63,438 bases of DNA, taken from positions 1-63,438 of the forward strand of contig CABZTD010000010.1 of NCBI GenBank assembly GCA_902528515.1. Direction: 5' to 3'. Numbering within the stretch: position 1 is the stretch's first letter; the number at the start of each line of letters is the position of its first letter. This document shows positions 1 to 63,438 of this stretch, piece after piece. Source of the DNA: K189A clade bacterium (GTDB taxonomy: Bacteria; Pseudomonadota; Gammaproteobacteria; Pseudomonadales; Azotimanducaceae). The position numbers and the translations under genes were made by a program. The notes beneath the pieces are model-generated. The model did not search any database and was not told where the DNA came from. It was given only the letters and a program-made list of their open reading frames with translations.

Positions 1-2
1 CT

Positions 3-2000
3 ATCCTGCTTGTTTTCGCCGCGCTAAGTTTTGTCTTTGCTGCCAACGACAGCAGTAAAATACCAGTTTCGGTCTTCACCAGTGACACCTTAATCCGCGA
101 CGCTCGTATCTCCCCCGATGGGGCATATCTGGCCATTGTGTCTCGCGTCGACGGAGACGAAAAGCTGATCATCCTTGACATGAAAACGCGACGACCGATT
201 AGCAGTTTTTACGTGCAGGGAAAAAATCGTAGTTTTGGCGATGTGAACTGGGTTACTGAAAATAGATTTGTCTATGGGACGCTAGAGTCATATCCGTGGG
301 ATAACACGCCGCGGAATACTGGCGAATTGATCGGTGCAAACGTAGATGGTTCTAAGCATAAACATCTGCTCGGTTGGAAGGCTGGCATCAGCGGAATAGG
401 CTCTAATATCCGGAAGCCAGATAATGACTATGGTTCCCACGAAATCGTTGATCTGCTGCCCGAAGACAAAAAAAATATAATAGTTGCGTTCTATCCGTGG
501 CGTGCGTCTGGCAACCTTTGGACGATTAACGAAAAAGCTTTGCCTATTCTTTATCGATTGAATGTTTTATCTGGAAAAAAGAAAAAATTGGGCAAACTAC
601 CCGCGCCCATGGCTAAAGCACTTGCCGATAGTAACGGCGACGTTCGGTTTTCCGTAAGCCTAGACAATCAACTGAAAACGGAAGTTCACTATAGACAAAC
701 TGTCAGTGCGGATTGGGAAAGATTCTCGATAGCTGGAACAGACGGTATACCAATAACTCCAATTAGCTTCTCTGCAGATAACCAATCGATTTTTTTCTCT
801 GCTCATGTGAATAACGGGACGCTGGGTGTCTATCGCTTAAACCTGGGAGACAAAACCACTACGTTGGTTTTTCATGACGAATCTGTAGATCCGTCGAGGT
901 ATATGTTTGATTTGACAGCCCGTAATTTAGTGGGACTCGCCACTGAAATCGGCCAACCAAAATACCACTATTTAGAGCCGTCAGATCGCAAAATAGTACT
1001 ACACCGAACCTTGCAAAAGATGTTTCCCGATCACGACGCTGTGATCACGAGCTCGACGAGGGATGGTCGCAAGAGTCTGGCGCTAATCGAGTCAGATACG
1101 AACCCTGGCGATTTTTATCTCTTTCATCGCGATGAAAAACGTCTCGAATACCTTTTCAGCTACATGAAGCCTATAGACCCAGCTGAAATGCGCGAATCGA
1201 AATCAGTAACTTTTCGAGCGCGCGACGGACTACAACTTCACGGATTCCTTACTCTGCCTGAACTACAAACTAATAAGCTTCCGCTAGTCTTGTTCGTTCA
1301 CGGGGGACCGCACTTCGTGCGCGATCGCTGGGCTTTCGATCCGATCGTTCAGTTGTTTGCCCACTATGATTACGCCGTCCTGCGAGTGAATTTTCGCGGC
1401 AGTGCCGGTTTTGGACAAGCTTTCGAGGAAGCTGGGCACGGACAGTGGGGCGGAACCATGCAGAATGATCTGACCGACGCTGTACTCGCTCTCGTAAATG
1501 AAGGGGTTGTTGATCCAAATCGAGTCTGCATCTTTGGGGCAAGCTATGGAGCCTACGCTGCCTTGATGGGAGCAGCGAGCGAGCCTGATCTTTTTCGATG
1601 TGCGATCGGATCCTCGGGCGTTTACGACTTGCCAATGATGTTTGAGAAGGGTGATATACGTCGAACCTCCGCAGGACTCGAATATTTGAAGCAAACGCTT
1701 GGTACCGATGAAGAAACTCAACGAGTCAGATCTCCAACGTACAATGCACATAAAATGACGGGTAGCATCTTGCTCCTCCATGGCAGCGCTGATCAAAGAG
1801 CACCTATAACGCAAGCTGATGCGATGAAAGCAGCTTTGAGTAGGTCTGGGAAATCTTATGAATGGCTCGAAATTAAAGGCGAAGGACACGGGTTTTTTGA
1901 CGAGAAAAATCGGGAGGTCGCATATCGCCGAATTATGACCTTTATTGACGCAAATATTGGTAGTACCAGGGAGCGTGGGCCAGTGAAGGCCGTCGATTAA
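3..2000 (+). CDS. S9 family prolyl oligopeptidase-type serine peptidase, 5' partial
   Basis: The frame is open from base 3, so the start codon lies before the window. The first visible residues (ILLVFAALSFVFAAND) are the hydrophobic core and end of a signal peptide, so the enzyme is exported. The N-terminal two thirds would be the beta-propeller. The C-terminal alpha/beta hydrolase domain shows the HGGPH oxyanion segment, the nucleophile in GASYGAY (Ser codon 1542-1544), Asp in SADQRAP (1791-1793) and His in EGHGFF (1887-1889). All three catalytic residues are in the expected order, and 665 residues are visible, which fits the family. The substrate is probably short peptides in the periplasm. 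No downstream operon partner is evident. Family assignment is firm and the precise substrate is unknown. Confidence 0.93.
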   Translation: MLLVFAALSFVFAANDSSKIPVSVFTSDTLIRDARISPDGAYLAIVSRVDGDEKLIILDMKTRRPISSFYVQGKNRSFGDVNWVTENRFVYGTLESYPWDNTPRNTGELIGANVDGSKHKHLLGWKAGISGIGSNIRKPDNDYGSHEIVDLLPEDKKNIIVAFYPWRASGNLWTINEKALPILYRLNVLSGKKKKLGKLPAPMAKALADSNGDVRFSVSLDNQLKTEVHYRQTVSADWERFSIAGTDGIPITPISFSADNQSIFFSAHVNNGTLGVYRLNLGDKTTTLVFHDESVDPSRYMFDLTARNLVGLATEIGQPKYHYLEPSDRKIVLHRTLQKMFPDHDAVITSSTRDGRKSLALIESDTNPGDFYLFHRDEKRLEYLFSYMKPIDPAEMRESKSVTFRARDGLQLHGFLTLPELQTNKLPLVLFVHGGPHFVRDRWAFDPIVQLFAHYDYAVLRVNFRGSAGFGQAFEEAGHGQWGGTMQNDLTDAVLALVNEGVVDPNRVCIFGASYGAYAALMGAASEPDLFRCAIGSSGVYDLPMMFEKGDIRRTSAGLEYLKQTLGTDEETQRVRSPTYNAHKMTGSILLLHGSADQRAPITQADAMKAALSRSGKSYEWLEIKGEGHGFFDEKNREVAYRRIMTFIDANIGSTRERGPVKAVD

Positions 2001-2136
2001 ACGAACGCTTTCTCTTTCGCGCGACATCCCATGATCGAGAGAAGTCAAAGGAACAGAATTAATTTTCATATCAGAAGTCTCTTGCACGGCCTCGGAAGTT
2101 TGAACATGATCAGAAGCTTTATTGGGAGGGTTCGAT

Positions 2137-2472
2137 TTGGCTTCATTAAAATATCGACTGAGTGTCTTGGCGATGGTTGCTGCCACTGGATGCGCCACCG
2201 CACCAGGTGATATCGCTCCCGCGATGGTCGATACAACTCAGTATCAGAGCATGAGCTGCGAGGGCTTGTTGCTTGCCGCACAAAACGAAGGTGTAAACCT
2301 GGAGCAGGTAAGCAAAGACCAACGAAACGCTAGAAATTGGGACATAGCCCTCAACCTCTTGATTATCCCAGGTACCGGCGCTCTCACTGGCGACTCCGAA
2401 AAAGAAGTTGCTGAAGCTAAAGGGCGTGTCTTAGCTATTCAAAATGAGTACGGAAGACGCTGCGGTAAATAA
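2137..2472 (+). CDS. Small lipoprotein of unknown function
   Basis: A 111-residue protein beginning MASLKYRLSVLAMVAATGC, a lipoprotein signal with Cys19 as the likely lipidation site. I chose the TTG at 2137 because GGGAGG at 2125-2130 sits six bases upstream; a TTG at 2122 is also in frame but has no such site. After the signal come a short linker, the segment SMSCEGLLLAAQNE, a hydrophobic glycine-rich stretch (LLIIPGTGALTGD) and a charged helix ending in a second Cys. This resembles the small lipoproteins with a Ser-Cys-x-x-Leu start and an Ala/Lys/Gly helix that are common in proteobacteria. No enzymatic motif is visible. Confidence 0.75.
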   Translation: MASLKYRLSVLAMVAATGCATAPGDIAPAMVDTTQYQSMSCEGLLLAAQNEGVNLEQVSKDQRNARNWDIALNLLIIPGTGALTGDSEKEVAEAKGRVLAIQNEYGRRCGK

Positions 2473-2975
2473 TCGTATCAACGCTCTCTGGCTTTGGTAT
2501 CTCTAGCAGCAGTGTTGCCGCGCGCTGAGTGAGATACGAACTGTGGTACTGATAATTCTGCATAGCTGCTACTCTAAATTTCATAAATAACTAAAGAACA
2601 GGGCGAATAAGCGTCAGTTATTTAGATATTTAAGTTATTTAAGGGGGTGTCTGCTCGTCAGCACCGATGGCGTAAAAGTAAGTGACGTTCTTTTCTCCCG
2701 TTTTCTCACCAGGAAGAAGTCGGTGCTGCCCTAACAGAATTTCTTAATGCGCTCGACATCAGGTAGAAATCTTAGGGAAATCTTAGGGGACAAGACCAAG
2801 TGCCAGGTCCGAAAAGATATGCAGTATCAAGTAGCGAGCTTCTTAACACTCCCACCTCTCGACTCGCGAAGAAAAAAGTGTCGGAATAATAGATAAGTGC
2901 AACTATCACATAGCTTTGCCCCTTAACTGCCTATTAAGTTGCAATGACATTTAAAGAAGACGAGTGCTAAATCTG
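2473..2975. other. Intergenic, AT-rich, no gene seen
   Basis: About 500 bases with stop codons in all frames and no convincing start. The region is AT-rich (runs such as the TTTAG/TTTAAG repeats near 2620-2645) and precedes the change to the G+C-richer sequence that follows. No tRNA-like cloverleaf or transposon end was recognised. Confidence 0.5.
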
Positions 2976-3056
2976 ATGACACTAAAAGACCAGATCGATC
3001 ACAACTACCACCAGGCAGCGGCAGGCATGGACATCCCCTGGATGCTGCAACAGTGA
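2976..3056 (+). pseudogene. Short 26-residue ORF, possible stump of a larger gene
   Basis: ATG at 2976 opens a 26-codon frame that starts MTLKDQIDHNYHQ and stops with TGA at 3054-3056. Its first dozen residues resemble those of another stump at 5916 (MNLREYIDQSYRA): both have the pattern M-x-L-[KR]-[DE]-x-I-D-x-x-Y. The two lie on either side of the TetR/cupin/amidohydrolase group. The parent family was not recognised. It may be a translated small protein, but I favour a truncated gene start. Confidence 0.3.
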
Positions 3057-3102
3057 GTTGAAAAGACGCCGGCTAATGTCCGGGTGAGAGCCTCAAGGCG
3101 CG

Positions 3103-3777
3103 TCACTGGTCAAGCGTCAACACCTCGAGCAGCCTTGCCTGCGTCCTGGTGAACTGATCGTGCCAGTGTTTTCTGTCAGCCGGTTTTTTGGCGATCCCCG
3201 CCAGCATCATGGAAACGGTTGCTTCTGTTTCAAGTCTGAACTGCTGATCTGTCACCTGCTGCGTAACCCAGCGCTGCAGTAAACCCAGGTATGCATTCCT
3301 TATGGTGTGTGCCACAAGTACCGTGCTCACCGCCGCGTCAATCTGATCCTGATCTGCGGCATCTTTCAGTCCGCCTTCCCATAAGTTGAGCCAATCCGCC
3401 GCATCCCGGGTTTCGGGGGCTGACCCCGGAGCCAGCTTCAACAGGGTCGAGAGAACCGGGCGGTACAGAGGGGCATCACTGATGTACCGTTCGACCCGGC
3501 TCATGGCAAATGCCATGGACTTTGTGAGTCCATCACTGTGGTCGGCGCTGCCGTTCAACGAAGCAGCTGCTTCCAGGGCGTGTTCGGGGTCCAGTACAGC
3601 GGCAAGGACCCCTGCCTTGGACTGGAAATAGCTGTAGGGAGTGACCAGTGCGACCCCCGCCCGCTCTGCCAGTTCCGGCATCGTGAAGTCTGCGTGGCCA
3701 TGCTTCAGGATCAGCCAGGTAGCAGCTTCAATGATCTGCGCTTTCTTGCGTTCCTTGTTCTGGGCTCGCTTCGACAC
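3103..3777 (-). CDS. TetR/AcrR family transcriptional regulator
   Basis: 224 residues from a GTG at 3777 (MSKRAQNKERKKAQIIEAA). The open frame continues upstream into the cupin gene, but the protein family begins close to this basic N-terminus. The helix-turn-helix is residues ~20-60, with TMPELAERAGVALVTPYSYF typical of TetR recognition helices. The C-terminal ligand domain is helical with no recognised ligand. The gene starts 20 bases after the cupin stop and probably forms one transcript with it, divergent from the amidohydrolase. It is the natural candidate to bind the paired inverted repeats at 4368-4407. Confidence 0.88.
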   Translation of the reverse strand: MSKRAQNKERKKAQIIEAATWLILKHGHADFTMPELAERAGVALVTPYSYFQSKAGVLAAVLDPEHALEAAASLNGSADHSDGLTKSMAFAMSRVERYISDAPLYRPVLSTLLKLAPGSAPETRDAADWLNLWEGGLKDAADQDQIDAAVSTVLVAHTIRNAYLGLLQRWVTQQVTDQQFRLETEATVSMMLAGIAKKPADRKHWHDQFTRTQARLLEVLTLDQ

Positions 3778-3780
3778 GTT

Positions 3781-3794
3781 CGGGAGATCTCCCG
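3781..3794. promoter_or_regulatory. Perfect 14-bp palindrome before the TetR gene
   Basis: CGGGAGATCTCCCG lies between the cupin stop and the TetR start. Its GGGAG part, read leftward, can also act as the ribosome binding site about 11 bases before the GTG. A second perfect 14-bp palindrome, GGTCGGTACCGACC, is at 3805-3818 inside the cupin 3' end. Either could be an operator or could occlude the ribosome site. No experiment is implied. Confidence 0.4.
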
Positions 3795-3796
3795 TA

Positions 3797-4324
3797 TTAC
3801 TGCCGGTCGGTACCGACCAGTACAACAGCCATCCGGCAGTGCTCCTCGACACGCCAGGCGTGGCGGGTACCGTTCTGCACGAACACGTCACCTGCCGTCA
3901 GTTCCACCTGCTCACCGTCGTCGAGTTCGAGCTTGATTTTACCTGAAATGATCACGCCATAGTCGACGCTGTCGGTGGTGTGCATGCCTGGGTCGTCCTG
4001 CTCCATGTGACTGGCAACACCGGGTAGCTGAGAAATAAACGCTTCAAGTTCGTCCGGCGATAGCGCGTCCGCCGCGTCCCCCGGTTTGAAATCCAGGACC
4101 CTGAACATTGACTGGTTCGTGCCTGGAAACACGTTATGCAAATCGGCGGTGTATTGTTCTCTCGATTTGCCAGCTGACGTGTCGACCGGGATCTTGTCGT
4201 CGGCATGTGTGGCCCAGATTTCGTGCCAGTCAACGACCGGGGAGCCCACCGTGACTGCCTCGGATTCAACTTTGAAGAATACGGATTTACCCTGTCCATC
4301 ATGGCCGGTGATGACTTTTTTCAT
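3797..4324 (-). CDS. Cupin-domain protein
   Basis: 175 residues. The second half has a cupin barrel: a YGVIISGKIKLELDDGEQ strand pair, then GDVFVQNGTRHAW, which matches the second cupin motif with its metal-binding His. The first motif is weaker (MHTTDSVDYG has one His), so metal binding is uncertain. The N-terminal ~90 residues carry a second, degenerate half. It lies upstream of TetR in the same direction and divergent from the amidohydrolase, which suggests a small-molecule sensing or lyase/isomerase role in the same pathway. The specific reaction cannot be told. Confidence 0.8.
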   Translation of the reverse strand: MKKVITGHDGQGKSVFFKVESEAVTVGSPVVDWHEIWATHADDKIPVDTSAGKSREQYTADLHNVFPGTNQSMFRVLDFKPGDAADALSPDELEAFISQLPGVASHMEQDDPGMHTTDSVDYGVIISGKIKLELDDGEQVELTAGDVFVQNGTRHAWRVEEHCRMAVVLVGTDRQ

Positions 4325-4367
4325 TGTTACACTCCATTGGTGTCTTTAACTGATTGCGCAAAATAAC

Positions 4368-4407
4368 ATAATGAATTATTGTTTTCAAAAATGCATAATG
4401 AGTTATG
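4368..4407. promoter_or_regulatory. Tandem inverted-repeat operator in divergent promoter
   Basis: Two near-identical sites, CATAATGAATTATT (4368-4381) and CATAATGAGTTATG (4394-4407), start 26 bases apart. The second is a perfect CATAA-N4-TTATG inverted repeat and the first differs at the last base of the right arm. They occupy the gap between the leftward cupin/TetR genes and the rightward amidohydrolase, just before its ribosome site. I infer a TetR-type operator. The AT-rich arms could also overlap the -10 elements. Confidence 0.55.
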
Positions 4408-4430
4408 GTTTATCTATCAAGGAGAGTGCC

Positions 4431-5873
4431 ATGGAAAAGACTGTTATCCGCAATGCTTATGTTGCATCGCAAGACCCCCTGATCGGCAACCAGGCAGACC
4501 TGGACATTCTGATTGAAGGCAATCGGATTGCGGCGGTTGGCCGCAATCTTGAGGTGGGAGATGCTGCAGTCATCGATGCCACCGGCTGTATTGTGATGCC
4601 GGGTTTTGTTGATGCCCATCGCCATATCTGGCAGGGCGCCATCCGTGGCGTGTGCGCTGACTGGTCAATCATGGACTACGCGACCCGCATCAGGATGAAC
4701 GCGGCACGATTCTTTACGCCGGAGGATATGTATGCCGCGCAGTTGCAGGGGAGTCTGGAGGCTCTCAACGCCGGTGTAACCACGCTGACCGATTACTGTC
4801 ACAACATTCTGACGCCGGACCACGCCCATGAGGCGATCCGTGGCAGTGCGGAGTCAGGTATGCGTGCCGTATGGAACTACGGCTTTAATTTCCCGCCGTC
4901 CGAGTCCCCTCACTTTAAGTCGCTGGATCAACGCGTCGCTTTCCTGGATGAGATCGCGGCAAGATATTTTTCCTCACCGGATAACCTGTTAACGCTCGGC
5001 GTTGCGCCTGAAGAAGCCACGTTCGCCGGCTCACCGGAGGCGCTGGACCGTCAGATCAATGCTGCGCGCAACGTCGGTGCGCGTATGTTCTGGCACGCCA
5101 ACGGCGGACCCTCGCCCGAAGGCCAGGCACCGCGAGACGTGGCCGCGCTGGCAGAGCGGGAAATGCTGGGCAGCGACATCACGTTTGTCCACATGGCAGC
5201 GACAGAACCGGATGAATGGCAGATGCTGGCAGATGCCGGTGCATCGGTTGCCTTCACACCGGAAACAGAACTACAGATGGGCATGATGTGGCCAAGCAGC
5301 ATCACGGCGAGAGAATATGGTGTGAACCAGGCCTACGGGACCGACATCGTCTCCAACAATTCAGCCGACATGTTCACGGCACTACGGCTTGGTCTGCAGG
5401 CAGTCCGGGGCCGAGTGCTCGAACTGGAAGGGGCGATGGAGACCGGTGTGCCCGTTACCTGCCAGGAAGTCCTGGCCTGGGGAACAATTGACTCCGCGAG
5501 AGCGCTTGGCCTCGACTCGGTGATCGGCAGCATAACCCCAGGCAAGCGGGCAGATCTGGTGCTGCTGCGCGGCGATGCCATTACCCTCGCGGGATGGGAT
5601 CGATCCAATGTTGCGGGCGCTATCGTCATGCAGGCGCAGTCAGCCGACGTCGATACGGTCTGGGTTGACGGCAGAGTCGTTAAAAAAGATGGTCAACTCG
5701 TGGCGGATACAAAGAGACCCTGTGCCTTGCTTGAGGCAGCCAGTGAGCGCCTGCACGAGAAGATTTCAGCCGCAGGGGGCTTCGCACTGTCGCAGACGCA
5801 AGCTGCCGGTCGCATGATGGCGGTCGCGGGCAGTGAGCATGGCGAGTACGTATTTGACAATGAAGTCGTTTGA
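4431..5873 (+). CDS. Amidohydrolase (chlorohydrolase/cytosine deaminase-like)
   Basis: 480 residues from the ATG at 4431, which has GGAGAG at 4421-4426; the frame extends 60 bases further upstream without such a site. The protein begins with the small beta-sandwich (MEKTVIRNAYVASQDP) and enters the TIM barrel at GFVDAHRHIWQG, the H-x-H metal pair. FWHANGG and FVHMAAT supply the later His residues and YGTDIVSNNSADM the catalytic Asp. The C-terminal sandwich contains GSITPGKRADLVLL. This arrangement is that of subtype III amidohydrolases (AtzA/TrzN, guanine and cytosine deaminases), which act on C-N or C-Cl bonds of heterocycles. The substrate is unknown. It is divergent from a cupin/TetR pair that likely regulates it. 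Confidence 0.9.
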   Translation: MEKTVIRNAYVASQDPLIGNQADLDILIEGNRIAAVGRNLEVGDAAVIDATGCIVMPGFVDAHRHIWQGAIRGVCADWSIMDYATRIRMNAARFFTPEDMYAAQLQGSLEALNAGVTTLTDYCHNILTPDHAHEAIRGSAESGMRAVWNYGFNFPPSESPHFKSLDQRVAFLDEIAARYFSSPDNLLTLGVAPEEATFAGSPEALDRQINAARNVGARMFWHANGGPSPEGQAPRDVAALAEREMLGSDITFVHMAATEPDEWQMLADAGASVAFTPETELQMGMMWPSSITAREYGVNQAYGTDIVSNNSADMFTALRLGLQAVRGRVLELEGAMETGVPVTCQEVLAWGTIDSARALGLDSVIGSITPGKRADLVLLRGDAITLAGWDRSNVAGAIVMQAQSADVDTVWVDGRVVKKDGQLVADTKRPCALLEAASERLHEKISAAGGFALSQTQAAGRMMAVAGSEHGEYVFDNEVV

Positions 5874-5915
5874 AACCGGGTTGGCGACAAACAGGAATAG
5901 TCGAGGTTCAGCGAT

Positions 5916-5987
5916 ATGAATCTTCGAGAATACATTGATCAGAGTTACCGGGCGTCGGTGCCGCGGCGGCTGAACCATCCACATTGA
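5916..5987 (+). pseudogene. Short 23-residue ORF resembling the 2976 stump
   Basis: ATG at 5916 gives MNLREYIDQSYRASVPRR and stops at 5985-5987. It shares the opening pattern with the ORF at 2976 although the DNA differs, so the resemblance is at protein level. It follows the amidohydrolase by 42 bases. I could not assign a family. It may be the remaining N-terminus of a gene removed by deletion. Confidence 0.3.
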
Positions 5988-6156
5988 CTGAACACATCAG
6001 TTTCGTGTTGGGATAAGAGATCATCTCCGCATCACTGGCCGATCTTTCAAAAGGCAAGCGACCTTGCCATGGACTGTAACTTCGGAAATGTCTCCTCATC
6101 CCTTAATCGATCGTAAATCTCGCCTTCCTCGTATACCTAAGGATCTTGAAGGTCTT

Positions 6157-6222
6157 CCAATATGTCGCGATCGGCATTTTCAGAGCGGTTCACCAACCTG
6201 ATCGGTACGTCGCCCATCAAGA
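6157..6222 (+). pseudogene. 66-bp fragment of an AraC-type regulator gene (inverted copy)
   Basis: These 66 bases match the reverse complement of 11055-11120, inside the AraC gene, at 63 of 66 positions. In frame they encode NMSRSAFSERFTNLIGTSP, part of the second helix-turn-helix of an AraC protein. Neither the sequence before nor after continues the gene, so this is a fragment. It lies just beyond the 3' end of the aromatic operon and in the opposite orientation to the intact gene. Confidence 0.85.
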
Positions 6223-6244
6223 ATCTTATTTGCCCTGTACCTGT

Positions 6245-7024
6245 TCACATGATGCCAGGATACTGACCACCATCCAGCAGCAGGTTCTGCCCCGTAACAA
6301 AACCCGCACTGGCGCCACAGAGAAAAGCGGCATAAGCGCCGAATTCCTGCGGCTGGCCAAACCTGCCGGCGGGTATACCTCTCTTCGATTTCGCCTGGAA
6401 CTCTTCAACTGTCTGTCCACTCGCCGAGGCAAATCGCTCATGGTTTGAGACCAGCCGATCCGTTTCAAACTGTCCGGGCAGCAAGTTGTTGATGGTCACA
6501 TTGTAAGGTGCAACATCTCGAGCGATGCCGCTGACGAATCCTGTCAGGCCTGCTCTTGCACCATTGGACAAACTCAGGAAAGAAACCGGAGCCTTGACCA
6601 TATGACTGGTCACATTCAGGATCCTGCCGAATCCACGGTCACACATTCCCGGTAGTGACGCATTGATGAGGTCAATGGCGGATAGCATGTTGGACTCAAT
6701 GGCAGACAGCCAGTCCTCGCGACTCAGCTTGCGGAAGTCGCCTACCGGTGGCCCGCCTGAGTTGTTCACTAGAATATCAAGTTCCTGGCAGCGATCGACA
6801 ACACCCTGTCGAGATACCGGGTCTGAAAGATCTACCGCCAGTGCTTCAGGCGTGTGTCCGGTCAACTCACTGATTTCCGATGCAGCCGTCGCCAGCTTGT
6901 CTTCGGTTCTTGCAACCAAAATGAGGCGCACGCCTTCTTCTGCAAGGGCAGTAGCAATCGCCTTGCCCAATCCGGTACTGCCACCACAAACCAGCGCCTG
7001 CCTGTCGGCGATACCTAGGTCCAT
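6245..7024 (-). CDS. Short-chain dehydrogenase/reductase, atypical active site
   Basis: 259 residues with GAGGAG before the ATG. The Rossmann fold is clear: GGSTGLGKAIA (cofactor glycines), VDLSDP and LVNNSGGPP (NNAG-type motif). The usual Tyr-x-x-x-Lys is absent; the corresponding stretch reads SFLSLSNGARAGLTGF. This is the pattern of the BKR-like SDR subgroup that lacks the catalytic Tyr. The C-terminus LLDGGQYPGIM is normal. It is last in the leftward aromatic operon, 22 bases after the diol dehydrogenase. It probably acts on a pathway intermediate, and the reaction is unknown. Confidence 0.85.
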   Translation of the reverse strand: MDLGIADRQALVCGGSTGLGKAIATALAEEGVRLILVARTEDKLATAASEISELTGHTPEALAVDLSDPVSRQGVVDRCQELDILVNNSGGPPVGDFRKLSREDWLSAIESNMLSAIDLINASLPGMCDRGFGRILNVTSHMVKAPVSFLSLSNGARAGLTGFVSGIARDVAPYNVTINNLLPGQFETDRLVSNHERFASASGQTVEEFQAKSKRGIPAGRFGQPQEFGAYAAFLCGASAGFVTGQNLLLDGGQYPGIM

Positions 7025-7046
7025 CTTTTTCTCCTCTATTCAGCGA

Positions 7047-7874
7047 TTATAGTTTTTTGAGCAGGCCATCCCCTCCACGGGGAACAGGACCCAGCCCACG
7101 AACACCAAACCCGCAATCGTGATTCAGTATTGATCCGGTTGCCGGCACATTGTCCTCTCGTGAGGCAAAGAAGACGTAGGCTCCTGCATATTCAGCTGGC
7201 GTGGGTAAACGCGACAGCGGAATAAATCCTGAGGCGCCCGCTTCCATGGCGCTGCCCGGAAACTCCAGGTCCTGCATATCAAGGCTGGCAGGCCCTTTAA
7301 GCTGAGTTGATATCGCACCCGGCGCAACACCGTTGACCCTGATATGCGGTGCAAGTTCGAAGGCGAGCTGCTTGATCAGTCCAACAACCGCATGCTTGGT
7401 CGCCGTGTATAGAACGCCGCCACCGCTCGGCCAGAAACCGGCGTTGGAGACGGTGAAGATCATGGAACCCTGCGACTGCGCCAGCGGTTTCAGCGCAGCC
7501 TTAGACAGCATCAGGTAACCGAGGACATTAATGTCAAACAGCTCGCTGAATGATTGATGCAGTTTATCTGCAGGCAGATCGACGAGCGTAATGTTGTAGT
7601 CCCAGATACCAGCATTACCAATGGCGCAGTCCAGCTTGCCGAAACGATCGACACAAGCTGCAACAGCCCGCTCATTGTCTTCGTACTCACGAACGTCTCC
7701 AACAGTGCCGATAACCCGATCCTCAAATCGGCTTTCAAGATCAGCACAACCTTCAGCAGAACGGTCTAGCACGCCGACACTGGCGCCCTCTTCGATCAGT
7801 CGTTCGACAACCGCAAGACCCAGACCAGATGCACCACCCGTCACGAGGATTGATTGGTTCTCTAATCGACGCAT
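7047..7874 (-). CDS. cis-dihydrodiol dehydrogenase-type SDR (BphB-like)
   Basis: 275 residues. It has VTGGASGLGLAVVERL for NAD binding, CAIGNAGIWDYN, Ser in FTVSNAGFWPSGGG and the catalytic YTATKHAVVG. The IGNAGIWDY and SNAGFWPSGGG segments are characteristic of the cis-2,3-dihydrodiol dehydrogenases (BphB/HcaB type), which oxidise the cis-diol from a ring dioxygenase to a catechol with NAD+. The start lies three bases after the stop of the dioxygenase beta subunit, so the two are co-translated. Order and identity fit a biphenyl, cumene or phenylpropionate-type upper pathway. The ring substrate is unknown. Confidence 0.87.
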   Translation of the reverse strand: MRRLENQSILVTGGASGLGLAVVERLIEEGASVGVLDRSAEGCADLESRFEDRVIGTVGDVREYEDNERAVAACVDRFGKLDCAIGNAGIWDYNITLVDLPADKLHQSFSELFDINVLGYLMLSKAALKPLAQSQGSMIFTVSNAGFWPSGGGVLYTATKHAVVGLIKQLAFELAPHIRVNGVAPGAISTQLKGPASLDMQDLEFPGSAMEAGASGFIPLSRLPTPAEYAGAYVFFASREDNVPATGSILNHDCGFGVRGLGPVPRGGDGLLKKL

Positions 7875-7877
7875 GGC

Positions 7878-8411
7878 TTAAAACAGGCTCGACAGGTTTT
7901 GCGACAGTATGACTGTCTGCTCCAGAAACAGATGACGGCGGCAGAGCAGAAAGCCACCTTCCGATCGACGTAGCGTATCTTCGCGGCGACCAATCCAGCT
8001 GTCCTCTTCACTGTTGAGCCTCGTTCGGTAAAGTTTGAAGTTGCTACGCACGGTTAATTCATCTTCATCAATACTGTCAATTCGCACGTTGCTGATAAGA
8101 CGCCGAGTACGTGACGGTGGATCTTCTGCCCAGGCACGACCGATCGCCAATCGTTGAATCCTCATGGTCAGAATGGTTTTGTCATCGTCGAACAGCGCCA
8201 TGCCACCAGGTGCCGTGAATTCTTTTTCCACTTCCTTCGCCTGGGTGGTTCGCCTGAGTGGCATCCAGTAATGGATGTCGTCGGCCAGCAGATTCAGCCA
8301 TTCGTCAAAGCGGCGTGAATCCAGCAAATCCGCCTCATTGTAGAGAAACTCTTCTGCTTCAAATTTGAGCAGCATTCTTTCCTGCAGCGACAGATCCTGA
8401 TAAGCGCTCAT
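7878..8411 (-). CDS. Aromatic-ring-hydroxylating dioxygenase, beta subunit
   Basis: 177 residues starting MSAYQDLSLQERMLLKFEAE. The ATG (8411-8409) overlaps the TGA of the alpha subunit as ATGA, which fixes the start and implies translational coupling. The NTF2-like fold is marked by FLYNEADLLDSRRFDEWL and LLADDIHYWMPLR, then ISNVRID and SWIGRREDTLRR. The beta subunit has no metal and stabilises the alpha3beta3 oxygenase. The length is the family norm. No ferredoxin or ferredoxin reductase gene lies in the operon, so the electron chain must come from elsewhere. Confidence 0.93.
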   Translation of the reverse strand: MSAYQDLSLQERMLLKFEAEEFLYNEADLLDSRRFDEWLNLLADDIHYWMPLRRTTQAKEVEKEFTAPGGMALFDDDKTILTMRIQRLAIGRAWAEDPPSRTRRLISNVRIDSIDEDELTVRSNFKLYRTRLNSEEDSWIGRREDTLRRSEGGFLLCRRHLFLEQTVILSQNLSSLF

Positions 8412-9766
8412 CAGACTTCTCCCGTTGGTGGCTGTGAGTGATTCGCCATCAACTCCGGCCAATTTTCAGCAGCCATCCAATCCTGCCATGATTGATAGGT
8501 CCAGCGTTGGGCGTGTTCGTTTATGACGGTCTCAATACAACTCTGCCCTGAAGGATCCTGGCTGACCTGATCAGCTTTGTTACCCATGGATAAATTAAGC
8601 GGCAGGGTTTTGCTGAAAGTGCCCTTGGCGCCGCGCGTGGAATGACTCCAATTCTCACCATCATCCTGCTCGAGCACACCAGCAGGTCCGAACATATGGT
8701 TTTGCATATAAGCAGAGAACTTCTGTTCATCTTCTGACATTCCCTTGCGACGGAAGTTAAACCACCAGAGCTCTGTCTCATAAGGACCCCGCGGGATTCG
8801 AAGGCATACTTGATTCGTCTGCGCGATCCACAGGTTTGGGAAAATATTGGGATGACCAAATGAACGCGTTCCGACTGGACCCAGCATTTCTCTGGTTTCA
8901 GGCGAGGTCCGTCTCTCGGCGTGTCGATCGTACCATTGTGGCTCGCCCTCACCGCTGGCCAGTCTGGCATCGTATCTGGCCTGCTCTTCCTCGGATATGC
9001 CTGGCCCGCCAATGCCATGGCCATATTCACCCAGTATCACCATCTGATTGTCAGGTGCCATCGCGGCGTCGTCCAGGATGCCTATTTTAATGGCCGAGCC
9101 GTGGGAAACTTTGACGTGATACCAGTCATACAGGTTATCTACGGCGAGCTTCCAGTTACATTGCAGTCGATTTTTATGGATACCATCAAGAAACTCGATG
9201 TCGCCTTCAGCCAGCATAAAGTCGATGCCAACCTTGCCAACCCAGCCAAGATACTCTTCGAGTGGCGGAGCCTCTGGATCGAGGGTGGCAAAATAAAACC
9301 CCCGGTAGTTCTCGACCTTGGCAGCCGGTGTTAAACCCCAGTCTTTTTTGTCGATGTTGTTGCGATAGAAGTCATCCTCGCCCGGCATGCCGATCAAGCG
9401 ACCATCCAAGTCGTAATTCCATCCGTGATAGGAACAGAAAAAACTTTTGGTATTGCCCAACTCGGCACGGCAGACGGTATTGCCGCGATGAGGACAACTG
9501 TTCAGCAGCACGTTGATGGATTGCTGCCGGTCGCGGACGACGATAATTTCATCTTCACCAATGTAGTTCATCATAAAATCGCCAGGATTCGGTATCTGCG
9601 ATTCGTGACAGACAAAGTTCCAGGCGCGACCAAAGATCTTTTTCAGTTCTTCCTGATAGATCTCTTCATCCGTGAATATTCTCCGGTCCAGTATCCCGGT
9701 TGCCATGTCAAAGCAACCGCTCACATCTACACTTGCCTTGTCGGTCGCTATCAGTGCATCAGACAT
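8411..9766 (-). CDS. Aromatic-ring-hydroxylating dioxygenase, Rieske alpha subunit
   Basis: 451 residues. The Rieske [2Fe-2S] ligands are Cys91-Pro-His93 and Cys111-x2-His114 (CPHRG and CSYHGW). The mononuclear iron site follows at Asp214-x2-His217-x4-His222 (DWYHVKVSH). The enzyme adds O2 to an aromatic ring to give a cis-dihydrodiol. Sequence style and neighbours place it with the biphenyl/phenylpropionate-type dioxygenases, although the substrate cannot be read. The ribosome site GGGAGG is in the short gap that follows the truncated hydrolase stump. The stump frame overlaps the first bases of this gene. Confidence 0.95.
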   Translation of the reverse strand: MSDALIATDKASVDVSGCFDMATGILDRRIFTDEEIYQEELKKIFGRAWNFVCHESQIPNPGDFMMNYIGEDEIIVVRDRQQSINVLLNSCPHRGNTVCRAELGNTKSFFCSYHGWNYDLDGRLIGMPGEDDFYRNNIDKKDWGLTPAAKVENYRGFYFATLDPEAPPLEEYLGWVGKVGIDFMLAEGDIEFLDGIHKNRLQCNWKLAVDNLYDWYHVKVSHGSAIKIGILDDAAMAPDNQMVILGEYGHGIGGPGISEEEQARYDARLASGEGEPQWYDRHAERRTSPETREMLGPVGTRSFGHPNIFPNLWIAQTNQVCLRIPRGPYETELWWFNFRRKGMSEDEQKFSAYMQNHMFGPAGVLEQDDGENWSHSTRGAKGTFSKTLPLNLSMGNKADQVSQDPSGQSCIETVINEHAQRWTYQSWQDWMAAENWPELMANHSQPPTGEV

Positions 9767-9899
9767 TCAGAGTCCTCCCATTTGCCATGCAGTTATTTGA
9801 CACTTCGCCCTGACCCGCGTCGTTAAAATGTATGTTGATTCCATGTACTTCAACATAGCGGCTGGTGTCAGATTCGATATGTGTTTTCAAGCTGTTCAT
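9759..9899 (-). pseudogene. Truncated meta-cleavage hydrolase (BphD/MhpC type), N-terminal stump
   Basis: An ATG at 9899-9897 overlaps the TGA of the extradiol dioxygenase as ATGA and opens a 46-codon frame. Residues 13-31 read SRYVEVHGINIHFNDAGQG, the standard N-terminal strand pair of BphD/MhpC-type alpha/beta hydrolases. The family should continue with the HGGGPG oxyanion motif, but after GQGE (about 9804) the sequence becomes unrelated and contains the ribosome site of the next gene. About 250 residues, with the whole catalytic triad, are missing. The deletion joined the hydrolase start directly to the dioxygenase leader. Confidence 0.8.
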
Positions 9900-10774
9900 T
9901 TTGTTGACTCCGGTTGATGACCCCAGATGCTGGTCTGATTAAAGGTTTTGGGTTGCCAGACCGAATCGTCAATCTCTAGACCACCCCAGCCGTACTCAAT
10001 GTCAAAACCCGACGGTGTTGCCATGTAGAAACTGAACATTTCGTCATTCGGGTGCTTGCCGAGTCCTGATGAGATTCTTACACCGGCAGTTTTAGCGCGA
10101 TCCAGGCCATAGCCAACGTCATCCATGTCTGCAACCTGAAGCATGATGTGATTCAGGCGCTTTGGCAGCGGTATTGGAACGAGTGCGAGTGTGTGATGAC
10201 GAGGGTTGCAGTGGAGAAAAGTCAGCTCCAGTTGCTGGTCAGGCGGGCCAACAACAATATGGTCTGACAGAAGAAAACCAAGCCCGTCGAGGTAAAATTG
10301 TTTGGCTGCTTCAAGATCACTGGCGCAAAGCACCACATGACCAAGTCCCTGTCCCTCGGTGACGAAGCCGCCGACACCAATGGGTGACTTAAAAGCTAAG
10401 GTTCCCAGTCGCTCACCGATGTAAAGCTCAACCCTCAGTCCATCGGGGTCAAAGCAAATTTTCAGCTGTTCGACCTGTCGGGCAGCGCATTCCTCCTCAC
10501 TACCATCGCTTATATTGATGCCCTGCGCGGATAGGCGATGACAGACAGATTGAAGTGCCTCTTCGGAAGTCAGACGGAAACCGAGGCAAGTGATGTCATC
10601 TTCGCCAGTTGGTTTTGCCTGGATTCGCCAAATGGTGCGGTCGTAGCTCAGATTCAGCACACCCTCATGAGCTTCACTGCTGACGCCGAGAACGTTGTCG
10701 GCGTATTGCTGCCAGTCATCAAGACTAGTCACACCTACTTCGATATAACCCAGTTCTGCAATTGAATCGGTCAA
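9896..10774 (-). CDS. Extradiol ring-cleavage dioxygenase, type I (BphC-like)
   Basis: 292 residues from a TTG at 10774, chosen because GGGAG precedes it by six bases; a further upstream TTG at 10807 lacks a site. Two vicinal-oxygen-chelate domains are present. The N-terminal one begins ELGYIEVGVTSLDDW. The catalytic domain has GHVVLCASDLEAAKQFY, HHTLALVPIP and GFDIEYGW, giving the 2-His-1-Glu iron site. It cleaves a catechol such as 2,3-dihydroxybiphenyl in the meta position. Its stop overlaps the start of the broken hydrolase that would have handled the product. Family assignment is firm. Confidence 0.92.
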   Translation of the reverse strand: MTDSIAELGYIEVGVTSLDDWQQYADNVLGVSSEAHEGVLNLSYDRTIWRIQAKPTGEDDITCLGFRLTSEEALQSVCHRLSAQGINISDGSEEECAARQVEQLKICFDPDGLRVELYIGERLGTLAFKSPIGVGGFVTEGQGLGHVVLCASDLEAAKQFYLDGLGFLLSDHIVVGPPDQQLELTFLHCNPRHHTLALVPIPLPKRLNHIMLQVADMDDVGYGLDRAKTAGVRISSGLGKHPNDEMFSFYMATPSGFDIEYGWGGLEIDDSVWQPKTFNQTSIWGHQPESTK

Positions 10775-10884
10775 GTTGCTCTCCCATACCGGTCTTTGAT
10801 TAGGCAAAAATACTAGGAGGATGGTGCCTTTTTAGCTATGAGCGCAGGCACTGAAAAATTGATCGATCGTCCACTGAGTAGTTG

Positions 10885-11721
10885 CTAGGTCTTTCGATCC
10901 CTGAGCCAACGACCCGGTGTGGTGGCAAACTCCCGCTTAAAGGCCCGATTGAAAGCCTCTTCGCTGGTGTAGCCACAGGCAATGGCGGTCTTACCAATTG
11001 ACTCACCCTCCAGCATCTTTCTTGCAGCGAGTTTCAGGCGAATTGATGCCAGCATCTTGATGGGCGAAGTACCGATCAGGTTGGTGAACCGTTGTGAAAA
11101 TGCCGATCGCGACATATTGGCAATGTCGGCCAGCTCCGCAACGCTCCAGTCCCGTATCGGATCTTCGTTGATCGCCGAAACAGCTTTCATCAGTCTTGGG
11201 TCGCTCCAGGGATACGAATCAAGTTCACCGGTGACAGGGTTGCCCATGCGAAAGGAATAGAAAACGATCAGCTCCGCCGTTCGCTCCAGCGTCAGTTGAT
11301 CAGGCTTGATTTCCGTGTGAGTAATTTCTTCAACAACCAGATCCATGGCAAGAAACAATCGCGCTAGCATCGGGTTGCCACTATCAGCACGAAAACAAGT
11401 GATGCCCGGAGCACCACCAAGCCATGCGAGAAACTCCATTGGCTCACTGCCGATCAATAGTTGTGTTGATTTTTCGCCGATCTGCTCGACACTGTGTCCG
11501 ATAAAGCCGCTGACGATAATCGTATCGCGGCAGCCAGCGACAGTGGCGCCGTAGTCTGCCGAAGTGACTTGCACAGAACCTTTCAAGACATGGTAAAAGT
11601 ACCCAGCAATACCGGCACGACGCGGTAGATTCTCACCTGCGCCCAGGGTGACAATTTCGTAACTGACGTCCTGCATGCGAAAGTCATACAAACTGTGGGG
11701 TCTTGGCGGTTTAACGGGCAT
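10885..11721 (-). CDS. AraC family transcriptional regulator
   Basis: 278 residues from the second Met (11721), which has GGGG eight bases upstream; the first Met at 11727 is only two bases from that site. The N-terminal half is a cupin ligand domain (YFYHVLKGSVQV, GCRDTIIVSGFIGHS). The C-terminal ~100 residues carry two helix-turn-helix units, DWSVAELADIANMSRSAFSQ and SIGKTAIACGYTSEEAFNRA. It lies directly upstream of the extradiol dioxygenase in the same direction and is the probable activator of the aromatic operon. A 66-bp part of it (11055-11120) is repeated inverted at 6157-6222. Confidence 0.92.
   Translation of the reverse strand: MPVKPPRPHSLYDFRMQDVSYEIVTLGAGENLPRRAGIAGYFYHVLKGSVQVTSADYGATVAGCRDTIIVSGFIGHSVEQIGEKSTQLLIGSEPMEFLAWLGGAPGITCFRADSGNPMLARLFLAMDLVVEEITHTEIKPDQLTLERTAELIVFYSFRMGNPVTGELDSYPWSDPRLMKAVSAINEDPIRDWSVAELADIANMSRSAFSQRFTNLIGTSPIKMLASIRLKLAARKMLEGESIGKTAIACGYTSEEAFNRAFKREFATTPGRWLRDRKT
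11055..11120. repeat. Inverted repeat partner inside araC
   Basis: Reverse-complement match (63/66) to 6157-6222. The two copies flank about 4.8 kb that contains the extradiol dioxygenase, the hydrolase stump, the Rieske dioxygenase and both SDR genes. Confidence 0.85.
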
Positions 11722-11790
11722 ATTCATTTCCCCTGTTTATCCGGCCTAATCGCAACAGCCAGCCACTGCCAGCGCGGCCGCGGCTTCAAC

Positions 11791-12933
11791 TCAATCCAGC
11801 AATCCCAGAACCCGTTTCGCGATGATGTTGAGCTGCACTTCCGAGCTTCCTCCGGCAATGAGGAAGCCTTTGCTAAGCAACATCTTTCTTGTGGTGGCGA
11901 GTTCGGCGTTCGAGAATCCGGTGCCGTGCCAGCCGGTCCCCTGGGCCCCCATGAGGGCAACCGTGATGTCCAGACCATCACTCTCAAGACGCGTCGACAA
12001 GTGTTTGAAGGTTGATGTTGCAAACGTTGCTGCGCCCGGTGTTTTTTGCTCCGCCGCCGCGCGCTTTTTTGTCAGATCAAAGGCCGCCTTGCGCATCTCG
12101 TGGTCCAGGACCCGGTTGCCGGCGGCAACGTCGCCAGGCGCATAGCCCTGCAGGATCTCTGGCAGGCTGCTACTGCGAGGAATGAAGCTACCCTCGCCAA
12201 CGGCCGAGCGCTCGAACTGTAACAAGCGTTTCGCGATCCCCCAGCCGCGGTTCTCCTGACCGACGAGATCCCTCTTCTCGGCCTTCACATCGTCAAAGAA
12301 CACCTGGCAGAACTCTGATTCACCATTGATCAGCTCTATCTGGTTGACCGTGAGACCCGGGTCATCCATGGAGATCAACACAAAACTGATCCCCTCCTGC
12401 TTGGGCACATCCACATCGGTTCTGACAAGGGCGAACATCCAATCAGACATGTAGGCATTGGAGGTCCAGATCTTTGAGCCATTCACCAGGTAGTGGTCGC
12501 CCTGCGCCGACGCACGAGTTTGCAGCGAAGCCAGGTCGGAACCTGCTCCGGGTTCCGAGTCACCCTGGCACCAGCGAATCTCACCACTCGCAATCTTCGG
12601 CAGGTGTCGTATCTTCTGATCGTCAGTACCCATTTCTAGCAGCAAAGGTCCCAGCATCTCTGCGCCAGCGCCCGAAAGCGGAACCGGTGCACCATTAACA
12701 CGGAAGGCTTCTCGCAGGGCCGCCACCCCCGCCTTGTCGAACCCTGCACCACCATAGGCCTTGGGCCAATCAGGAACAGTGAAGCCCCGATCAAAGCAGG
12801 CATCAAACCAGGCACGAAATGCCGGGTCGGTGATTGCCTGGTGACTGCCGCCGCCGTATTTGAAAACACTACCAACCAGTTCAGCCGGACAGTTCGCTCG
12901 TACCCAGTGGCCCAATTCCTCAGTTAATGTCAT
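11791..12933 (-). CDS. Acyl-CoA dehydrogenase
   Basis: 380 residues with the family order: N-terminal helices, WCQGDSEPGAGSDLASLQT (FAD/substrate loop), DHYLVNGSKIWTSNA and the C-terminal IAGGSSEVQLNIIAKRVLG. It oxidises an acyl-CoA to the trans-2-enoyl-CoA and passes electrons to ETF. The tail resembles the acyl-CoA dehydrogenases of steroid and aromatic side-chain degradation (FadE-like), but the substrate is unknown. It sits upstream of araC in the same direction. A GST, a DUF1993 protein and a crotonase lie further upstream, so it likely shares their operon. Confidence 0.92.
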   Translation of the reverse strand: MTLTEELGHWVRANCPAELVGSVFKYGGGSHQAITDPAFRAWFDACFDRGFTVPDWPKAYGGAGFDKAGVAALREAFRVNGAPVPLSGAGAEMLGPLLLEMGTDDQKIRHLPKIASGEIRWCQGDSEPGAGSDLASLQTRASAQGDHYLVNGSKIWTSNAYMSDWMFALVRTDVDVPKQEGISFVLISMDDPGLTVNQIELINGESEFCQVFFDDVKAEKRDLVGQENRGWGIAKRLLQFERSAVGEGSFIPRSSSLPEILQGYAPGDVAAGNRVLDHEMRKAAFDLTKKRAAAEQKTPGAATFATSTFKHLSTRLESDGLDITVALMGAQGTGWHGTGFSNAELATTRKMLLSKGFLIAGGSSEVQLNIIAKRVLGLLD

Positions 12934-12975
12934 ATAGAACTTCTATTGAATGAAGAATCGAATCGCCCTTTAGCG

Positions 12976-13713
12976 TCATTCGATGGAATCCTTGATGTTC
13001 TCGTTGTCGGCGATCGTCGAGCCACCCTTTGCGGTGCGTGCCTTTCGCTCAGCACTCCACTGATCGATCTCTTCCTTCGGTATGCCATAGCCAAGCCCAC
13101 GCTCAACACCCGGCCGGGCACGCACGCGGTCGACCCATTCCATAACAGCTGGTCGGTTAGTAATGTTTACCTTGCTCCACTTCCACCCACGTATCCACGG
13201 ATAAAGCGCGATATCGGCAATCGTGAATTCATCGCCGCATACCCAGGGATTGTCACCGAGCTTGCCATCCAGCACACGCACCAGTCGCAGCGCTTCATTG
13301 TTAAAGCGCTCAAGGGGGTGTTCCTTTTTGATATCTGGCACATCATCCATATAGCGCGTATAGCTCAGCTTGTTGCCAAACACCGGCCCCACGTTAGCCG
13401 CCTGCCAGTAAACCCAGGGCAACACGTCCCACTTGCGTTCATCGAGTGGCAGCAACGAGCTCGGATGCTTTTCGCCGAGGTACTGCAGGATTGCACAGCT
13501 CTCGATGACATCCCGGTCGCCATCGCGCAGCGTTGGAATCTTCTGGTTGGGGTTGCGCTCGGTAAAGTCATCCTCGAACTGCTCACCTTTCATCAGGTCG
13601 ATGGTGCGCACTTCCACGGGGCCAACATCGATACCGACCTCGATCAGTTCCTCGATCATGATGTTCACCTTCCAGCCGTTTGGCGTGGGCGAGGTCCATA
13701 ATTCTAAAGCCAT
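12976..13713 (-). CDS. Glutathione S-transferase, YfcG/Ure2p-like
   Basis: 245 residues with GGGGAGA before the ATG. The thioredoxin-like domain begins ELWTSPTPNGWKVNIMIEEL and has NPNQKIPTLRD and ESCAILQYLGEK, the glutathione-binding loop. The helical C-terminal domain contains WVCGDEFTIADIALYPWIRG. The Thr/Asn-rich start (TPNGWKV) is that of the YfcG/nu-class group, which has disulfide reductase or dehalogenating activity. GST genes (bphK) often accompany biphenyl clusters, so its presence near one is notable, though co-function is an inference. Confidence 0.9.
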   Translation of the reverse strand: MALELWTSPTPNGWKVNIMIEELIEVGIDVGPVEVRTIDLMKGEQFEDDFTERNPNQKIPTLRDGDRDVIESCAILQYLGEKHPSSLLPLDERKWDVLPWVYWQAANVGPVFGNKLSYTRYMDDVPDIKKEHPLERFNNEALRLVRVLDGKLGDNPWVCGDEFTIADIALYPWIRGWKWSKVNITNRPAVMEWVDRVRARPGVERGLGYGIPKEEIDQWSAERKARTAKGGSTIADNENIKDSIE

Positions 13714-13740
13714 ATTTTCTCCCCAGTACGTTTACTCAAA

Positions 13741-14262
13741 TTAAAGGTTGACGCGCAGTTGTCCCAGATAGTCCATCTTGCCCAGAGGCACGCCGTGTTC
13801 ACGCAGCACCGCATAGGTGGTTGTCGCGTGAAAGTAAAAATTGGGCAGGGAAAAGGACAACATGAAGTTGTCGGTGGTAAAGGGAATCTCAGTCTTGCCC
13901 ATCTTGAACAACATCGGTTTGTCTGCCAGGGCATTGATCGCCTCCGGCGTCTCACCCTGCAGCCCCTCAATGGCCTCGTTAACCAGACCCCTCAGACCCT
14001 GGTAATCCAGCCCGCTCATCTTCGGCGGCGGAGAGAACTCCCCGGCTTTCAGGCCCTTGATGGCATTCAGGGAATGGTGCCAGACGGAAATGACCTGAAA
14101 ACTGAAGGGCGCCATGTCTTCGCGCAATTGATAGCTGACAATCTCCTCCAGATCCATATTGCCGGTGGCAGCATATTCCTCGCCTTTGGCAAGGACATTG
14201 GCGACGCCACCCAGGATTTGTAGATGGGAAGCTACGCTCAGGTCATACAGTGATACAGACAT
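13741..14262 (-). CDS. DUF1993 family protein
   Basis: 173 residues recognisable as DUF1993 (begins MSVSLYDLSVASHLQILGG; later LPNFYFHATTTYAVLREHGVP). The family has a DinB-like four-helix fold and no proven enzymatic role. AGAGGAATAG precedes the ATG. It lies 27 bases upstream of the GST in the same direction and probably in one transcript with it and with the crotonase. The function is unknown. Confidence 0.85.
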   Translation of the reverse strand: MSVSLYDLSVASHLQILGGVANVLAKGEEYAATGNMDLEEIVSYQLREDMAPFSFQVISVWHHSLNAIKGLKAGEFSPPPKMSGLDYQGLRGLVNEAIEGLQGETPEAINALADKPMLFKMGKTEIPFTTDNFMLSFSLPNFYFHATTTYAVLREHGVPLGKMDYLGQLRVNL

Positions 14263-14291
14263 TTTCTATTCCTCTATTGATCATTTTTAAT

Positions 14292-14960
14292 TTACAGGCC
14301 CAGGCTGGCTGCCATGATCTGCAGCGACTGTTGCCTGGGTCCGAGCTTGTTTCCTGCATAGGCTCTGGCAGGCAACTTGGCTAATTCTGCGGCTAATTCG
14401 ACTGCGGCATCGATGGCCTCGCCTTCGGGAACGAGGCGGTCGAGGAAGCCCGCATCGACTGCACCCGCCGGGTCCAGGGTGACTGACTGGGTGACCACGG
14501 GTAGAAACTGCGTGGGATTCAGCCTGGCTTTCAGGGGCTCCATGCACCAGTCCGACAGCACCATCCCCATCGCCGTCTCTACCATGGCGAACTTGTATTT
14601 ACCCTCCTCACCAATACGGGTATCGCAGGCCAGGAGCCAAAGGGCGCCAATGGTAAAAGCGTGCCCGGTACAGGCCGCCACCAGCGGCTTGCCCGTGCCA
14701 TAAAGCTTGAGCAGGATCTTCGCGCCTGCCAGTGACAGTTCCCCAATCGCCTCCTGGTCACCGCTGGCCATGGTGGCCAGCTCGAATCCGGCGCAGAATG
14801 AACCTGGCCGCCCGGCAATCACGATGGCATCGGCATTGGCCTCTGCCTCCTCGAGACCGGCGAGAATTTGCGCCGCCGCTTCTGGCGCAATGGCATTTTT
14901 CTTGCCATCGTCAAACTGGATCAACGCGACACCATCGCGATTTTCTACCTTTACCTGCAC
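14292..14960 (-). CDS. Enoyl-CoA hydratase/isomerase (crotonase) family protein
   Basis: 222 residues from a GTG with AGGAG six bases upstream. It contains the crotonase core: AIVIAGRPGSFCAGFEL (oxyanion loop), GTGKPLVAACTGHAFTIGALWLLACD and MVETAMGMVLSDW. Length is short for the family (usually ~255), because the C-terminal trimerisation helix region is brief. The usual catalytic Glu pair is only partly apparent (VETAMG). It acts on a CoA thioester, perhaps the product of the acyl-CoA dehydrogenase in the same gene run. Confidence 0.87.
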   Translation of the reverse strand: MQVKVENRDGVALIQFDDGKKNAIAPEAAAQILAGLEEAEANADAIVIAGRPGSFCAGFELATMASGDQEAIGELSLAGAKILLKLYGTGKPLVAACTGHAFTIGALWLLACDTRIGEEGKYKFAMVETAMGMVLSDWCMEPLKARLNPTQFLPVVTQSVTLDPAGAVDAGFLDRLVPEGEAIDAAVELAAELAKLPARAYAGNKLGPRQQSLQIMAASLGL

Positions 14961-14985
14961 TGTTTACTCCTAGTGTCCTGGCTTG

Positions 14986-15570
14986 TTAATTCGTTGAAAT
15001 CATTCTGATAAGCAGCTGCGCGCGCTGGCGGGCCTCTGCCGTGCCCAGGCCTGTGCGGCTGGCAACTCTGAGCCCGTAGATATTGGTCATGAGATATCCC
15101 ACCCCTTCCGCCACGCTCAGATCTTCGCGGAGCGTACCGCTGACTTGGGCCTCCTGCAGGCAGACGGACAGTCTCTGCTCGAGACTGTTGAATCTATCTA
15201 CCAACTGTTGATGAAGCTCGGTGTCTACCCCCTCCATTTCCAGGATGCTGTTTACCAACAAGCAACCTTTTCGGCGATTCTTATCAGACACATCCACCAC
15301 GGTGGTATTAAGGAATTCGCTAATGGCGTCCAGTCCCTGGTGAGAGGAACGAATCCTCTCCCACTGCGCCGCCGACCAGGTTTGATACTTATCAATCACC
15401 TGCGCAAACAGCTCGGGTTTACTACCAAAGGCCGCGTAGAAGCTGCCACTGCCAATGTCCATCGCCTTCAGCAGCTGACTCATGGAGGTAGTTGCAAAAC
15501 CCTGACGCCAGAAGATATCCCGGGCCGCGCGAAGTGCTTTGCTGCGGTCGATCTGTACAGGTCTTGCCAT
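14986..15570 (-). CDS. TetR family regulator, NemR/AcuR-like
   Basis: 194 residues. The DNA-binding part is ALRAARDIFWRQGFATTSMSQLLKAM followed by GSGSFYAAFGSKPELF, typical of the NemR/AcuR branch whose members sense electrophiles or acrylate-like compounds. It is at the head of the leftward run crotonase-DUF1993-GST-acyl-CoA dehydrogenase, 25 bases before the crotonase, so it probably autoregulates that operon through the 24-bp inverted repeat just upstream (15603-15626). Confidence 0.9.
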   Translation of the reverse strand: MARPVQIDRSKALRAARDIFWRQGFATTSMSQLLKAMDIGSGSFYAAFGSKPELFAQVIDKYQTWSAAQWERIRSSHQGLDAISEFLNTTVVDVSDKNRRKGCLLVNSILEMEGVDTELHQQLVDRFNSLEQRLSVCLQEAQVSGTLREDLSVAEGVGYLMTNIYGLRVASRTGLGTAEARQRAQLLIRMISTN

Positions 15571-15602
15571 GGGTTGAACTACACTGGCTAGGAAAAAGCG
15601 AT

Positions 15603-15626
15603 ATTATGGATTGTTCATTCCATAAT
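15603..15626. promoter_or_regulatory. 24-bp inverted repeat, putative TetR operator
   Basis: ATTATGGA (15603-15610) and TCCATAAT (15619-15626) are perfect 8-base arms around an 8-base spacer. The site is 33 bases before the ATG of the TetR gene at 15570, the position expected for an autoregulatory operator. The arms are AT-rich and could overlap the promoter. Confidence 0.6.
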
Positions 15627-15793
15627 CACAACAACGTGGCTGATATGCTCAGGATGTGTGCGAGTTAAATAAGAATCTGCTTTTTGCTGTGTACAAGGTA
15701 TGGACATAAAGACCCAATGTGTCGATAAATTCGCCATCGCAGTTCGTGGTGACGTGCGCCACTATGGGTGGATTCCGCTAGCAGGCAAATCTG

Positions 15794-16393
15794 CTACATG
15801 AGCGCGATCTGTTCAGCCTGGTCCTGAACTCGGTCAAGGAATGTCTGCAGTTCACCCACACGGATCTGCATCGGTGACCCATCAACCAGGGCAGTTACCA
15901 GTCGTACGCGCAGCCTTACCTCCTCCTCATCGAGTTTGTGATTCATGCTGCGAACCGATGCTTCCAGTGCGTTGTAAAAAGCGTCGTAGATCGAGCGGTA
16001 AAGGCCACGAAACTCCTTGTGGTGCAGCGACATTGTGCCCAGCGTCGACATGAGGATTCCGCTGTCACCGCGCCAGCGAATCACCAGCTCTCTGACGATC
16101 GCTCGAAAGGCCTCCCGTTCGCTGCCTGATGACCGCTTAGCCTCGATGACGGCAACATCAGCTGAAGCCTCACGTTCAAACACGTGCAGCAGAAGTGCTT
16201 CCCTTGTCCTAAAGTAGTACTGCACATTGCTCAGCTTCAAATCCAGTGAGGTGGCCAGTTCCCGCAGGGAGAACCCGTCAACCCCGTTCTCAACAAGTTT
16301 CTTGCGCGCTGCAGCAACGATTCGATCACAGGTTGAATTGCCCTTTGGGGTTGGCGCCAGCGACACCGTTGCAGGGTTTCTCTTTCTCGGCAT
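15794..16393 (-). CDS. TetR family transcriptional regulator
   Basis: 199 residues. The helix-turn-helix region GVDGFSLRELATSLDLKLSNVQYYFRTREALLLHVF is clear and the rest is a helical ligand domain. A basic, proline-rich leader (MPRKRNPATVSLAPTPKGN) precedes it. It is divergent from the GNAT gene at 16464, with a perfect 19-bp operator-like palindrome in the 70-base gap. It is probably a repressor of itself and of the GNAT/PPOX pair. Confidence 0.9.
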   Translation of the reverse strand: MPRKRNPATVSLAPTPKGNSTCDRIVAAARKKLVENGVDGFSLRELATSLDLKLSNVQYYFRTREALLLHVFEREASADVAVIEAKRSSGSEREAFRAIVRELVIRWRGDSGILMSTLGTMSLHHKEFRGLYRSIYDAFYNALEASVRSMNHKLDEEEVRLRVRLVTALVDGSPMQIRVGELQTFLDRVQDQAEQIALM

Positions 16394-16410
16394 ATTTGGT
16401 CATTGACATG

Positions 16411-16429
16411 TATTGGTCAGCGACCAATA
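16411..16429. promoter_or_regulatory. 19-bp perfect inverted repeat, putative TetR operator
   Basis: TATTGGTCAGCGACCAATA has 8-base arms (TATTGGTC / GACCAATA) and a 3-base centre. It lies 18 bases before the TetR start (16393) and 35 bases before the GNAT start (16464). An extra half-site, TTGGTCA, is at 16396-16402 beside the TetR start codon. This is one of the clearest operator candidates in the window. Confidence 0.65.
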
Positions 16430-16463
16430 ATAGCGCGAAATCCTGGACAACGGTACCAGCAGA

Positions 16464-17096
16464 ATGGAAATCATCGAAGCCACCCCAGACGTCAGAGAAG
16501 TTTATGCCACCGAAATACCTGAACTCATCTGGAGTACTGGCCCCGTAAGCTACGGTTATCAGTTTGGTACTCGAGAGGTGTTTGATCACGCTGTACTGGG
16601 TTCCTGGCCCATGGATGGCACCCTATTCGCTGCAGATGCGACTTCACTCGCTATAGAAGACGGTGCTCTGATGGGCATTGAGATCGGCATGCGAGGTACA
16701 GAATTCAGAGCCCGCCAGCACGCACTGGCCCCTCTCTGGAAAAACCTGATAGAACGGGGAGATGTTTCGAACGACGACCTTTACGGCTTATTGGAACGCG
16801 CCGATCATGCCAGCTGGCTCAATCCTGTCATTGACGCCGATACCTATTATATCCATGCACTTGCCGTGAAACCCGAGTATCGCGGTAAGCGGATTGGCTT
16901 CCACCTCATCGATAGCGCGATCAAGAAGGCAAGGGATCAAGGCTATAAAAAATTTCAGCTCGACGTGATGTCTGATAACCCGGCCGTTGAATTTTATCGT
17001 GCTGTTGGCCTCGAACTGCTGGCGGATACAAGGGCACCAAAACCCGCAGCAGCTGGTGTTCCGCCTGAGTATCGAATGGGCATGAGCCTTTCATGA
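16464..17096 (+). CDS. GNAT family N-acetyltransferase
   Basis: 210 residues. The acetyl-CoA-binding motif is in the C-terminal half: YYIHALAVKPEYRGKRIGFHLIDSAIKKA, with R-G-K-R-I-G in place of the classical R/Q-x-x-G-x-G/A, followed by FQLDVMSDNPAVEFYRAVG. The N-terminal ~90 residues are less conserved and may shape the acceptor site. The acceptor is unknown. It is divergent from a TetR gene and followed after 39 bases by a PPOX-fold gene. Confidence 0.87.
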   Translation: MEIIEATPDVREVYATEIPELIWSTGPVSYGYQFGTREVFDHAVLGSWPMDGTLFAADATSLAIEDGALMGIEIGMRGTEFRARQHALAPLWKNLIERGDVSNDDLYGLLERADHASWLNPVIDADTYYIHALAVKPEYRGKRIGFHLIDSAIKKARDQGYKKFQLDVMSDNPAVEFYRAVGLELLADTRAPKPAAAGVPPEYRMGMSLS

Positions 17097-17135
17097 GCAG
17101 CCTGAAATTCTCAACGACAAGACAGGAGGGTCGCA

Positions 17136-17570
17136 ATGGCCAAAAGATTCAAGACACAAAATGAAATCGATGCATTTCTTGAGACGCCGCGCCTTGCAAT
17201 GTTGCTCTACAATGGACCCCACCCAGCACCAACGGGCGTACCCGTCTGGTTTGACTGGGATGGCAAACGCCTACGCATGTTCGCGGGGCGAACCAGCCCC
17301 AAGGTCGCGCGATTAAAGGAAGATCCTCATGCCTCAGTACTCGTGACCAACCAGGTCAGGGAACCAGAAGGCTGGGTGGCATTTGATGGTTTGATCACCA
17401 TCAGCGACTTTGAGGCAGAAGACTGGCAATCGCTGATCGATCGTGTCGCGCCACGCTACTGGGACTTATCCGACCCGGGCTACAAGCAGGAAATTGAAGG
17501 CTGGCGCGCATCGCCTGAATCATTTGTTTCGCTTGAACTGGAGCAGATGACTATCCGATCAGGCGCGTGA
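17136..17570 (+). CDS. Pyridoxamine 5'-phosphate oxidase-fold (split barrel) protein
   Basis: 144 residues. It begins KRFKTQNEIDAFLETPRLAMLLYNGPHPAPTGVPVWFDWDGKRLRMFAG, the flavin/F420-binding split-barrel strand order, then SPKVARLKEDPHASVLVTN. ACAGGAGG lies before the ATG. Members bind FMN or F420 and reduce or protect small molecules, but no specific function can be read. It is probably co-transcribed with the GNAT gene. Confidence 0.85.
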   Translation: MAKRFKTQNEIDAFLETPRLAMLLYNGPHPAPTGVPVWFDWDGKRLRMFAGRTSPKVARLKEDPHASVLVTNQVREPEGWVAFDGLITISDFEAEDWQSLIDRVAPRYWDLSDPGYKQEIEGWRASPESFVSLELEQMTIRSGA

Positions 17571-17604
17571 AACGCGAGTAGGCAGGTTACGAAAAGAGTC
17601 AGGC

Positions 17605-18105
17605 GTGGCCTGTAAGTCTGACCGGCGCAAGAAACTTGAGCGTCTTTGCCGGTATATCACGCGGCCTGCCATCGCCGAGCGCCAGGCTCAACTCTGTGTT
17701 TATCACCGAGGTGAGCGGGTCGTCGACCTGTGGGCGGACAAGATTGGCGACAGCAACTACTCCGCCGACTCCATTGCCAACGTGTTCAGCAGCAGCAAGA
17801 GCCTCGAGGCGATTGCCGTGGCCTACCTGGTGGATCGGGGCCAGATCAGTTACGACGCAAAGGTCACCGAATACTGGCCCGAGTTTGGTGCCAACGGCAA
17901 GGAAGGAATTACCGTTGCCGATGTTATGCGCCACGAAGCGGGCATGGCCACTTTCGATTCGCGGGTCGATATGGAAGAGCTGTTAACTGACAAGCTCAAC
18001 CAAAACTCCGTGGGCCGCATTTTTCAACAGCAGGGTCTCAACTACGACGGCGCCGGCGATGGTAAACGCGAACACCACGGTTTTGCCCGCGACTGGACCA
18101 TCAAC
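17605..18105 (+). pseudogene. Truncated serine hydrolase of the beta-lactamase/EstB family
   Basis: The frame contains VYHRGERVVDLWAD, then FSSSKSLEAIAVAYLVDRG, where Ser-Ser-Ser-Lys holds the catalytic S-x-x-K, then VMRHEAGMATFD and a decayed continuation to about DWTING. The second catalytic motif (Tyr-x-Asn) and the last half are missing, since the family is about 380 residues. The N-terminus is also poor: the GTG at 17605 leads into sequence without family likeness for about 25 residues. The gene runs head-on into a crotonase fragment on the other strand. I infer a deletion that fused two convergent genes. Confidence 0.72.
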
Positions 18106-18138
18106 GGTATAGAGAATCTCTTCGTAGCCTGCAGTCAT
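17983..18138 (-). pseudogene. Crotonase (enoyl-CoA hydratase) N-terminal fragment
   Basis: ATG at 18138 with GAGGAA five bases upstream gives MTAGYEEILYTVDGPVA, the standard start of enoyl-CoA hydratases. From about 18088 the frame has no family likeness because it is antisense to the truncated serine hydrolase. The 51-codon frame stops at 17983. The start follows the EthD gene by nine bases, so the intact gene was once part of the leftward operon. Confidence 0.7.
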
Positions 18139-18147
18139 CGTTCTTCC

Positions 18148-18444
18148 TCAAACGGTCGCGAACATGGATATCGCGCCTTCTGGGCAGAAGTTTGGCACAT
18201 CCGCTGCGGCAGCCTGTCCGGCATCAGAAGCAAGGGATGCTGCCATGTGTGCCTCGTCCTTAAAGTAGAGCTCCGCCATGCGGTGGTACTCAGGCGCTGA
18301 ACCGTCAGGGCCGGGATTGAATAGAGTCAGTTCCATCCTCTCGACGTCCATCTCGTCTGCCAGTGGCATGTGGATCTGCGTGTAGTGTTGTTCAAAGGCC
18401 CCAGCGTCTTCGGGGTGCCTGTAGAGTAACGTCATTTTGATCAT
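18148..18444 (-). CDS. EthD family protein
   Basis: 98 residues: MIKMTLLYRHPEDAGAFEQHY, then QIHMPLADEM, the His-containing segment typical of the EthD dimeric alpha/beta-barrel fold, and a C-terminal strand AISMFATV. EthD proteins accompany P450 or other monooxygenase systems and may help product handling or act as small cyclases/isomerases. It lies downstream of the Baeyer-Villiger monooxygenase and tandem ABM genes on the same strand, so a role in that oxidation route is likely. Confidence 0.85.
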   Translation of the reverse strand: MIKMTLLYRHPEDAGAFEQHYTQIHMPLADEMDVERMELTLFNPGPDGSAPEYHRMAELYFKDEAHMAASLASDAGQAAAADVPNFCPEGAISMFATV

Positions 18445-18464
18445 GTCGATTTCCTTCTTGTAGG

Positions 18465-18575
18465 TTAACTGTCTGCCCTGCCTGGAATAGAGTAATCTCG
18501 CCAGACTACGAATTTGCCGTCCCTGCTAACGCTGACCACTGCTTCGTTGTCAGTCTCCAACTGTGCTTGACTCAC
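18465..18575 (-). pseudogene. Short ORF resembling the C-terminus of a limonene-epoxide hydrolase/SnoaL-type protein
   Basis: A GTG at 18575, with GGAG eight bases upstream, opens a 36-residue frame containing SRDGKFVVWRDYSIPG. A G-K/R-x-x-V-W-R-D-Y ending is typical of NTF2-like limonene-1,2-epoxide hydrolase and SnoaL proteins, but everything before it is absent. It sits between the tandem ABM gene and EthD. It is probably a deletion remnant; translation as a small protein cannot be excluded. Confidence 0.4.
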
Positions 18576-18620
18576 ATTGCTTCTCCGCTTTCCGTCGCGA
18601 GTTTGTCTGCAACGATCGAA

Positions 18621-19337
18621 TCAGCGGCACATGAAACCGGCGCCGGTCGTCAGATAGTAGTCTGAAATGGTCGGTATCGTCTCGACACCTCGCTCAATCA
18701 GAACCGGTCCTAGCGCGACGTGGACTGGATCTTCCGCATGTTTTGTCATCGCAGCCTGATCAGTGGCCTCCATCAGGAAAATCAGGTCCCCGGGCTCGAC
18801 GCCTTCCGCCTCAGATCCTTCCGGCGTCGTGAGACCAGCACTGTAGGTCAGTGTATCCGGCTCTGCATCCCAGCAGTATTTCGCATGCTCGCCGCTGATC
18901 TCGATAAACGCCGCTTTTTGCGCCTCATCCCCAAACCGGGAGCCTACCAACGCCACTATGGTATCGCCATTGGGCCTTCCGTCAGGTTGGCGGGGGCGAT
19001 CGGACCGCGCCCACCAACCATAGTCTGGAATATCAAGTGCGACCATTTTGCGAACCAGCCGCCGGGTCATCCGAGCTTCACCCATAATCGATTGCAGCTT
19101 CTCGTGGGCAGGTCGCGCAACATGGAGCTCCACGCTATTTAGGTTTGCATAGCGCTCAAAGATGAGTACGCGCGAATCATCTTCCTGCGAGATCATCGCC
19201 TCATAAGCTAGCGTCTCGGGTTCGTGATGCCATGCATCCAGGGCGCGTTCTGCCCATGTTTCGACCCATTGCTCGGCGGTCGTGTTCTCTTTACGAATCT
19301 CAAATTCTACGAACACTGTTAGCGGTAACTCGCTCAT
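18621..19337 (-). CDS. Tandem antibiotic-biosynthesis-monooxygenase (ABM) domain protein
   Basis: 238 residues with two copies of a ferredoxin-like ABM unit. The first (residues ~5-95) has LAYEAMISQEDDSRVLIFERYAN and the second (~125-230) has LTYSAGLTTPEGSEAEG and LIFLMEATDQAAMTKHAED. ABM domains form dimeric barrels that oxidise or isomerise quinols and polyketides, and here both halves are on one chain. It begins nine bases after the monooxygenase stop, so they are co-transcribed. No metal or flavin site is needed in this family. Substrate unknown. Confidence 0.75.
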   Translation of the reverse strand: MSELPLTVFVEFEIRKENTTAEQWVETWAERALDAWHHEPETLAYEAMISQEDDSRVLIFERYANLNSVELHVARPAHEKLQSIMGEARMTRRLVRKMVALDIPDYGWWARSDRPRQPDGRPNGDTIVALVGSRFGDEAQKAAFIEISGEHAKYCWDAEPDTLTYSAGLTTPEGSEAEGVEPGDLIFLMEATDQAAMTKHAEDPVHVALGPVLIERGVETIPTISDYYLTTGAGFMCR

Positions 19338-19346
19338 GCGTTCTCC

Positions 19347-21173
19347 TTATTGACCAATTTCCATACCGGCAAGATCTCCAGCGTCCCGCCACTTACCCAG
19401 AAACGCATTAAAATCATTGCAGTTGCCGGGAAAAACCCCAACTTGCACACTGCTGGCGGGGTCACCCTCATTGTTGTAGTAGCTTGGCGTACACTGCGCC
19501 TGGAAATCGGCCGCCCCCATCATCGAAGGTGTGCTCATGACCATCTCGGTCCACTCAGCCTCGGCTTGCTCACATGGCTGAATCTTCTTGATGTTGCGCT
19601 TAAGAGCCGTAGCGGTGACATAGGCGATGTGTCGCGCGAGGTCGTCCAGTACGGCGGTAATATTGACGCTGAACGGCGTCTGCAAACCGAAGGCGGCCAT
19701 GAAATAATTCGGGAAGTTGCGCACTGAGACCGCTTGGAAGGTGCGGTAGCCGTTTGCCCACGCGTCGCTTAACGTCAGTCCGTTCTCTCCGATGATGTCG
19801 TAGCCGGTTCGCTGCTTCATGGAACCGGTAAGGTCGAATCCGGTGGCGTATATGATGCAGTCAACCTCGTATTCGACACCTCCGGCAACAATGCCCGTCT
19901 CGGTGACGCATTCGATTCCCTGGGATTCACTGGTGTCGATGAGCGTCACGTTCGGACGATTGAAGGTCGGCAGATATTCGTCGTTGAAGGTGGGGCGCTT
20001 ACAGAACTGTCGATACCAGGCCTTCAGCTTTTCACGAGTCTCAGGATCAGTCACGGTTTCATCGACCCGCTTCCGAACGTCGTCGGTGTACTTCAGATCG
20101 ACAAGGTCAGTCAATGCCGCAAACTCTTCTGCGGAAGGTGGCGGATCGAGCTCTGACAAGAACTCAAACACGCCACGGACTTGAGACGTCCAACCATCCT
20201 GAACCAGGATACCGTTTTCGTCCGGCTGGAAGGTCATTGCCGCGTCGAAGTTACGGCGGCGCTGTTCCTGCCAGCCGGGTTGCAGCGAAGCTGCCCACTC
20301 TGGATTGGTAGGCGCATTTTGACGCTCAGCCACACTTGCTGGTGTACGTTGGAAGACGTAGAGGTGCTCGGCGCTCGCCGCTACGTAAGGCACACACTGA
20401 ATCGCGGTACACCCGGTCCCAATGACCGCGACCTTTTTATCACCTAGCCGATCGAGATTAGTGTCGCTGGTACTACCACCGGTATAGTCGTAATCCCAAC
20501 GGCTGGTATGGAAGACCTTACCCTTAAAATCTTCAAGCCCCGGCGCGCCAGGGAGCTTCGCGCGGTGCAGGCTACCCGGCGCTGTGATCACGAAACGGGC
20601 GCGCATCTCGTCGCCACGATTCGTCGTCACTATCCAACGAGCACAGTCTTCATCCCACTGCACCTGCTCGACACGGGTGCGGAAGCAGGCGCTGGCGCGC
20701 AGGTCAAAGTTCTCCGCAATTTTCTGGGCTACATCGAAGATTTCGTTGGCGTAGGAATAACGTTCCTTGGGTGTGTAGCCGAGTTCATCGAGCAGCGGCA
20801 GATAGCAATACGACTCGATGTCGCACTGGGCGCCGGGGTAGCGATTCCAGTACCAGGTGCCGCCGAAGTCACCCGCCTCCTCGACAATGCGCAGGCTGGC
20901 AACGCCCTGTTCGCGCAGACGCGCGGCGCAAAGCATACCACCGAAGCCGGCACCGATGATCAGCACATCGATTTCGTCAGTCAGCGGCTCGCGCTCAACC
21001 TCACCGTCGACGAAAGGATCCGCGAGCAGATGGTCGAAGCCCTCAGCGGCGCGGCGGTATTGATCACTGTGATCCGAGCGCAACCGCTTCTGTCGCTCTT
21101 CCTGGAAGCGCGCATTTAACGCTTCCCGGTCGATGCCCAACTGCTCAGCAATGGCTTGAATTCGATCACTCAT
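19347..21173 (-). CDS. Baeyer-Villiger-type flavin monooxygenase
   Basis: 608 residues from the ATG at 21173 (MSDRIQAIAEQLG); the frame extends upstream without support. Two dinucleotide-binding sites are present: IGAGFGGMLCAARL for FAD and VIGTGCTAIQ for NADPH. The BVMO fingerprint appears as FKGKVFHTSRWDY (F-x-G-x-x-x-H-T-x-x-W-D). The N-terminal extension and length fit the cyclohexanone/phenylacetone and steroid monooxygenase group, which inserts oxygen beside a ketone. It is preceded in the operon by a PhyH and a TonB receptor and followed by ABM and EthD proteins. This suggests ring opening of a cyclic ketone. Confidence 0.92.
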   Translation of the reverse strand: MSDRIQAIAEQLGIDREALNARFQEERQKRLRSDHSDQYRRAAEGFDHLLADPFVDGEVEREPLTDEIDVLIIGAGFGGMLCAARLREQGVASLRIVEEAGDFGGTWYWNRYPGAQCDIESYCYLPLLDELGYTPKERYSYANEIFDVAQKIAENFDLRASACFRTRVEQVQWDEDCARWIVTTNRGDEMRARFVITAPGSLHRAKLPGAPGLEDFKGKVFHTSRWDYDYTGGSTSDTNLDRLGDKKVAVIGTGCTAIQCVPYVAASAEHLYVFQRTPASVAERQNAPTNPEWAASLQPGWQEQRRRNFDAAMTFQPDENGILVQDGWTSQVRGVFEFLSELDPPPSAEEFAALTDLVDLKYTDDVRKRVDETVTDPETREKLKAWYRQFCKRPTFNDEYLPTFNRPNVTLIDTSESQGIECVTETGIVAGGVEYEVDCIIYATGFDLTGSMKQRTGYDIIGENGLTLSDAWANGYRTFQAVSVRNFPNYFMAAFGLQTPFSVNITAVLDDLARHIAYVTATALKRNIKKIQPCEQAEAEWTEMVMSTPSMMGAADFQAQCTPSYYNNEGDPASSVQVGVFPGNCNDFNAFLGKWRDAGDLAGMEIGQ

Positions 21174-21240
21174 GTGGCTGAAACTCCAGATTAGAGGCTC
21201 GGGTCGGAGGCCCGGGCCATAGAGAATGGTTGGTTTTTTT

Positions 21241-22458
21241 CTAACGACGCGCGTAGGCAACCGCACGCATAAAGCCATGAGCGTCTTCTTTGCCTGCGGG
21301 CTTGGCCAGGTAGTCGTAGCGACCCATGAGCTGAGCCATCGGCTCGCCGTATTTTTCGATCAGCTGGTCTTCGACCGAGCGGGGATAAGTCTCCATCTGC
21401 CGCGTGTATAGACGGTTGTAGGTGATGTGCAGAACCCTGCGCACGCCATCGATGGTGCGCGGCCCATTGCCGTGCCAGATGCGTCCATCCCACAGCGCAA
21501 TCGAACCTGCCTTACAGAGGATCGGTTCGCTCGGCGTCGATTTGATCTCCTCGTGGGTGGGGTATCGCCGCAATGCGGCGCTGCCTGGAACGATGGTCGT
21601 CGCCCCGGAGTCGGCGGTGTAGTCGTCCAGGGCCCAGCAGGCCGTCAGCATGAGGTTGTGTTCCGGAAAGGGGGCAGGCATCCAGGTCTGGTCACAGTGG
21701 ATGCCCAGGTCCGGTTCGCCCTTGCGTTTAATGCTCGTAGCCATGTTACTCAGGAGGAAACCGGCGCCGACCGAGAACTCGGCGATGGCCATCAGTTTTT
21801 CGTTGAGCGCTGCCTGGGCGAACACCGGGTGTTTCGGCAGAACGTGCAGCGCGTTCTCTGTTGATGCAGCGCGCATTTCCTCCAGGAACTCAGGTGAAGC
21901 AACATCTTCGAGGACGGTGTAGCCCTGTTCCCACAGCTCTTTGCAGTTGGCCTCGAGGCCGAGTTCACGGATCCGGGGCGCGAGCTCCTCGGGGATCTCA
22001 CCTGGGGGTGTACATTGCCGTCCCTGCAACTGATCAAAGAGGTCCATAAACGTGGCTGAATCGGTCAGCATGAGTTCACTTGCCTGGTCGATCACGTCGT
22101 CGTCGCTTGCGCGCTGGGTGCGTTCGGGCAGCGGCGGCGGGACATAGGCCGATGACTCAGCGCCATCGTCATCGCCGGAAAAATACGCGCGAAAGCTACG
22201 GCGCGGCAGCAATTTAAAGTCGCCGTAGAAGGCATATCTAACGCCGCCTCCAAGCGCACTCATTCCCAACAGGCAGAGTACCCCGGACACAACTGCCCCG
22301 GAAAGCGCCGCAGCCGTCGGCGCTGTGTCCGACAGATATGGGACCGAGATAACACCGAGCAGTGTGACCAATCCCAATACGAAACACATCGCGTGGAACG
22401 CCAGCACCGAGCGTGCCACGATCCGCTGCCAATCGGCAATCATCTTCACGAAATCCAT
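21241..22458 (-). CDS. Membrane-anchored phytanoyl-CoA dioxygenase (PhyH) family protein
   Basis: 405 residues. Two N-terminal membrane segments (about 17-38 and 48-72; AMCFVLGLVTLLGVISVPYL and VSGVLCLLGMSALGG) are followed by an acidic linker. A PhyH jelly roll starts near residue 160 (LWEQGYTVLEDV). The iron site is GIHCDQTW (H-x-D) with the distal His in GRIWHGNGPR and the 2-oxoglutarate Arg in VRRVLHI. PhyH enzymes are normally soluble, so the membrane anchor is unusual and may place the enzyme at the inner membrane where a hydrophobic substrate enters. It is between the TonB receptor and the monooxygenase. Confidence 0.87.
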   Translation of the reverse strand: MDFVKMIADWQRIVARSVLAFHAMCFVLGLVTLLGVISVPYLSDTAPTAAALSGAVVSGVLCLLGMSALGGGVRYAFYGDFKLLPRRSFRAYFSGDDDGAESSAYVPPPLPERTQRASDDDVIDQASELMLTDSATFMDLFDQLQGRQCTPPGEIPEELAPRIRELGLEANCKELWEQGYTVLEDVASPEFLEEMRAASTENALHVLPKHPVFAQAALNEKLMAIAEFSVGAGFLLSNMATSIKRKGEPDLGIHCDQTWMPAPFPEHNLMLTACWALDDYTADSGATTIVPGSAALRRYPTHEEIKSTPSEPILCKAGSIALWDGRIWHGNGPRTIDGVRRVLHITYNRLYTRQMETYPRSVEDQLIEKYGEPMAQLMGRYDYLAKPAGKEDAHGFMRAVAYARR

Positions 22459-22535
22459 ACTGTTACTTCCTCTTTATGTCAGCGTAGACTGTTACCTCGG
22501 CGGAAAACACCGGCCGAAGCGCCACTTAAACTTGT

Positions 22536-24761
22536 TTATTCGAACGTATATTCCAACGTCACACCCACCGAGCGCCGATCCCAGCGCACCGGCACGCCAC
22601 CAGCCAACGAGGACGGTCCTTCATTGTCGCTGAGGTTTTTTCCCCAAAGCGTCGCCCGCCAATTCTGGTTGGCCAAAGCTAGGCGCAGGCTCAAATCAGA
22701 AACAACGGGGGAACTCAGCGGGAAGTTGAAATCAGTCTGGCCATCACGGCGATAGTAGGAGGCGTTGACGTAGGCGGTCCAGTCACCCATCACTGGACGC
22801 TCATAGTCAACACCGATGCGATAATCCCACTCTGGCACATACGGCAGCTGTTCACCGTCGTCGAGACCCGCCAGCAAAGCATCGGTAGCGGGATCGAAAT
22901 CCTCGATCTCTGTGCTGTTTGCTGAACCAATCAGAGACAGCGACAAACCTTGAACCGGCGTTTGCGATTGCAGAAGCAGTTCGGCGCCGGTGGCTTTCAC
23001 TTCTTCGATACCGATGCGTACGATGAAAGTGCCGAGTGAACCGCCAAACTGATAGTCCTCGTAATCAGCTATATATACGCTGGGTTCGATGAGCAGATTG
23101 CCACCGAGAAGACTGAAGCGGCCGCCCAATTCATAGTTCCAGACGGTGGATTCGGGCACGGCTACGTCCAGCGGGATGCCGAATAGTGCATCCACTTGAG
23201 ATACATCGCCTGGTGAGTTGAAGGTACCGCTGCGGAATCCGCGGCTGATGTTTAAGAAGAACATGGCGTCATCAGATGGCGTGATGCGTAGATTGAATCT
23301 GGGGCTTACCAGACTGAATCGATCATCTTCATCGACTGCATCGAGTGGGATTTCAAAGCCGAAAGATTCGATGGATGAGACAATATTCTTTTCGCGGTCG
23401 TCACGGAAATAGCGCAAACCGATTAACGGCGTGATCAAACCGTCCATGAATGAACGAGAGACCTCACCGAACACGGCCATTTGCTTGCTTTCGGTTTTGG
23501 CTTGGTTGGTAGAAATGCTGGCAAACGCTGCCGGCAGGATGGTTTCGTCCACGCCGATGACTGGAATCTCGCCGCGCGTGTAGCTGACGCCGGTGATCCA
23601 GTCCCACGGTCCGTCACCATTGGAAGTCAGGCGCAGTTCCTGATTAAACGTTTTGACGTCCTCGCGATCGAGGGTGGAATTAATGAGAAATTCGCCCAGG
23701 TTGGGATCAGAGAAGGAAAATCCACCATCAAACGCGTAGTCATATTTCATATAGCTGGTCGCGCTGGTCAGCGTGGCGAAACCGGCATCCCAGTCTATGG
23801 TAAGGCCGTACATGTCCAATTCGGTTTCTGTGCCACCGAGATTGCCGCCGGTGGGTCCGAGCAGTGGTGGATCTACGCTCACGTAGAAGGAGCGATTTGA
23901 AGTTTCTTCCAGATCACGGTGCTGAACGTGCCCAGTGACACTCAGTTTATCCGATGGCTGCCACAGCGCTTTGAGTCTTACATACGAGCGATCATCCTCG
24001 TCCAGATCGCTGCCCGGTACATCGAAGGCTTCCGCCAGGCCCGGATCGCGAGAGATACCACCGGTCAAGCTGACCGCCAGCACATCTTCAATCAGCGGCA
24101 CGCTGATGCTGGCATCGTATGTATGGCCGTCACCGCCTTCATGCATGTGTGAAGCACCGGCACGTACCCGGGCGCGAAACCGTTCAAGGTCGGGCTGGGC
24201 GGTGGTGATCAAGATCGTGCCACCCTGTGCGCCCTGTCCGTACAGGGTACCTTGGGGCCCGCGCAACACCTGAATGGATTCCATGTCAAAGACCTCGGTA
24301 TCTGGGCCAAAGGGCAGATCGACTATGTAGTGCGGCATACCATCGACATAGAAACCAACCGCACTATCGTTGATCGTGACGGCACCGGTACCCCGGATAT
24401 TATAGGTGCGCGTGCTCGCGCTACTTGCTGGCAAGGATACGCCAGGAATCAGCCGCACGATGTGGTCCAGATTCTGCACGCCAGAGGCGTCCAGACTTTC
24501 GCCGGAGAAATACTGAACAGACTGGGCGACTTCCATAATCCCTTCGTCACGCTTGTTAGCCGTGACAACGACCTCTTCAATTATCGAGCGCTGGCTCTGC
24601 TCTTGCTCGGCATAGGCAACACCTGCGCTCAGTCCTCCCAGTCCGATCAGAGTCACCCCGGTTATAGTCACCCATGTGCGCGCAACCCCAGCCAAACGCG
24701 CCTGTTTTGACCCCCACCTGTCACAGCCGAGCGCATCGGCCTTCCCAACAGTTATATTCAC
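22536..24761 (-). CDS. TonB-dependent outer membrane receptor
   Basis: 741 residues from a GTG with GGGAGA five bases upstream. A signal peptide (ITGVTLIGLGGLSAGVAYA) is followed by EEVVVTANKRDE, the TonB-box region. The plug domain has VRLIPGVSLP, YNIRGTG, VGFYVDGMPH and IQVLRGPQGTLYGQGAQGG. The beta-barrel ends in SVGVTLEYTFE with the required terminal aromatic. It belongs to the broad group that imports non-siderophore compounds in marine gammaproteobacteria. As first gene of the leftward operon with PhyH and Baeyer-Villiger enzymes, it probably imports their substrate. Confidence 0.95.
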   Translation of the reverse strand: MNITVGKADALGCDRWGSKQARLAGVARTWVTITGVTLIGLGGLSAGVAYAEQEQSQRSIIEEVVVTANKRDEGIMEVAQSVQYFSGESLDASGVQNLDHIVRLIPGVSLPASSASTRTYNIRGTGAVTINDSAVGFYVDGMPHYIVDLPFGPDTEVFDMESIQVLRGPQGTLYGQGAQGGTILITTAQPDLERFRARVRAGASHMHEGGDGHTYDASISVPLIEDVLAVSLTGGISRDPGLAEAFDVPGSDLDEDDRSYVRLKALWQPSDKLSVTGHVQHRDLEETSNRSFYVSVDPPLLGPTGGNLGGTETELDMYGLTIDWDAGFATLTSATSYMKYDYAFDGGFSFSDPNLGEFLINSTLDREDVKTFNQELRLTSNGDGPWDWITGVSYTRGEIPVIGVDETILPAAFASISTNQAKTESKQMAVFGEVSRSFMDGLITPLIGLRYFRDDREKNIVSSIESFGFEIPLDAVDEDDRFSLVSPRFNLRITPSDDAMFFLNISRGFRSGTFNSPGDVSQVDALFGIPLDVAVPESTVWNYELGGRFSLLGGNLLIEPSVYIADYEDYQFGGSLGTFIVRIGIEEVKATGAELLLQSQTPVQGLSLSLIGSANSTEIEDFDPATDALLAGLDDGEQLPYVPEWDYRIGVDYERPVMGDWTAYVNASYYRRDGQTDFNFPLSSPVVSDLSLRLALANQNWRATLWGKNLSDNEGPSSLAGGVPVRWDRRSVGVTLEYTFE

Positions 24762-24790
24762 AAGCTCTCCCTACCCGATTGATTAAAATG

Positions 24791-24811
24791 TACTAAATAG
24801 CTTAATTAGTA
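24791..24811. promoter_or_regulatory. Inverted repeat in the divergent TonB/PhyH promoter
   Basis: TACTAA (24791-24796) and TTAGTA (24806-24811) are inverted arms 21 bases end to end in the 108-base gap between the leftward TonB gene and the rightward PhyH gene. It is AT-rich and could hold promoter elements as well. The TetR encoded at 27476 is a candidate binder. Confidence 0.45.
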
Positions 24812-24869
24812 TATTATGTTTTGTCAAAAAAACCTTCCAACAAATTCCGGCGCCTAAGGGCCAATAAGC

Positions 24870-25853
24870 ATGACATTTAAGAAAGAAGTACCAGCAGCAG
24901 ACGAACTCGACTACCCGTATCGAGCGTACGGCGACGAGCAACGCAAGAACTGGCTGGAAGAGCTGCACCAACAAGGTTACGTTGTTGTGCCCGAGTGCAT
25001 CGATCCAGAGTTGCTCGCGCCAGTGAACATGCGAGCAGACGAGCTGTTTACCGAACAAGCGAGAGCAGCTCAAACCGATCCAGAGCAACCGACGCCGACA
25101 GAAGCTTTTATTACTAACCTGGTGGGTAACGGTTCGGAGTTTGCCAACCTGCTGGCGCAACCAAATCTCATTGGCATGGTGACATCAGTCCTGGGCGAGG
25201 ATTGCCTGCTGTCATCTGCCTCGATCCGCGACGTGTACAATGGTTGCGAAGAGCAGTTGATCCACACAGACGACCTGCTGTACGCGGGTAGAGACGACTG
25301 GTTTAAGCGGCCTGTTACAAGACAACTCAGCCTGGTGGCAGCGGTAGCGCTAAGCGACCAGATTGCATCACGCGGAACAACAATTCTCTTCCCCGGGTCT
25401 CACATGTGGGAGGAGTCACCGGATACCGTGGAGAAACCGGGCGACGAGGCAAAGTCCACAGAATACAACGAACGTATGAGACAATGGGCCAGCAAACACA
25501 AGGGTACGGACGTTACCCATGCTGAGCTGAAAACCGGCTCGGTGGTGATCTGGCTCGGCGCCACATGGCATGCCGGTGGCGCGTATACGGCTGCTGACGG
25601 AAACTCCCGGCGCATCGCAATCTTCAATTTCTGTCGCGGTATATTTCGGCAACAGGAAAACCAGATGGCCGTTATCACACACAAACAGGCGGCCGAGATG
25701 CCACAAGCCGTGCAGCGACTGTTGGGCTACTCGATGTCCGATACCGGGCTCGGGTACTCTAGCGGGCAAGACCCAGCACTGTTGCTTGGCGAAGGCGCAA
25801 AAGCACTCCACGAAGACAATCTGGCGCGAGCGGCGGGCAGGCGCGGTAAATAG
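24870..25853 (+). CDS. Phytanoyl-CoA dioxygenase (PhyH) family protein
   Basis: 327 residues, with AAGGG before the ATG. It begins with a tail that leads to LHQQGYVVVPECIDPELL, the usual PhyH entry strand. The iron ligands are EQLIHTDDLL (H-x-D) and GATWHAGGAY (distal His), with Arg in NSRRIAIFNF for 2-oxoglutarate. The C-terminal segment (LLGYSMSDTGLGYSSGQDP) resembles the one in the PhyH at 43475, which suggests the same subgroup. It hydroxylates an unknown substrate. It is divergent from the TonB operon and followed by a symporter. Confidence 0.9.
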   Translation: MTFKKEVPAADELDYPYRAYGDEQRKNWLEELHQQGYVVVPECIDPELLAPVNMRADELFTEQARAAQTDPEQPTPTEAFITNLVGNGSEFANLLAQPNLIGMVTSVLGEDCLLSSASIRDVYNGCEEQLIHTDDLLYAGRDDWFKRPVTRQLSLVAAVALSDQIASRGTTILFPGSHMWEESPDTVEKPGDEAKSTEYNERMRQWASKHKGTDVTHAELKTGSVVIWLGATWHAGGAYTAADGNSRRIAIFNFCRGIFRQQENQMAVITHKQAAEMPQAVQRLLGYSMSDTGLGYSSGQDPALLLGEGAKALHEDNLARAAGRRGK

Positions 25854-25866
25854 CGTTGCCTACCAA

Positions 25867-27321
25867 ATGACCCGAGAACCGGCCACTCGATCAAACCCCA
25901 GTCGGCGACTCTCCGTCCCCGTAATGACAGCTTACGGGCTGGGCGAACTCTGCCAAGCCACCGTCACCATCGGCCTGTTCTCGCTGCTGCTCTTTTACTA
26001 TCAACAGGTTGTTGGGCTGTCTGGCACGTTAACGGGTCTAGCGCTTGGCATCGCGCTGTTCTTTGATGCTGTGACCGACCCGCTTGTCGGCGGCTTGTCG
26101 GATCGAATCAAGGGGAAATACGGTCGCCGCCATCCGGTCATGGCGGCCTCCGCCATACCCATCGCAATCACGTTTTTCGCGCTGTTCAACCCGCCAGACG
26201 GGATGTCCGAGATTACAACCTTCACCTGGCTGACAGTGTTTGCAATCCTGGTACGCACGGCGGTGACGTGTTTTGTGATACCGCATCTCGCCCTTGGCGC
26301 GGAGATGGCACCCGGCTACCTGCAACGGTCGACGTTGTATTCGTATGGATCGTTGATTGGTGGCCTGGGCGGTGCGCTCATCGGTTTTGCGGTGTACTGG
26401 GTGTTCTTTCCAACCACCGATGAGTTCAATCCGGGACTCTTAAACGCCGATGGTTACCAACCGTTCACCCTGGCTGCGGGCTTCATCATCGTCACAGCGA
26501 TAGGGTTGTGCGTATTCGGTACTGCCGGTGAGATTCCACGCCTCAAGACGCCCGAAGCCAAGGTGAGATTTTCGTTCATCGACATGCTGCGCGACATACG
26601 AGAGGTTTTTAAGGACCGCGACTTCTTTGTCATTTTCGCCGGTTTTATACTCTGGTGGCTGTTCGGCTATATCGAATCGGTTGGCAGCCCGTTCATAAAC
26701 CTGCATTTCTGGGGGCTGCAAACGGAAGAACTCGCTTACTTTGGTGTTACGACGCTATTGGGAATACCTATCGCGTTTGCACTGGTCCCGTGGATCACCC
26801 GAACGTTCGACAAACGGAACGCAATCATCGGTTCTTCGCTGGCATACCTCCTATTGCCGAACATCCCGATTTGCCTGCGTTTATTGGAAGTGCCATGGTA
26901 TCCGGACAACAGCTCGCCCTGGGTGCTTTACATCAATCTGGCTGTATCCTTAATCAACGCCGCCTCGGGCACCATTGCAGCCGTCACTTACAGTTCCATC
27001 TACGCAGACCTCACCGATGCACATGAGTATCGAACGCGCCATAGACGGGAGGGCACGATATTCGCAGCCCGATCGTTTTCAGGTAAGGCCGCTGGGGCAT
27101 TTGGACTGATGATCGGCGGTGTGATTCTGGACTTGATCGCCTTTCCAAAGAACGCACCCTACGGCTCCGTACCGGACGAAGTCGTCTGGAACCTCGGGTT
27201 CTTTGTCGGTCCGGCGACCACGGTCTTCTCCGCTGCGGGCATAGGCTTGTTTGTCTTCTATCGTCTGGACAAATCCAAGCACACCACCATAATGCAAACG
27301 CTAGAGGCGCGCCGCAGATGA
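25867..27321 (+). CDS. MFS transporter of the GPH (MelB-type) cation symporter family
   Basis: 484 residues from the ATG at 25867, 14 bases after the PhyH stop; the open frame begins earlier, inside the PhyH gene, without support. It has about twelve hydrophobic segments and the GPH signature FDAVTDPLVGGLSDRIKGKYGRRHPVM, the conserved D-x-x-x-D-P loop and R-x-G-R-R-H. Such proteins bring sugars or other solutes across the inner membrane with Na+ or H+. With the TonB receptor it would complete the uptake route. It is co-directional with PhyH and probably co-transcribed. Confidence 0.88.
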   Translation: MTREPATRSNPSRRLSVPVMTAYGLGELCQATVTIGLFSLLLFYYQQVVGLSGTLTGLALGIALFFDAVTDPLVGGLSDRIKGKYGRRHPVMAASAIPIAITFFALFNPPDGMSEITTFTWLTVFAILVRTAVTCFVIPHLALGAEMAPGYLQRSTLYSYGSLIGGLGGALIGFAVYWVFFPTTDEFNPGLLNADGYQPFTLAAGFIIVTAIGLCVFGTAGEIPRLKTPEAKVRFSFIDMLRDIREVFKDRDFFVIFAGFILWWLFGYIESVGSPFINLHFWGLQTEELAYFGVTTLLGIPIAFALVPWITRTFDKRNAIIGSSLAYLLLPNIPICLRLLEVPWYPDNSSPWVLYINLAVSLINAASGTIAAVTYSSIYADLTDAHEYRTRHRREGTIFAARSFSGKAAGAFGLMIGGVILDLIAFPKNAPYGSVPDEVVWNLGFFVGPATTVFSAAGIGLFVFYRLDKSKHTTIMQTLEARRR

Positions 27322-27475
27322 GTCACTTCAACACCAAACTCGCTAAAGCACGTGGGAGCGCACCCGTGTTTGTATCGATAGACAGTTTGCATTGTCAGAG
27401 TGATTCTGCAGGGTCTGGGAGAACACACGCCGGCTCTGACCCCAACGTATCGGACGAATCAACGAGAAAACAACT

Positions 27476-28159
27476 GTGCAGTCAGAACTAAAAAGCAAAG
27501 ACGTAACAAACCTTGAGGACACGCAGGCCGCGTTCATTAGCGAGTGCGCGGCGTTCCTCAAGTTTGATGGAAACGAACGGCAGGTGCGGAAACGCCGAAC
27601 CATCCTTGAAGCGTCATCGGACCTGCTCGGCAGGTATGGCTACCAAAAAACAACTATCGACGACATCTTGAACGGGGCTGGCGTTTCCCGAGGCACTCTG
27701 TATGCGTACTACGAGAGCAAGGCAGAAATTCTAGTTCATGCATGCGTATACCAAAAAATGGTGTATTACCAGAATCATGCTTCCGAATTTGAACATGTCG
27801 TTGGTAGCCGATCACTGCTACATCTCGTTATCGTGCAAAGCATTGAAATGAACTACACGATACCTGTAATGAGAGTGATTCTAGAAACCGAGTCTGTGGA
27901 AGTACGGCAGTTCATGTCTGAGCTCTATCCCCCCCTGCATAGCAGTCTGCTCGACGACACGTATCAACGATGGGCAGACCTGATCCAGTCGGCAAGCACT
28001 CGAAAGTTAAAACCAAAAGAACTTAAAGAGCGCACCGAGACGCTGCTCTTAATGCTCGACTCCGCGCTGGCAGGCCACAAGCTCATCCCACATCGAGTGC
28101 CAGTGCGGCCACATGCCGAGCGGGCAGCCAGCTTGCTGGTGTCCGGTGTGTTGGATTGA
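27476..28159 (+). CDS. TetR family transcriptional regulator
   Basis: 227 residues from a GTG. The N-terminal ~38 residues are an unusual extension. The helix-turn-helix follows: EASSDLLGRYGYQKTTIDDILNGAGVSRGTLYAYYESKAEIL. The C-terminal domain is helical (YRIPV-type core not recognised). It follows the symporter by 154 bases and is the nearest regulator to the TonB/PhyH/monooxygenase module, so control of that divergent promoter is likely. Confidence 0.88.
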   Translation: MQSELKSKDVTNLEDTQAAFISECAAFLKFDGNERQVRKRRTILEASSDLLGRYGYQKTTIDDILNGAGVSRGTLYAYYESKAEILVHACVYQKMVYYQNHASEFEHVVGSRSLLHLVIVQSIEMNYTIPVMRVILETESVEVRQFMSELYPPLHSSLLDDTYQRWADLIQSASTRKLKPKELKERTETLLLMLDSALAGHKLIPHRVPVRPHAERAASLLVSGVLD

Positions 28160-28588
28160 GTCACGAACGTCGGTCAAGGCGCAATCTTGGATCTCGGGAC
28201 ACAAGAAACGGGATTATCCGCGCGATGCGAAGGTGCTGCGGCTATCTAACACGAGGACCGGGCTATTCCCACCGTTACCTGTTTTGACTAGCGGACGATT
28301 GGTCCGGTAACCACACCATCACTTTCGGGAAAATAGCTTCTTCCTGGATCTATAGGCACGCCTACTTTAAGCCGGAGTTTTACCTTGCTAGCTGCCTACT
28401 CTTAGCTTGGTTTAAGGATCGGTGTATGGGCAAAAGTTAAAGCGCCGTCGCTGAATTACAGAACAGCGATCATCTTGGAGCCGGATCAGCCGCCTGCCAG
28501 AACCCTCAGAGATCGACGTAGACCGAGTCGCAAACTATTCCGACATTCTAGAGTCAAGTATAGATGTGTCGAGAAAGCCCTTGGCCTT
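28160..28588. other. Intergenic, no gene seen
   Basis: About 430 bases between TetR and the IS3 remnant. No start plus ribosome site, RNA gene or repeat was recognised. The end of the G+C-rich block falls here. Confidence 0.5.
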
Positions 28589-29535
28589 TGACCTTTCCCC
28601 CAAAAACTTGACCGTTGCGACAGAGATTTTCCCATTAAATTGAAGCAAGGGAGAAGTTGAAATGAAACGCAAAACCTATACCGAAGAACAGATCATCGCG
28701 ATCTTGAACGAGCATGAAGCTGGGGTGCCAGCTAATGAAGTGATTCGAAAGCACGGCATAGCCAATGGCGCGTTTTATCGGTGGAAGAGTAAATATGGCG
28801 GGATGGATGTTTCGGAAGTTAAGCGGCTGAAAGAACTCGAAGCAGAGGACGCTGAGGTGAAGAAGTTGTTGGCGGAAACGATGCTCGAAAAAACGGCTCT
28901 GGAGGATGTCGTTTCGCGAAAGTGGTGAAGCCGTCAGCTAAACGACAAGTTGTCGGCTTTCTACAGAAGCAGTACCGGCTGAGTCAGCTAACCGCCTGTC
29001 GGTTGGCTGGGATCAGCCGACAGGCCATGCGGTATAAGCCAGTGAAGACGAACGACGACGCCATCAAAACACGTCTGAAGCAACTGGGTGAACAATATCC
29101 AAGATACGGCTACCTGCTGCTGCATGCGATGCTCAAGTCAGAAGGTCTGGTTGTTAATCGCAAAAAGACGTATCGGATCTACACGGAACTGGGCATGCAG
29201 GTTAGGACAAAGAAGCGCAAGAAGTTAGTTCGACCTCGTGTACCTATGGCGGTGCCGAGCAAATCCAATGAACGCGGGTCACTGGATTTTGTTAGTGATC
29301 AGCTGGCTAATGGTCGTCGGTTTAGAGTTTTGAATATAGTCGATGACTACTCTCGAGCGTGCGTAGGCCAGCTGATGGACACCTCGATCTGAGGAGAGCG
29401 ATTAACGCACTTCCTAGAAGAGATCAGGCTAACCCGTTCGCTGCCAGAAACGATCGTGCTGGATAACGGTCCAGAACTGACGAGCAAAGCGATGTTTTTG
29501 TGGTCTCGACAACGCCAGGTAAAGTTGCATTTTGT
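28589..29535 (+). mobile_element. IS3-family insertion sequence (IS407-like), 3' truncated
   Basis: The probable left end begins TGACCTTTCCCCCAAAAACT at 28589, a sequence style common to this subgroup. OrfA and orfB follow in the normal -1 arrangement with an A-rich run near 28887. OrfB is broken by an in-frame TGA and stops resembling the transposase near 29535, where the SPOR-protein gene begins on the other strand. The right end is missing, so the element is immobile. Confidence 0.8.
28662..28928 (+). CDS. IS3-family transposase OrfA
   Basis: 88 residues: MKRKTYTEEQIIAILNEHEAG and RKHGIANGAFYRWKSKYGG form the helix-turn-helix that binds the IS ends, followed by a leucine-zipper-like helix (VKRLKELEAEDAEVKKLLAE). 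Length and wording match OrfA of the IS407 subgroup. It overlaps orfB by seven bases in the -1 frame. A run of A residues at the codons for Glu-Lys-Thr (28886-28893) is a plausible slip site for the OrfAB fusion. The gene itself appears intact. Confidence 0.9.
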   Translation: MKRKTYTEEQIIAILNEHEAGVPANEVIRKHGIANGAFYRWKSKYGGMDVSEVKRLKELEAEDAEVKKLLAETMLEKTALEDVVSRKW

Positions 29536-29551
29536 TTTGCGACCCGAATGA
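28922..29551 (+). pseudogene. IS3-family transposase OrfB, nonsense mutation and truncation
   Basis: The frame begins KPSAKRQVVGFLQKQYRLS and has the DDE catalytic core: first Asp in NIVDDYSRACVGQ. Codon 29390-29392 is TGA, where relatives have Ser in the phrase TSISGER. The same frame then continues GERLTHFLEEIRLTRSLPE and VLDNGPELTSKAMFLW (second Asp) to VKLHFV. The final Glu of the triad is lost with the 3' end. Two independent lesions show the element is dead. Confidence 0.85.
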
Positions 29552-29792
29552 TTTCGCGTGCATCCCGCTCGCGCTGAGGGGAGCTCAGTACACGAAAATA
29601 GAGTTTGTCGTTAACTTCAACCTCTGTGATGCGAGTGAGTATATCCAATCGGTCTGCCACCTCGCGGGATAACGATATCGCTCTGGCCTCGTTGGCGAAA
29701 CTGCCAAAGACGGCAGCGCCGGATACAGCGTGGGAAAAAGCGGGCAGTGTTAGCGCCAACATGGCGAGAAACGTAAACCAGCGTGACCGCAA
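29424..29792 (-). CDS. Secreted SPOR-domain protein, C-terminus disrupted by IS remnant
   Basis: 122 residues from a TTG at 29792, chosen because AAGGAGAG lies just upstream. A signal peptide (WFTFLAMLALTLPAFSHA) precedes a SPOR-like domain: AVFGSFANEARAISLSREVADRL, then VNDKLYFRVLSSPQRERDAREIIRVAK. SPOR domains bind denuded peptidoglycan at the division site. The last part from about residue 100 is antisense to the transposase gene, so the native C-terminus was replaced. It may still fold, as only the last strand is affected. Confidence 0.7.
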   Translation of the reverse strand: MRSRWFTFLAMLALTLPAFSHAVSGAAVFGSFANEARAISLSREVADRLDILTRITEVEVNDKLYFRVLSSPQRERDAREIIRVAKQNATLPGVVETTKTSLCSSVLDRYPARSFLAANGLA

Positions 29793-30180
29793 AACTCTCT
29801 CCTTGACAGACAATTACCAAAAAAAGGAAGCGTCCAGACCACGCCTCCGACCGTGAAAATCATGCCCGTCATTATGGATTTCAATAAGTAACGCCCAGTG
29901 ACGAGCATTGATGCAGCCTATCAGCCCCACTAGCAGCGCCTGCACGTTGTCTAAAATAGAGTATTGAGTCTGTCACGACACTCCAGCCACTCGGCTTTGT
30001 GCCTTGTAAACGCTCTGGCGTAAAGCTATCGAGAGCCTCGAATTGCATACGTTGGAGGGTCTGCCATTCCGTCGCACTGAGCACACTCTAGGTCAGGTCC
30101 GCGGGCGCACCTGTTGTTCAACTTTGGCTCGCCGACCTTGTTCATAGGACACTCACATCGCATTAACGGGATCAATGGGA
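29793..30180. other. Intergenic, no supported gene
   Basis: A 67-codon leftward frame (29881-30084) is present but has no ribosome site or recognised family. Nothing else was found. Confidence 0.4.
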
Positions 30181-31194
30181 TTACATTGCAGGATACCTAG
30201 CTTGACCTGAAAGCCAATTCGACAGGATTTCATTTAATTCAATCGGTTTTTCCTGCGCCATCCAGTGCCCACAGTCCAATCGCTCTTCCGTCAAGTCTTT
30301 GCATAGCTTTCTCATCGGCTCGGCAAAACCGGTTGTTGTCGTGTCGCATACGTAGTCATAGGTTGCGTGTACAAACAAAGCTGGCATTAAAAGCGTCAAA
30401 TCATGTTTCTCATTGAAATATGACTGGTTTGCCTCGCCATTTACGTACCACGAATTTGGTCCAAAAAAGCCGTTCTCGGTAAGGTGTTTGGCATATGTCG
30501 CAATGTCCTGGTCATTAACGACGTCGTAATCTTGCGGAGAATCTGGCACGCCTCCGGTTAGATTAAACCACCCCCCATTTTTTCTCGTGAGCGCGGTTGC
30601 TGCTATCTGTCCTTGTCCATTTGGGTCGCCTTTTCTGAAGAGAAGTTTCGCCAACCGCTCTGGGTTTTCTTCCATTTCTTCTTGTGCTTTATCGAAGTTC
30701 TCGTAGTAAAAAAGTTGATAGTCCCATTGACCCGCTGGATATTCATCGGCTGGATATAATTCGCGATTGATCGCGTATTCGAGGTCTTCCGGCCGCCCTG
30801 AAAATCCAAAGGGGACACAAAGACTAGCGACGGCAGCGACGCGCTCGGGGTGGTGCAAAGCGACGTTCCAAGCCACCGGTGAGCCCCAATCATGTCCTAT
30901 CCATACAGCTTTATCTCCACCGAGGCTGTCGATAAGCTCAATCATATCTTTCACGATCTCACGCTGCGCGTACGCGCTGTGCTCCGCGTATACCGATGAA
31001 CCCCCATAACCTCGCATGTCAGGTGCAACCGCCCGATAACCTTTATTCCCCAAATACAAAAGCTGATGGCGCCAACTAATCGATAGCTCTGGCCATCCAT
31101 GCGTCATGATGATGAGTGGGCCTTGCTCTGGTCCGCATGCTCGGTAGAAAGTCTTGTGCCTCTCACTTGAAAAAGTATGTTCGGTAATTTCCAT
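30181..31194 (-). CDS. Soluble epoxide hydrolase-type alpha/beta hydrolase
   Basis: 337 residues. IIMTHGWPELSISWRHQL has the H-G-W-P oxyanion motif of epoxide hydrolases, VWIGHDWGSPVAW holds the nucleophile Asp, ATYDYVCD the acid and LDCGHWMAQEKP the catalytic His. The lid region is rich in Tyr, as expected for the epoxide-polarising residues. The reaction is hydrolysis of an epoxide to a vicinal diol. It is transcribed away from the SDR at 31522, with a 327-base gap between. The physiological substrate is unknown. Confidence 0.9.
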   Translation of the reverse strand: MEITEHTFSSERHKTFYRACGPEQGPLIIMTHGWPELSISWRHQLLYLGNKGYRAVAPDMRGYGGSSVYAEHSAYAQREIVKDMIELIDSLGGDKAVWIGHDWGSPVAWNVALHHPERVAAVASLCVPFGFSGRPEDLEYAINRELYPADEYPAGQWDYQLFYYENFDKAQEEMEENPERLAKLLFRKGDPNGQGQIAATALTRKNGGWFNLTGGVPDSPQDYDVVNDQDIATYAKHLTENGFFGPNSWYVNGEANQSYFNEKHDLTLLMPALFVHATYDYVCDTTTTGFAEPMRKLCKDLTEERLDCGHWMAQEKPIELNEILSNWLSGQARYPAM

Positions 31195-31521
31195 TTTGCC
31201 TTTCCAAATAATGTTCGTTGCATTTAGCAGTAACCAATACCAAGTAACAACAAAATGCTTATCGTTCGATCACGTCGTTACTCTCAGAAATATTTTTATC
31301 AGATACTACAGGGCTTTACTCGATGTGAATTATTTCGTGCCCTCCAGCATCGCTACTAAGCCGCTTTTTCGACCTGAACTATACTGTCAGGGCGACCCGC
31401 TTGTTGATATTGGCTATCACGGAACAAGGTTTCACTGTTTTATCAAACACTTCTTTCCTTGCATCGAAAAAATTGAGAACGTAATGCCAAAAACTACAAC
31501 CATCGATGGGGGTGCTAAGAC
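31195..31521. other. Divergent intergenic region
   Basis: The 327-base gap between epoxide hydrolase and SDR is likely to hold both promoters. An open frame of 123 codons crosses it but starts inside the epoxide hydrolase and ends in the SDR, so I do not call it a gene. Confidence 0.5.
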
Positions 31522-32289
31522 GTGAGGATGGAAGATAAGGTTGTTTTGATTACAGGAGCTACTGGCGGTATCGGTACCGCTAACGCTATCCGATTTTTAG
31601 ATGAGGGGGCGTCGGTTTTTCTCACAGGAAGGTCGCCAGAAAAATTAGATACCTTGGCAAAAAAACTTAACAAGCCTGCCAAAATACAAAGCTGCGTAGT
31701 TGAAGCTATAGACGAAGCTGCCGTGGAACGCTCGATAACGCAATGCCTAAGCGAATTTGGACGTGTTGACTCGATTATCGCGAATGCAGGTACAGAGGGG
31801 AAAGTTCAAGCCTTGGAAGAATATTCAGTCGAAGACTTTAACCGAACCCTCCTTGTTAATGTGACAGGAGTTTGGCTTTACCTAAAACACGGTTTGAAAC
31901 CAATGCGCGACCAGAAAAGCGGTAGCTTTGTCGCAATTTCGTCTGGCGCCGGCTCGGTAGGTTTCCCGGGGTTGTGTCCCTATTCAGCAAGTAAGCATGC
32001 AGTAAACGGCTTGATCAAAACCGCCTGCCTAGAAAACGCTAACTATGGCATTAGAGTAAACGCCCTGGCGCCAGGGCCAACCGACACACGAATGATGGAG
32101 TCGGTTGGAGCACAAATTAACGCAGAGGATCCGGCGGCCTTCAAAGACATGGTTCTCACTTCTATACCTATGCAGCGTTACGCGACGGTAGAGGAAATAG
32201 CAAATCTTGCAGTATTCCTAGCTTCAGACGAATCATCATTTTGCAACGGCGCGGTTTACATGGCAGACGGCGGTTTCACCGCGGCTTGA
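31522..32289 (+). CDS. Short-chain dehydrogenase/reductase (FabG-like)
   Basis: 255 residues from a GTG at 31522 with GGGGG nine bases upstream; an ATG two codons later is possible. Motifs: VLITGATGGIGTANA (cofactor), SIIANAGTEG, Ser in ISSGAGSVGFPG, catalytic YSASKHAVNG and VNALAPGPTDTRMM. The C-terminus ends GAVYMADGGFTAA, as in classical SDRs. It is NAD(P)-dependent and oxidises or reduces an alcohol/ketone. It is alone on this strand. Confidence 0.9.
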   Translation: MRMEDKVVLITGATGGIGTANAIRFLDEGASVFLTGRSPEKLDTLAKKLNKPAKIQSCVVEAIDEAAVERSITQCLSEFGRVDSIIANAGTEGKVQALEEYSVEDFNRTLLVNVTGVWLYLKHGLKPMRDQKSGSFVAISSGAGSVGFPGLCPYSASKHAVNGLIKTACLENANYGIRVNALAPGPTDTRMMESVGAQINAEDPAAFKDMVLTSIPMQRYATVEEIANLAVFLASDESSFCNGAVYMADGGFTAA

Positions 32290-32621
32290 CCCGACGGTCC
32301 CGACCAATTTCCCTCCGGGAGACATTCGTTGCAGCCCTGTAGTTCGTATAACGCAGATAACAAGAAAGTTGTTGTAGCCGTTACAATTTGAAGACGTCGG
32401 CCGAAGACATTAACTCGGCGAAGGTTTAAAGGTCACTAGAACAGGTAAGCAAATGCTTCCAACTTTCTGAAAACTCAACGGTTTCTGTATACATACTACT
32501 GACATCAAGAAGTGCGGGTGTGCTCTTTTTTATTACTCCTCTTACCAGATAAGCAACGACTAAAGACAAAGATCCGGATGATTGCCCAAGTGGGGCTCTA
32601 GAGTGCAAAGGCTGCGTCACC
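32290..32621. other. Intergenic, no gene seen
   Basis: The space between two converging genes (SDR and flagellin). The repeats GATCCGG at 32571 and CCGGATC at 32625 are too far apart to be called a terminator. Confidence 0.4.
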
Positions 32622-33764
32622 TTACCGGATCAAAGATAAGACCAACTGTGAAGATGAGTTTGCTTGAGCGAGCATAGCTGTGCCCGTTTGCTGTAAGACT
32701 TGGGCTTTAGTAAGCCTGGCGCTTTCTACAGCAAAGTCCGTGTCTTCAATTCTAGATCGCGCGGCAGTTGTATACTCACTGACGTTCATTAGGTTAGATA
32801 TGGTGTACTCCAAGCGATTGTGTAACGCGCCGAGGTCGGCTCGTTGGGAGGAAACCTGCGCCATTGCGGTTTCGATTGAGGTGATTGCTGAACTCGCACT
32901 GGAGGTGAGATCGATTGCAACGCTCGCAGGTCCAGTGGTTTTAAAGATTTCAAGATAGCCAGTGTCAATTTTGCTCTGGTCTGCGGCCGAGAGGTCCTTC
33001 GTCAAGGTTATGACCCCCTCTGCATCTGCGCCGAAGGTAGAGCCAATGCTTGCCACTGTATACGCTTGCGTTATGTGCTCGGTAGGTTGTCCCTGGTCCA
33101 TGACGAAACGAATCGTATCGCCTACCGCATAACCAAAAGTTGCTGCTAGAACTTCATTTGATTGGCGATAGCTAGGATCACTCGGATTGGCATAGTCGTT
33201 GCTGCTGCTATGGCTGTAACCGCTTTTTGTCGGTTCCCACTGATACTGAGCAAGGCCAAGTGACACCGAGCCTATATCGCTAACACTAACGCTAATATTC
33301 TGATTAGCTTCCGTACCCACCTGTATGAATTTAGACTGCATCGAGCCGTCCATTATCGCTTGGCCGTTATAATTCGTTTGAGTTGCGACTCGATCTATCT
33401 CGCTGACAAGCTCCTCTACTTCACTATGCAGGTACCCACGGTCTGTTGCACTGTTTGTATCGTTAGCGGCTTGTACAGCTAACTCACGTATACGTTGCAG
33501 CATATCTGTAACGTCGTTCGTAGCTTTTTCAATTACGGCAAGCATGGACAAGCCGTCGTTGGCATTCTTGGTAGCCATATTCAAGCCTCGGACCTGTGCA
33601 GTCATACGCTCTGCGATGGCAAAACCTGCTGCGTCGTCTGCTGCGGAATTGATTTTCTTACCAGAGGATAGTCGTTCCATAGCGGTCTGCAGCTCATTGC
33701 TGGAAGACTCCAGAGAACGTTGCGCGTTCATAGATCCAATATTGGTATTAACGACCAAGCTCAT
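32622..33764 (-). CDS. fliC: Flagellin
   Basis: 380 residues from the ATG at 33764 with GGGAG seven bases upstream. The N-terminal D0/D1 begins MSLVVNTNIGSMNAQRSLES and holds ERLSSGKKINSAADDAAGF. The C-terminal D1/D0 has RIEDTDFAVESARLTKAQVL and ends NSSSQLVLSLIR. The central domain is short and variable, with TGPASVAIDL. It is complete and in the range of small polar flagellins. It is orphan: no FliD, FliS, FlaG or other flagellar gene is nearby. A consensus-like sigma-28 promoter lies upstream. Confidence 0.95.
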   Translation of the reverse strand: MSLVVNTNIGSMNAQRSLESSSNELQTAMERLSSGKKINSAADDAAGFAIAERMTAQVRGLNMATKNANDGLSMLAVIEKATNDVTDMLQRIRELAVQAANDTNSATDRGYLHSEVEELVSEIDRVATQTNYNGQAIMDGSMQSKFIQVGTEANQNISVSVSDIGSVSLGLAQYQWEPTKSGYSHSSSNDYANPSDPSYRQSNEVLAATFGYAVGDTIRFVMDQGQPTEHITQAYTVASIGSTFGADAEGVITLTKDLSAADQSKIDTGYLEIFKTTGPASVAIDLTSSASSAITSIETAMAQVSSQRADLGALHNRLEYTISNLMNVSEYTTAARSRIEDTDFAVESARLTKAQVLQQTGTAMLAQANSSSQLVLSLIR

Positions 33765-33913
33765 ACCGTAACTCCCTAAGTCACTGTACAAGCTGATCCT
33801 TTATCCTGTTTAGGACCCCTCCAAAGCATTCAGAAGGTCAGCTACATTTTCACGTTAAGCGACAGCACTGCCACTTTTTCAGAAAACCGGCACAATTTTT
33901 CCGCTTTAAAGCC

Positions 33914-33940
33914 GCATCGGCGCCGTTTAGAAAAACTTTA
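33914..33940 (-). promoter_or_regulatory. Sigma-28 (FliA) promoter for flagellin
   Basis: Read leftward: TAAAGTTT (33940-33933), an 11-base spacer, then GCCGATGC (33921-33914). The consensus is TAAAGTTT-N11-GCCGATAA, so the -35 is perfect and six of eight -10 bases match. The promoter leaves a leader of about 140 bases before the flagellin start. Confidence 0.85.
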
Positions 33941-34236
33941 GGAAAAAGTTGAGATTTTCTGTAGTTGGATGGCTTGACGAGGGCAATTACCAGCGCTCCA
34001 TCGCGATTATCGCGTCATCAAGCAGTTGTATTTTTAAGGGCACGTCGGGCAATCTCTAAATTCGGACTCAAAGATCCGCCCGAGCGCGTGATGCAGGAAG
34101 CGAGAGAGGCGGGGCTCGTAAAGGGAATGTGATTATTCTTCGCGATGCTATCGGCAATATGCATGGTTGCATCAATTCATTCCGTCCTACACCCTTAGAC
34201 GTCCTGGGGACGACCCGCTTCTTGTTCCGACGAGCC

Positions 34237-35316
34237 ATGTCAGATTACGCGAGCCTCCGCGCCCCAATAGACGTCGACTTCTTCAGAGAGAACGGCTACT
34301 GCATATTGCAGAACGTCCTTACAAAGGATGAGCTCCAGTACTACATCCGACTGTATGACGAGGACAGGGAACAGAACACGCACATGTGGGTTCCCTTCCA
34401 GCAAGGTCCTCATTCGCAGATTCGTAACTGCGATCCACTGATCACCTCCCCTCATTTCGACGCTCTCATCCGACACCCTAGGATCTTAGAAGCGGTAGAG
34501 ACCGTCTTCGAGGGCGAAAAAAGCTGCCTAACTGAGGCATGCCTGCGATGGATGGGGCCTACGGATGCAAGCGGCAACGCAGTAGAAAAAGAATTCTCCG
34601 GATGGCACCGGGACGGAGGAATCGGTGCCCACGCGCTGGATAGGGCGCACAGAGCAGGCTTCTTGCAAGTGATGGTGTATCTCAGCGATGTGGACGAGCA
34701 AACCTCCTGTTTCAGTGTAAGTCCAGAGCCGACAGACTGTGACTTGCATTACTGGGACCCACGTGAACAAATCAAACAACGTGGTTACGTCCATCTGCAT
34801 GGACCCGCCGGTACATGCGCTATTTTCAACCCGAAAATGCTTCACGCCGCGACTTGGCGGCCATCAACTCGCGGCCGCAAATCGATGCAGATTTATTACG
34901 GACATCGGAAATTCCAGGTTGGTGACTACGGAAACGAGCAGTACATGCGTGCTGCGCTGGACTTGGCGGGCCCGTATGCTGCGCCGCCTATACAAGCGTC
35001 AGACCGTAACCCGGAGGAGGAGCAGCGTCGCTTGCGAATGATAGATCAGTACATCAGCAGGATGCTAACGGACCGTAACTCCAAGCGCACGATGGCTGAG
35101 TTCACCAGCATTCCGCCAGCTTTCTGGAGGGACCATCCCGACCCAGAGGCCCGGGCGTTTTACCTCGGGCCCGGGCTGAATCTGCGATCAAAGCAGTTTG
35201 CTCGCGCCCACGGAATTCCGATTGTGGAGTTGCCGCCAGGTGGGCCTCCTCTGGCCGAGACGAAAACCTTGCCGGCGCCGCCTAATCATGACAGGGATTC
35301 AAACCTTTCGGTCTAA
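34237..35316 (+). CDS. Phytanoyl-CoA dioxygenase (PhyH) family protein
   Basis: 359 residues from the ATG at 34237 (MSDYASLRAPIDVDFFREN). The frame opens at a GTG at 34129, which has AAGGGA upstream and would add 36 residues, so the start is not certain. The iron site is FSGWHRDGG (H-x-D) with distal His in MLHAATWRPSTRGRKSMQ, whose Arg binds 2-oxoglutarate. A C-terminal ~80-residue charged and proline-rich tail is longer than in most relatives. It is alone on the strand, facing away from the flagellin. Substrate unknown. Confidence 0.87.
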   Translation: MSDYASLRAPIDVDFFRENGYCILQNVLTKDELQYYIRLYDEDREQNTHMWVPFQQGPHSQIRNCDPLITSPHFDALIRHPRILEAVETVFEGEKSCLTEACLRWMGPTDASGNAVEKEFSGWHRDGGIGAHALDRAHRAGFLQVMVYLSDVDEQTSCFSVSPEPTDCDLHYWDPREQIKQRGYVHLHGPAGTCAIFNPKMLHAATWRPSTRGRKSMQIYYGHRKFQVGDYGNEQYMRAALDLAGPYAAPPIQASDRNPEEEQRRLRMIDQYISRMLTDRNSKRTMAEFTSIPPAFWRDHPDPEARAFYLGPGLNLRSKQFARAHGIPIVELPPGGPPLAETKTLPAPPNHDRDSNLSV

Positions 35317-35350
35317 CAAAGATCTCTACCCCCCCGTCGAACATTGACGA

Positions 35351-35998
35351 TCAGGCGACAATAATCGGATTGTCTAGGACTGTTCCTGCCAAAACCCTCG
35401 CGCTCACCGTACCTTTCGCAACTACCTTTTGATTCAGCACCTGCATCTCTGCACGAGAGCCTTCAAAGGCTTTGCCGTATGCCGCCATCGATTCAAAACT
35501 CATGTTGTAAGCCATGGCGCCGGCATAGCGTCCACCATAGATACTCCAAGCCCGTACAATGGCACCATTCTTCTCATGGATATCACGAGCAGTCGCTACG
35601 CTGGTATAAAAATCAAGAAGGTTATCAACCGTCCAGATTGTGGATACGATGACGCCCTCGCTAATCGTTGGTGTTGATTCGTAACCTGGTTGCAAGTCCA
35701 TCATAAAGGAATCAATGCCATGCGAGATTCGGTCGATTGCCGCCTTGCTGTACCATGTTTTGAAACTGCTAGAACTGCGCACCGCGTCCATTTGCTCGCC
35801 AAATTCCTGTGCATCCTTTGCCATCGTAATGGCATAGACATGTGGCTCCGGTTCGCCTACTGACGCAACCTTGATCGAATGCGTAACCTCGTGCTCTGTC
35901 ATCACACTCATCCACTCTTGCATCCAAGCAGTGAAATCCGCAATTTTTCCATCAGCTGGCTTAGCTACATTTACCGCACAGTACATACGTACCTCCAT
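35351..35998 (-). CDS. Protein of unknown function, two alpha/beta-barrel-like modules
   Basis: 215 residues, no signal peptide. It begins MEVRMYCAVNVAKPADGKIADFTAWMQEWM. Two similar halves (about 5-95 and 110-205) each contain a strand, a helix, and an aromatic-rich loop, reminiscent of dimeric alpha/beta-barrel (ABM/NIPSNAP-like) units. No catalytic motif was recognised. It converges on the PhyH at 34237. Related two-module architecture is seen, with secretion signals, at 36714, 45585 and 60952. I make no functional claim. Confidence 0.6.
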   Translation of the reverse strand: MEVRMYCAVNVAKPADGKIADFTAWMQEWMSVMTEHEVTHSIKVASVGEPEPHVYAITMAKDAQEFGEQMDAVRSSSSFKTWYSKAAIDRISHGIDSFMMDLQPGYESTPTISEGVIVSTIWTVDNLLDFYTSVATARDIHEKNGAIVRAWSIYGGRYAGAMAYNMSFESMAAYGKAFEGSRAEMQVLNQKVVAKGTVSARVLAGTVLDNPIIVA

Positions 35999-36627
35999 TT
36001 TCTTCTTGTTGGTATGAGGGAACCCTTCAGGGCCATGTGCTTGTTTAGGGACAGGTTATAAAAAAGTCTCTGCGTCAGCAAACTGAACGCTTGCTACCTG
36101 TTGTTCCACCAGCCCAAACAGCGTGTTCAGAGAGATAAGTGTCCGGTGTCTTAGGAGTTTGGAAATAATTGAAACTTTACGTCTGCCTTGGGTGTTCTCT
36201 TTAAACTGGTCCATTAGAGCAGTCAAAGTAGAAAAACTAACCGAATCGTTTCTGAGCTCAAACGGTAACGACCAAGTGCGATTAGCAGATGTTAGATCCT
36301 ACGGCATAGGCAATAGCTTGATTTGTTCTACAAGAATGTCTTCCATAGAGAATGCTGCTGTAAATACAGCCCGCAGGAGACATCAGTAAGCAGTAGAGAT
36401 TAATCCTTTTATCTGCTTCATAACTGATGTTTTATAATCCAGTTGGTGATTCAGTTATTTCCAGCAATAGAAAACCAGTCGCTGATGAAGAGTACAAAAG
36501 AGTCTAATCCACGAGTACGTGGAGAGTAATTAGCTATTGCTAGAGCTTAGAGGGCCAGGGATCCCCGAGCTAAACATCGGTAGTCGCAGGCGGAGGCTAC
36601 ATATTCGAGGTGGTTTTGAGAAAGAAG
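35999..36627. other. Intergenic, no gene seen
   Basis: About 630 bases. Open frames here (for example 36123-36389, rightward) have no ribosome site and unusual composition. No RNA gene was recognised. Confidence 0.4.
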
Positions 36628-36661
36628 TAAAAAGCCCCAGATGATCGCTCAATTGGGGCTT
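36628..36661 (-). terminator. Intrinsic terminator downstream of the 36714 gene
   Basis: Read leftward: AAGCCCCA (36661-36654), a 14-base loop, TGGGGCTT (36639-36632), then a T run. This is an 8-bp G+C-rich stem with a U-tract, 53 bases after the stop of the secreted protein gene. Confidence 0.8.
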
Positions 36662-36713
36662 AGGTCTTAGAGAAACACTCAGAGTAATCTCAGTTTTTGT
36701 AACGCAAGCGCCA

Positions 36714-37460
36714 CTAAAACATCTCTGCAGTATCAATTGCGAGCTGTGAAGTGATAAGCGTGCGAGAAACGGTGCGCATAGCACTGGCTTTTTCTCGAAA
36801 TGCAGCTGCACTTTTGCTTGTGCTTGTCTTCTCGTAAGAATCCATTAACGCTTCCATAGACGGATATCCCATCCAGATCATGTGTGTTTCATTGTTTTCG
36901 CCACCAGCGACAATTTCTCGCAAACCATAACCAGTTGGCGCGATCCCTTCAGCTTTTAGATCTTTCATCAACGCTTTCCATGCTCCGACGTAAGACGAAG
37001 GATCGGTTACGTTTAAAAAGTAGGCATAAAATACCTTGTTGACGCCGATTGTTTCGGCAGGAGCGTTTTCAACGACGGTAGCGAACATCGTGCTGTAAAC
37101 CCCTTCATTACCGAGCTCTGCCATTTTTCCAAAGAACTCAACATGTGGAGCTGACGCCGTACCAACGTCAGCGGGTGGTAATGATTCAGAATCAGGATAG
37201 TAATAGTCAATAAACATATTAGCGGTACTACCCGCACTTGCGTTCATGCTGTACAAGCCCATGCCTACACCTCTTTCACCCAACACACCGGACTGAAGGA
37301 ATCTGGTTGCTGCCGTCGCGGTTGCCGGTGCATTAGTGGTCTTGAACCCTTGTGTGAGCACGTATTTGATCGCGGGTTCTGACATTTCGTGATGGCCTGC
37401 AAAGCCACTGGTGCTAGAGACAAATGTAGTGAGTAGCGCTATGACTCTCAGGAACTTCAT
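36714..37460 (-). CDS. Secreted two-module protein of unknown function
   Basis: 248 residues with a signal peptide (FLRVIALLTTFVSSTSGFA, cleaved before GHHEMSEP). The mature part has two halves, each with a helix-strand pattern and phrases such as TANMFIDYYYPDSES and THMIWMGYPSMEALMDSYEK, which resemble a short alpha/beta barrel. No metal or catalytic motif was seen. An intrinsic terminator follows the gene. It is alone on its strand. Confidence 0.65.
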   Translation of the reverse strand: MKFLRVIALLTTFVSSTSGFAGHHEMSEPAIKYVLTQGFKTTNAPATATAATRFLQSGVLGERGVGMGLYSMNASAGSTANMFIDYYYPDSESLPPADVGTASAPHVEFFGKMAELGNEGVYSTMFATVVENAPAETIGVNKVFYAYFLNVTDPSSYVGAWKALMKDLKAEGIAPTGYGLREIVAGGENNETHMIWMGYPSMEALMDSYEKTSTSKSAAAFREKASAMRTVSRTLITSQLAIDTAEMF

Positions 37461-37689
37461 GGATTTCTCCTATATCAGGTTAACGAGCATTTCTTTGCAC
37501 AAGCAGTTTGTCAGTTTGACTTCGTTGTTAACAGCGTAACTTCGTAGCTGACTTATGGGAAAAGACCACGAGTACTCATGAGTGACACAAATCAACTCGT
37601 AATGAAGTGCTTCATGTTTTTTTTGTTGAAGCTATTTCCACAGCCTCAAGCCACTCACTATCGATCATTCGTTCAAAGTAAAGTACGAA

Positions 37690-38043
37690 CTAAGGAAAAT
37701 TTACACACGAGCCCTGATTGGTGAGCTGCGTCCAACCTCTCCGACCAATGGCAGGAAACAGTGTTTTAAGAAAGAAATAATTAGAAACTTTATCGATGTA
37801 AACCGTCTGGAAGGCCTGTCGGCTATCAGGCAAAGTGCCAGCCAGATTAAGCTGGAGGTAGTTGTCTGACTCGAAAATGATCTCAAACCTTTCACTACTT
37901 ACATCAGTAAATCCGTCACCTGAACGAACATACTGCCAATCAATGCCGCTGGAACCTTCGCTACAGAGGTAAGTCTCACCCCTACTAAGCTGAGACAGGC
38001 TCACCAACACCAACGCAAGCAACAAACGCGTACAACCTTCCAT
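37690..38043 (-). CDS. Small secreted protein of unknown function
   Basis: 117 residues, start MEGCTRLLLALVLVSLSQLSRG, a signal peptide. The mature part (ETYLCSEGSSGIDWQYVRSGDGF) has two cysteines, one near each end, that could form a disulfide, and several beta strands. It resembles no family I recognise. It is transcribed leftward with no close partner. Confidence 0.6.
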   Translation of the reverse strand: MEGCTRLLLALVLVSLSQLSRGETYLCSEGSSGIDWQYVRSGDGFTDVSSERFEIIFESDNYLQLNLAGTLPDSRQAFQTVYIDKVSNYFFLKTLFPAIGRRGWTQLTNQGSCVNFP

Positions 38044-38290
38044 CTATTTCTTGCCTCCATTATTGATATAAGGCGGTGGCCTCCCCTGAGGGACCAATCT
38101 ATTCGCTGCTTGCCCACCCTAAACATTGAAGGTGTATGCTGAGAGAAGGTCTAGAGCGTCCTGAACGCCCAATGGTCAATTTTTTGGGAACAAACTGATG
38201 AGTGACACTTAAGGTGGTTATATTACTGAAAAGCAAAATCGATCGATCGGTAACATCCTTTACAACGAAAAAATGGAATCCAGAAAACTC

Positions 38291-38482
38291 TTAATTAAAG
38301 CTAGGGGGCACTTTCGCCAAAACAGGATCGGCATCAGTAGAAGGTGACTGGTCTCCTTCGTCCAGGGCAGAAGCTTGGTAAAGCAGGTCAGGATCCTGCC
38401 AGTACCTAACAACTTTGCATTCGTTAGGTGCCTCGAACGTCACTAGAAAACCTGTCGCGGGTAGAACCGCCTTGTCGAGCAC
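38291..38482 (-). CDS. Short hypothetical ORF, possible gene fragment
   Basis: 63 residues from a GTG: MLDKAVLPATGFLVTFEAP, then VVRYWQDPDLLYQAS. Codon use looks like that of real genes nearby. It has no signal or membrane segment, and no family was recognised. It lies downstream of the copper amine oxidase on the same strand and may be the last gene or a fragment. Confidence 0.3.
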   Translation of the reverse strand: MLDKAVLPATGFLVTFEAPNECKVVRYWQDPDLLYQASALDEGDQSPSTDADPVLAKVPPSFN

Positions 38483-38575
38483 CTAGAGATCAAAAAATAA
38501 ATACTCTAAAGCCAAACTACGCTCACATTTGTTATGAACTGATAAGAGTTCACTGCACGCTGGAGTTGTTCGCGT

Positions 38576-40498
38576 TCAGTCATGGCACGACTTTGAAGGC
38601 GGGGGCACGTCCAGCGCAGGATTTTGATTGAAAAATCCCACAGGCAATAACGTAAAACCAGCATACTCAACCGGCATAATCGGCCAGTCTTCCGGCCGAG
38701 GGACGTGCGTAACGCCAAAGGTATGCCAAACCACCAGATCCGTATCATCTATTGCTCGGTCGTCGCTAGTGTACGCTGGCAATCCGGCTCCACCAGAATG
38801 TAGGTTCGAAAATGGTCCAGCGTCGGCGTAAAGTTCATCTGGCTGGTAGGGCGTCACCCAAAGATTGTGCTTTGCAAAAGCACCCCGCTTAGCCGGCAAA
38901 GACTCATCCCCACTCAGCAGAACAGGGGAGGACTGTGGTAGCAACTTATACCCCACAGGCTGATTTACCTGATTTAGCACCGCCGCATTGATAACCTTCC
39001 AGCTACGACTCTTTGTAGGATCCACCTCACGCTTTGCTTCGGACTCACTCTTTAACGGTGTGGTTATTGCGCGGAAACCAGAATTAAGCGGGTTTTCCGG
39101 CCCAACCGGCAACGCTTCTATATTGGTTTCGCAGACAGTATTTTGCGCACCATCCAGATTAAAGTCCAAACGGAAACAAAACAGGTGCTGATGGATCGGT
39201 GAACTAATCATCGGTGCCACCATTGGCGACGTATCGGTCCCAAGACCATCGGGAACAACCGATGCACCGATATGTCCCGTCAGTTTGACTTCCATTTGTA
39301 TGGTGCCGTCCTGATAAAAATACCAATAAAACCCATATTCATAATTACCAATCGTATGGAAGCAACTGACGACGAGGCGACGGGAGCGCCTGACCTCCGG
39401 AATCGGTTTCTCCAGCATCATGTTCGTATGCTTCCACAAGACACCGTAATCCTCTTCGTGCAGACAGATCACGTTCTTAACTTCTTGTGCTTCTCCGTTA
39501 GCCTTCAAAATCGTGTTATCAAAGTAGTAAATCTCGCCAAGACAGTCACACCCCAGCGACAAAGAGTTCGCGCCATGGCCCATATTGGTCTCTCCGGAAT
39601 CTAAGGCGTGTTTCCAATTATGCATGGGAGAGCTATCGCCGTAGGGCACGACCATATCGGATAACGAGGCTCTATAGAGAATAGGTCTGTCTTTACCATC
39701 ATCGTCATAACGAACATCGTGCAAAACCAAACCTTCCACGGGGTTGACGGAAACATGCATTTTCCATTTTTGCCATCTGATTACCTGCCCTTCTACTTCG
39801 AAGCTCGGTCCCTCGGGCTGTGTGATTACCAGTGGTTTCAAATCCTGTCTTAACGATTGGATTCGATTGGCCGCATACTCTCCATCATCTTCTGGTATTG
39901 GGACAACGCCGTGGTCCTCAATAATCACCTGACCACTGTCAACATCGACATGAGCAATAAGACCTTCGATAGGCCGCGCGTAATGGTTATCGTCTAATTC
40001 TTTGTGCAGAAAAAAGATCGCACTAAAAGCGCGAGCATTCGCGCTCATGCCCTCTGGCCTTCGGCCTGCCACCCAGGGTTCAACATGAACCAGCGACAAA
40101 TCCTCTATGCCTCGCTTGCTCATCGCCTGTAACCAATCGCTATTTTTATGGAGAAGCCTGATGGCTTTAACCACGTCCACGCCAGTTACGGCGGCCTGTC
40201 CGTCTTCAATCCATAAGAATTGGACAAGTTCATTCTTGGTCAGCGAAACGCGTGCGTCGAAACTCTGCTTTTGTTTCGGGTCGTGTCCTATAAGCCGAAT
40301 CACCCGCTCGAATGGTGCACCCGCTTTGAAACTAAGAACCACTTCTTTATCAGGCTCGTCCGCAAAACCATTGGCAAAGTAAGCCACTTCGCTCAGGTTT
40401 CCAGATTGCTTTAGCAACGCAACAGCCGCTTCAAGCTCAGCACCACTACAGCGATCCAATGGATGAGAATTGGTTTCCGTTTTCACGTTTGTATTCAT
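38576..40498 (-). CDS. Copper amine oxidase (topaquinone enzyme)
   Basis: 640 residues from the ATG at 40498, with GGAGG upstream. The cofactor site is TIGNYEYGFYW: Asn385-Tyr386-Glu387-Tyr388, where Tyr386 becomes topaquinone. The catalytic base is Asp300 (WKHALDSGE). Copper ligands are His436 and His438 (PIHQHLFCF) and a third His in VTHVPRPEDWP. It oxidises a primary amine to the aldehyde with release of NH3 and H2O2. No signal peptide is seen, so it is probably cytoplasmic. It is last in a leftward run with PhyH, SDR and an imine-reductase-like gene. Confidence 0.95.
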   Translation of the reverse strand: MNTNVKTETNSHPLDRCSGAELEAAVALLKQSGNLSEVAYFANGFADEPDKEVVLSFKAGAPFERVIRLIGHDPKQKQSFDARVSLTKNELVQFLWIEDGQAAVTGVDVVKAIRLLHKNSDWLQAMSKRGIEDLSLVHVEPWVAGRRPEGMSANARAFSAIFFLHKELDDNHYARPIEGLIAHVDVDSGQVIIEDHGVVPIPEDDGEYAANRIQSLRQDLKPLVITQPEGPSFEVEGQVIRWQKWKMHVSVNPVEGLVLHDVRYDDDGKDRPILYRASLSDMVVPYGDSSPMHNWKHALDSGETNMGHGANSLSLGCDCLGEIYYFDNTILKANGEAQEVKNVICLHEEDYGVLWKHTNMMLEKPIPEVRRSRRLVVSCFHTIGNYEYGFYWYFYQDGTIQMEVKLTGHIGASVVPDGLGTDTSPMVAPMISSPIHQHLFCFRLDFNLDGAQNTVCETNIEALPVGPENPLNSGFRAITTPLKSESEAKREVDPTKSRSWKVINAAVLNQVNQPVGYKLLPQSSPVLLSGDESLPAKRGAFAKHNLWVTPYQPDELYADAGPFSNLHSGGAGLPAYTSDDRAIDDTDLVVWHTFGVTHVPRPEDWPIMPVEYAGFTLLPVGFFNQNPALDVPPPSKSCHD

Positions 40499-40649
40499 AT
40501 TAATCCTCCAACTGACGGGAGTCCTAGATGCCTGCAATTCATCTAGTCCTCAAAATCAAAAACGTTTCGTCTGCATGAACAATTTAATCAGTATCATTCT
40601 TCATCTAGTTCTAGGAAATGGACACTCGCTCGGTATTGATTCCGTTTCC

Positions 40650-41537
40650 TTAAAGCCTGATCCTTTTGCTACCTGTTTCGGAACCACTTAACGAAAAATG
40701 ATCTCCCTCTTTGAGACCAGAAAACGCAGCAGGATCTAAAAAATCACCCATGCCCTCGACTGGCAGCGGTTTGTATATACAGTCGTCGCCAAAAAAACCT
40801 AGGATCAAGGTATTCCGCTCGGGATGTAGTGCATCAACCGGGGCATTTCCATGTAGTGAGGCAAGATGGAAAGCTACCGCATCTCCGGGATCCAAGTCCC
40901 ACGATAGAACCTCATAGGCCTCTGGGTCAGCGAGGATATCTGGAATACGGGGCATCGCGCGTAACTCCTCTTCCTTATCGAAGCATGGCGTCGTGTCATC
41001 AACACCCTCTGCACGGTGAGTAGAGGGGTCGGTCATGAGTATTTTATTCGGATTAAACAGTGGGCCAAGATGAGAGCCGCCAATCACTTCGAGGCAATGT
41101 GACTTTGGCGTATGTTCAAAAGGTATCCAAAATCGGACAAGATGCTTGCCGTGGAAGGGTGCAAAAGAGGCATCCTGGTGAAATGGCGTGTGCCTTCCAG
41201 CGCCCCCGCGTTTGTGAAAAACCTCGTAACCAAGGAACCAGATATTTCGGTTATCCGCTCCAAAGAGCGACTGGACCGTCGCGCGTATGCTTGGACACGC
41301 GTCAAACAAAGATTTAGCGCGAGGATAATAGCCAGCGGCCTGGCCAACGTCATTAAAAAAGCTGTCTGCTTCTCCCTCGAAGAATTGGGTCGCTATTGGA
41401 CTAGGGTTTGCCAGGATCCAATCATAAAACTCACGACAAGCGGAGAGTTCAGCTGAGTCTAATAATTGGGGAATCTTGACAGCACCCTTTTTCTGCCAAT
41501 CAGTAACGATGGATTCGGTCAATGCCTCTGGTTTCAT
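40650..41537 (-). CDS. Phytanoyl-CoA dioxygenase (PhyH) family protein
   Basis: 295 residues. After the entry segment (WQKKGAVKIPQLLDSAELS) the iron site is TPFHQDASFAPF (H-x-D) and LASLHGNAPV (distal His), with Arg in the following HPERNTLIL. The length is typical. Hydroxylation of a small molecule is expected but the substrate is unknown. It lies between the SDR (21-base gap) and the copper amine oxidase (151-base gap), so hydroxylation before amine oxidation is a reasonable inference. Confidence 0.9.
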   Translation of the reverse strand: MKPEALTESIVTDWQKKGAVKIPQLLDSAELSACREFYDWILANPSPIATQFFEGEADSFFNDVGQAAGYYPRAKSLFDACPSIRATVQSLFGADNRNIWFLGYEVFHKRGGAGRHTPFHQDASFAPFHGKHLVRFWIPFEHTPKSHCLEVIGGSHLGPLFNPNKILMTDPSTHRAEGVDDTTPCFDKEEELRAMPRIPDILADPEAYEVLSWDLDPGDAVAFHLASLHGNAPVDALHPERNTLILGFFGDDCIYKPLPVEGMGDFLDPAAFSGLKEGDHFSLSGSETGSKRIRL

Positions 41538-41558
41538 TACTTTCTCGTATTTAAGCCC

Positions 41559-42374
41559 TCAACTGTTAGCACGACGGCCCACTAACAGCCCTCCGTCTAC
41601 GGGTATTGTAGATCCTGTCACATAGGAGCCTGCTCGACTAGATAAGTAAATACAAGTCGCTCCTATATCTATAGGGTCACCGACTCGCCCAGAAACGGTC
41701 ACGGCACCAACGGCCGCTCGCCCTTCCTCGGTCTCTAAATAATGATCCAGCATTCCCGGGAAAGGCCCGGGTGCTATCGCGTTGAAAGTAATATTCCGAC
41801 CGCCCTCCTTGCCGTGATTATTACCCTGGGTAGCAGCCCACTGACGCGTCAATTGGATCAGGGCGGCCTTGCCCGCTCCGTAAGCCCAGTCATTATCCAT
41901 TGCTACCCGAATTCCATCTACAGACACGATATTCACAACGCTCGCGTGGGCATCTGAATTAGCAGCAGTTGCCAACAAACCCAAGGCTTCCTTGACTAAC
42001 AAAAAAGGGCCCCTAACGTTCGCGTTCATCATCTGATCCCACTCATCAGTAGGGAAGTTTTCAAAGGCATGTATAAACCCCCCCAAGGCAGCATTGTTCA
42101 CGAGAACATCTAATTTACCCTCAAGCTCTTGCAAGTCGGACACCAATTTTTTGATGGATTCTTCACTGCACATGTCCACAGACAGGGCCAAACACTCACC
42201 AGGACCCTCTTCCGAAATTTCGGCAGCCACTCCAGAAAGATCGCTTCTCGATGCGATGTATACCTTTGCACCTCCAGAGACAAAGGTTCTGGCAATGCCG
42301 CGCCCTATACCGCCTCCTCCTCCGGTAACACAGACCACCTTCTCTGATACGCTAAACAAATCCTCGAAGTTCAT
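41559..42374 (-). CDS. Short-chain dehydrogenase/reductase
   Basis: 271 residues. VCVTGGGGGIGRGIARTF binds the cofactor, LDVLVNNAALGG is the NNAG motif, the catalytic Ser is in VNIVSVDGIRV and Tyr/Lys in AYGAGKAALIQL. AIAPGPFPGML follows. The Asp/Ser pattern after the second strand (IASRSD) would allow NADP. It is located between the imine-reductase-like gene and a PhyH in one direction and probably in one operon. Confidence 0.9.
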   Translation of the reverse strand: MNFEDLFSVSEKVVCVTGGGGGIGRGIARTFVSGGAKVYIASRSDLSGVAAEISEEGPGECLALSVDMCSEESIKKLVSDLQELEGKLDVLVNNAALGGFIHAFENFPTDEWDQMMNANVRGPFLLVKEALGLLATAANSDAHASVVNIVSVDGIRVAMDNDWAYGAGKAALIQLTRQWAATQGNNHGKEGGRNITFNAIAPGPFPGMLDHYLETEEGRAAVGAVTVSGRVGDPIDIGATCIYLSSRAGSYVTGSTIPVDGGLLVGRRANS

Positions 42375-42427
42375 GATCAGTCCTTTGTTTTTTAAGATTC
42401 GTTACGTTCGGCGCCCTGCCGCCCCGC

Positions 42428-43291
42428 CTAACCCATTGTCTTAATCAAAGCAGCGAGATCTTCTTCTCCAACGCCGTGGTCCTGGGCGTCTCGCAAGACC
42501 TCGGCGATGCCCGATAACACTTCGGCATTGAAATTTAACCCTTTATCCTCTTCTAATATTCGGTCCAGCGCCTCCTTCCACGTCCGAATACTTGCCTGAA
42601 CTTGGGAAAAATCACCGTCGATAATGGCTCGAGTGTGTCTCTCTTGGTCGGCTTTCAGAGAAGCCGGCAAACCAGAAATCATCTTCGAGTAAAACTTGAG
42701 ATCAAGGCCAGCCTTCTTTGCCATATGCATTCCCTGTATGACCGCCATTTGCATAATCAAAGACGGTGCAATCAGAGCATGGTCGAGATGCGACGGCGCG
42801 CCCACCTCCTCTCCCAGAAATTGTGATTTTCCGCCCAGCGTTAAAATTAATGACTCGCTGTATTTTCAAGCTAGAGAATTCCCCGCAACAAGCAAAGAAC
42901 AACGTGGATCACCAATGTTACTGGGATAGGCTAATATCGCCCCGTCTAGATAGCGCCCGCGCTTCTGCTTCACCAGATTCTCAAATGATCTCGCATCGCT
43001 GGCGGTCCCGGTCGAAAGCTGTATCAAGGCTTTGTTTTTAAGATCAGAACACGTTGATAGCAGTCCAACGCAATTGACGTAATTACTCAGACACATAACG
43101 ACATGATCTACGGAGCCCACAGCGGCCCATACTTCCTTACTCCATCGAGCCCCCTTTTCTAAAAGCGTGCCGGCTTTCTCTTTAGTTCGATTCCAGACCC
43201 AAGTTTCATAACCCGCGTCGAGTAGAGTCCTAGCCAGGGCAGTCCCCATATTGCCTAGCCCAATGAGCAACACCGTCTTGTTCAATTTCAA
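42428..43291 (-). pseudogene. Imine reductase/3-hydroxyisobutyrate dehydrogenase-like gene with an in-frame TGA
   Basis: The frame has 287 codons from 43291 to 42428, the length of imine reductases, but a TGA occurs at 42868-42866 (codon 142). Before it: VLLIGLGNMGTALARTLLDAG (NADP-binding) and VWNRTKEKAGTLL. After it, in the same frame: KYSESLILTLGG, FLGEEVGAPSHLDHALI and the helical C-terminal domain to KTMG. Relatives have an ordinary codon there, Arg being one single-base change away (CGA). The gene is either a fresh nonsense pseudogene, an assembly error, or read through. Confidence 0.8.
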
Positions 43292-43474
43292 GTCTCTTTA
43301 TGTCTATGGTTAATCTATCGAAACACGTTCCCGTTCATACAATCGCAACCATTTAAAATCTTTGCGTCAAATTTTTTCAAGGATGGCAGGAGTCGGGTGA
43401 CACACCTTGCAACTTCTGTTTAGTTTTTCAAAAGGACATAGATTACAGCTAGCCCAGCGCCATGGTAGTTTTTA

Positions 43475-44449
43475 ATGAATAAATTATCTGGCGCGGGAGG
43501 TCTTTTGAAATATTTAACGTCATTCACCGAAAAAGACAGTACCGAAGACATCGTCAAAACCCTTAAATCCGATGGCGGCGTCATCATTGAGCGTCTCGTG
43601 CCCGAAGAAGTCATGGACGAAGCCTACCAAGAGGTACAAAGCAACGTATCTCAGGCTCAACAATCCTCGTCGACCTCTTTATGGCCAGAAGGAAATCGCA
43701 CGGTAGGTGGCCTCGCGGCAGCGAGTCTGACCTACACAGAAAAGCTCGTAATCCACCCTAAAACGCTGGAAATTGTTGATGCGATGTTAATGCCGATCGA
43801 GCCTATGTCGGGCGGAATTCCAGCCACCGAGGCCAAATCAGAAGTGGTGGAAATCGGAGACGGCGGCACCCAAGTTGTCTTTAAGGCGCCTCTTGAAACT
43901 GACCCGAACTGTCATCACTACAATATTGGGGCAGCTGTGATGCTCGAGGTGCGCGGCGGCCCTAACTCAAAGCATCAAGTTCTACACCGGGAGAACGCAA
44001 TCTACCAACCGTTCATAGAGCACCTTCCCGCCATTAGAGAGTTTCTGGTATCAGCAATGTGGGCGGGCAGCGACTTTACTCGCGACAACGGCGCTACTCG
44101 AGTAGTACCGAGCAGTCACCGATGGCCAGAGGATCGCATCGCACAGGAAAACGAAGTCGTTCAAGCCGAAATGCCAAAGGGCTCCTTGGTTATGTGGTTA
44201 TCTAGAACCTTGCACGGAAGCGCCAAGTCAAATACTAACCAAAGACGAACAGGTTTCTTCAACTCCTACCTAGTGGATTGGATTCGACAAGAAGAAAACC
44301 AGTTCATAACAGTTCCTCCAGAAATAGCCGAAAAACTTTCTGATAAAGCCAAAAAAGTGGTGGGATATTCCGCGAGCCCTAATTTAGGCTGGGTCAAAGG
44401 GCGAGATAAAGATAACTTGTTAGTAGAGGGAAGAAGTTCTCCTTTATAG
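43475..44449 (+). CDS. Phytanoyl-CoA dioxygenase family protein with H-x-E iron site
   Basis: 324 residues from the ATG at 43475; a TTG at 43505 with GGGAGG four bases upstream may be the true start (MKYLTSFTEKDSTEDI). The entry motif is LKSDGGVIIERLVPEE. The iron site is QVLHRENAIY, which gives His-x-Glu rather than His-x-Asp, with distal His in RTLHGSAKSN and Arg in QRRTGFF. His-x-Glu is known to work in a few 2-oxoglutarate oxygenases such as clavaminate synthase. It is divergent from the amine operon. Confidence 0.87.
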   Translation: MNKLSGAGGLLKYLTSFTEKDSTEDIVKTLKSDGGVIIERLVPEEVMDEAYQEVQSNVSQAQQSSSTSLWPEGNRTVGGLAAASLTYTEKLVIHPKTLEIVDAMLMPIEPMSGGIPATEAKSEVVEIGDGGTQVVFKAPLETDPNCHHYNIGAAVMLEVRGGPNSKHQVLHRENAIYQPFIEHLPAIREFLVSAMWAGSDFTRDNGATRVVPSSHRWPEDRIAQENEVVQAEMPKGSLVMWLSRTLHGSAKSNTNQRRTGFFNSYLVDWIRQEENQFITVPPEIAEKLSDKAKKVVGYSASPNLGWVKGRDKDNLLVEGRSSPL

Positions 44450-44615
44450 GTTCAAGGATACAACTAAAAGGCTTGCGCATCGCTAAGAGGGCAATATCGG
44501 AAAAAAGGAGCGTTACACATATATCGTAGCTCCAGCTAGATTGCATGAAGGGGTCCTTGCTGCAGCAAGATTGGTTCCGCGGCGTTAGAAAGCACTAGGA
44601 CCGCCGATTAAAAGC

Positions 44616-45575
44616 TTACTGCAGTTGGTGTTTGAGAAAGTCTGCGCAATCCTTTACAGCTCTATCCGCGGCAGAAACCACCGCAGTTTGCAATATAAAG
44701 TTATGCATCAAACCTTCGTATCAATGATAGGACGCTGCGACCCCAGCTTGATTTAACAACCGACCATATTCCTCACCCTCGTCGCGAAGAGGGTCGTACT
44801 CTGCCGTAATAATGTGAGCAGGCGGAAGGCCGCTCAGTTCCTCGACCAAAGCTGGGTTAAGTCTGGGGTCATCCTCATCATAATCAATGCCGCCAAGGTA
44901 CATGTCGTTAAAGTAGTCTATCAGCCGCTTATCCAGAGTTACCCCAGTATCGAGCTCCCGCCTTGATTTGGTCTCGAAATTCACCATTCGCGTAGCAGGG
45001 TAGATCAAAATCTGGCACGCAGGTGTTGGTTCTCCTGCTTTGTTTAGTTCATTGCATACAACGGCAGATAGATTTCCTCCCGCGCTGTCACCAGCTATTG
45101 CAATTTTACCAGGCTCCAACCGAAAAGTTTCAGAGCTGCTAAGGATCTGCCGTGTCGCCGCAAGACAATCGTCTACAGCAGCAGGAAATTTGTGCTCAGG
45201 CGCTAGGCGATAATTTAAGGCGATTACCGTGACGGATGCCTCGATCGCGAACTGCCGACAGAGACTATCGTGCGAATCAAGATTCCCAATAGTAAAACCT
45301 CCTCCATGGATAAAAATTAATCCTGGATCCAAAACGCCAGACTCAGCGGCTCGATAAACCCTTACTGGTACAACGCAGTCGTCATGTTCAATTGTCGTTT
45401 CATATACGGTTTGGCATGCCAGGTCTGCTTTAGCTTGTAGTTGTCCCTGTGAAACGTAGCCAGTTCGCAACAAGTCCAAAGGGACATCTGCTGGATGAGG
45501 TGCGTCGGGATTTTTGACTCTCCCCTCCTCTACGACTGCCGCTAAATCAGGATCGAGCTTGATTTTCATTTTCAA
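44616..45575 (-). pseudogene. HSL-family esterase with an in-frame TGA before the catalytic His
   Basis: The full frame has 320 codons to a TAA at 44616-44618. The first 284 include LIFIHGGGFTIGN (oxyanion), IAGDSAGGNLSA (nucleophile Ser) and AEYDPLRDEGE (Asp). At 44723-44721 the frame has TGA. It continues without shift as YEGLMHNFILQTAV, holding the catalytic His, and ends ADFLKHQLQ. Relatives usually have Arg or another residue at the TGA position (phrase R-Y-E-G-M). Without read-through the protein would lack its His and the last 35 residues. The gene lies nine bases after the secreted protein gene. Confidence 0.85.
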
Positions 45576-45584
45576 GCCGGATTC

Positions 45585-46355
45585 TCAACCAAGACCGTCG
45601 TAATAGGGGTAATTCAGGTAGAAACGGAACGCGGAGCAGTCCATCGCATTGTTCATATTAGCTACTTCATTAGAAATGTCGTTGTTTCTGGCAGCGTTTA
45701 CAGTTTCTCCCCAAGCGTTAATGCTTGGCTGCCATCTCGTCATAATCACTGAACCCTCTAATGCGGGTGCCGCTCCTGGGCCCATGGTCCAAAGGAATGT
45801 TGACCCTTTGGACCCTATGGCGCTTAGCTTTTCAGAGAACTCAGCCATCGCCGTCTTCGCAATACCCATTGTTTGACCCGGTTTTAGGCTGCAAGTCCTT
45901 AACATAGCGACGCCAATATTTTCTTCCGGATAGACGCCACTTCGGAATATCGCCTCGCCGCGCATCATGGTTCTGCCAACTTCGGTGAACACTTCATCAA
46001 AAGAAGCAGCAATGTCGCTACCTTGACCAACGTAATATGAGAGGTTGTCAGCGTATTCCAAAACATTTCGCGTAACACCGAACCAGATGACGTCCCAATC
46101 GTCAGAGGCTGGTAAAGCGGCTTTGCTGACAGCCCAGGGCACCAGGATCCGCGAGTCGTACTGCATATTCCCCGCCTTTGCAAATGCACCGAATTGCTCT
46201 CGCAGGGCGAGTAAATCTTCAAGCCCTTTTCCGGGCAAGAATTTCAAAGTAATCGCTTCGAGCTGAAATTTGTCCGGGTCGTCCTCGGCCGCTGCAAAAG
46301 CGAGGTTTGCCGAAAAGCACAATATTAAAGCCAGGACCATTCTTATTGTTTTCAT
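45585..46355 (-). CDS. Secreted two-module protein of unknown function
   Basis: 256 residues with a signal peptide (IRMVLALILCFSANLAFA, cleaved before AEDDPDKF). Two similar parts follow: ITLKFLPGKGLEDLLALREQ with WDVIWFGVTRN, and CSLKPGQTMGIAKTAMAEF with GSVIMTRWQPS. The secreted protein at 60952 shares this layout (gKxiedLL..., CTMLPGGSQ...), so the two are likely distant paralogs. The folding pattern suggests dimeric alpha/beta-barrel units. Four bases of overlap are absent; it precedes the esterase by nine bases. Confidence 0.65.
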   Translation of the reverse strand: MKTIRMVLALILCFSANLAFAAAEDDPDKFQLEAITLKFLPGKGLEDLLALREQFGAFAKAGNMQYDSRILVPWAVSKAALPASDDWDVIWFGVTRNVLEYADNLSYYVGQGSDIAASFDEVFTEVGRTMMRGEAIFRSGVYPEENIGVAMLRTCSLKPGQTMGIAKTAMAEFSEKLSAIGSKGSTFLWTMGPGAAPALEGSVIMTRWQPSINAWGETVNAARNNDISNEVANMNNAMDCSAFRFYLNYPYYDGLG

Positions 46356-46653
46356 TATTTTCCTTAAATATCAATTTAGGTAGCTCGAGCCCTCCGCTAG
46401 CGTTTCTTGCTTTACCAATGTACCGACGCCGGCTCTAGTCAAAGCATACTTCGTCAATGGAAATATTGAATAGCCAAAGCCTCTTGAAATCCATACAGAC
46501 GTAATTATCACGCAACAGCTCCGTAACCCCAGCAATCGTGCTCATCAAAAATTGGGGCACGAGACTCGTCCCTTTTTAATGACTTAGGTTGGTCATCTAT
46601 TTTACGAATACTGAAGCAAGATTGATGAAGGCTCCGGGCACCATAAGTTGCTA

Positions 46654-47643
46654 CTAGTCGTAAATAACAATGCAGCGAACTTCGATGCTCCAACGATCGG
46701 GCGCGTCTTCAGGTGTCGTTGGGTCAATAAAGGCGCTGTGGAAGCTAAACGTGCAGGGACCGTTTGAGCTTCGATCTGCGTTGCGACCTGCACTGCGTGC
46801 TAGTTCACCCGCTGAGTCCCACTGTTTAATGAGCAGCGCTTCGTTACGAATCATCTCTGGGTAACTATAGAAACGATGCCTGTCGTGATACTTCGACCAA
46901 TAGTTTTCGCCGATACGATCAGACATATGAATTTCAAATACCACCAAATCCTCGGGCTCGACGAACCGTCCATCGCACAGCGCCAGTGGATGAGTAGCAA
47001 CGGGGTCAAAAGCAATGTTTCGCCAGACATTGATAATCGCGAAACGACCGTTATCCGCCAAGGCGCGATCTACCGACTCTTGAGGTAACAGGGCACTACC
47101 CGGCGGGATAACCTCTCTTAATGTATCGTTCACGCTGGGCGCTTTAGCGAGTTGCTGCAGTCTTTCAGGTGCCGAACGTAGCGTGTAGTCACCGTGAACA
47201 ATATGTGCCGGACCTTGTACGTCTTGACCGCCTTTGACCTTTAACCCAGCAGACTGCCCCTCCACAGACCGGATATTGTGATCGAAGGCCCAGGCCTTGG
47301 CTCCGGTCATTCGTGCCACCAGTTTCTCGCAGTCGCGGTAGTAGTCGATTATCACCTCTTGATGATCCATGAAGTCGTAAGCGGGCACCGGTGCGTCGAC
47401 AAGCTCAAAACCGTTGACATCCAGTGTCATAGCATCTGCCTCTGACAACTGTCGGGCATCGTAAATCGGCAACAGCTGTTTCTCGGTTTGCACCCCCTCT
47501 CCTCTGACAAAACTGCCCTGATCGTCGCGAACCATGAGAACTTTATTATTGCGATACAACGATGATTCTGTTTGCGGCGTCAAAAATTGCAGCGATCCAA
47601 CCACTTGAGTCTGTGATTCGAGCATTGGTATTTCCATATGCAA
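46654..47643 (-). CDS. CmcJ/NvfI family oxygenase-like protein
   Basis: 329 residues. Phrases typical of the CmcJ/NvfI (7-alpha-cephem-methoxylase P8-related, fungal AsqJ-neighbour) family are present: AHIVHGDYTLRS, FAIINVWRNI with THPLALCDGRFV, YSYPEMIRNEALLIKQWDS and CTFSFHSAFIDP. Members share a jelly-roll oxygenase fold and act in secondary metabolism in fungi and some bacteria. Catalytic details are not settled. It is nine bases downstream of a GST gene and divergent from an isopenicillin-N-synthase-fold oxygenase beyond it. Confidence 0.78.
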   Translation of the reverse strand: MHMEIPMLESQTQVVGSLQFLTPQTESSLYRNNKVLMVRDDQGSFVRGEGVQTEKQLLPIYDARQLSEADAMTLDVNGFELVDAPVPAYDFMDHQEVIIDYYRDCEKLVARMTGAKAWAFDHNIRSVEGQSAGLKVKGGQDVQGPAHIVHGDYTLRSAPERLQQLAKAPSVNDTLREVIPPGSALLPQESVDRALADNGRFAIINVWRNIAFDPVATHPLALCDGRFVEPEDLVVFEIHMSDRIGENYWSKYHDRHRFYSYPEMIRNEALLIKQWDSAGELARSAGRNADRSSNGPCTFSFHSAFIDPTTPEDAPDRWSIEVRCIVIYD

Positions 47644-47652
47644 AATTCCGGT

Positions 47653-48387
47653 TTATGAGTTGGAGATTTGGCGCGCTAGCGACATTGGATCATGAGAAAA
47701 AAATTTCTGTTCGATGCGTCTTATATAATCGACAAGATTGCCGTGGCTGCTAGCCGAGTCTTTGAGCGCGGAATTATAGGGCGCATTTAAAATCTGCCAC
47801 AAAAATGCGTAGACGGTAGTGTCGAAAGAGCTGGGTTGTTGGCCGAGTAAATAAGTCTGATCTCCAAGCAACGCAGCTATTGCGTCCATGTCGGCCTTGC
47901 CGCGAGCGCGCAGTTCGTCCGGTGAAAAAGCTCCAACACCGTGTTCTGTACACTTACGTTGGTTCTCAGCTTGGAACTCATCGTAGGTGGTTTGATCTGC
48001 GCCCTCCAACAGGCCAGGAGTGTCCCAGTAGGGATTCTCGGGAGCCCACCAACGCTCCTGTGCCATAAGCCACCAAACGTGATCTTCGACCATGCGCTGA
48101 ACCGCATGACCTATCGCTAAGTCGATTGGCGTTAGGTGCGAATCTAATGAATCCCCAAAATGTCGTTTCAGATATTCGATAATAAAACTTGAGTCAGCTA
48201 TTTTTTTCCCATTGTGATCAATATAGGGAAGCTTGCCTTTAGGAGCAGTTTCGGCGAACTCTAGCCCCAGGCTTCGGGTTTGGAACTCAATCGATGCCAT
48301 GCGCAGATAGGTCTCAATTTTGAGTACGAACTGGCTGACGCAGCCAAAGGAACCCCAAGCTGGTCCGAAGCGATTTAGGATGACCAT
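47653..48387 (-). CDS. Glutathione S-transferase, Fax/metaxin-like
   Basis: 244 residues. The N-terminal thioredoxin-like unit (VILNRFGPAWGSFGCVSQFVLKIETYLRMA) and GKLPYIDHNGKKIADSSFIIEYL follow the Fax/metaxin-type GST branch. The C-terminal helices contain LGDQTYLLGQQPSSFDTTVYAFLW. Such GSTs often sit in bacterial catabolic clusters. It precedes the CmcJ-like gene by nine bases, so they are co-transcribed, perhaps with glutathione as co-substrate; that is an inference. Confidence 0.88.
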   Translation of the reverse strand: MVILNRFGPAWGSFGCVSQFVLKIETYLRMASIEFQTRSLGLEFAETAPKGKLPYIDHNGKKIADSSFIIEYLKRHFGDSLDSHLTPIDLAIGHAVQRMVEDHVWWLMAQERWWAPENPYWDTPGLLEGADQTTYDEFQAENQRKCTEHGVGAFSPDELRARGKADMDAIAALLGDQTYLLGQQPSSFDTTVYAFLWQILNAPYNSALKDSASSHGNLVDYIRRIEQKFFSHDPMSLARQISNS

Positions 48388-48608
48388 AATTTTTTCTACT
48401 ACTACTCTCGTTTGGGGTGGTGAAGTATGAATAGATTTTGGTGATTACGCGACAAAACCAACGCGAACCGCCAGAGCATCGAAAGTTAGAATTTAAAGAA
48501 GAAAAAAGATCTAAGAGTGACAACTTTATCGATATTTGATTCAGCCGCTGATTGACGGGGGAACGAAAAGCTCTCAGCATGCCGAGCAGCAGACTCAGGT
48601 TTAGCGTC

Positions 48609-49454
48609 ATGAAATTTGAAACCGTCGACTTTACTCACCCTGATGCTGGCCAGACCTTTGTGGATGCGCTGCAGCACACAGGTTTCGCGCTAATCGAAAA
48701 CCACCCGGTTTCACAGACGTTGTTGCATACCCTGTATGAGCTATGGCTACAGTTTTTCTCAAATGATGAAAAACACGACTATGTTATCCAGGACCCTGTT
48801 AAACCAGAGAATCGAGGAGGTTTCATACCTGCTGCCGTATCAGAAACGGCCGTCGGCCATTCGGTTAAAGACCTTAAGGAATTTTACCACTTGATTCCCG
48901 GTCAGCGGGTTCCCGCTTCCCTTGAATCCATCAGTATGAAGTACCTGCATTTGACATTCGCGGTTGGAAGGACGTTATTGGATTGGTTGCAGAGATACTC
49001 ACCCTCGCGAGCGACTCTAGGTTTAAGGGAACCTTTGCATGAAATGTTAAGCATCGACGCGAGTCTTTTGAGAATTCTGCACTATCCTGCCCTGAAGGGT
49101 AATGAAGACCCTGGCGCAATGAGGGCAGCGGCGCACGAAGACGTCAACCTAGTAACGATTTTGCCCGTGTGTGCTCAACCGGGACTGGAGGTGCGCGATA
49201 AGGCCGGCCATTGGCATAAGGTTGTTGGAAATGTTGGAGATCTGATCATTAACAGTGGGGATATGTTACAAGAGGCGACCGCAGGGTTTTTTCCTTCAAC
49301 CCCCCATAGAGTGATCAACCCCGAGAAGGAATATGAAAACGTTTCAAGGGTCAGCATGCCTTATTTCCTAACGCCACGGTTAGACGTCCGCCTATCGGAG
49401 AGCTATACCGCCGGAGAATTCCTCGCGGAAAGAATTGCCTTGTTAAATCGTTAG
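48609..49454 (+). CDS. Isopenicillin-N-synthase-fold 2-oxoglutarate/Fe(II) oxygenase
   Basis: 281 residues from the ATG at 48609 (MKFETVDFTHPDAGQTF); the frame extends upstream without a ribosome site. The substrate entry region is LQHTGFALIENHPVS, and the iron site is AAHEDVNLVTIL (His-x-Glu-type: H-E-D) with distal His in STPHRVINPE and R-x-S in SRVSMPYFL. The strict motif is His-x-Asp with E between, so H-E-D is canonical. The C-terminus is shorter than in plant relatives. It is divergent from the GST/CmcJ pair and followed by no close gene. Confidence 0.9.
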   Translation: MKFETVDFTHPDAGQTFVDALQHTGFALIENHPVSQTLLHTLYELWLQFFSNDEKHDYVIQDPVKPENRGGFIPAAVSETAVGHSVKDLKEFYHLIPGQRVPASLESISMKYLHLTFAVGRTLLDWLQRYSPSRATLGLREPLHEMLSIDASLLRILHYPALKGNEDPGAMRAAAHEDVNLVTILPVCAQPGLEVRDKAGHWHKVVGNVGDLIINSGDMLQEATAGFFPSTPHRVINPEKEYENVSRVSMPYFLTPRLDVRLSESYTAGEFLAERIALLNR

Positions 49455-49532
49455 GGCTAGCGTGTTGTCACGATTGGCATTCTCAAGCAAATCAGAAGCC
49501 CTGATGTCGGGCTACAACACTTCAGGAGGCTA

Positions 49533-50486
49533 TTAACTTGATAACGTGGACATATACATTGCCAAGACCCCAGGGGCGTCGACACCAACGCAAATATTGC
49601 AGGCTGGTCGGTTCAGCCAATCCTTAGTGGCATAAGTCCGTCGGGTGCTATCGTGAATGGTTTGCCCTATCCCTATGCCTTCCGTAGCTACACGCACAAC
49701 CGCAGCCTCAGTTCGATAGAGCTCGGGATTTAAAAGGTAAGCTACTGCACTGGCGTCGTGAATCGGGCATTCCGCCTTCCCACTAATTTTTTCGTAAAAA
49801 TTCAAATAAAACCGACTGATCTGGTAAATAAACTCACCGCTCGCCCCAGCTCGTTGACGCAGTTGGGCTATGTAGGCCTCGCTCATGACGGTTTCCGCTG
49901 TAACGTCCAAGCCGACAATCGTGGTTGGGATTCCGCTTGTAAATACGATGTCTGCAGCCGTGGGGTCGCCAGCAATATTAGCTTCTGCAACTGGGGAAAC
50001 GTTACCGCGATGGCCGTTGTAACCAAACACTCCTCCCATCACTATTAACTCTTTGACTAACAATGGCAGTTCCGGATGTAGCTCAAGCGCCAAAGCTAAA
50101 TTTGTCAAGCGACCTACAGCGACGATGGAAAGCTCGTGGGGGTTAGCTTTAGCAAGCTCAACGATAGCCTGGGCTGCTTTAGTTCTTTCTGATTTCAACA
50201 CCGGAGTCGTCAGGGGTATATCTCCAAGGCCATTTTTCCCGTGAACGAAGTCCGGATAACCTTCTCCCAGATAGTTTCCAATGGGCATGCTAGCGCCTGC
50301 ATAAACAGCGGCATTCAAATTAAAGAGACCCTTAACGTACAGAGCATTGCGTGTAGTTGTATTAACGCTGGCGTTGCCAAACCCTGTTGTGATGGCCACC
50401 AGCTCCACCTCTGGGGAATGATGCAAAAACAGAAGCGCCATAGCGTCGTCGATCCCGATATCTGTATCGAAAATCACTTTTTTCAT
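49533..50486 (-). CDS. Nucleoside hydrolase (inosine-uridine preferring type)
   Basis: 317 residues. The calcium-binding DTDIGIDDAMALLF motif is at the N-terminus. GGVFGYNGHRGNVSPVAEANIAGDP and the late IHDASAVAYLL (catalytic His region) follow. It hydrolyses the N-glycosidic bond of a ribonucleoside to base and ribose. It lies leftward after a class III aminotransferase, with 190 bases between them. Base preference cannot be read. Confidence 0.93.
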   Translation of the reverse strand: MKKVIFDTDIGIDDAMALLFLHHSPEVELVAITTGFGNASVNTTTRNALYVKGLFNLNAAVYAGASMPIGNYLGEGYPDFVHGKNGLGDIPLTTPVLKSERTKAAQAIVELAKANPHELSIVAVGRLTNLALALELHPELPLLVKELIVMGGVFGYNGHRGNVSPVAEANIAGDPTAADIVFTSGIPTTIVGLDVTAETVMSEAYIAQLRQRAGASGEFIYQISRFYLNFYEKISGKAECPIHDASAVAYLLNPELYRTEAAVVRVATEGIGIGQTIHDSTRRTYATKDWLNRPACNICVGVDAPGVLAMYMSTLSS

Positions 50487-50676
50487 GCGCGCAAATATGT
50501 TCCGATCATCAATGTATTGTTCTCATTTGCGCTCCGCGAGGCACATATCTTAGACCTGATAAGCCAACCAAAGCTAATTGCAAAACCTTCAACAACGTTT
50601 TGCTCACCGCCGCCAGTCAATCTTTTTTCCTGACTATGATTGATGGAGGCCCACCCTTTACGAAACACGTCAATTA

Positions 50677-52050
50677 TTACATCACTATTGATTCCCACTC
50701 GGTTAATGCACTGTCCAATCGACCGATCATTTCGTGCATTTCTTTCTCGGTGATAGTTAGCGGAGGGGACAGCCAAGACGGCAATCCTCGTCTAAATGCG
50801 GGCTGCCTTCTTGGCCCGTAAAGACTCCCATACATCACAAGTCCATGTTTTAAAGTAATCGCAGAGTAGAGCTTTTCGGCTTGTTTCAACGGATCAAAAA
50901 ATTCAAGGGTCTCTTTATCCTTAATCAGTTCTAAGACCATCATAAGGCCCCATCCGCGAACGTCCAGGACGCTCGGATGGGCTAGAAGTTTTTCTTTGTA
51001 CGAAAACATTACCTCACTTTGCGCCCGGCAGTTTTCCAAAAGATTTTCGTCGCGAATAATGTCTATCAGCTCGGCCCCTGCAGCGCATCCAAGAGGATGT
51101 CCGCTGTTCGTGAACCCATGTATAAAATGCGCCTCACCAGCCTCGAAAGGTGCATTTATTTCCGCCGAGACGGCAACAGCCCCAAATGGTACGTAGCTAC
51201 TTGCTATGCCCTTTGCCATAGTCATGATATCAGGAACGACATCGTAGTGATCCATAGCAAACCACTCACCAGTTCGACCAAAGCCGGTAACGACTTCATC
51301 AGCAATTAGAAGCACATCATATCGATCGCAGATTTCGCGAATAGTTCGCCAATAGCTAATGGGGGGAACAACGGCGTAGTCCGCACCGCAACCATGGGGA
51401 GTGGCAAGAAATGCTGCAACCGATTGAGCGCCTTCGTAGTGAATTGCTTTTTCAAGCTCCTTCGCACACGCAATTCCCCATTCCTCCCGACTAACTCCCG
51501 TTGGCCGATCGAAATCGGAATACTGCCGTATATGTGGCCACTTAGGGATCATCGGCATAAACGGCCGATGAGAGCCGGGCGAGCCTGAGGCACCTAGCGT
51601 TGCAAGCGTCATTCCATGATAACTATCGTGGACGCTCACAATTTTGTACTTATCACGATGGCCTCGAGAGATCTGGGCTTGTCTAGCCACTTTGAAGGCC
51701 GTTTCAACTGCCTCCGACCCGCCCGATACAAGGTAAATATGATCGAGGTTACCTGGAGTTATCTCGGCAAGCTTTGCACAGAACCTCGCTCTTAGCGGAT
51801 CAGCAAGAACCGGGTGGGTGTAAGCGTATTTATCGAGTTGGCTCGTGATAGCGGCCTTCATACGAGGGTGGTTGTGCGGCAAATTCACCGCAAACGGACC
51901 TCCCGAGGCATCAAAATACCGGTTATCTTTGTCGTCATATATATAAATGCCCTCTGCACGCGTAATTTGGATGTCCATCGGGTGATAAGAAAATATATGA
52001 CGAAAATCCCCCTCAGGGTGCTGATAATCCGGCAAGTTTTGACCACGCAT
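50677..52050 (-). CDS. Class III (omega-type) aminotransferase
   Basis: 457 residues. YLVSGGSEAVETAFKVARQ binds the PLP phosphate, VSVHDSYHGMTLATLGASG and LLIADEVVTGFGRTGEWFA follow, and the PLP Lys is in IMTMAKGIASSYVPFGA. GFTNSGHPLGCAA is also normal. This subclass transfers amino groups from omega-amino acids, diamines or beta-alanine to pyruvate. A ribosome site (AGGAAGGGG) precedes the ATG. It lies upstream of the nucleoside hydrolase. The substrate is unknown. Confidence 0.95.
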   Translation of the reverse strand: MRGQNLPDYQHPEGDFRHIFSYHPMDIQITRAEGIYIYDDKDNRYFDASGGPFAVNLPHNHPRMKAAITSQLDKYAYTHPVLADPLRARFCAKLAEITPGNLDHIYLVSGGSEAVETAFKVARQAQISRGHRDKYKIVSVHDSYHGMTLATLGASGSPGSHRPFMPMIPKWPHIRQYSDFDRPTGVSREEWGIACAKELEKAIHYEGAQSVAAFLATPHGCGADYAVVPPISYWRTIREICDRYDVLLIADEVVTGFGRTGEWFAMDHYDVVPDIMTMAKGIASSYVPFGAVAVSAEINAPFEAGEAHFIHGFTNSGHPLGCAAGAELIDIIRDENLLENCRAQSEVMFSYKEKLLAHPSVLDVRGWGLMMVLELIKDKETLEFFDPLKQAEKLYSAITLKHGLVMYGSLYGPRRQPAFRRGLPSWLSPPLTITEKEMHEMIGRLDSALTEWESIVM

Positions 52051-52680
52051 TTTTTATCCCCTTCCTGATTTATAGATTAAAAATATCACTCGCTAAACCC
52101 GGTTGTCTCCCAATTTTTCAATTTGCATTTCGAAGAGATGCGTTAGCTTCACAGCAATTCGAATAACAATTTTTGTAACGATCAACGACCTTGGGGCGAC
52201 CGATCTGGGGAAGAAACAGGGGCTCAGGTTTGGAACACTGATACAAACTGAGTTGCCTGGAGGATTTTTTGGGTTCCGCGAGCACTGACAAGTAAGACAA
52301 CCAATATCGCCCCAATTCTTTGCGGCGATTTCAGCAACTTGCCGCCGGCGATCATCTTTGTCGGCACCATGAAGCCATTTCACTAAGGAGCAAAATCCTC
52401 GGTCAAGGCGTTACGAGCATCCTGGGTTGAAGGCGCGTTCTCACAGTTCGAGAACCGCTTTCGTAAATTCATGGTTGTCGCTTATATTATGACCCTAATT
52501 AGACCTGCTCTGGCATGTGCTTTTTTGCAGGCCGCAGACTTTTGCCACAGCCAAATATCGCCTCGCGAACAAGCAAGCGATGTAATTCTCGCCAACGCGT
52601 TATGCCTGCTTCCAGAGCGGGCGGGAAATGGTCGAGGTACGCACCCGAACACACTTTTTTAATGAGAAGGCTAAAAGCCA
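52051..52680. other. Intergenic, one doubtful small ORF
   Basis: A leftward frame of 96 codons (52093-52383) contains the phrase GCLTCQCSRNPKNPP, but no family was recognised and no ribosome site is convincing. The remainder, before the isochorismatase gene, holds nothing that I can support. Confidence 0.35.
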
Positions 52681-53355
52681 ATGAGCGACTGGAAAAACAA
52701 TTATAGAAGCTTTTACTATGAAAACGCCCCGGAACCCGACGACATTGCTATAAACAAGGAAGGTTCGGCGCTGCTGGTTATCGATATACAAAACACATAT
52801 TTAGAACCGGACGATGATCCAAACGAAGCTGCAAGATGGCTTCCGTTTTACAGCAGAATGAACAACATCGTTATACCTAATACTGTTGAAATGGTTCGGT
52901 GGGCGAGAGCTAATGAAATAGAGGTTATTTTTGCCAGGATTGCATGTTTGAAAGAAGACGGCAGGGATCGATCTCTAAGTCAAAAAAAACCAGGATTTAA
53001 TTATCTTTTAATGCCCAAAGACAGTAACGAGAGTCAAATAATAAAAGAGCTATCACCGCAAGGAGACGAAATTTGCATCATCAAAACTACCGATAGCGCA
53101 TTAACTGGAACCAATTTAAGACTAACGTTACACAACATGGGAATAAATTCGGTAATAGTTGCCGGAATTTTTACCGACCAATGTATTAGTTCCACAGTGA
53201 GATCGCTGGCAGACGAAAGTTTTGATGTGTTGGTCGTTGAGGATTGTTGCGCAGCGGCTACGGATGAGATCCATTATCAGGAATTAAAAATAATCAACAT
53301 GATTTATTGCCACGTTCTTCAAAGTGAGGATGTAAAGCGCATTTTTGAGGTTTAG
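52681..53355 (+). CDS. Isochorismatase-family hydrolase
   Basis: 224 residues. The catalytic Asp is in LLVIDIQNTYLEPDDD, Lys in ICIIKTTDSALTGTNL and Cys in GIFTDQCISSTVRSLADE, forming the Asp-Lys-Cys triad of amidases such as nicotinamidase and N-carbamoylsarcosine amidase. The substrate is therefore probably an amide or carbamoyl compound. The gene is noticeably richer in A+T than its neighbours, which may indicate separate acquisition. It is alone on this strand. Confidence 0.92.
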   Translation: MSDWKNNYRSFYYENAPEPDDIAINKEGSALLVIDIQNTYLEPDDDPNEAARWLPFYSRMNNIVIPNTVEMVRWARANEIEVIFARIACLKEDGRDRSLSQKKPGFNYLLMPKDSNESQIIKELSPQGDEICIIKTTDSALTGTNLRLTLHNMGINSVIVAGIFTDQCISSTVRSLADESFDVLVVEDCCAAATDEIHYQELKIINMIYCHVLQSEDVKRIFEV

Positions 53356-53880
53356 CACCCGGTAAAGAAAAAATTAAATAAGCCGAGCGGTCTTTTTTGA
53401 AGTGAAAATAATGGTTTGTTACTAACACAAATACGTCTAACGATATTGGCCCGCATAGCGCCAAAAAGGCGTTTTCGAAAAAATTGGCGTCATTCAACTC
53501 GCTGACGAAAATGCACGCGCGCTCGCGTTTCTAGTTTAGGCAGATCACGTAAACGGTGCTGTGCTTGCCGCTGATTCGTTTGAACAATGCACCAGCATTC
53601 ATCAGCCTGAATGTAGAATTGACCCTGGGTTCCGCGAATCGAGATCGTGTCACTTGAACTCTCCCTCACACCTAGAGAATCAAAACCCCCACTAAATACC
53701 TGTCTGCTTCGGAGGGCGAGATCAAGATCAAATAGGCACATACCACGTAATGGTGAGTCGCCGTTTGTAACTGATAAATACTGTTAGCATCCTGGACGAC
53801 TTTACGTTCAAGGAGCAAGTTTTGAATTGGAAATTTTAAAAATTGGATGTTGGGTTGATTAAAGCAACCGCCTATTTTAA
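53356..53880. other. Intergenic, one doubtful small ORF
   Basis: A leftward frame of 83 codons at 53490-53741 lacks a ribosome site and has no recognised family. No RNA or repeat was seen. Confidence 0.35.
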
Positions 53881-54471
53881 TTATTTTGCCAGACCCATAG
53901 CGAAGACATTGACAAAGGTTCCTAACAGTTCTTTCTTTTCGCTTGCTCCTGCGTCAGCATACAGGATTGCGCTTGCCCCTAGATAAATGGTGTTAGAGAG
54001 AATATTCAGATCTGGCAAATCATGATCAGGAGAGGAGTAATCTAGTGTTCGCTCTTTCTCTAGAGTATCTAGAACGAGCTCGTGAAAGGGCATCATTTCT
54101 CCCCTTTCTCTCGCCAATGATTGCGAACGTCTCCATATTTCGAAATAGAAGATTGACCTTTGGCGCTCAGATACTTCAAACCACGCCTTTTGCTGAGCCT
54201 CGAACATCGAAAACAGCTTTTCTTGCAACGAAGCACCTTCGGATATTTCACGGAGCGCGTTTTTTGCCCTATCACGAACCGAAAATGTTATGCCGTCAAC
54301 AGCGGCATCGAAAATTTCGTCTTTACTACCAAAGTAGGTGTACAGCGACGCTCTAGAAATGTCTGCAGCCTCAGCAATACTCTGCATCGAGACGCCTTCG
54401 CGTCCGTAAGTAAGAAATAACTCGGCTGCTGACCTGATTAACTTAATACGACGTCTTTCTCGGGTAGACAC
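53881..54471 (-). CDS. TetR family transcriptional regulator
   Basis: 196 residues. The helix-turn-helix is LIRSAAELFLTYGREGVSMQSIAEAADISRASLYTYFGSKDEIF. The C-terminal region is helical (typical ligand domain) with no identifiable specificity. It is downstream of the fatty acid hydroxylase gene in the same direction, but separated by 195 bases. It could regulate that gene or the isochorismatase that it faces. Confidence 0.88.
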   Translation of the reverse strand: MSTRERRRIKLIRSAAELFLTYGREGVSMQSIAEAADISRASLYTYFGSKDEIFDAAVDGITFSVRDRAKNALREISEGASLQEKLFSMFEAQQKAWFEVSERQRSIFYFEIWRRSQSLARERGEMMPFHELVLDTLEKERTLDYSSPDHDLPDLNILSNTIYLGASAILYADAGASEKKELLGTFVNVFAMGLAK

Positions 54472-54666
54472 AACATTCCCAAAGAAAAAATATTCTGTCG
54501 TAGGGTACTCTCAAAACAGCTTCTGGTACATCCAGTCTTAACCTAAAGCAACTAATGTATACGGTATGACACCCCTGAGACCCTACAACGATCTTTTGCT
54601 TCAAGTGGCGAAAAACCGAGGTCAGCCCCTAAGTTGATCAACTTGAACCGGTAACCGGACATTTGG

Positions 54667-55704
54667 CTATAGACTCTTCAAGCGTTTATCAGAATAAAAG
54701 GCCAGCATTAGCTGGTCTTTGATCGAGAGGCGAACACCCTTGCCTGCGCCAGCGGGTCCCACTTCCGCATCGCCACAATATGTGCCAAAAACGCGATCCC
54801 AAAAAATGATGTCGCACCCGTAATTCGAGTCTGCTTGGCGGCGCTCCAGTGCATGGTGGCAATGATGTTGCTGTGCGGTGGCAAAGAACCAATCCCATAC
54901 TGGCATTGAAACCATGGGAAGGTTGGCGTGGTTGAATTTTCCATTCCACATACCGAAGGCTGCCGACACGATGAACACTTCGTCGCTCGCACCCATTAGC
55001 GCTAGTGCCATTGGCGTACCGAGGCCAAGTGCTAGGTATTCAAGAGGATGTGTACGGTTGCCCCTCATCGCGCTTAATTTGGTTAGGTGGTGATGCGTTG
55101 CGTGCATACGCCACCAAAACAAGGATTCATGCTGAATCCGATGCAGCCAGTAGTAGAAAAAACTAGAAGTAAAACGAATAACCAGCATGGCCCCTATGAG
55201 TCCAAGCACCGTAGTTGGCTGGAACTCAATTTGTAGTGGAGACATATCGCGTAAGGCGAGGAAACCATCAGAAACCGGCGTGCGATACATATCCGAGACA
55301 ATGGGCCCCCAAAGCAGGCCGCCAGAAGCCATCCAAAATAGGTCCTCCGCCATTTCGTCGGGCTTGAGTAGCCAAGACTTTTTCTTTGCCCAAAAACGTT
55401 CAGCAATGAGCAGGAACGGAGTAGCTGAAACCGCAACCATCAACGTCCACACTCGGTAGTACTCTCCACCCCACTCGTTAATTAACATCGCAGCGACGAG
55501 TATTACCGAGCTCGCGACCAAGATAGGCTGAGGCAGCGCCCAAAGTATCGCACTCTTGTCCCAAGTCACCTTGCTGCCTTCGGTGATAATACCTTCTTCG
55601 GTACGCACTATCGGCTGGCCCGAAGGTCCTATCTCCGGCGATAGGCGATCCCCTGAACCAAATTGGCGAGCCGCGTTGGGGGAGTTTATGGATTGATCAG
55701 TCAT
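54667..55704 (-). CDS. Sterol desaturase/fatty acid hydroxylase superfamily membrane protein
   Basis: 345 residues with several membrane helices in the first half (PILVASSVILVAAMLINEWG and others). The di-iron His clusters are YYWLHRIQHESL (HxxxH), MHATHHHLTKL (HxxHH) and AQQHHCHHALERR (HHxxHH-like). The family hydroxylates or desaturates alkyl chains or sterols. It carries a ~35-residue N-terminal extension. It is first in a leftward pair with the TetR. Substrate unknown. Confidence 0.9.
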   Translation of the reverse strand: MTDQSINSPNAARQFGSGDRLSPEIGPSGQPIVRTEEGIITEGSKVTWDKSAILWALPQPILVASSVILVAAMLINEWGGEYYRVWTLMVAVSATPFLLIAERFWAKKKSWLLKPDEMAEDLFWMASGGLLWGPIVSDMYRTPVSDGFLALRDMSPLQIEFQPTTVLGLIGAMLVIRFTSSFFYYWLHRIQHESLFWWRMHATHHHLTKLSAMRGNRTHPLEYLALGLGTPMALALMGASDEVFIVSAAFGMWNGKFNHANLPMVSMPVWDWFFATAQQHHCHHALERRQADSNYGCDIIFWDRVFGTYCGDAEVGPAGAGKGVRLSIKDQLMLAFYSDKRLKSL

Positions 55705-55775
55705 TCCTATTGCTCCTGGACTTTTGGCTGGTGGATAACGTGATTTGGTTATTCGAAACTTGCATTGCTCACTGT

Positions 55776-56210
55776 TTAACAGGCTTTTTTACCGCCACAG
55801 GTTCCTGTGGTTGCCCACTCAACTGCTCCATCTTTCATTTTCGGAGTGAGGATGTAGGTCACCCCATCCAGGTCGGACTCATCGTTGATCCACGTCGCGA
55901 TTACTCGGCCGTCGATGACGGAAACGCCGTGGGCCTCTCGCGAAACAAAAACCTCGTCGGGCAGGCCCGATTCTCCGCTATCTAAAAATTCGATGCCTCC
56001 AGCGCCCCCGGATAGTAAGTCCGCCTCTATAATGTCCTGGATGGGCTCCACCATCTCAATGAGCTCGCTGTAGCGGGACTCCGTCTGAAAATCCTCAAAA
56101 CGCTCAGCATTTCTTACCAAGAAAATAGCAACCAGCGCGACCATGACGCCCGCAAATGTGCCTCTGGCCAAACGTTGTTGTTGCGCCGACGAAGCTCTGT
56201 TTCCATCCAT
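55776..56210 (-). CDS. Membrane-anchored protein with pilin-like C-terminus, function unknown
   Basis: 144 residues. A single membrane segment (GTFAGVMVALVAIFLV, residues ~18-33) follows a charged leader, with no prepilin cleavage motif visible. The C-terminal half reads WINDESDLDGVTYILTPKMK and GAVEWATTGTCGG, recalling the end of type IV pilins (a Tyr/Leu-Thr-Pro strand, then Trp and a Cys pair). It may be a pilin-related or pseudopilin protein. The gene lies between a desaturase and a small membrane protein. Confidence 0.5.
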   Translation of the reverse strand: MDGNRASSAQQQRLARGTFAGVMVALVAIFLVRNAERFEDFQTESRYSELIEMVEPIQDIIEADLLSGGAGGIEFLDSGESGLPDEVFVSREAHGVSVIDGRVIATWINDESDLDGVTYILTPKMKDGAVEWATTGTCGGKKAC

Positions 56211-56421
56211 TTAATGCTCGATAACCTTCTTTTTTCGGTTGATTCCGACATATTCCTGCTAGCGAGGTACAGAACAACGCCTGCCTTTTTTGAAGCTAAA
56301 ATTTTGCATGGTTCGAGCCGCTAATTCTTAAATCGATACACAATGCGGAACAAGGGCCCCTGACTCTTTACTATCGCCGATGTTTTTGCCCACATGCTTC
56401 GCGGTCAGTAACGGCTAGGTG

Positions 56422-56745
56422 TCAACGCCGATCTTCCATATTTGTATGAATTGCCCTCGGCTTATCGAGTGAGGAACTTTCCGGTTTCTCGCCAATCCCG
56501 TCACCTAAGCCCAAAGCACCCAGCTGGGCGACGCCCCAGGCCATTAGAATAGCGACCAGTGCACCGATATATTTGTTTTCGCCCTCAATTTCGAGATAGC
56601 CCCAAATGGGGATACAAATAACGATCAATGCGAAGCCCATATATAACGGGGGAATTCTTCGCCCGGCGATTTTAACAGCGCTTCCAAGATTGATCTTTTG
56701 CAAAAGCAGATCGACCTTCTCAACCAGATTGTTCCAAATTTCCAT
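56422..56745 (-). CDS. Small membrane protein of unknown function
   Basis: 107 residues with two hydrophobic segments (PLYMGFALIVICIPIWGYL and YIGALVAILMAWGVAQLGALGLG) and a polar C-terminal tail. It has no recognised domain. It is co-directional with the pilin-like gene at 55776. Confidence 0.5.
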   Translation of the reverse strand: MEIWNNLVEKVDLLLQKINLGSAVKIAGRRIPPLYMGFALIVICIPIWGYLEIEGENKYIGALVAILMAWGVAQLGALGLGDGIGEKPESSSLDKPRAIHTNMEDRR

Positions 56746-57069
56746 ATCTGTACGCCTCTTTTTGAGACATTAAGCTTCTAGGGTGCACTCGTTCTGTGCG
56801 CTCTACTTCGACATGCCACCAGATTTTGTCTGAAACAGGTTTATCTGCCGCATATAGCAATTACTGTGCCAACCGCGGAGGATGGCGCTGAGCGTCAGTC
56901 CCGTCAGCCTGGTCAAAAGGGTTCCTGACTGGTGGAGGTTAGGTTCACAGCGATATCGAGGCGGACCTATTACGAGGTAAATCCGAGCTGGGTGCGAAAG
57001 TTGCATAGGAGTAATAGCCTGCTCGAGCGTAGGAAATAATCACCATCCGCGATAATGGAAATCAGCTAA
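56746..57069. other. Intergenic, no gene seen
   Basis: 324 bases between divergently oriented small genes; likely promoters for both. No further feature recognised. Confidence 0.4.
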
Positions 57070-57615
57070 ATGACAAAACCGCAAATAAAACGCGGCCAAA
57101 ATGGGTTCACCACCGCAGAGATGGTTGTCTATCCCATGATCGTCATAACTCTGTTGGGAGTTGCCTTTGGCTTCTACCACAACTCCAAAATCGAGGACGC
57201 TGTTGCCGCGGCAGTTGATCTGGGACTGGAGCAACAAGCAGTTATTGAAGGGTACTACGACCTCTACGGCGAAATGCCGCAGTCACAAGCGGACATTAAT
57301 CTGACCTCTGTGATTCCACAGGGCATCCTCATCGGTATGGACTACCGAGCAGGCGAATTGGGCGTCCCAGCTTCCGATAAATATCGCATCAGTACCCTAA
57401 GAGCGCTAGTAGATATGAAAGAATTTGGAACACGATTTGAAGACATTGAATCTGGCTACCTCCTGATTGCGCGAGTCCAGGAAGACGATACCATCGAATG
57501 GGACTGCATCGCTGACCTGGTCTCGGTAGACGCCCTTGGCAAACGCTACTTGCCAGAGACCTGTAAAGGCGGCGAAGATGGCGAAGACGCGGGTGAGGAC
57601 TTTGAAGAAGAATAA
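57070..57615 (+). CDS. Type IV pilin-like protein
   Basis: 181 residues. The leader ends NGFTTAEMVVYPMIVITLLGVAFGF: cleavage after Gly, Phe at +1 and Glu at +5 match the prepilin peptidase motif, and the following hydrophobic helix is typical of pilins. The soluble domain has a conserved end: IEWDCIADLVSVDALGKRYLPETC, with the Trp-x-Cys and Leu-Pro-x-x-Cys pair of type IV pilin disulfide loops. The tail is unusually acidic. No assembly genes lie nearby. An inverted repeat with a short T run follows (57667-57691). Confidence 0.8.
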   Translation: MTKPQIKRGQNGFTTAEMVVYPMIVITLLGVAFGFYHNSKIEDAVAAAVDLGLEQQAVIEGYYDLYGEMPQSQADINLTSVIPQGILIGMDYRAGELGVPASDKYRISTLRALVDMKEFGTRFEDIESGYLLIARVQEDDTIEWDCIADLVSVDALGKRYLPETCKGGEDGEDAGEDFEEE

Positions 57616-57666
57616 GAGCCGCAACATCAAATTATCCTCGTAGCTCTCACCCACTGAAGAACTCCT

Positions 57667-57691
57667 AAACATCCCTGGCCTAGGATGTTTT
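57667..57691 (+). terminator. Intrinsic terminator after the pilin-like gene
   Basis: AAACATCC (57667-57674), an 8-base loop, GGATGTTT (57683-57690), then a short T run (TTTTC). It lies 52 bases after the pilin stop. The T tract is weak. Confidence 0.6.
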
Positions 57692-57928
57692 CAGACGAAA
57701 AAATGGCAAGAGCGAACCATACTAAACAATAGAGCCGCCAGAGCAACGTTGACCTCATAATACAAAGCCATTGGTTCTAACGAGCTTGACGCAATCCCGA
57801 AATACTTCACACCCAGCATGACCATTATCACTTTGTCGGGCAGCTAAACCCTTACCGGATCGCAAGAGATTTCGGGTCTTTACCGGACACTATGGACAAC
57901 GCGGTCTTCGCGGGGTACCAGCACAGAA

Positions 57929-58108
57929 ATGGGTTACTCCCCCGACCAGTTCGTAGCTCTACCGGTGCAAGGCAAATGCAATTTGGTGAAGATTCAGCTT
58001 ACTAACTACGACTTTGATGGTAACCAACTGCAGAGGTGGAATTGCACCTATGTGATGGTCAAGGGAGCCGATAATTGGTTGATAAACGCGGCGACATCTG
58101 ACAATTAA
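57929..58108 (+). pseudogene. Possible C-terminal fragment of an NTF2-like/SnoaL-type protein
   Basis: A 59-residue frame from ATG 57929: it contains GKCNLVKIQLTNYDFDGNQL and CTYVMVKGADNWLIN, an antiparallel strand pair ending in a phrase like the last strand of NTF2-like proteins. No ribosome site is evident and the N-terminal half is missing. The two Cys residues could pair. It is probably the remaining part of a gene in the otherwise featureless 57616-58198 gap. Confidence 0.35.
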
Positions 58109-58198
58109 GCGCCATCGCAATTGCGGCAAAAGAGCATCAGGTTTCCAACGCTTTCTCTTCACGATGGTTGCCTTGGCCGCTACAGATCAAAGCGCGTA

Positions 58199-59845
58199 CT
58201 AACTGAATCTCCTCATACCCTTAACACACACCATGGAGTCCGAGCTTGAAACCTCATAGCGTCGATCGAGTACGGTGGAAACAAAATGCCATTGATTACT
58301 CATTGATTGCGGTGATAAAGAAATCTCAGACCACCCACGCTGGCTTGTATCTACCGCTGAAAGTTCAGGACTGGCCGCCTTAAGCGCTGCGGCCAAATCT
58401 TCAGCAGGCACGGGCAAATAGCTCTCCATACCCGGGCTGGTAATACCAGGCGTACCAATTTCGACACCCAAGGGCCGTTCGGAATGGTCGAGCAAATTGA
58501 ATGCCCACGCATTGTGGGTGTCTCCAGCCAGCACCACTGGATTGGTTTTATCTCTACTGAGCATGGCTTTGACACGATCGCGGCATAGCGGATATCCATC
58601 CCAAGCGTCCAGGTTCAGTGGCATCCCCTGTGCGCCCAGTGCTTGCATAAAGGCAATGTACTGAAGCCGTTCTTGTGACATCTCGCCACCCGCTAAATCG
58701 TCGATGGTAATCGACGGTATGCCAAGAGAGCCCATAAGTACCTGCTGTCCGAGCACCTGCCATATTGCGCCCCTGTCAACGCTCTGGCGCAATGCTTGAT
58801 CGAGCCACTCTTCCTGATCCTTGCCAAGTAGTGATCGCGCCGGGTTGTAAAGGTGCTGGTCTTTAAACGCTGTAACGTCAGCAATCGGTGCCTCGCCAGC
58901 TACTGCAGGCGCAGAAAACATCCCGGTAGTGTACTCTAGACCGCGATCTCTACCTACCAGTCGTGTATCTAGCATTATTAGGTCGGCCAGAGTTCCTATC
59001 TCAAAGCGACGATAAATTGGGCCCTGGACGCCTTCATTAGCTGTGCGAATGGGCATCCACTCGTGATAAGCCTGCCGCGCCGCGGCTATACGCTGGTGAA
59101 AGTCACCTTCGCCTTCATTGTGGTTTTCGGCGCCCTCTCGCCAGGTGTTGTTAGCCAGTTCGTGATCATCCCAAACGCAAATAAAGGGATGGCGCTGATG
59201 AAGTGCCTGAAGATCCGGATCCGTGCGATAGAGACCATAGCGCATCCGGTAATCTTCAAGCGCAACAACCTCGTGTTGCGGCACCACACTGCGTTTAAGT
59301 ACTTCCCGAGCGTAGTTATTCGCGTACCCTGCCTCGGGGTACTCGTAGATGTAATCGCCCAAATGAAGCACCAAGTCCAGATCGCTTTCGGCCATGTGCC
59401 GATAAGCGTTGAAGAAACCCTGAGGGTAGTTGGAGCACGAGGCGACGCCGATGGTAAATTTTGTCGCCAGACCACTGGGCAGCGTCCTCGTTGTACCAGT
59501 AGCACTGCTGACACCGCGCGCATTAAAGCGATAGAAGTAATTTTGGTCTGGCTGTAAACCCGTCGCGTCTACCTTAACGGTGTAGTCCGAACCTGCGGAG
59601 GCAGTCGCTTGACCTGAGGCCACTACGCGAGAGAAGGCTTGATCGATGGCAACCTGCCAAAAAACCGTCAACGCATCATTGGCGATCTTGGGAATAACGC
59701 GAGTCCATAAAATCACGCGATCACTGAGAGGATCACCGCTGGCTACCCCGTGAGTAAACCGGGCTGCTGCGTCGGCATTACCCGTGTAACCTCGTGTCGC
59801 AATCGTGGACAAACCTAAGCCTTGAAGAAATATTCGTCTTTTCAT
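58199..59845 (-). CDS. phoD: PhoD-like alkaline phosphatase/phosphodiesterase
   Basis: 548 residues from the ATG at 59845, with AAGGAGATAG upstream. A twin-arginine-type signal starts MKRRIFLQGLGLS. The PhoD N-terminal domain has HGVASGDPLSDRVILWTRV, and the metallophosphatase domain has GVASCSNYPQGFFNAYRHM, VLHLGDYIYEY, CVWDDHELANNTW and VLAGDTHNAW, which hold the Fe/Ca ligands. It is exported folded via Tat and hydrolyses phosphoesters outside the cytoplasm. It is alone on its strand, divergent from a nitroreductase. Confidence 0.94.
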   Translation of the reverse strand: MKRRIFLQGLGLSTIATRGYTGNADAAARFTHGVASGDPLSDRVILWTRVIPKIANDALTVFWQVAIDQAFSRVVASGQATASAGSDYTVKVDATGLQPDQNYFYRFNARGVSSATGTTRTLPSGLATKFTIGVASCSNYPQGFFNAYRHMAESDLDLVLHLGDYIYEYPEAGYANNYAREVLKRSVVPQHEVVALEDYRMRYGLYRTDPDLQALHQRHPFICVWDDHELANNTWREGAENHNEGEGDFHQRIAAARQAYHEWMPIRTANEGVQGPIYRRFEIGTLADLIMLDTRLVGRDRGLEYTTGMFSAPAVAGEAPIADVTAFKDQHLYNPARSLLGKDQEEWLDQALRQSVDRGAIWQVLGQQVLMGSLGIPSITIDDLAGGEMSQERLQYIAFMQALGAQGMPLNLDAWDGYPLCRDRVKAMLSRDKTNPVVLAGDTHNAWAFNLLDHSERPLGVEIGTPGITSPGMESYLPVPAEDLAAALKAASPELSAVDTSQRGWSEISLSPQSMSNQWHFVSTVLDRRYEVSSSDSMVCVKGMRRFS

Positions 59846-60157
59846 ATCTATCTCCTTTGTGTCGGAGCGAATTCTGATACCACGAAAACGCTGCTTCGAT
59901 GGCTTATCCACAGGTCGAATACCTTAATGAATATGCTTTATCCGCGGCATCGCGTCAGAAGCTGCCTCCTTTCTCTCGATGGGTAGAGTTTGAACAAGCG
60001 AGGGCAATTTTCCGTTGCTCTCCACCCTACATCTAATTTCTCTCTGGCTGCACGGGCCAACGCTAACCTGATATGTGTCCACTTGCAGCGAATACTGATT
60101 GTCTACTGTTTCACCTATGTTTCACCTAAACTCTCGAACACCAAAAGGGAAAAGAAA
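59846..60157. other. Divergent intergenic region
   Basis: About 310 bases between PhoD and nitroreductase, probably holding both promoters. No further feature recognised; the open frame here leads into the nitroreductase without a ribosome site. Confidence 0.4.
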
Positions 60158-60835
60158 ATGAATTTTGACGAGGTCGTGTTGGGGCGTCGCAGTATTCGCG
60201 GATACAAAAGCGACTCGGTTCCGAGAGAGTTAATCGAAGAGGTATTGGCTCTGGCTATGCGGTCCCCCTCATCGATGAATACACAGCCATGGAATTTTAC
60301 AGTTGTTACTGGAGAGCCTTTGGACCGCATCCGGGCCGGCAACACCGAGCGCAATCTGGCGGGTGTGCCACATTCGCGGGAGTTTCGCATTGGCGAACCT
60401 TTTAAGGGAAAGCACCGTGACCGCCAGGTTGGTGTCGCTAAGCAGCTATTCGCTGCAATGGATATTGCTCGAGAGGATCAAGAGAAACGTCAAGACTGGG
60501 TACTGCGCGGATTTCGTCAGTTCGATGCCCCAGTTTGCGTGATAATTACTTATGACGCAGTTTTAGCCGATAGTGACGATACGGCCTTTGACTGCGGCGC
60601 GGTCACCACTGCATTAGTTAACGCAGCTTGGTCTCGAGGTCTTGGGGCAGTAATTAACAGCCAAGGAATCATGCAATCCCCTGTTGTTCGTGAACATGCC
60701 AACATCTCCGATGACCAAGTCATAATGAAAGCCGTCGCACTCGGGTGGCCAGATGAATCCTTTCCTGCCAATGCCGTCATCTCTGAGAGAAAAACGGTCG
60801 AGGAAGCTGCTTCATTCCTAGGATTTGATGCGTAG
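60158..60835 (+). CDS. Nitroreductase family FMN oxidoreductase
   Basis: 225 residues from the ATG at 60158, with AAGGGA upstream; the frame extends 56 codons earlier without support. The FMN-binding RRSIRGYKSDSVP, AMRSPSSMNTQPWNF and the C-terminal VALGWPDESFPANA are diagnostic. The family reduces nitro groups, quinones or related acceptors with NAD(P)H. The nearby genes give no pathway. Confidence 0.92.
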   Translation: MNFDEVVLGRRSIRGYKSDSVPRELIEEVLALAMRSPSSMNTQPWNFTVVTGEPLDRIRAGNTERNLAGVPHSREFRIGEPFKGKHRDRQVGVAKQLFAAMDIAREDQEKRQDWVLRGFRQFDAPVCVIITYDAVLADSDDTAFDCGAVTTALVNAAWSRGLGAVINSQGIMQSPVVREHANISDDQVIMKAVALGWPDESFPANAVISERKTVEEAASFLGFDA

Positions 60836-60951
60836 CCCAGGTTGACTAGCGGAGTCGGCATTCAATGACTAACAGAAGCGCCAGTTGAGAACCGGAGCTG
60901 CGAGCGGGGCTAGTGCCGCATACAGCTCCTAATACTGACTAGAGCTGCAAC

Positions 60952-61710
60952 CTAGTCCGATCCACCAACGGAATTGTAGAGAAAGGACGGTCCTGCCTCG
61001 CACTGCATGATTTCTCCATATAAATCGGTCTGCAGTTGCACACCTCCATTGTTTATAAAAGAATCAGCAATCGCGCCCTTCGCCTCAAGAGAGTCATACC
61101 ACTGCATTTGGTAAAAATCTGGTGTGTCGGCGTTAGCCCCCTGCATTGGATACCAGCGGTAGACACGAATTGAGTTGCCGATTTGCGCATTGAAAGCATT
61201 CATCTTGGCATCCGCTGAAGCCAGTTTTTCTTGGCTTCCGCCGGGCAGCATCGTACAGCCTGCAGCATCTACGACGCCTTGGGCCGATGGATTCTCTGTT
61301 TCGTCGAACACTCTAATCCAGGCCAACTGAAGGTGAGATTTGCAGGGCGCGACTGAGTCGAACTCCTGTTGCAGTTTGCCGCCCTTAGACATCCACTCGG
61401 ACTGCACGATTCCTTGAGCGGCAAGGCTTGGGCTGAAGCCTACCCAGTAGGTATCGTCGTCTAACCCGTCGTAGTAGTAGGGTTGCAATACATAACCAGA
61501 GTAAGGCTGCGAATTATTTTTACTCGCCCACCCATTCCATTTTTTGGCGACTTCGAGCAAATCGTCAATATCTTTACCTTCTGCAAAGTCACAGCCGAAA
61601 ACCTCTACACCGCCGTAGTCCGGAACCTGCATGTGATCATCAGCCTGAACTATTAAGGCTGCTGTACCTGTGACAAAAAGCGTCAAGACCGTGCATATAG
61701 TTCTAACCAT
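60952..61710 (-). CDS. Secreted two-module protein of unknown function
   Basis: 252 residues with a signal peptide (TICTVLTLFVTGTAALIVQA). The mature protein has two related halves: FAEGKDIDDLLEVAKKWNGW with DTYWVGFSPSLA, and CTMLPGGSQEKLASADAKMNAF with FYQMQWYDSLEAKG. The same order appears in the 45585 protein (KGLEDLLALRE..., CSLKPGQTM...). Each half resembles a dimeric alpha/beta-barrel unit with aromatic residues. Four Cys could form disulfides. It is alone on its strand. Confidence 0.65.
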   Translation of the reverse strand: MVRTICTVLTLFVTGTAALIVQADDHMQVPDYGGVEVFGCDFAEGKDIDDLLEVAKKWNGWASKNNSQPYSGYVLQPYYYDGLDDDTYWVGFSPSLAAQGIVQSEWMSKGGKLQQEFDSVAPCKSHLQLAWIRVFDETENPSAQGVVDAAGCTMLPGGSQEKLASADAKMNAFNAQIGNSIRVYRWYPMQGANADTPDFYQMQWYDSLEAKGAIADSFINNGGVQLQTDLYGEIMQCEAGPSFLYNSVGGSD

Positions 61711-62612
61711 AGATATGCTCCTCCTTATGGTTGTTCTTCGTTGTACAAAGCAACGGGCCTCTCAAAACCCAAACTGCTACACACCGTACATGAGACTCTA
61801 GCGAAAAGCTCGATCAGGCGGCGATTTTTGGGTAAAGCGAGCAGTTAACGCGCGGTGTTCAAAATAGAACGCGGAGACTCGTTTTACCAACAAAAGACAC
61901 CAAATGGCCCGAACATATTTGCAAAAGCATGCGCGTACGCCCATTGACGCTGCATTCCTCGCAGTCACGATGTTATCGGCTATCTAACGTAAAGTCCGAG
62001 AGGACTCTACGATGGTCGACCTTAGGCAGTCCTAGCAGGGACTCGGTCTTAGGGGCAGACGAATTTGCTTATCGCTATCCAATTTAAAGACTCGCAATAG
62101 ATAACCATAATTGATTTCAACATTTCTGGGAATCAGCGCGCACTGGTTGTCGTGTCCTAATACTAGGAACCCGATTTGTGTAACGCTTAAAGGTTTTCGT
62201 TTCACGAATTAAGAAGAGAGGATGGCATGAATTGGTGCAAGGTCGATTAAAGCAGCCAGTACGTGCGTCAAAAACAGGCGTTGCCCTAATTCTCGAGAGC
62301 ACCTTCGCGCCCGGACAGTAAATTCTCCTTACCAAAAAGCAGCGGAGAGTACTTTTTCACTTCGCAAATCGATCAAAGCTTGGGGCATTTTCGTGAGGTT
62401 ATAAACAATCCAATCATAACTAGTGTCTCTGGGCGCCAATTTTAGGCGCAAAATACGATCCTGGATAGGTAATCGCTCATGTAAAAGAAAATCTCACTGT
62501 TTCGGCGCCAAAAAGCCAAGAAGTGGCATGGATTAAGCATCGTAGAGAGCTAGAAGGCCTTTGCGACCCGAATACGAATTAATTCGTTTGACTGTCGTAA
62601 TGACTGGGGGAG
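61711..62612. other. Long intergenic region, no gene seen
   Basis: About 900 bases with many stops. A 72-codon leftward frame (62117-62335) lacks a ribosome site and family likeness. No rRNA, tRNA, CRISPR or IS end was recognised. Confidence 0.4.
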
Positions 62613-63053
62613 TTGACCTTAAAACATTGCGAGGAACGCCAGTTGTCGAATATATGCGCTTTTAATGATAGTTCTGAACACCCGCTTAAAGACGTTTGCA
62701 GATTTTTATTGGCTACCGCTACCGTGTTTCTCCTCACCGTTTGTCCCGACGCGAGAGCTTGGCAAGGTCCTTTCTCCCTACAAGACGTCGTTCCCGTTGT
62801 GACGGATAAACCGCTAATCGCGGTAAGCAGTTACACTTGCCACGCCAGTGGCGGGTTCGCTTTCAGGGTCGCTAGTGAATCGAAATTCAAACGTATCGGT
62901 AAACTAAGGTTCAAGTTTTTAGACTCAAATGGTAACGATGTTGGGTCAGTGGCGAGCGCCTATCGATTGCAGCCCAAGAGCGAGGAGCTGATCGCAAAAT
63001 ACTCGCCTTGCCTACAGGCTGAAGCTTTTTCAGTTAGGCACGAGCCGATCTAA
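62613..63053 (+). CDS. Secreted protein of unknown function
   Basis: 146 residues; the start is uncertain (TTG with GGGGGAG upstream). A signal-like segment (FLLATATVFLLTVCPDARA) follows a ~30-residue leader and would be cleaved before WQGPFSLQ. The mature part has three Cys and short beta strands. No known family. Confidence 0.5.
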   Translation: MTLKHCEERQLSNICAFNDSSEHPLKDVCRFLLATATVFLLTVCPDARAWQGPFSLQDVVPVVTDKPLIAVSSYTCHASGGFAFRVASESKFKRIGKLRFKFLDSNGNDVGSVASAYRLQPKSEELIAKYSPCLQAEAFSVRHEPI

Positions 63054-63119
63054 CGAAAGCTTCAAAGCCATCAATGCTGTAAGGATGAACGCGCGTAAGA
63101 CCTCGCCAATGAGCGCTGC

Positions 63120-63407
63120 CTAATGCGTCACTTCACAAGAGAGAAAATCGACAAGCTCTTTCGGCGGGTTGTGGTCCACCACGTTTGCGACCATATCGAT
63201 AAACTTCTCGTAATGCATCGGCCCTTCCAATGAGGCCTGATAGGTCAGTACTGCACGAACAGCAGGGTCAACAAGGTTAATATCGTTTCTATCGTACGCG
63301 AAAAGCATAAGTGCCGCGGTTAATTCGCCACTGAACATGTACAGGGGCAGCGAGTTTAACCAGGCACAGACCACACTAAGTCGGTCAAAGTCTGCTAGAC
63401 GATCCAT
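63120..63407 (-). CDS. Small protein of unknown function
   Basis: 95 residues, helical in appearance: MDRLADFDRLSVVCAWLNSL, then LTAALMLFAYDRNDINLVDP and HYEKFIDMVANVVDHNP. AAAGGAA lies before the ATG. No signal, membrane helix or recognised domain; it resembles small helical proteins that could be partners of nearby genes outside the window. Confidence 0.5.
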   Translation of the reverse strand: MDRLADFDRLSVVCAWLNSLPLYMFSGELTAALMLFAYDRNDINLVDPAVRAVLTYQASLEGPMHYEKFIDMVANVVDHNPPKELVDFLSCEVTH

Positions 63408-63438
63408 TAGCCGATTCCTTTTTCAATGCATTTGTCTC

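Follow-up and report, generated by a model that had tools for sequence, protein, structure and literature searches.

Does the inverted pair of araC-derived sequences that flanks an aromatic dioxygenase operon act as an invertible switch, or is it a trace left by rearrangement of the locus? The question arises from the window, i.e. the whole stretch of 63,438 nucleotides analysed here. Self-BLAST of the whole window recovered the pair, formed by positions 6157-6222 and 11055-11120, with an E value of 5e-23, and no other pair at E≤1e-3. The two arms are 66 nucleotides long, are identical at 63 of the 66 positions in inverted orientation and are spaced by 4832 nucleotides. The match and the bracketing of an operon of about 4.8 kb, both reported in a sequence-only reading of this DNA, were thereby reproduced. 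The intervening DNA contains two SDR genes, the genes for Rieske beta and alpha, the extradiol dioxygenase gene and the 3′ end of araC. Exact stretches of 26, 1, 23 and 13 bases make up the alignment. The window's longest perfect inverted run is 26 bases, whereas the longest runs in 20 windows simulated with a first-order Markov model all measured 14-17 bases. Chance can therefore be excluded as the origin of the pair. The left arm is located just past the last gene of the operon and has sharp edges on both sides. It remains open in the araC frame, where it reads NMSRSAFSERFTNLIGTSPIK, followed by 14 unrelated residues and a stop. The same earlier reading held that this piece codes for part of the AraC helix-turn-helix. 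Its match to the HTH_AraC profile, at E 0.043, is below the curated cut-off. Overall, an inverted pair made from a piece of a gene is confirmed as a real observation. The features discussed below are collected in Table 1.

Table 1. Features of the araC-flanked locus and of its left side (window coordinates)
Feature	Position	Strand	Remarks
TetR (-), cupin (-), amidohydrolase (+) block and first ~57 bp of acyl-CoA synthetase gene	3125..5963	+	94%, collinear with Gammapro10 C80:7233-10074
Truncated 5′ end of AMP-binding acyl-CoA synthetase gene	5907..5963	+	57 bp versus 58 bp in Gammapro10
Internal thiolase gene fragment	5961..6032	-	reads AEMISYPNTKLMCSVNVDGSAAA, without stop
Scar segment without convincing match	6033..6156	.	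124 bp
araC fragment (left arm)	6157..6222	+	part of the helix-turn-helix codons; self-BLAST
SDR block (gene 6245-7024)	6229..7026	-	no DNA match in Gammapro10
cis-Dihydrodiol dehydrogenase (BphB/HcaB-like), Rieske beta and Rieske alpha	7027..9784	-	97% to Gammapro10 C64
HcaB/BphB-like dihydrodiol dehydrogenase	7047-7874	-	
Rieske beta	7878-8420	-	
Rieske alpha	8411-9766	-	
Start of alpha/beta hydrolase gene	9785..9899	-	start codon placed by eye
Extradiol (BphC-like) dioxygenase	9896..10807	-	
araC-family regulator	10885..11727	-	right arm inside, at 11055-11120

A single relative carrying the cluster was found, PKCZ01000193.1, from a metagenome-assembled genome named "Proteobacteria bacterium isolate Gammapro10" (G061, hereafter Gammapro10), in a scan that used one genome per species and reaches close relatives only. 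Searching the literature for Gammapro10 by name returned nothing. Contig C64 of this genome matches window positions 7027-9784 and 9804-11957 at 97%, and its AraC is 98% identical to that of the window over 280 residues. Using this sequence, the fragment, the window's own araC and the Gammapro10 araC were compared over the 66 positions. The fragment agrees with the Gammapro10 gene at 65 of 66 positions and with the window's own gene at 63. Differences occur at positions 27, 29 and 53; the fragment has the Gammapro10 base at the first and the last of these, and at 29 its base is private. Over their full length of 843 positions, the araC genes of the window and of Gammapro10 show 13 differences. 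A copy of the present araC of the window is disfavoured as the source, since at two of the three differing positions the fragment shares its base with Gammapro10. Thus, the earlier description of the repeats as derived from araC stands as regards the gene but not as regards the allele now present in the window. The fragment may have parted from araC before the gene acquired its changes at positions 27 and 53, or it may come from a strain with a Gammapro10-like allele, two readings between which two sites cannot separate. Should the fragment and Gammapro10 have kept the ancestral base at both positions, the fragment could also derive from an earlier form of the araC of the window. The sequence-only reading had also pointed to a second araC gene as a potential source of the left arm. 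The draft genome to which the window belongs (2.13 Mb, 75% complete) yielded no full second copy, and the parent copy would therefore be either lost or unassembled. A full parent araC at the place of the left arm was likewise not found in Gammapro10 or in 37 other genomes of the genus and order. The left arm is a partial gene cut at both ends, as expected of a gene remnant.

Other remnants, the synthetase 5′ end and the thiolase piece, lie at the same break. Together, the thiolase fragment, 124 bases without convincing match and the araC fragment form a scar of 265 bases at 5964-6228; the araC piece is followed by 6 bases and then by the SDR block. Synteny is broken on both sides of the scar, as the match with Gammapro10 contig C80 ends at 5963 and that with contig C64 ends at 7027. 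On contig C80, a gene for an AMP-binding acyl-CoA synthetase comes after the amidohydrolase gene and runs on to the contig end. The block shared with the window breaks about 57 bp into this gene, and the triplet at the position of its GTG start is TTC in the window. Just left of the shared block, window positions 2980-3100 hold a second 5′ fragment of an acyl-CoA synthetase gene, reading LKDQIDHNYHQAAAGMDIPWMLQQ and then a stop. It was likened by eye to the Gammapro10 synthetase, and the corresponding DNA match is 73% over 52 bp (E 0.073).

The 72-bp thiolase fragment encodes residues identical to those of the L007 thiolase. Matches of 80-88% were found in 11 of the 37 other genomes searched, and the three that were checked (in G010, G019 and G023) are thiolase genes. 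No close homologue of the matched thiolase was found in either genome compared: the best full-length match is 31% in the genome of the window, and the best in Gammapro10 is 43%. The segment 6033-6156 gave nothing convincing against Pfam at E up to 10, and its DNA matched the window's own genome and Gammapro10 only at E above 1. A 29-residue reading on its minus strand (6050-6136) gave weak matches, with E values of 0.02-1, in 53 out of 144 other genomes; a match at E 0.028 was also obtained on contig C64 of the window's own genome. In one genome, G177, the matched place was recognized by eye as a DnaG-like protein. These matches were not adopted as indicating the origin of the segment.

The whole scar was found in no other genome, in searches that included the 37 genomes of the genus and order and Gammapro10. 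The search of the 37 genomes with a 501-bp query scored nearly all candidate places; two further genome searches scored part of the candidate places in each genome (mostly 7 and 3), and absence there is weak. In a plasmid collection, 30 records matched the query, none covered 80% or more of it, and the 20 matches listed of these 30 are short pieces covering 2-6% of the query.

The orientation of the left arm could suggest an antisense role. Read-through of the operon on the minus strand would carry 66 nucleotides complementary to the araC mRNA, which would damp araC expression. Indeed, positions 6222-6157 of the minus strand are the reverse complement of the araC sense strand, and no terminator-like match lies between the SDR gene and the left arm, the only such match in 5850-6350 being at 6328-6341 (-), inside the SDR gene. 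This idea would fit by orientation only; the arm is found in the genome of the window alone and sits within debris, and we regard such a regulation as extremely improbable.

We then compared the operon of the window with that of Gammapro10. Among the operon products, the beta subunit passes the curated cut-off of one NCBIfam model (NF007479) and the dehydrogenase that of another (NF004849), whereas the scores with the BphC and HcaE models are below their own cut-offs. Gammapro10 has about 3.4 kb of extra DNA (3.47 kb) separating its extradiol dioxygenase gene from that for Rieske alpha, with genes for an alpha/beta hydrolase, a protein of the FAA-hydrolase fold, an acetaldehyde dehydrogenase and a 4-hydroxy-2-oxovalerate aldolase. 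From its position, we read the FAA-hydrolase-fold protein as a hydratase. At the corresponding place the window has only the start of the hydrolase gene: positions 9804-9899 belong to the 97% stretch, and positions 9785-9803 align to the next bases of the hydrolase gene with small gaps. Past the dehydrogenase gene, a second Rieske alpha gene in Gammapro10 stands in place of the SDR gene of the window. Therefore, either the operon of the window is a shortened and re-joined derivative, or both operons have diverged by several such steps. The hydrolase start left behind points to the window as the shortened version. As in the hca/mhp and bph clusters, the window combines a BphC-like extradiol dioxygenase, Rieske alpha and beta subunits and an HcaB/BphB-like dehydrogenase, to which Gammapro10 adds hydrolase, hydratase-like, acetaldehyde dehydrogenase and aldolase genes. 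Unlike these clusters, the window has no lower-pathway genes here apart from the hydrolase start, and it has an extra SDR gene.

The comparison also bears on the proposal, made in the sequence-only reading, that the pair could mediate inversion. According to this model, the arms would form a functional switch: recombination by RecA or by a recombinase would invert the 4.8-kb operon, and araC would alternate between a full and a truncated form. Inverted arms with perfect runs of 26 and 23 bp are in its favor, and homologous inversion over such an arm length is possible in principle. From the translation, inversion would swap the 3′ end of araC for 14 unrelated codons and a stop; together with the Pfam coordinates, this predicts that the inverted araC would end without the second half of its helix-turn-helix domain. 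However, alignment with the close relative, which the same reading had called for, showed araC and the operon of Gammapro10 in the same orientation as in the window (one relative), with no inverted form. In addition, the 66 bases were found once in the Gammapro10 draft, within araC, with no second copy detected. The arms have not been homogenised, since 3 of 66 positions differ and the left arm resembles another allele, that of Gammapro10. The left arm is surrounded by other gene scraps, and a Pfam search of 20 proteins encoded at 0.1-21.3 kb of the window found no recombinase family. The type examples of phase-variable invertible segments are hin and fim. The window resembles them in that an inverted pair brackets a segment with genes. 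It differs from them in that the arms, which in an invertible segment are kept identical, are diverged (63/66) and unequal in context, in that the switch would cut the regulator gene, and in the lack of a recombinase among the scanned proteins and of an inverted form in Gammapro10. The absence of an inverted form in Gammapro10, the divergence of the arms and the scar context led us to reject the switch, which we hold to be very unlikely.

Short gene tails were also found elsewhere in the genome of the window. The 3′ 295 bp of the SDR block (6229-6523) recur at 98% at C17:24098-24392 (L004 6099-6393), and the downstream edge of this tail is the same in both places. Similarly, a 91-bp GST 3′ tail (12975-13065) matches C17:14941-15031 at 86%, and a 73-bp amidohydrolase 3′ tail (5813-5885) matches C12:7188-7260 at 88%. 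A 47-bp piece (14228-14274) is shared with the araC contig of Gammapro10 at 96%. These data were complemented by a repeat census of window positions 1-60000 against the own genome (E≤1e-3), which is not exhaustive: a 53-bp match at 83% between window 19834-19886 and C17, seen in direct BLAST of the contigs, was missed by it. In the first 20 kb, the census returned the araC pair, the SDR, GST and amidohydrolase tails and three more distant matches (68-74%). Eleven off-site matches with 66-91% identity were obtained at 20-40 kb, and none at 40-60 kb. The scraps examined fall in the catabolic part of the window. At 17605-18300, an ORF of 231 residues matches only positions 17-135 of the 329 of the Pfam Beta-lactamase (serine hydrolase) profile and, because of this partial match, may be a shortened gene. 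On contig C17, an inverted duplication of ~630 bp with 79% identity was also seen (L044 4695-5318 and 13491-14119).

These tails bear on a more trivial explanation, in which the scar would be a chimeric join produced by assembly or binning. The source is a draft of 89 contigs, 75% complete and probably a metagenome-assembled genome, and a mosaic of unrelated pieces could look like a chimera. However, several false joins, all covered by tiling reads, would be needed to produce a 265-bp scar made of pieces of 66-124 bp. Moreover, the araC piece differs from the contig's own araC, comparable short tails of genes are present on two further contigs of this genome, and the near-identical 47-bp piece is common to the window and the araC contig of Gammapro10. 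An artefact is therefore unlikely.

Our preferred explanation, which we consider quite probable, is that the left arm is debris, an internal piece of the same araC orthologue, lodged in a rearrangement scar between unrelated blocks of a shuffled catabolic island. It is supported by the 65/66 identity of the araC fragment with Gammapro10, its sharp edges and the thiolase scrap in the same scar, by the end of the Gammapro10 block at 5963 inside the synthetase gene and the SDR tail edge repeated in C17, and by the ~3.4 kb missing from the operon and the short gene tails in C12 and C17. A second or earlier araC copy, in opposite orientation and with a Gammapro10-like allele, would have lain at the place of the left arm; alternatively, a short piece of such an araC would have been joined in. 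Serial illegitimate joins and deletions may then have removed the rest of the copy and put the synthetase 5′ end, the thiolase fragment, the 124-base segment, the araC fragment and the SDR block side by side. The gene debris is best read as recent, and several recent joins would be needed because both ends of the thiolase and araC pieces lie inside genes. The inverted pair would then be incidental, and inversion through RecA would have a low chance at best. Thus, the earlier suggestion that the repeats record an insertion or rearrangement holds in modified form, the fragment being one of several scraps at a junction of blocks. Several observations count against the debris reading: 124 of the 265 scar bases have no convincing match; the 75%-complete draft has no second araC, which makes the parent copy an inferred one; no close parent of the thiolase piece turned up in the own genome or in Gammapro10; and a single relative with the cluster was found, in a scan reaching close relatives only. 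Bacterial genomes, which show a deletional bias, keep gene remnants after deletion, such as pseudogene fragments in spacers. Like these, the pieces of the window are short, sharply cut, devoid of start or partner and located in a spacer at a block edge, next to an operon that has lost genes. Unlike them, the two internal pieces are open in frame, with unchanged thiolase residues and an araC piece at 65/66 to Gammapro10.

This last feature would also fit a short-patch insertion, in which pieces of ~66-124 bp from several sources or strains are joined in one or a few events. Competence uptake, or template switching with foreign or own DNA as template during break repair, would be the possible routes. 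Short-patch illegitimate recombination occurs in naturally competent bacteria, where short DNA of other origin replaces or interrupts the local sequence, as in the window. A literature search with the phrase "short-patch double illegitimate recombination" returned nothing. In favor of such an insertion, the scar contains two internal gene pieces of similar length (72 and 66 bp) that point in opposite directions and are both open in frame, and the araC piece has an allele absent from the contig. However, deletion of larger inserted genes would give the same end product and explains the pattern of the window too, larger tails are also present (SDR, 295 bp; hydrolase, ~115 bp), and the whole scar was found in no other genome. 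Short-patch insertion, whichever of the routes is considered, is therefore a candidate of rather low probability. If true, it would mean that this lineage builds new spacers from scraps, a signature that could be counted across its genomes.

Overall, the debris reading makes the scar a local record of a catabolic island that has been cut and joined. It also carries a warning, as an inverted pair derived from a piece of a gene is not, alone, evidence of an invertible switch. Finally, compared with Gammapro10, the operon of the window lacks the lower meta pathway here, and the annotation of its metabolism should change accordingly.
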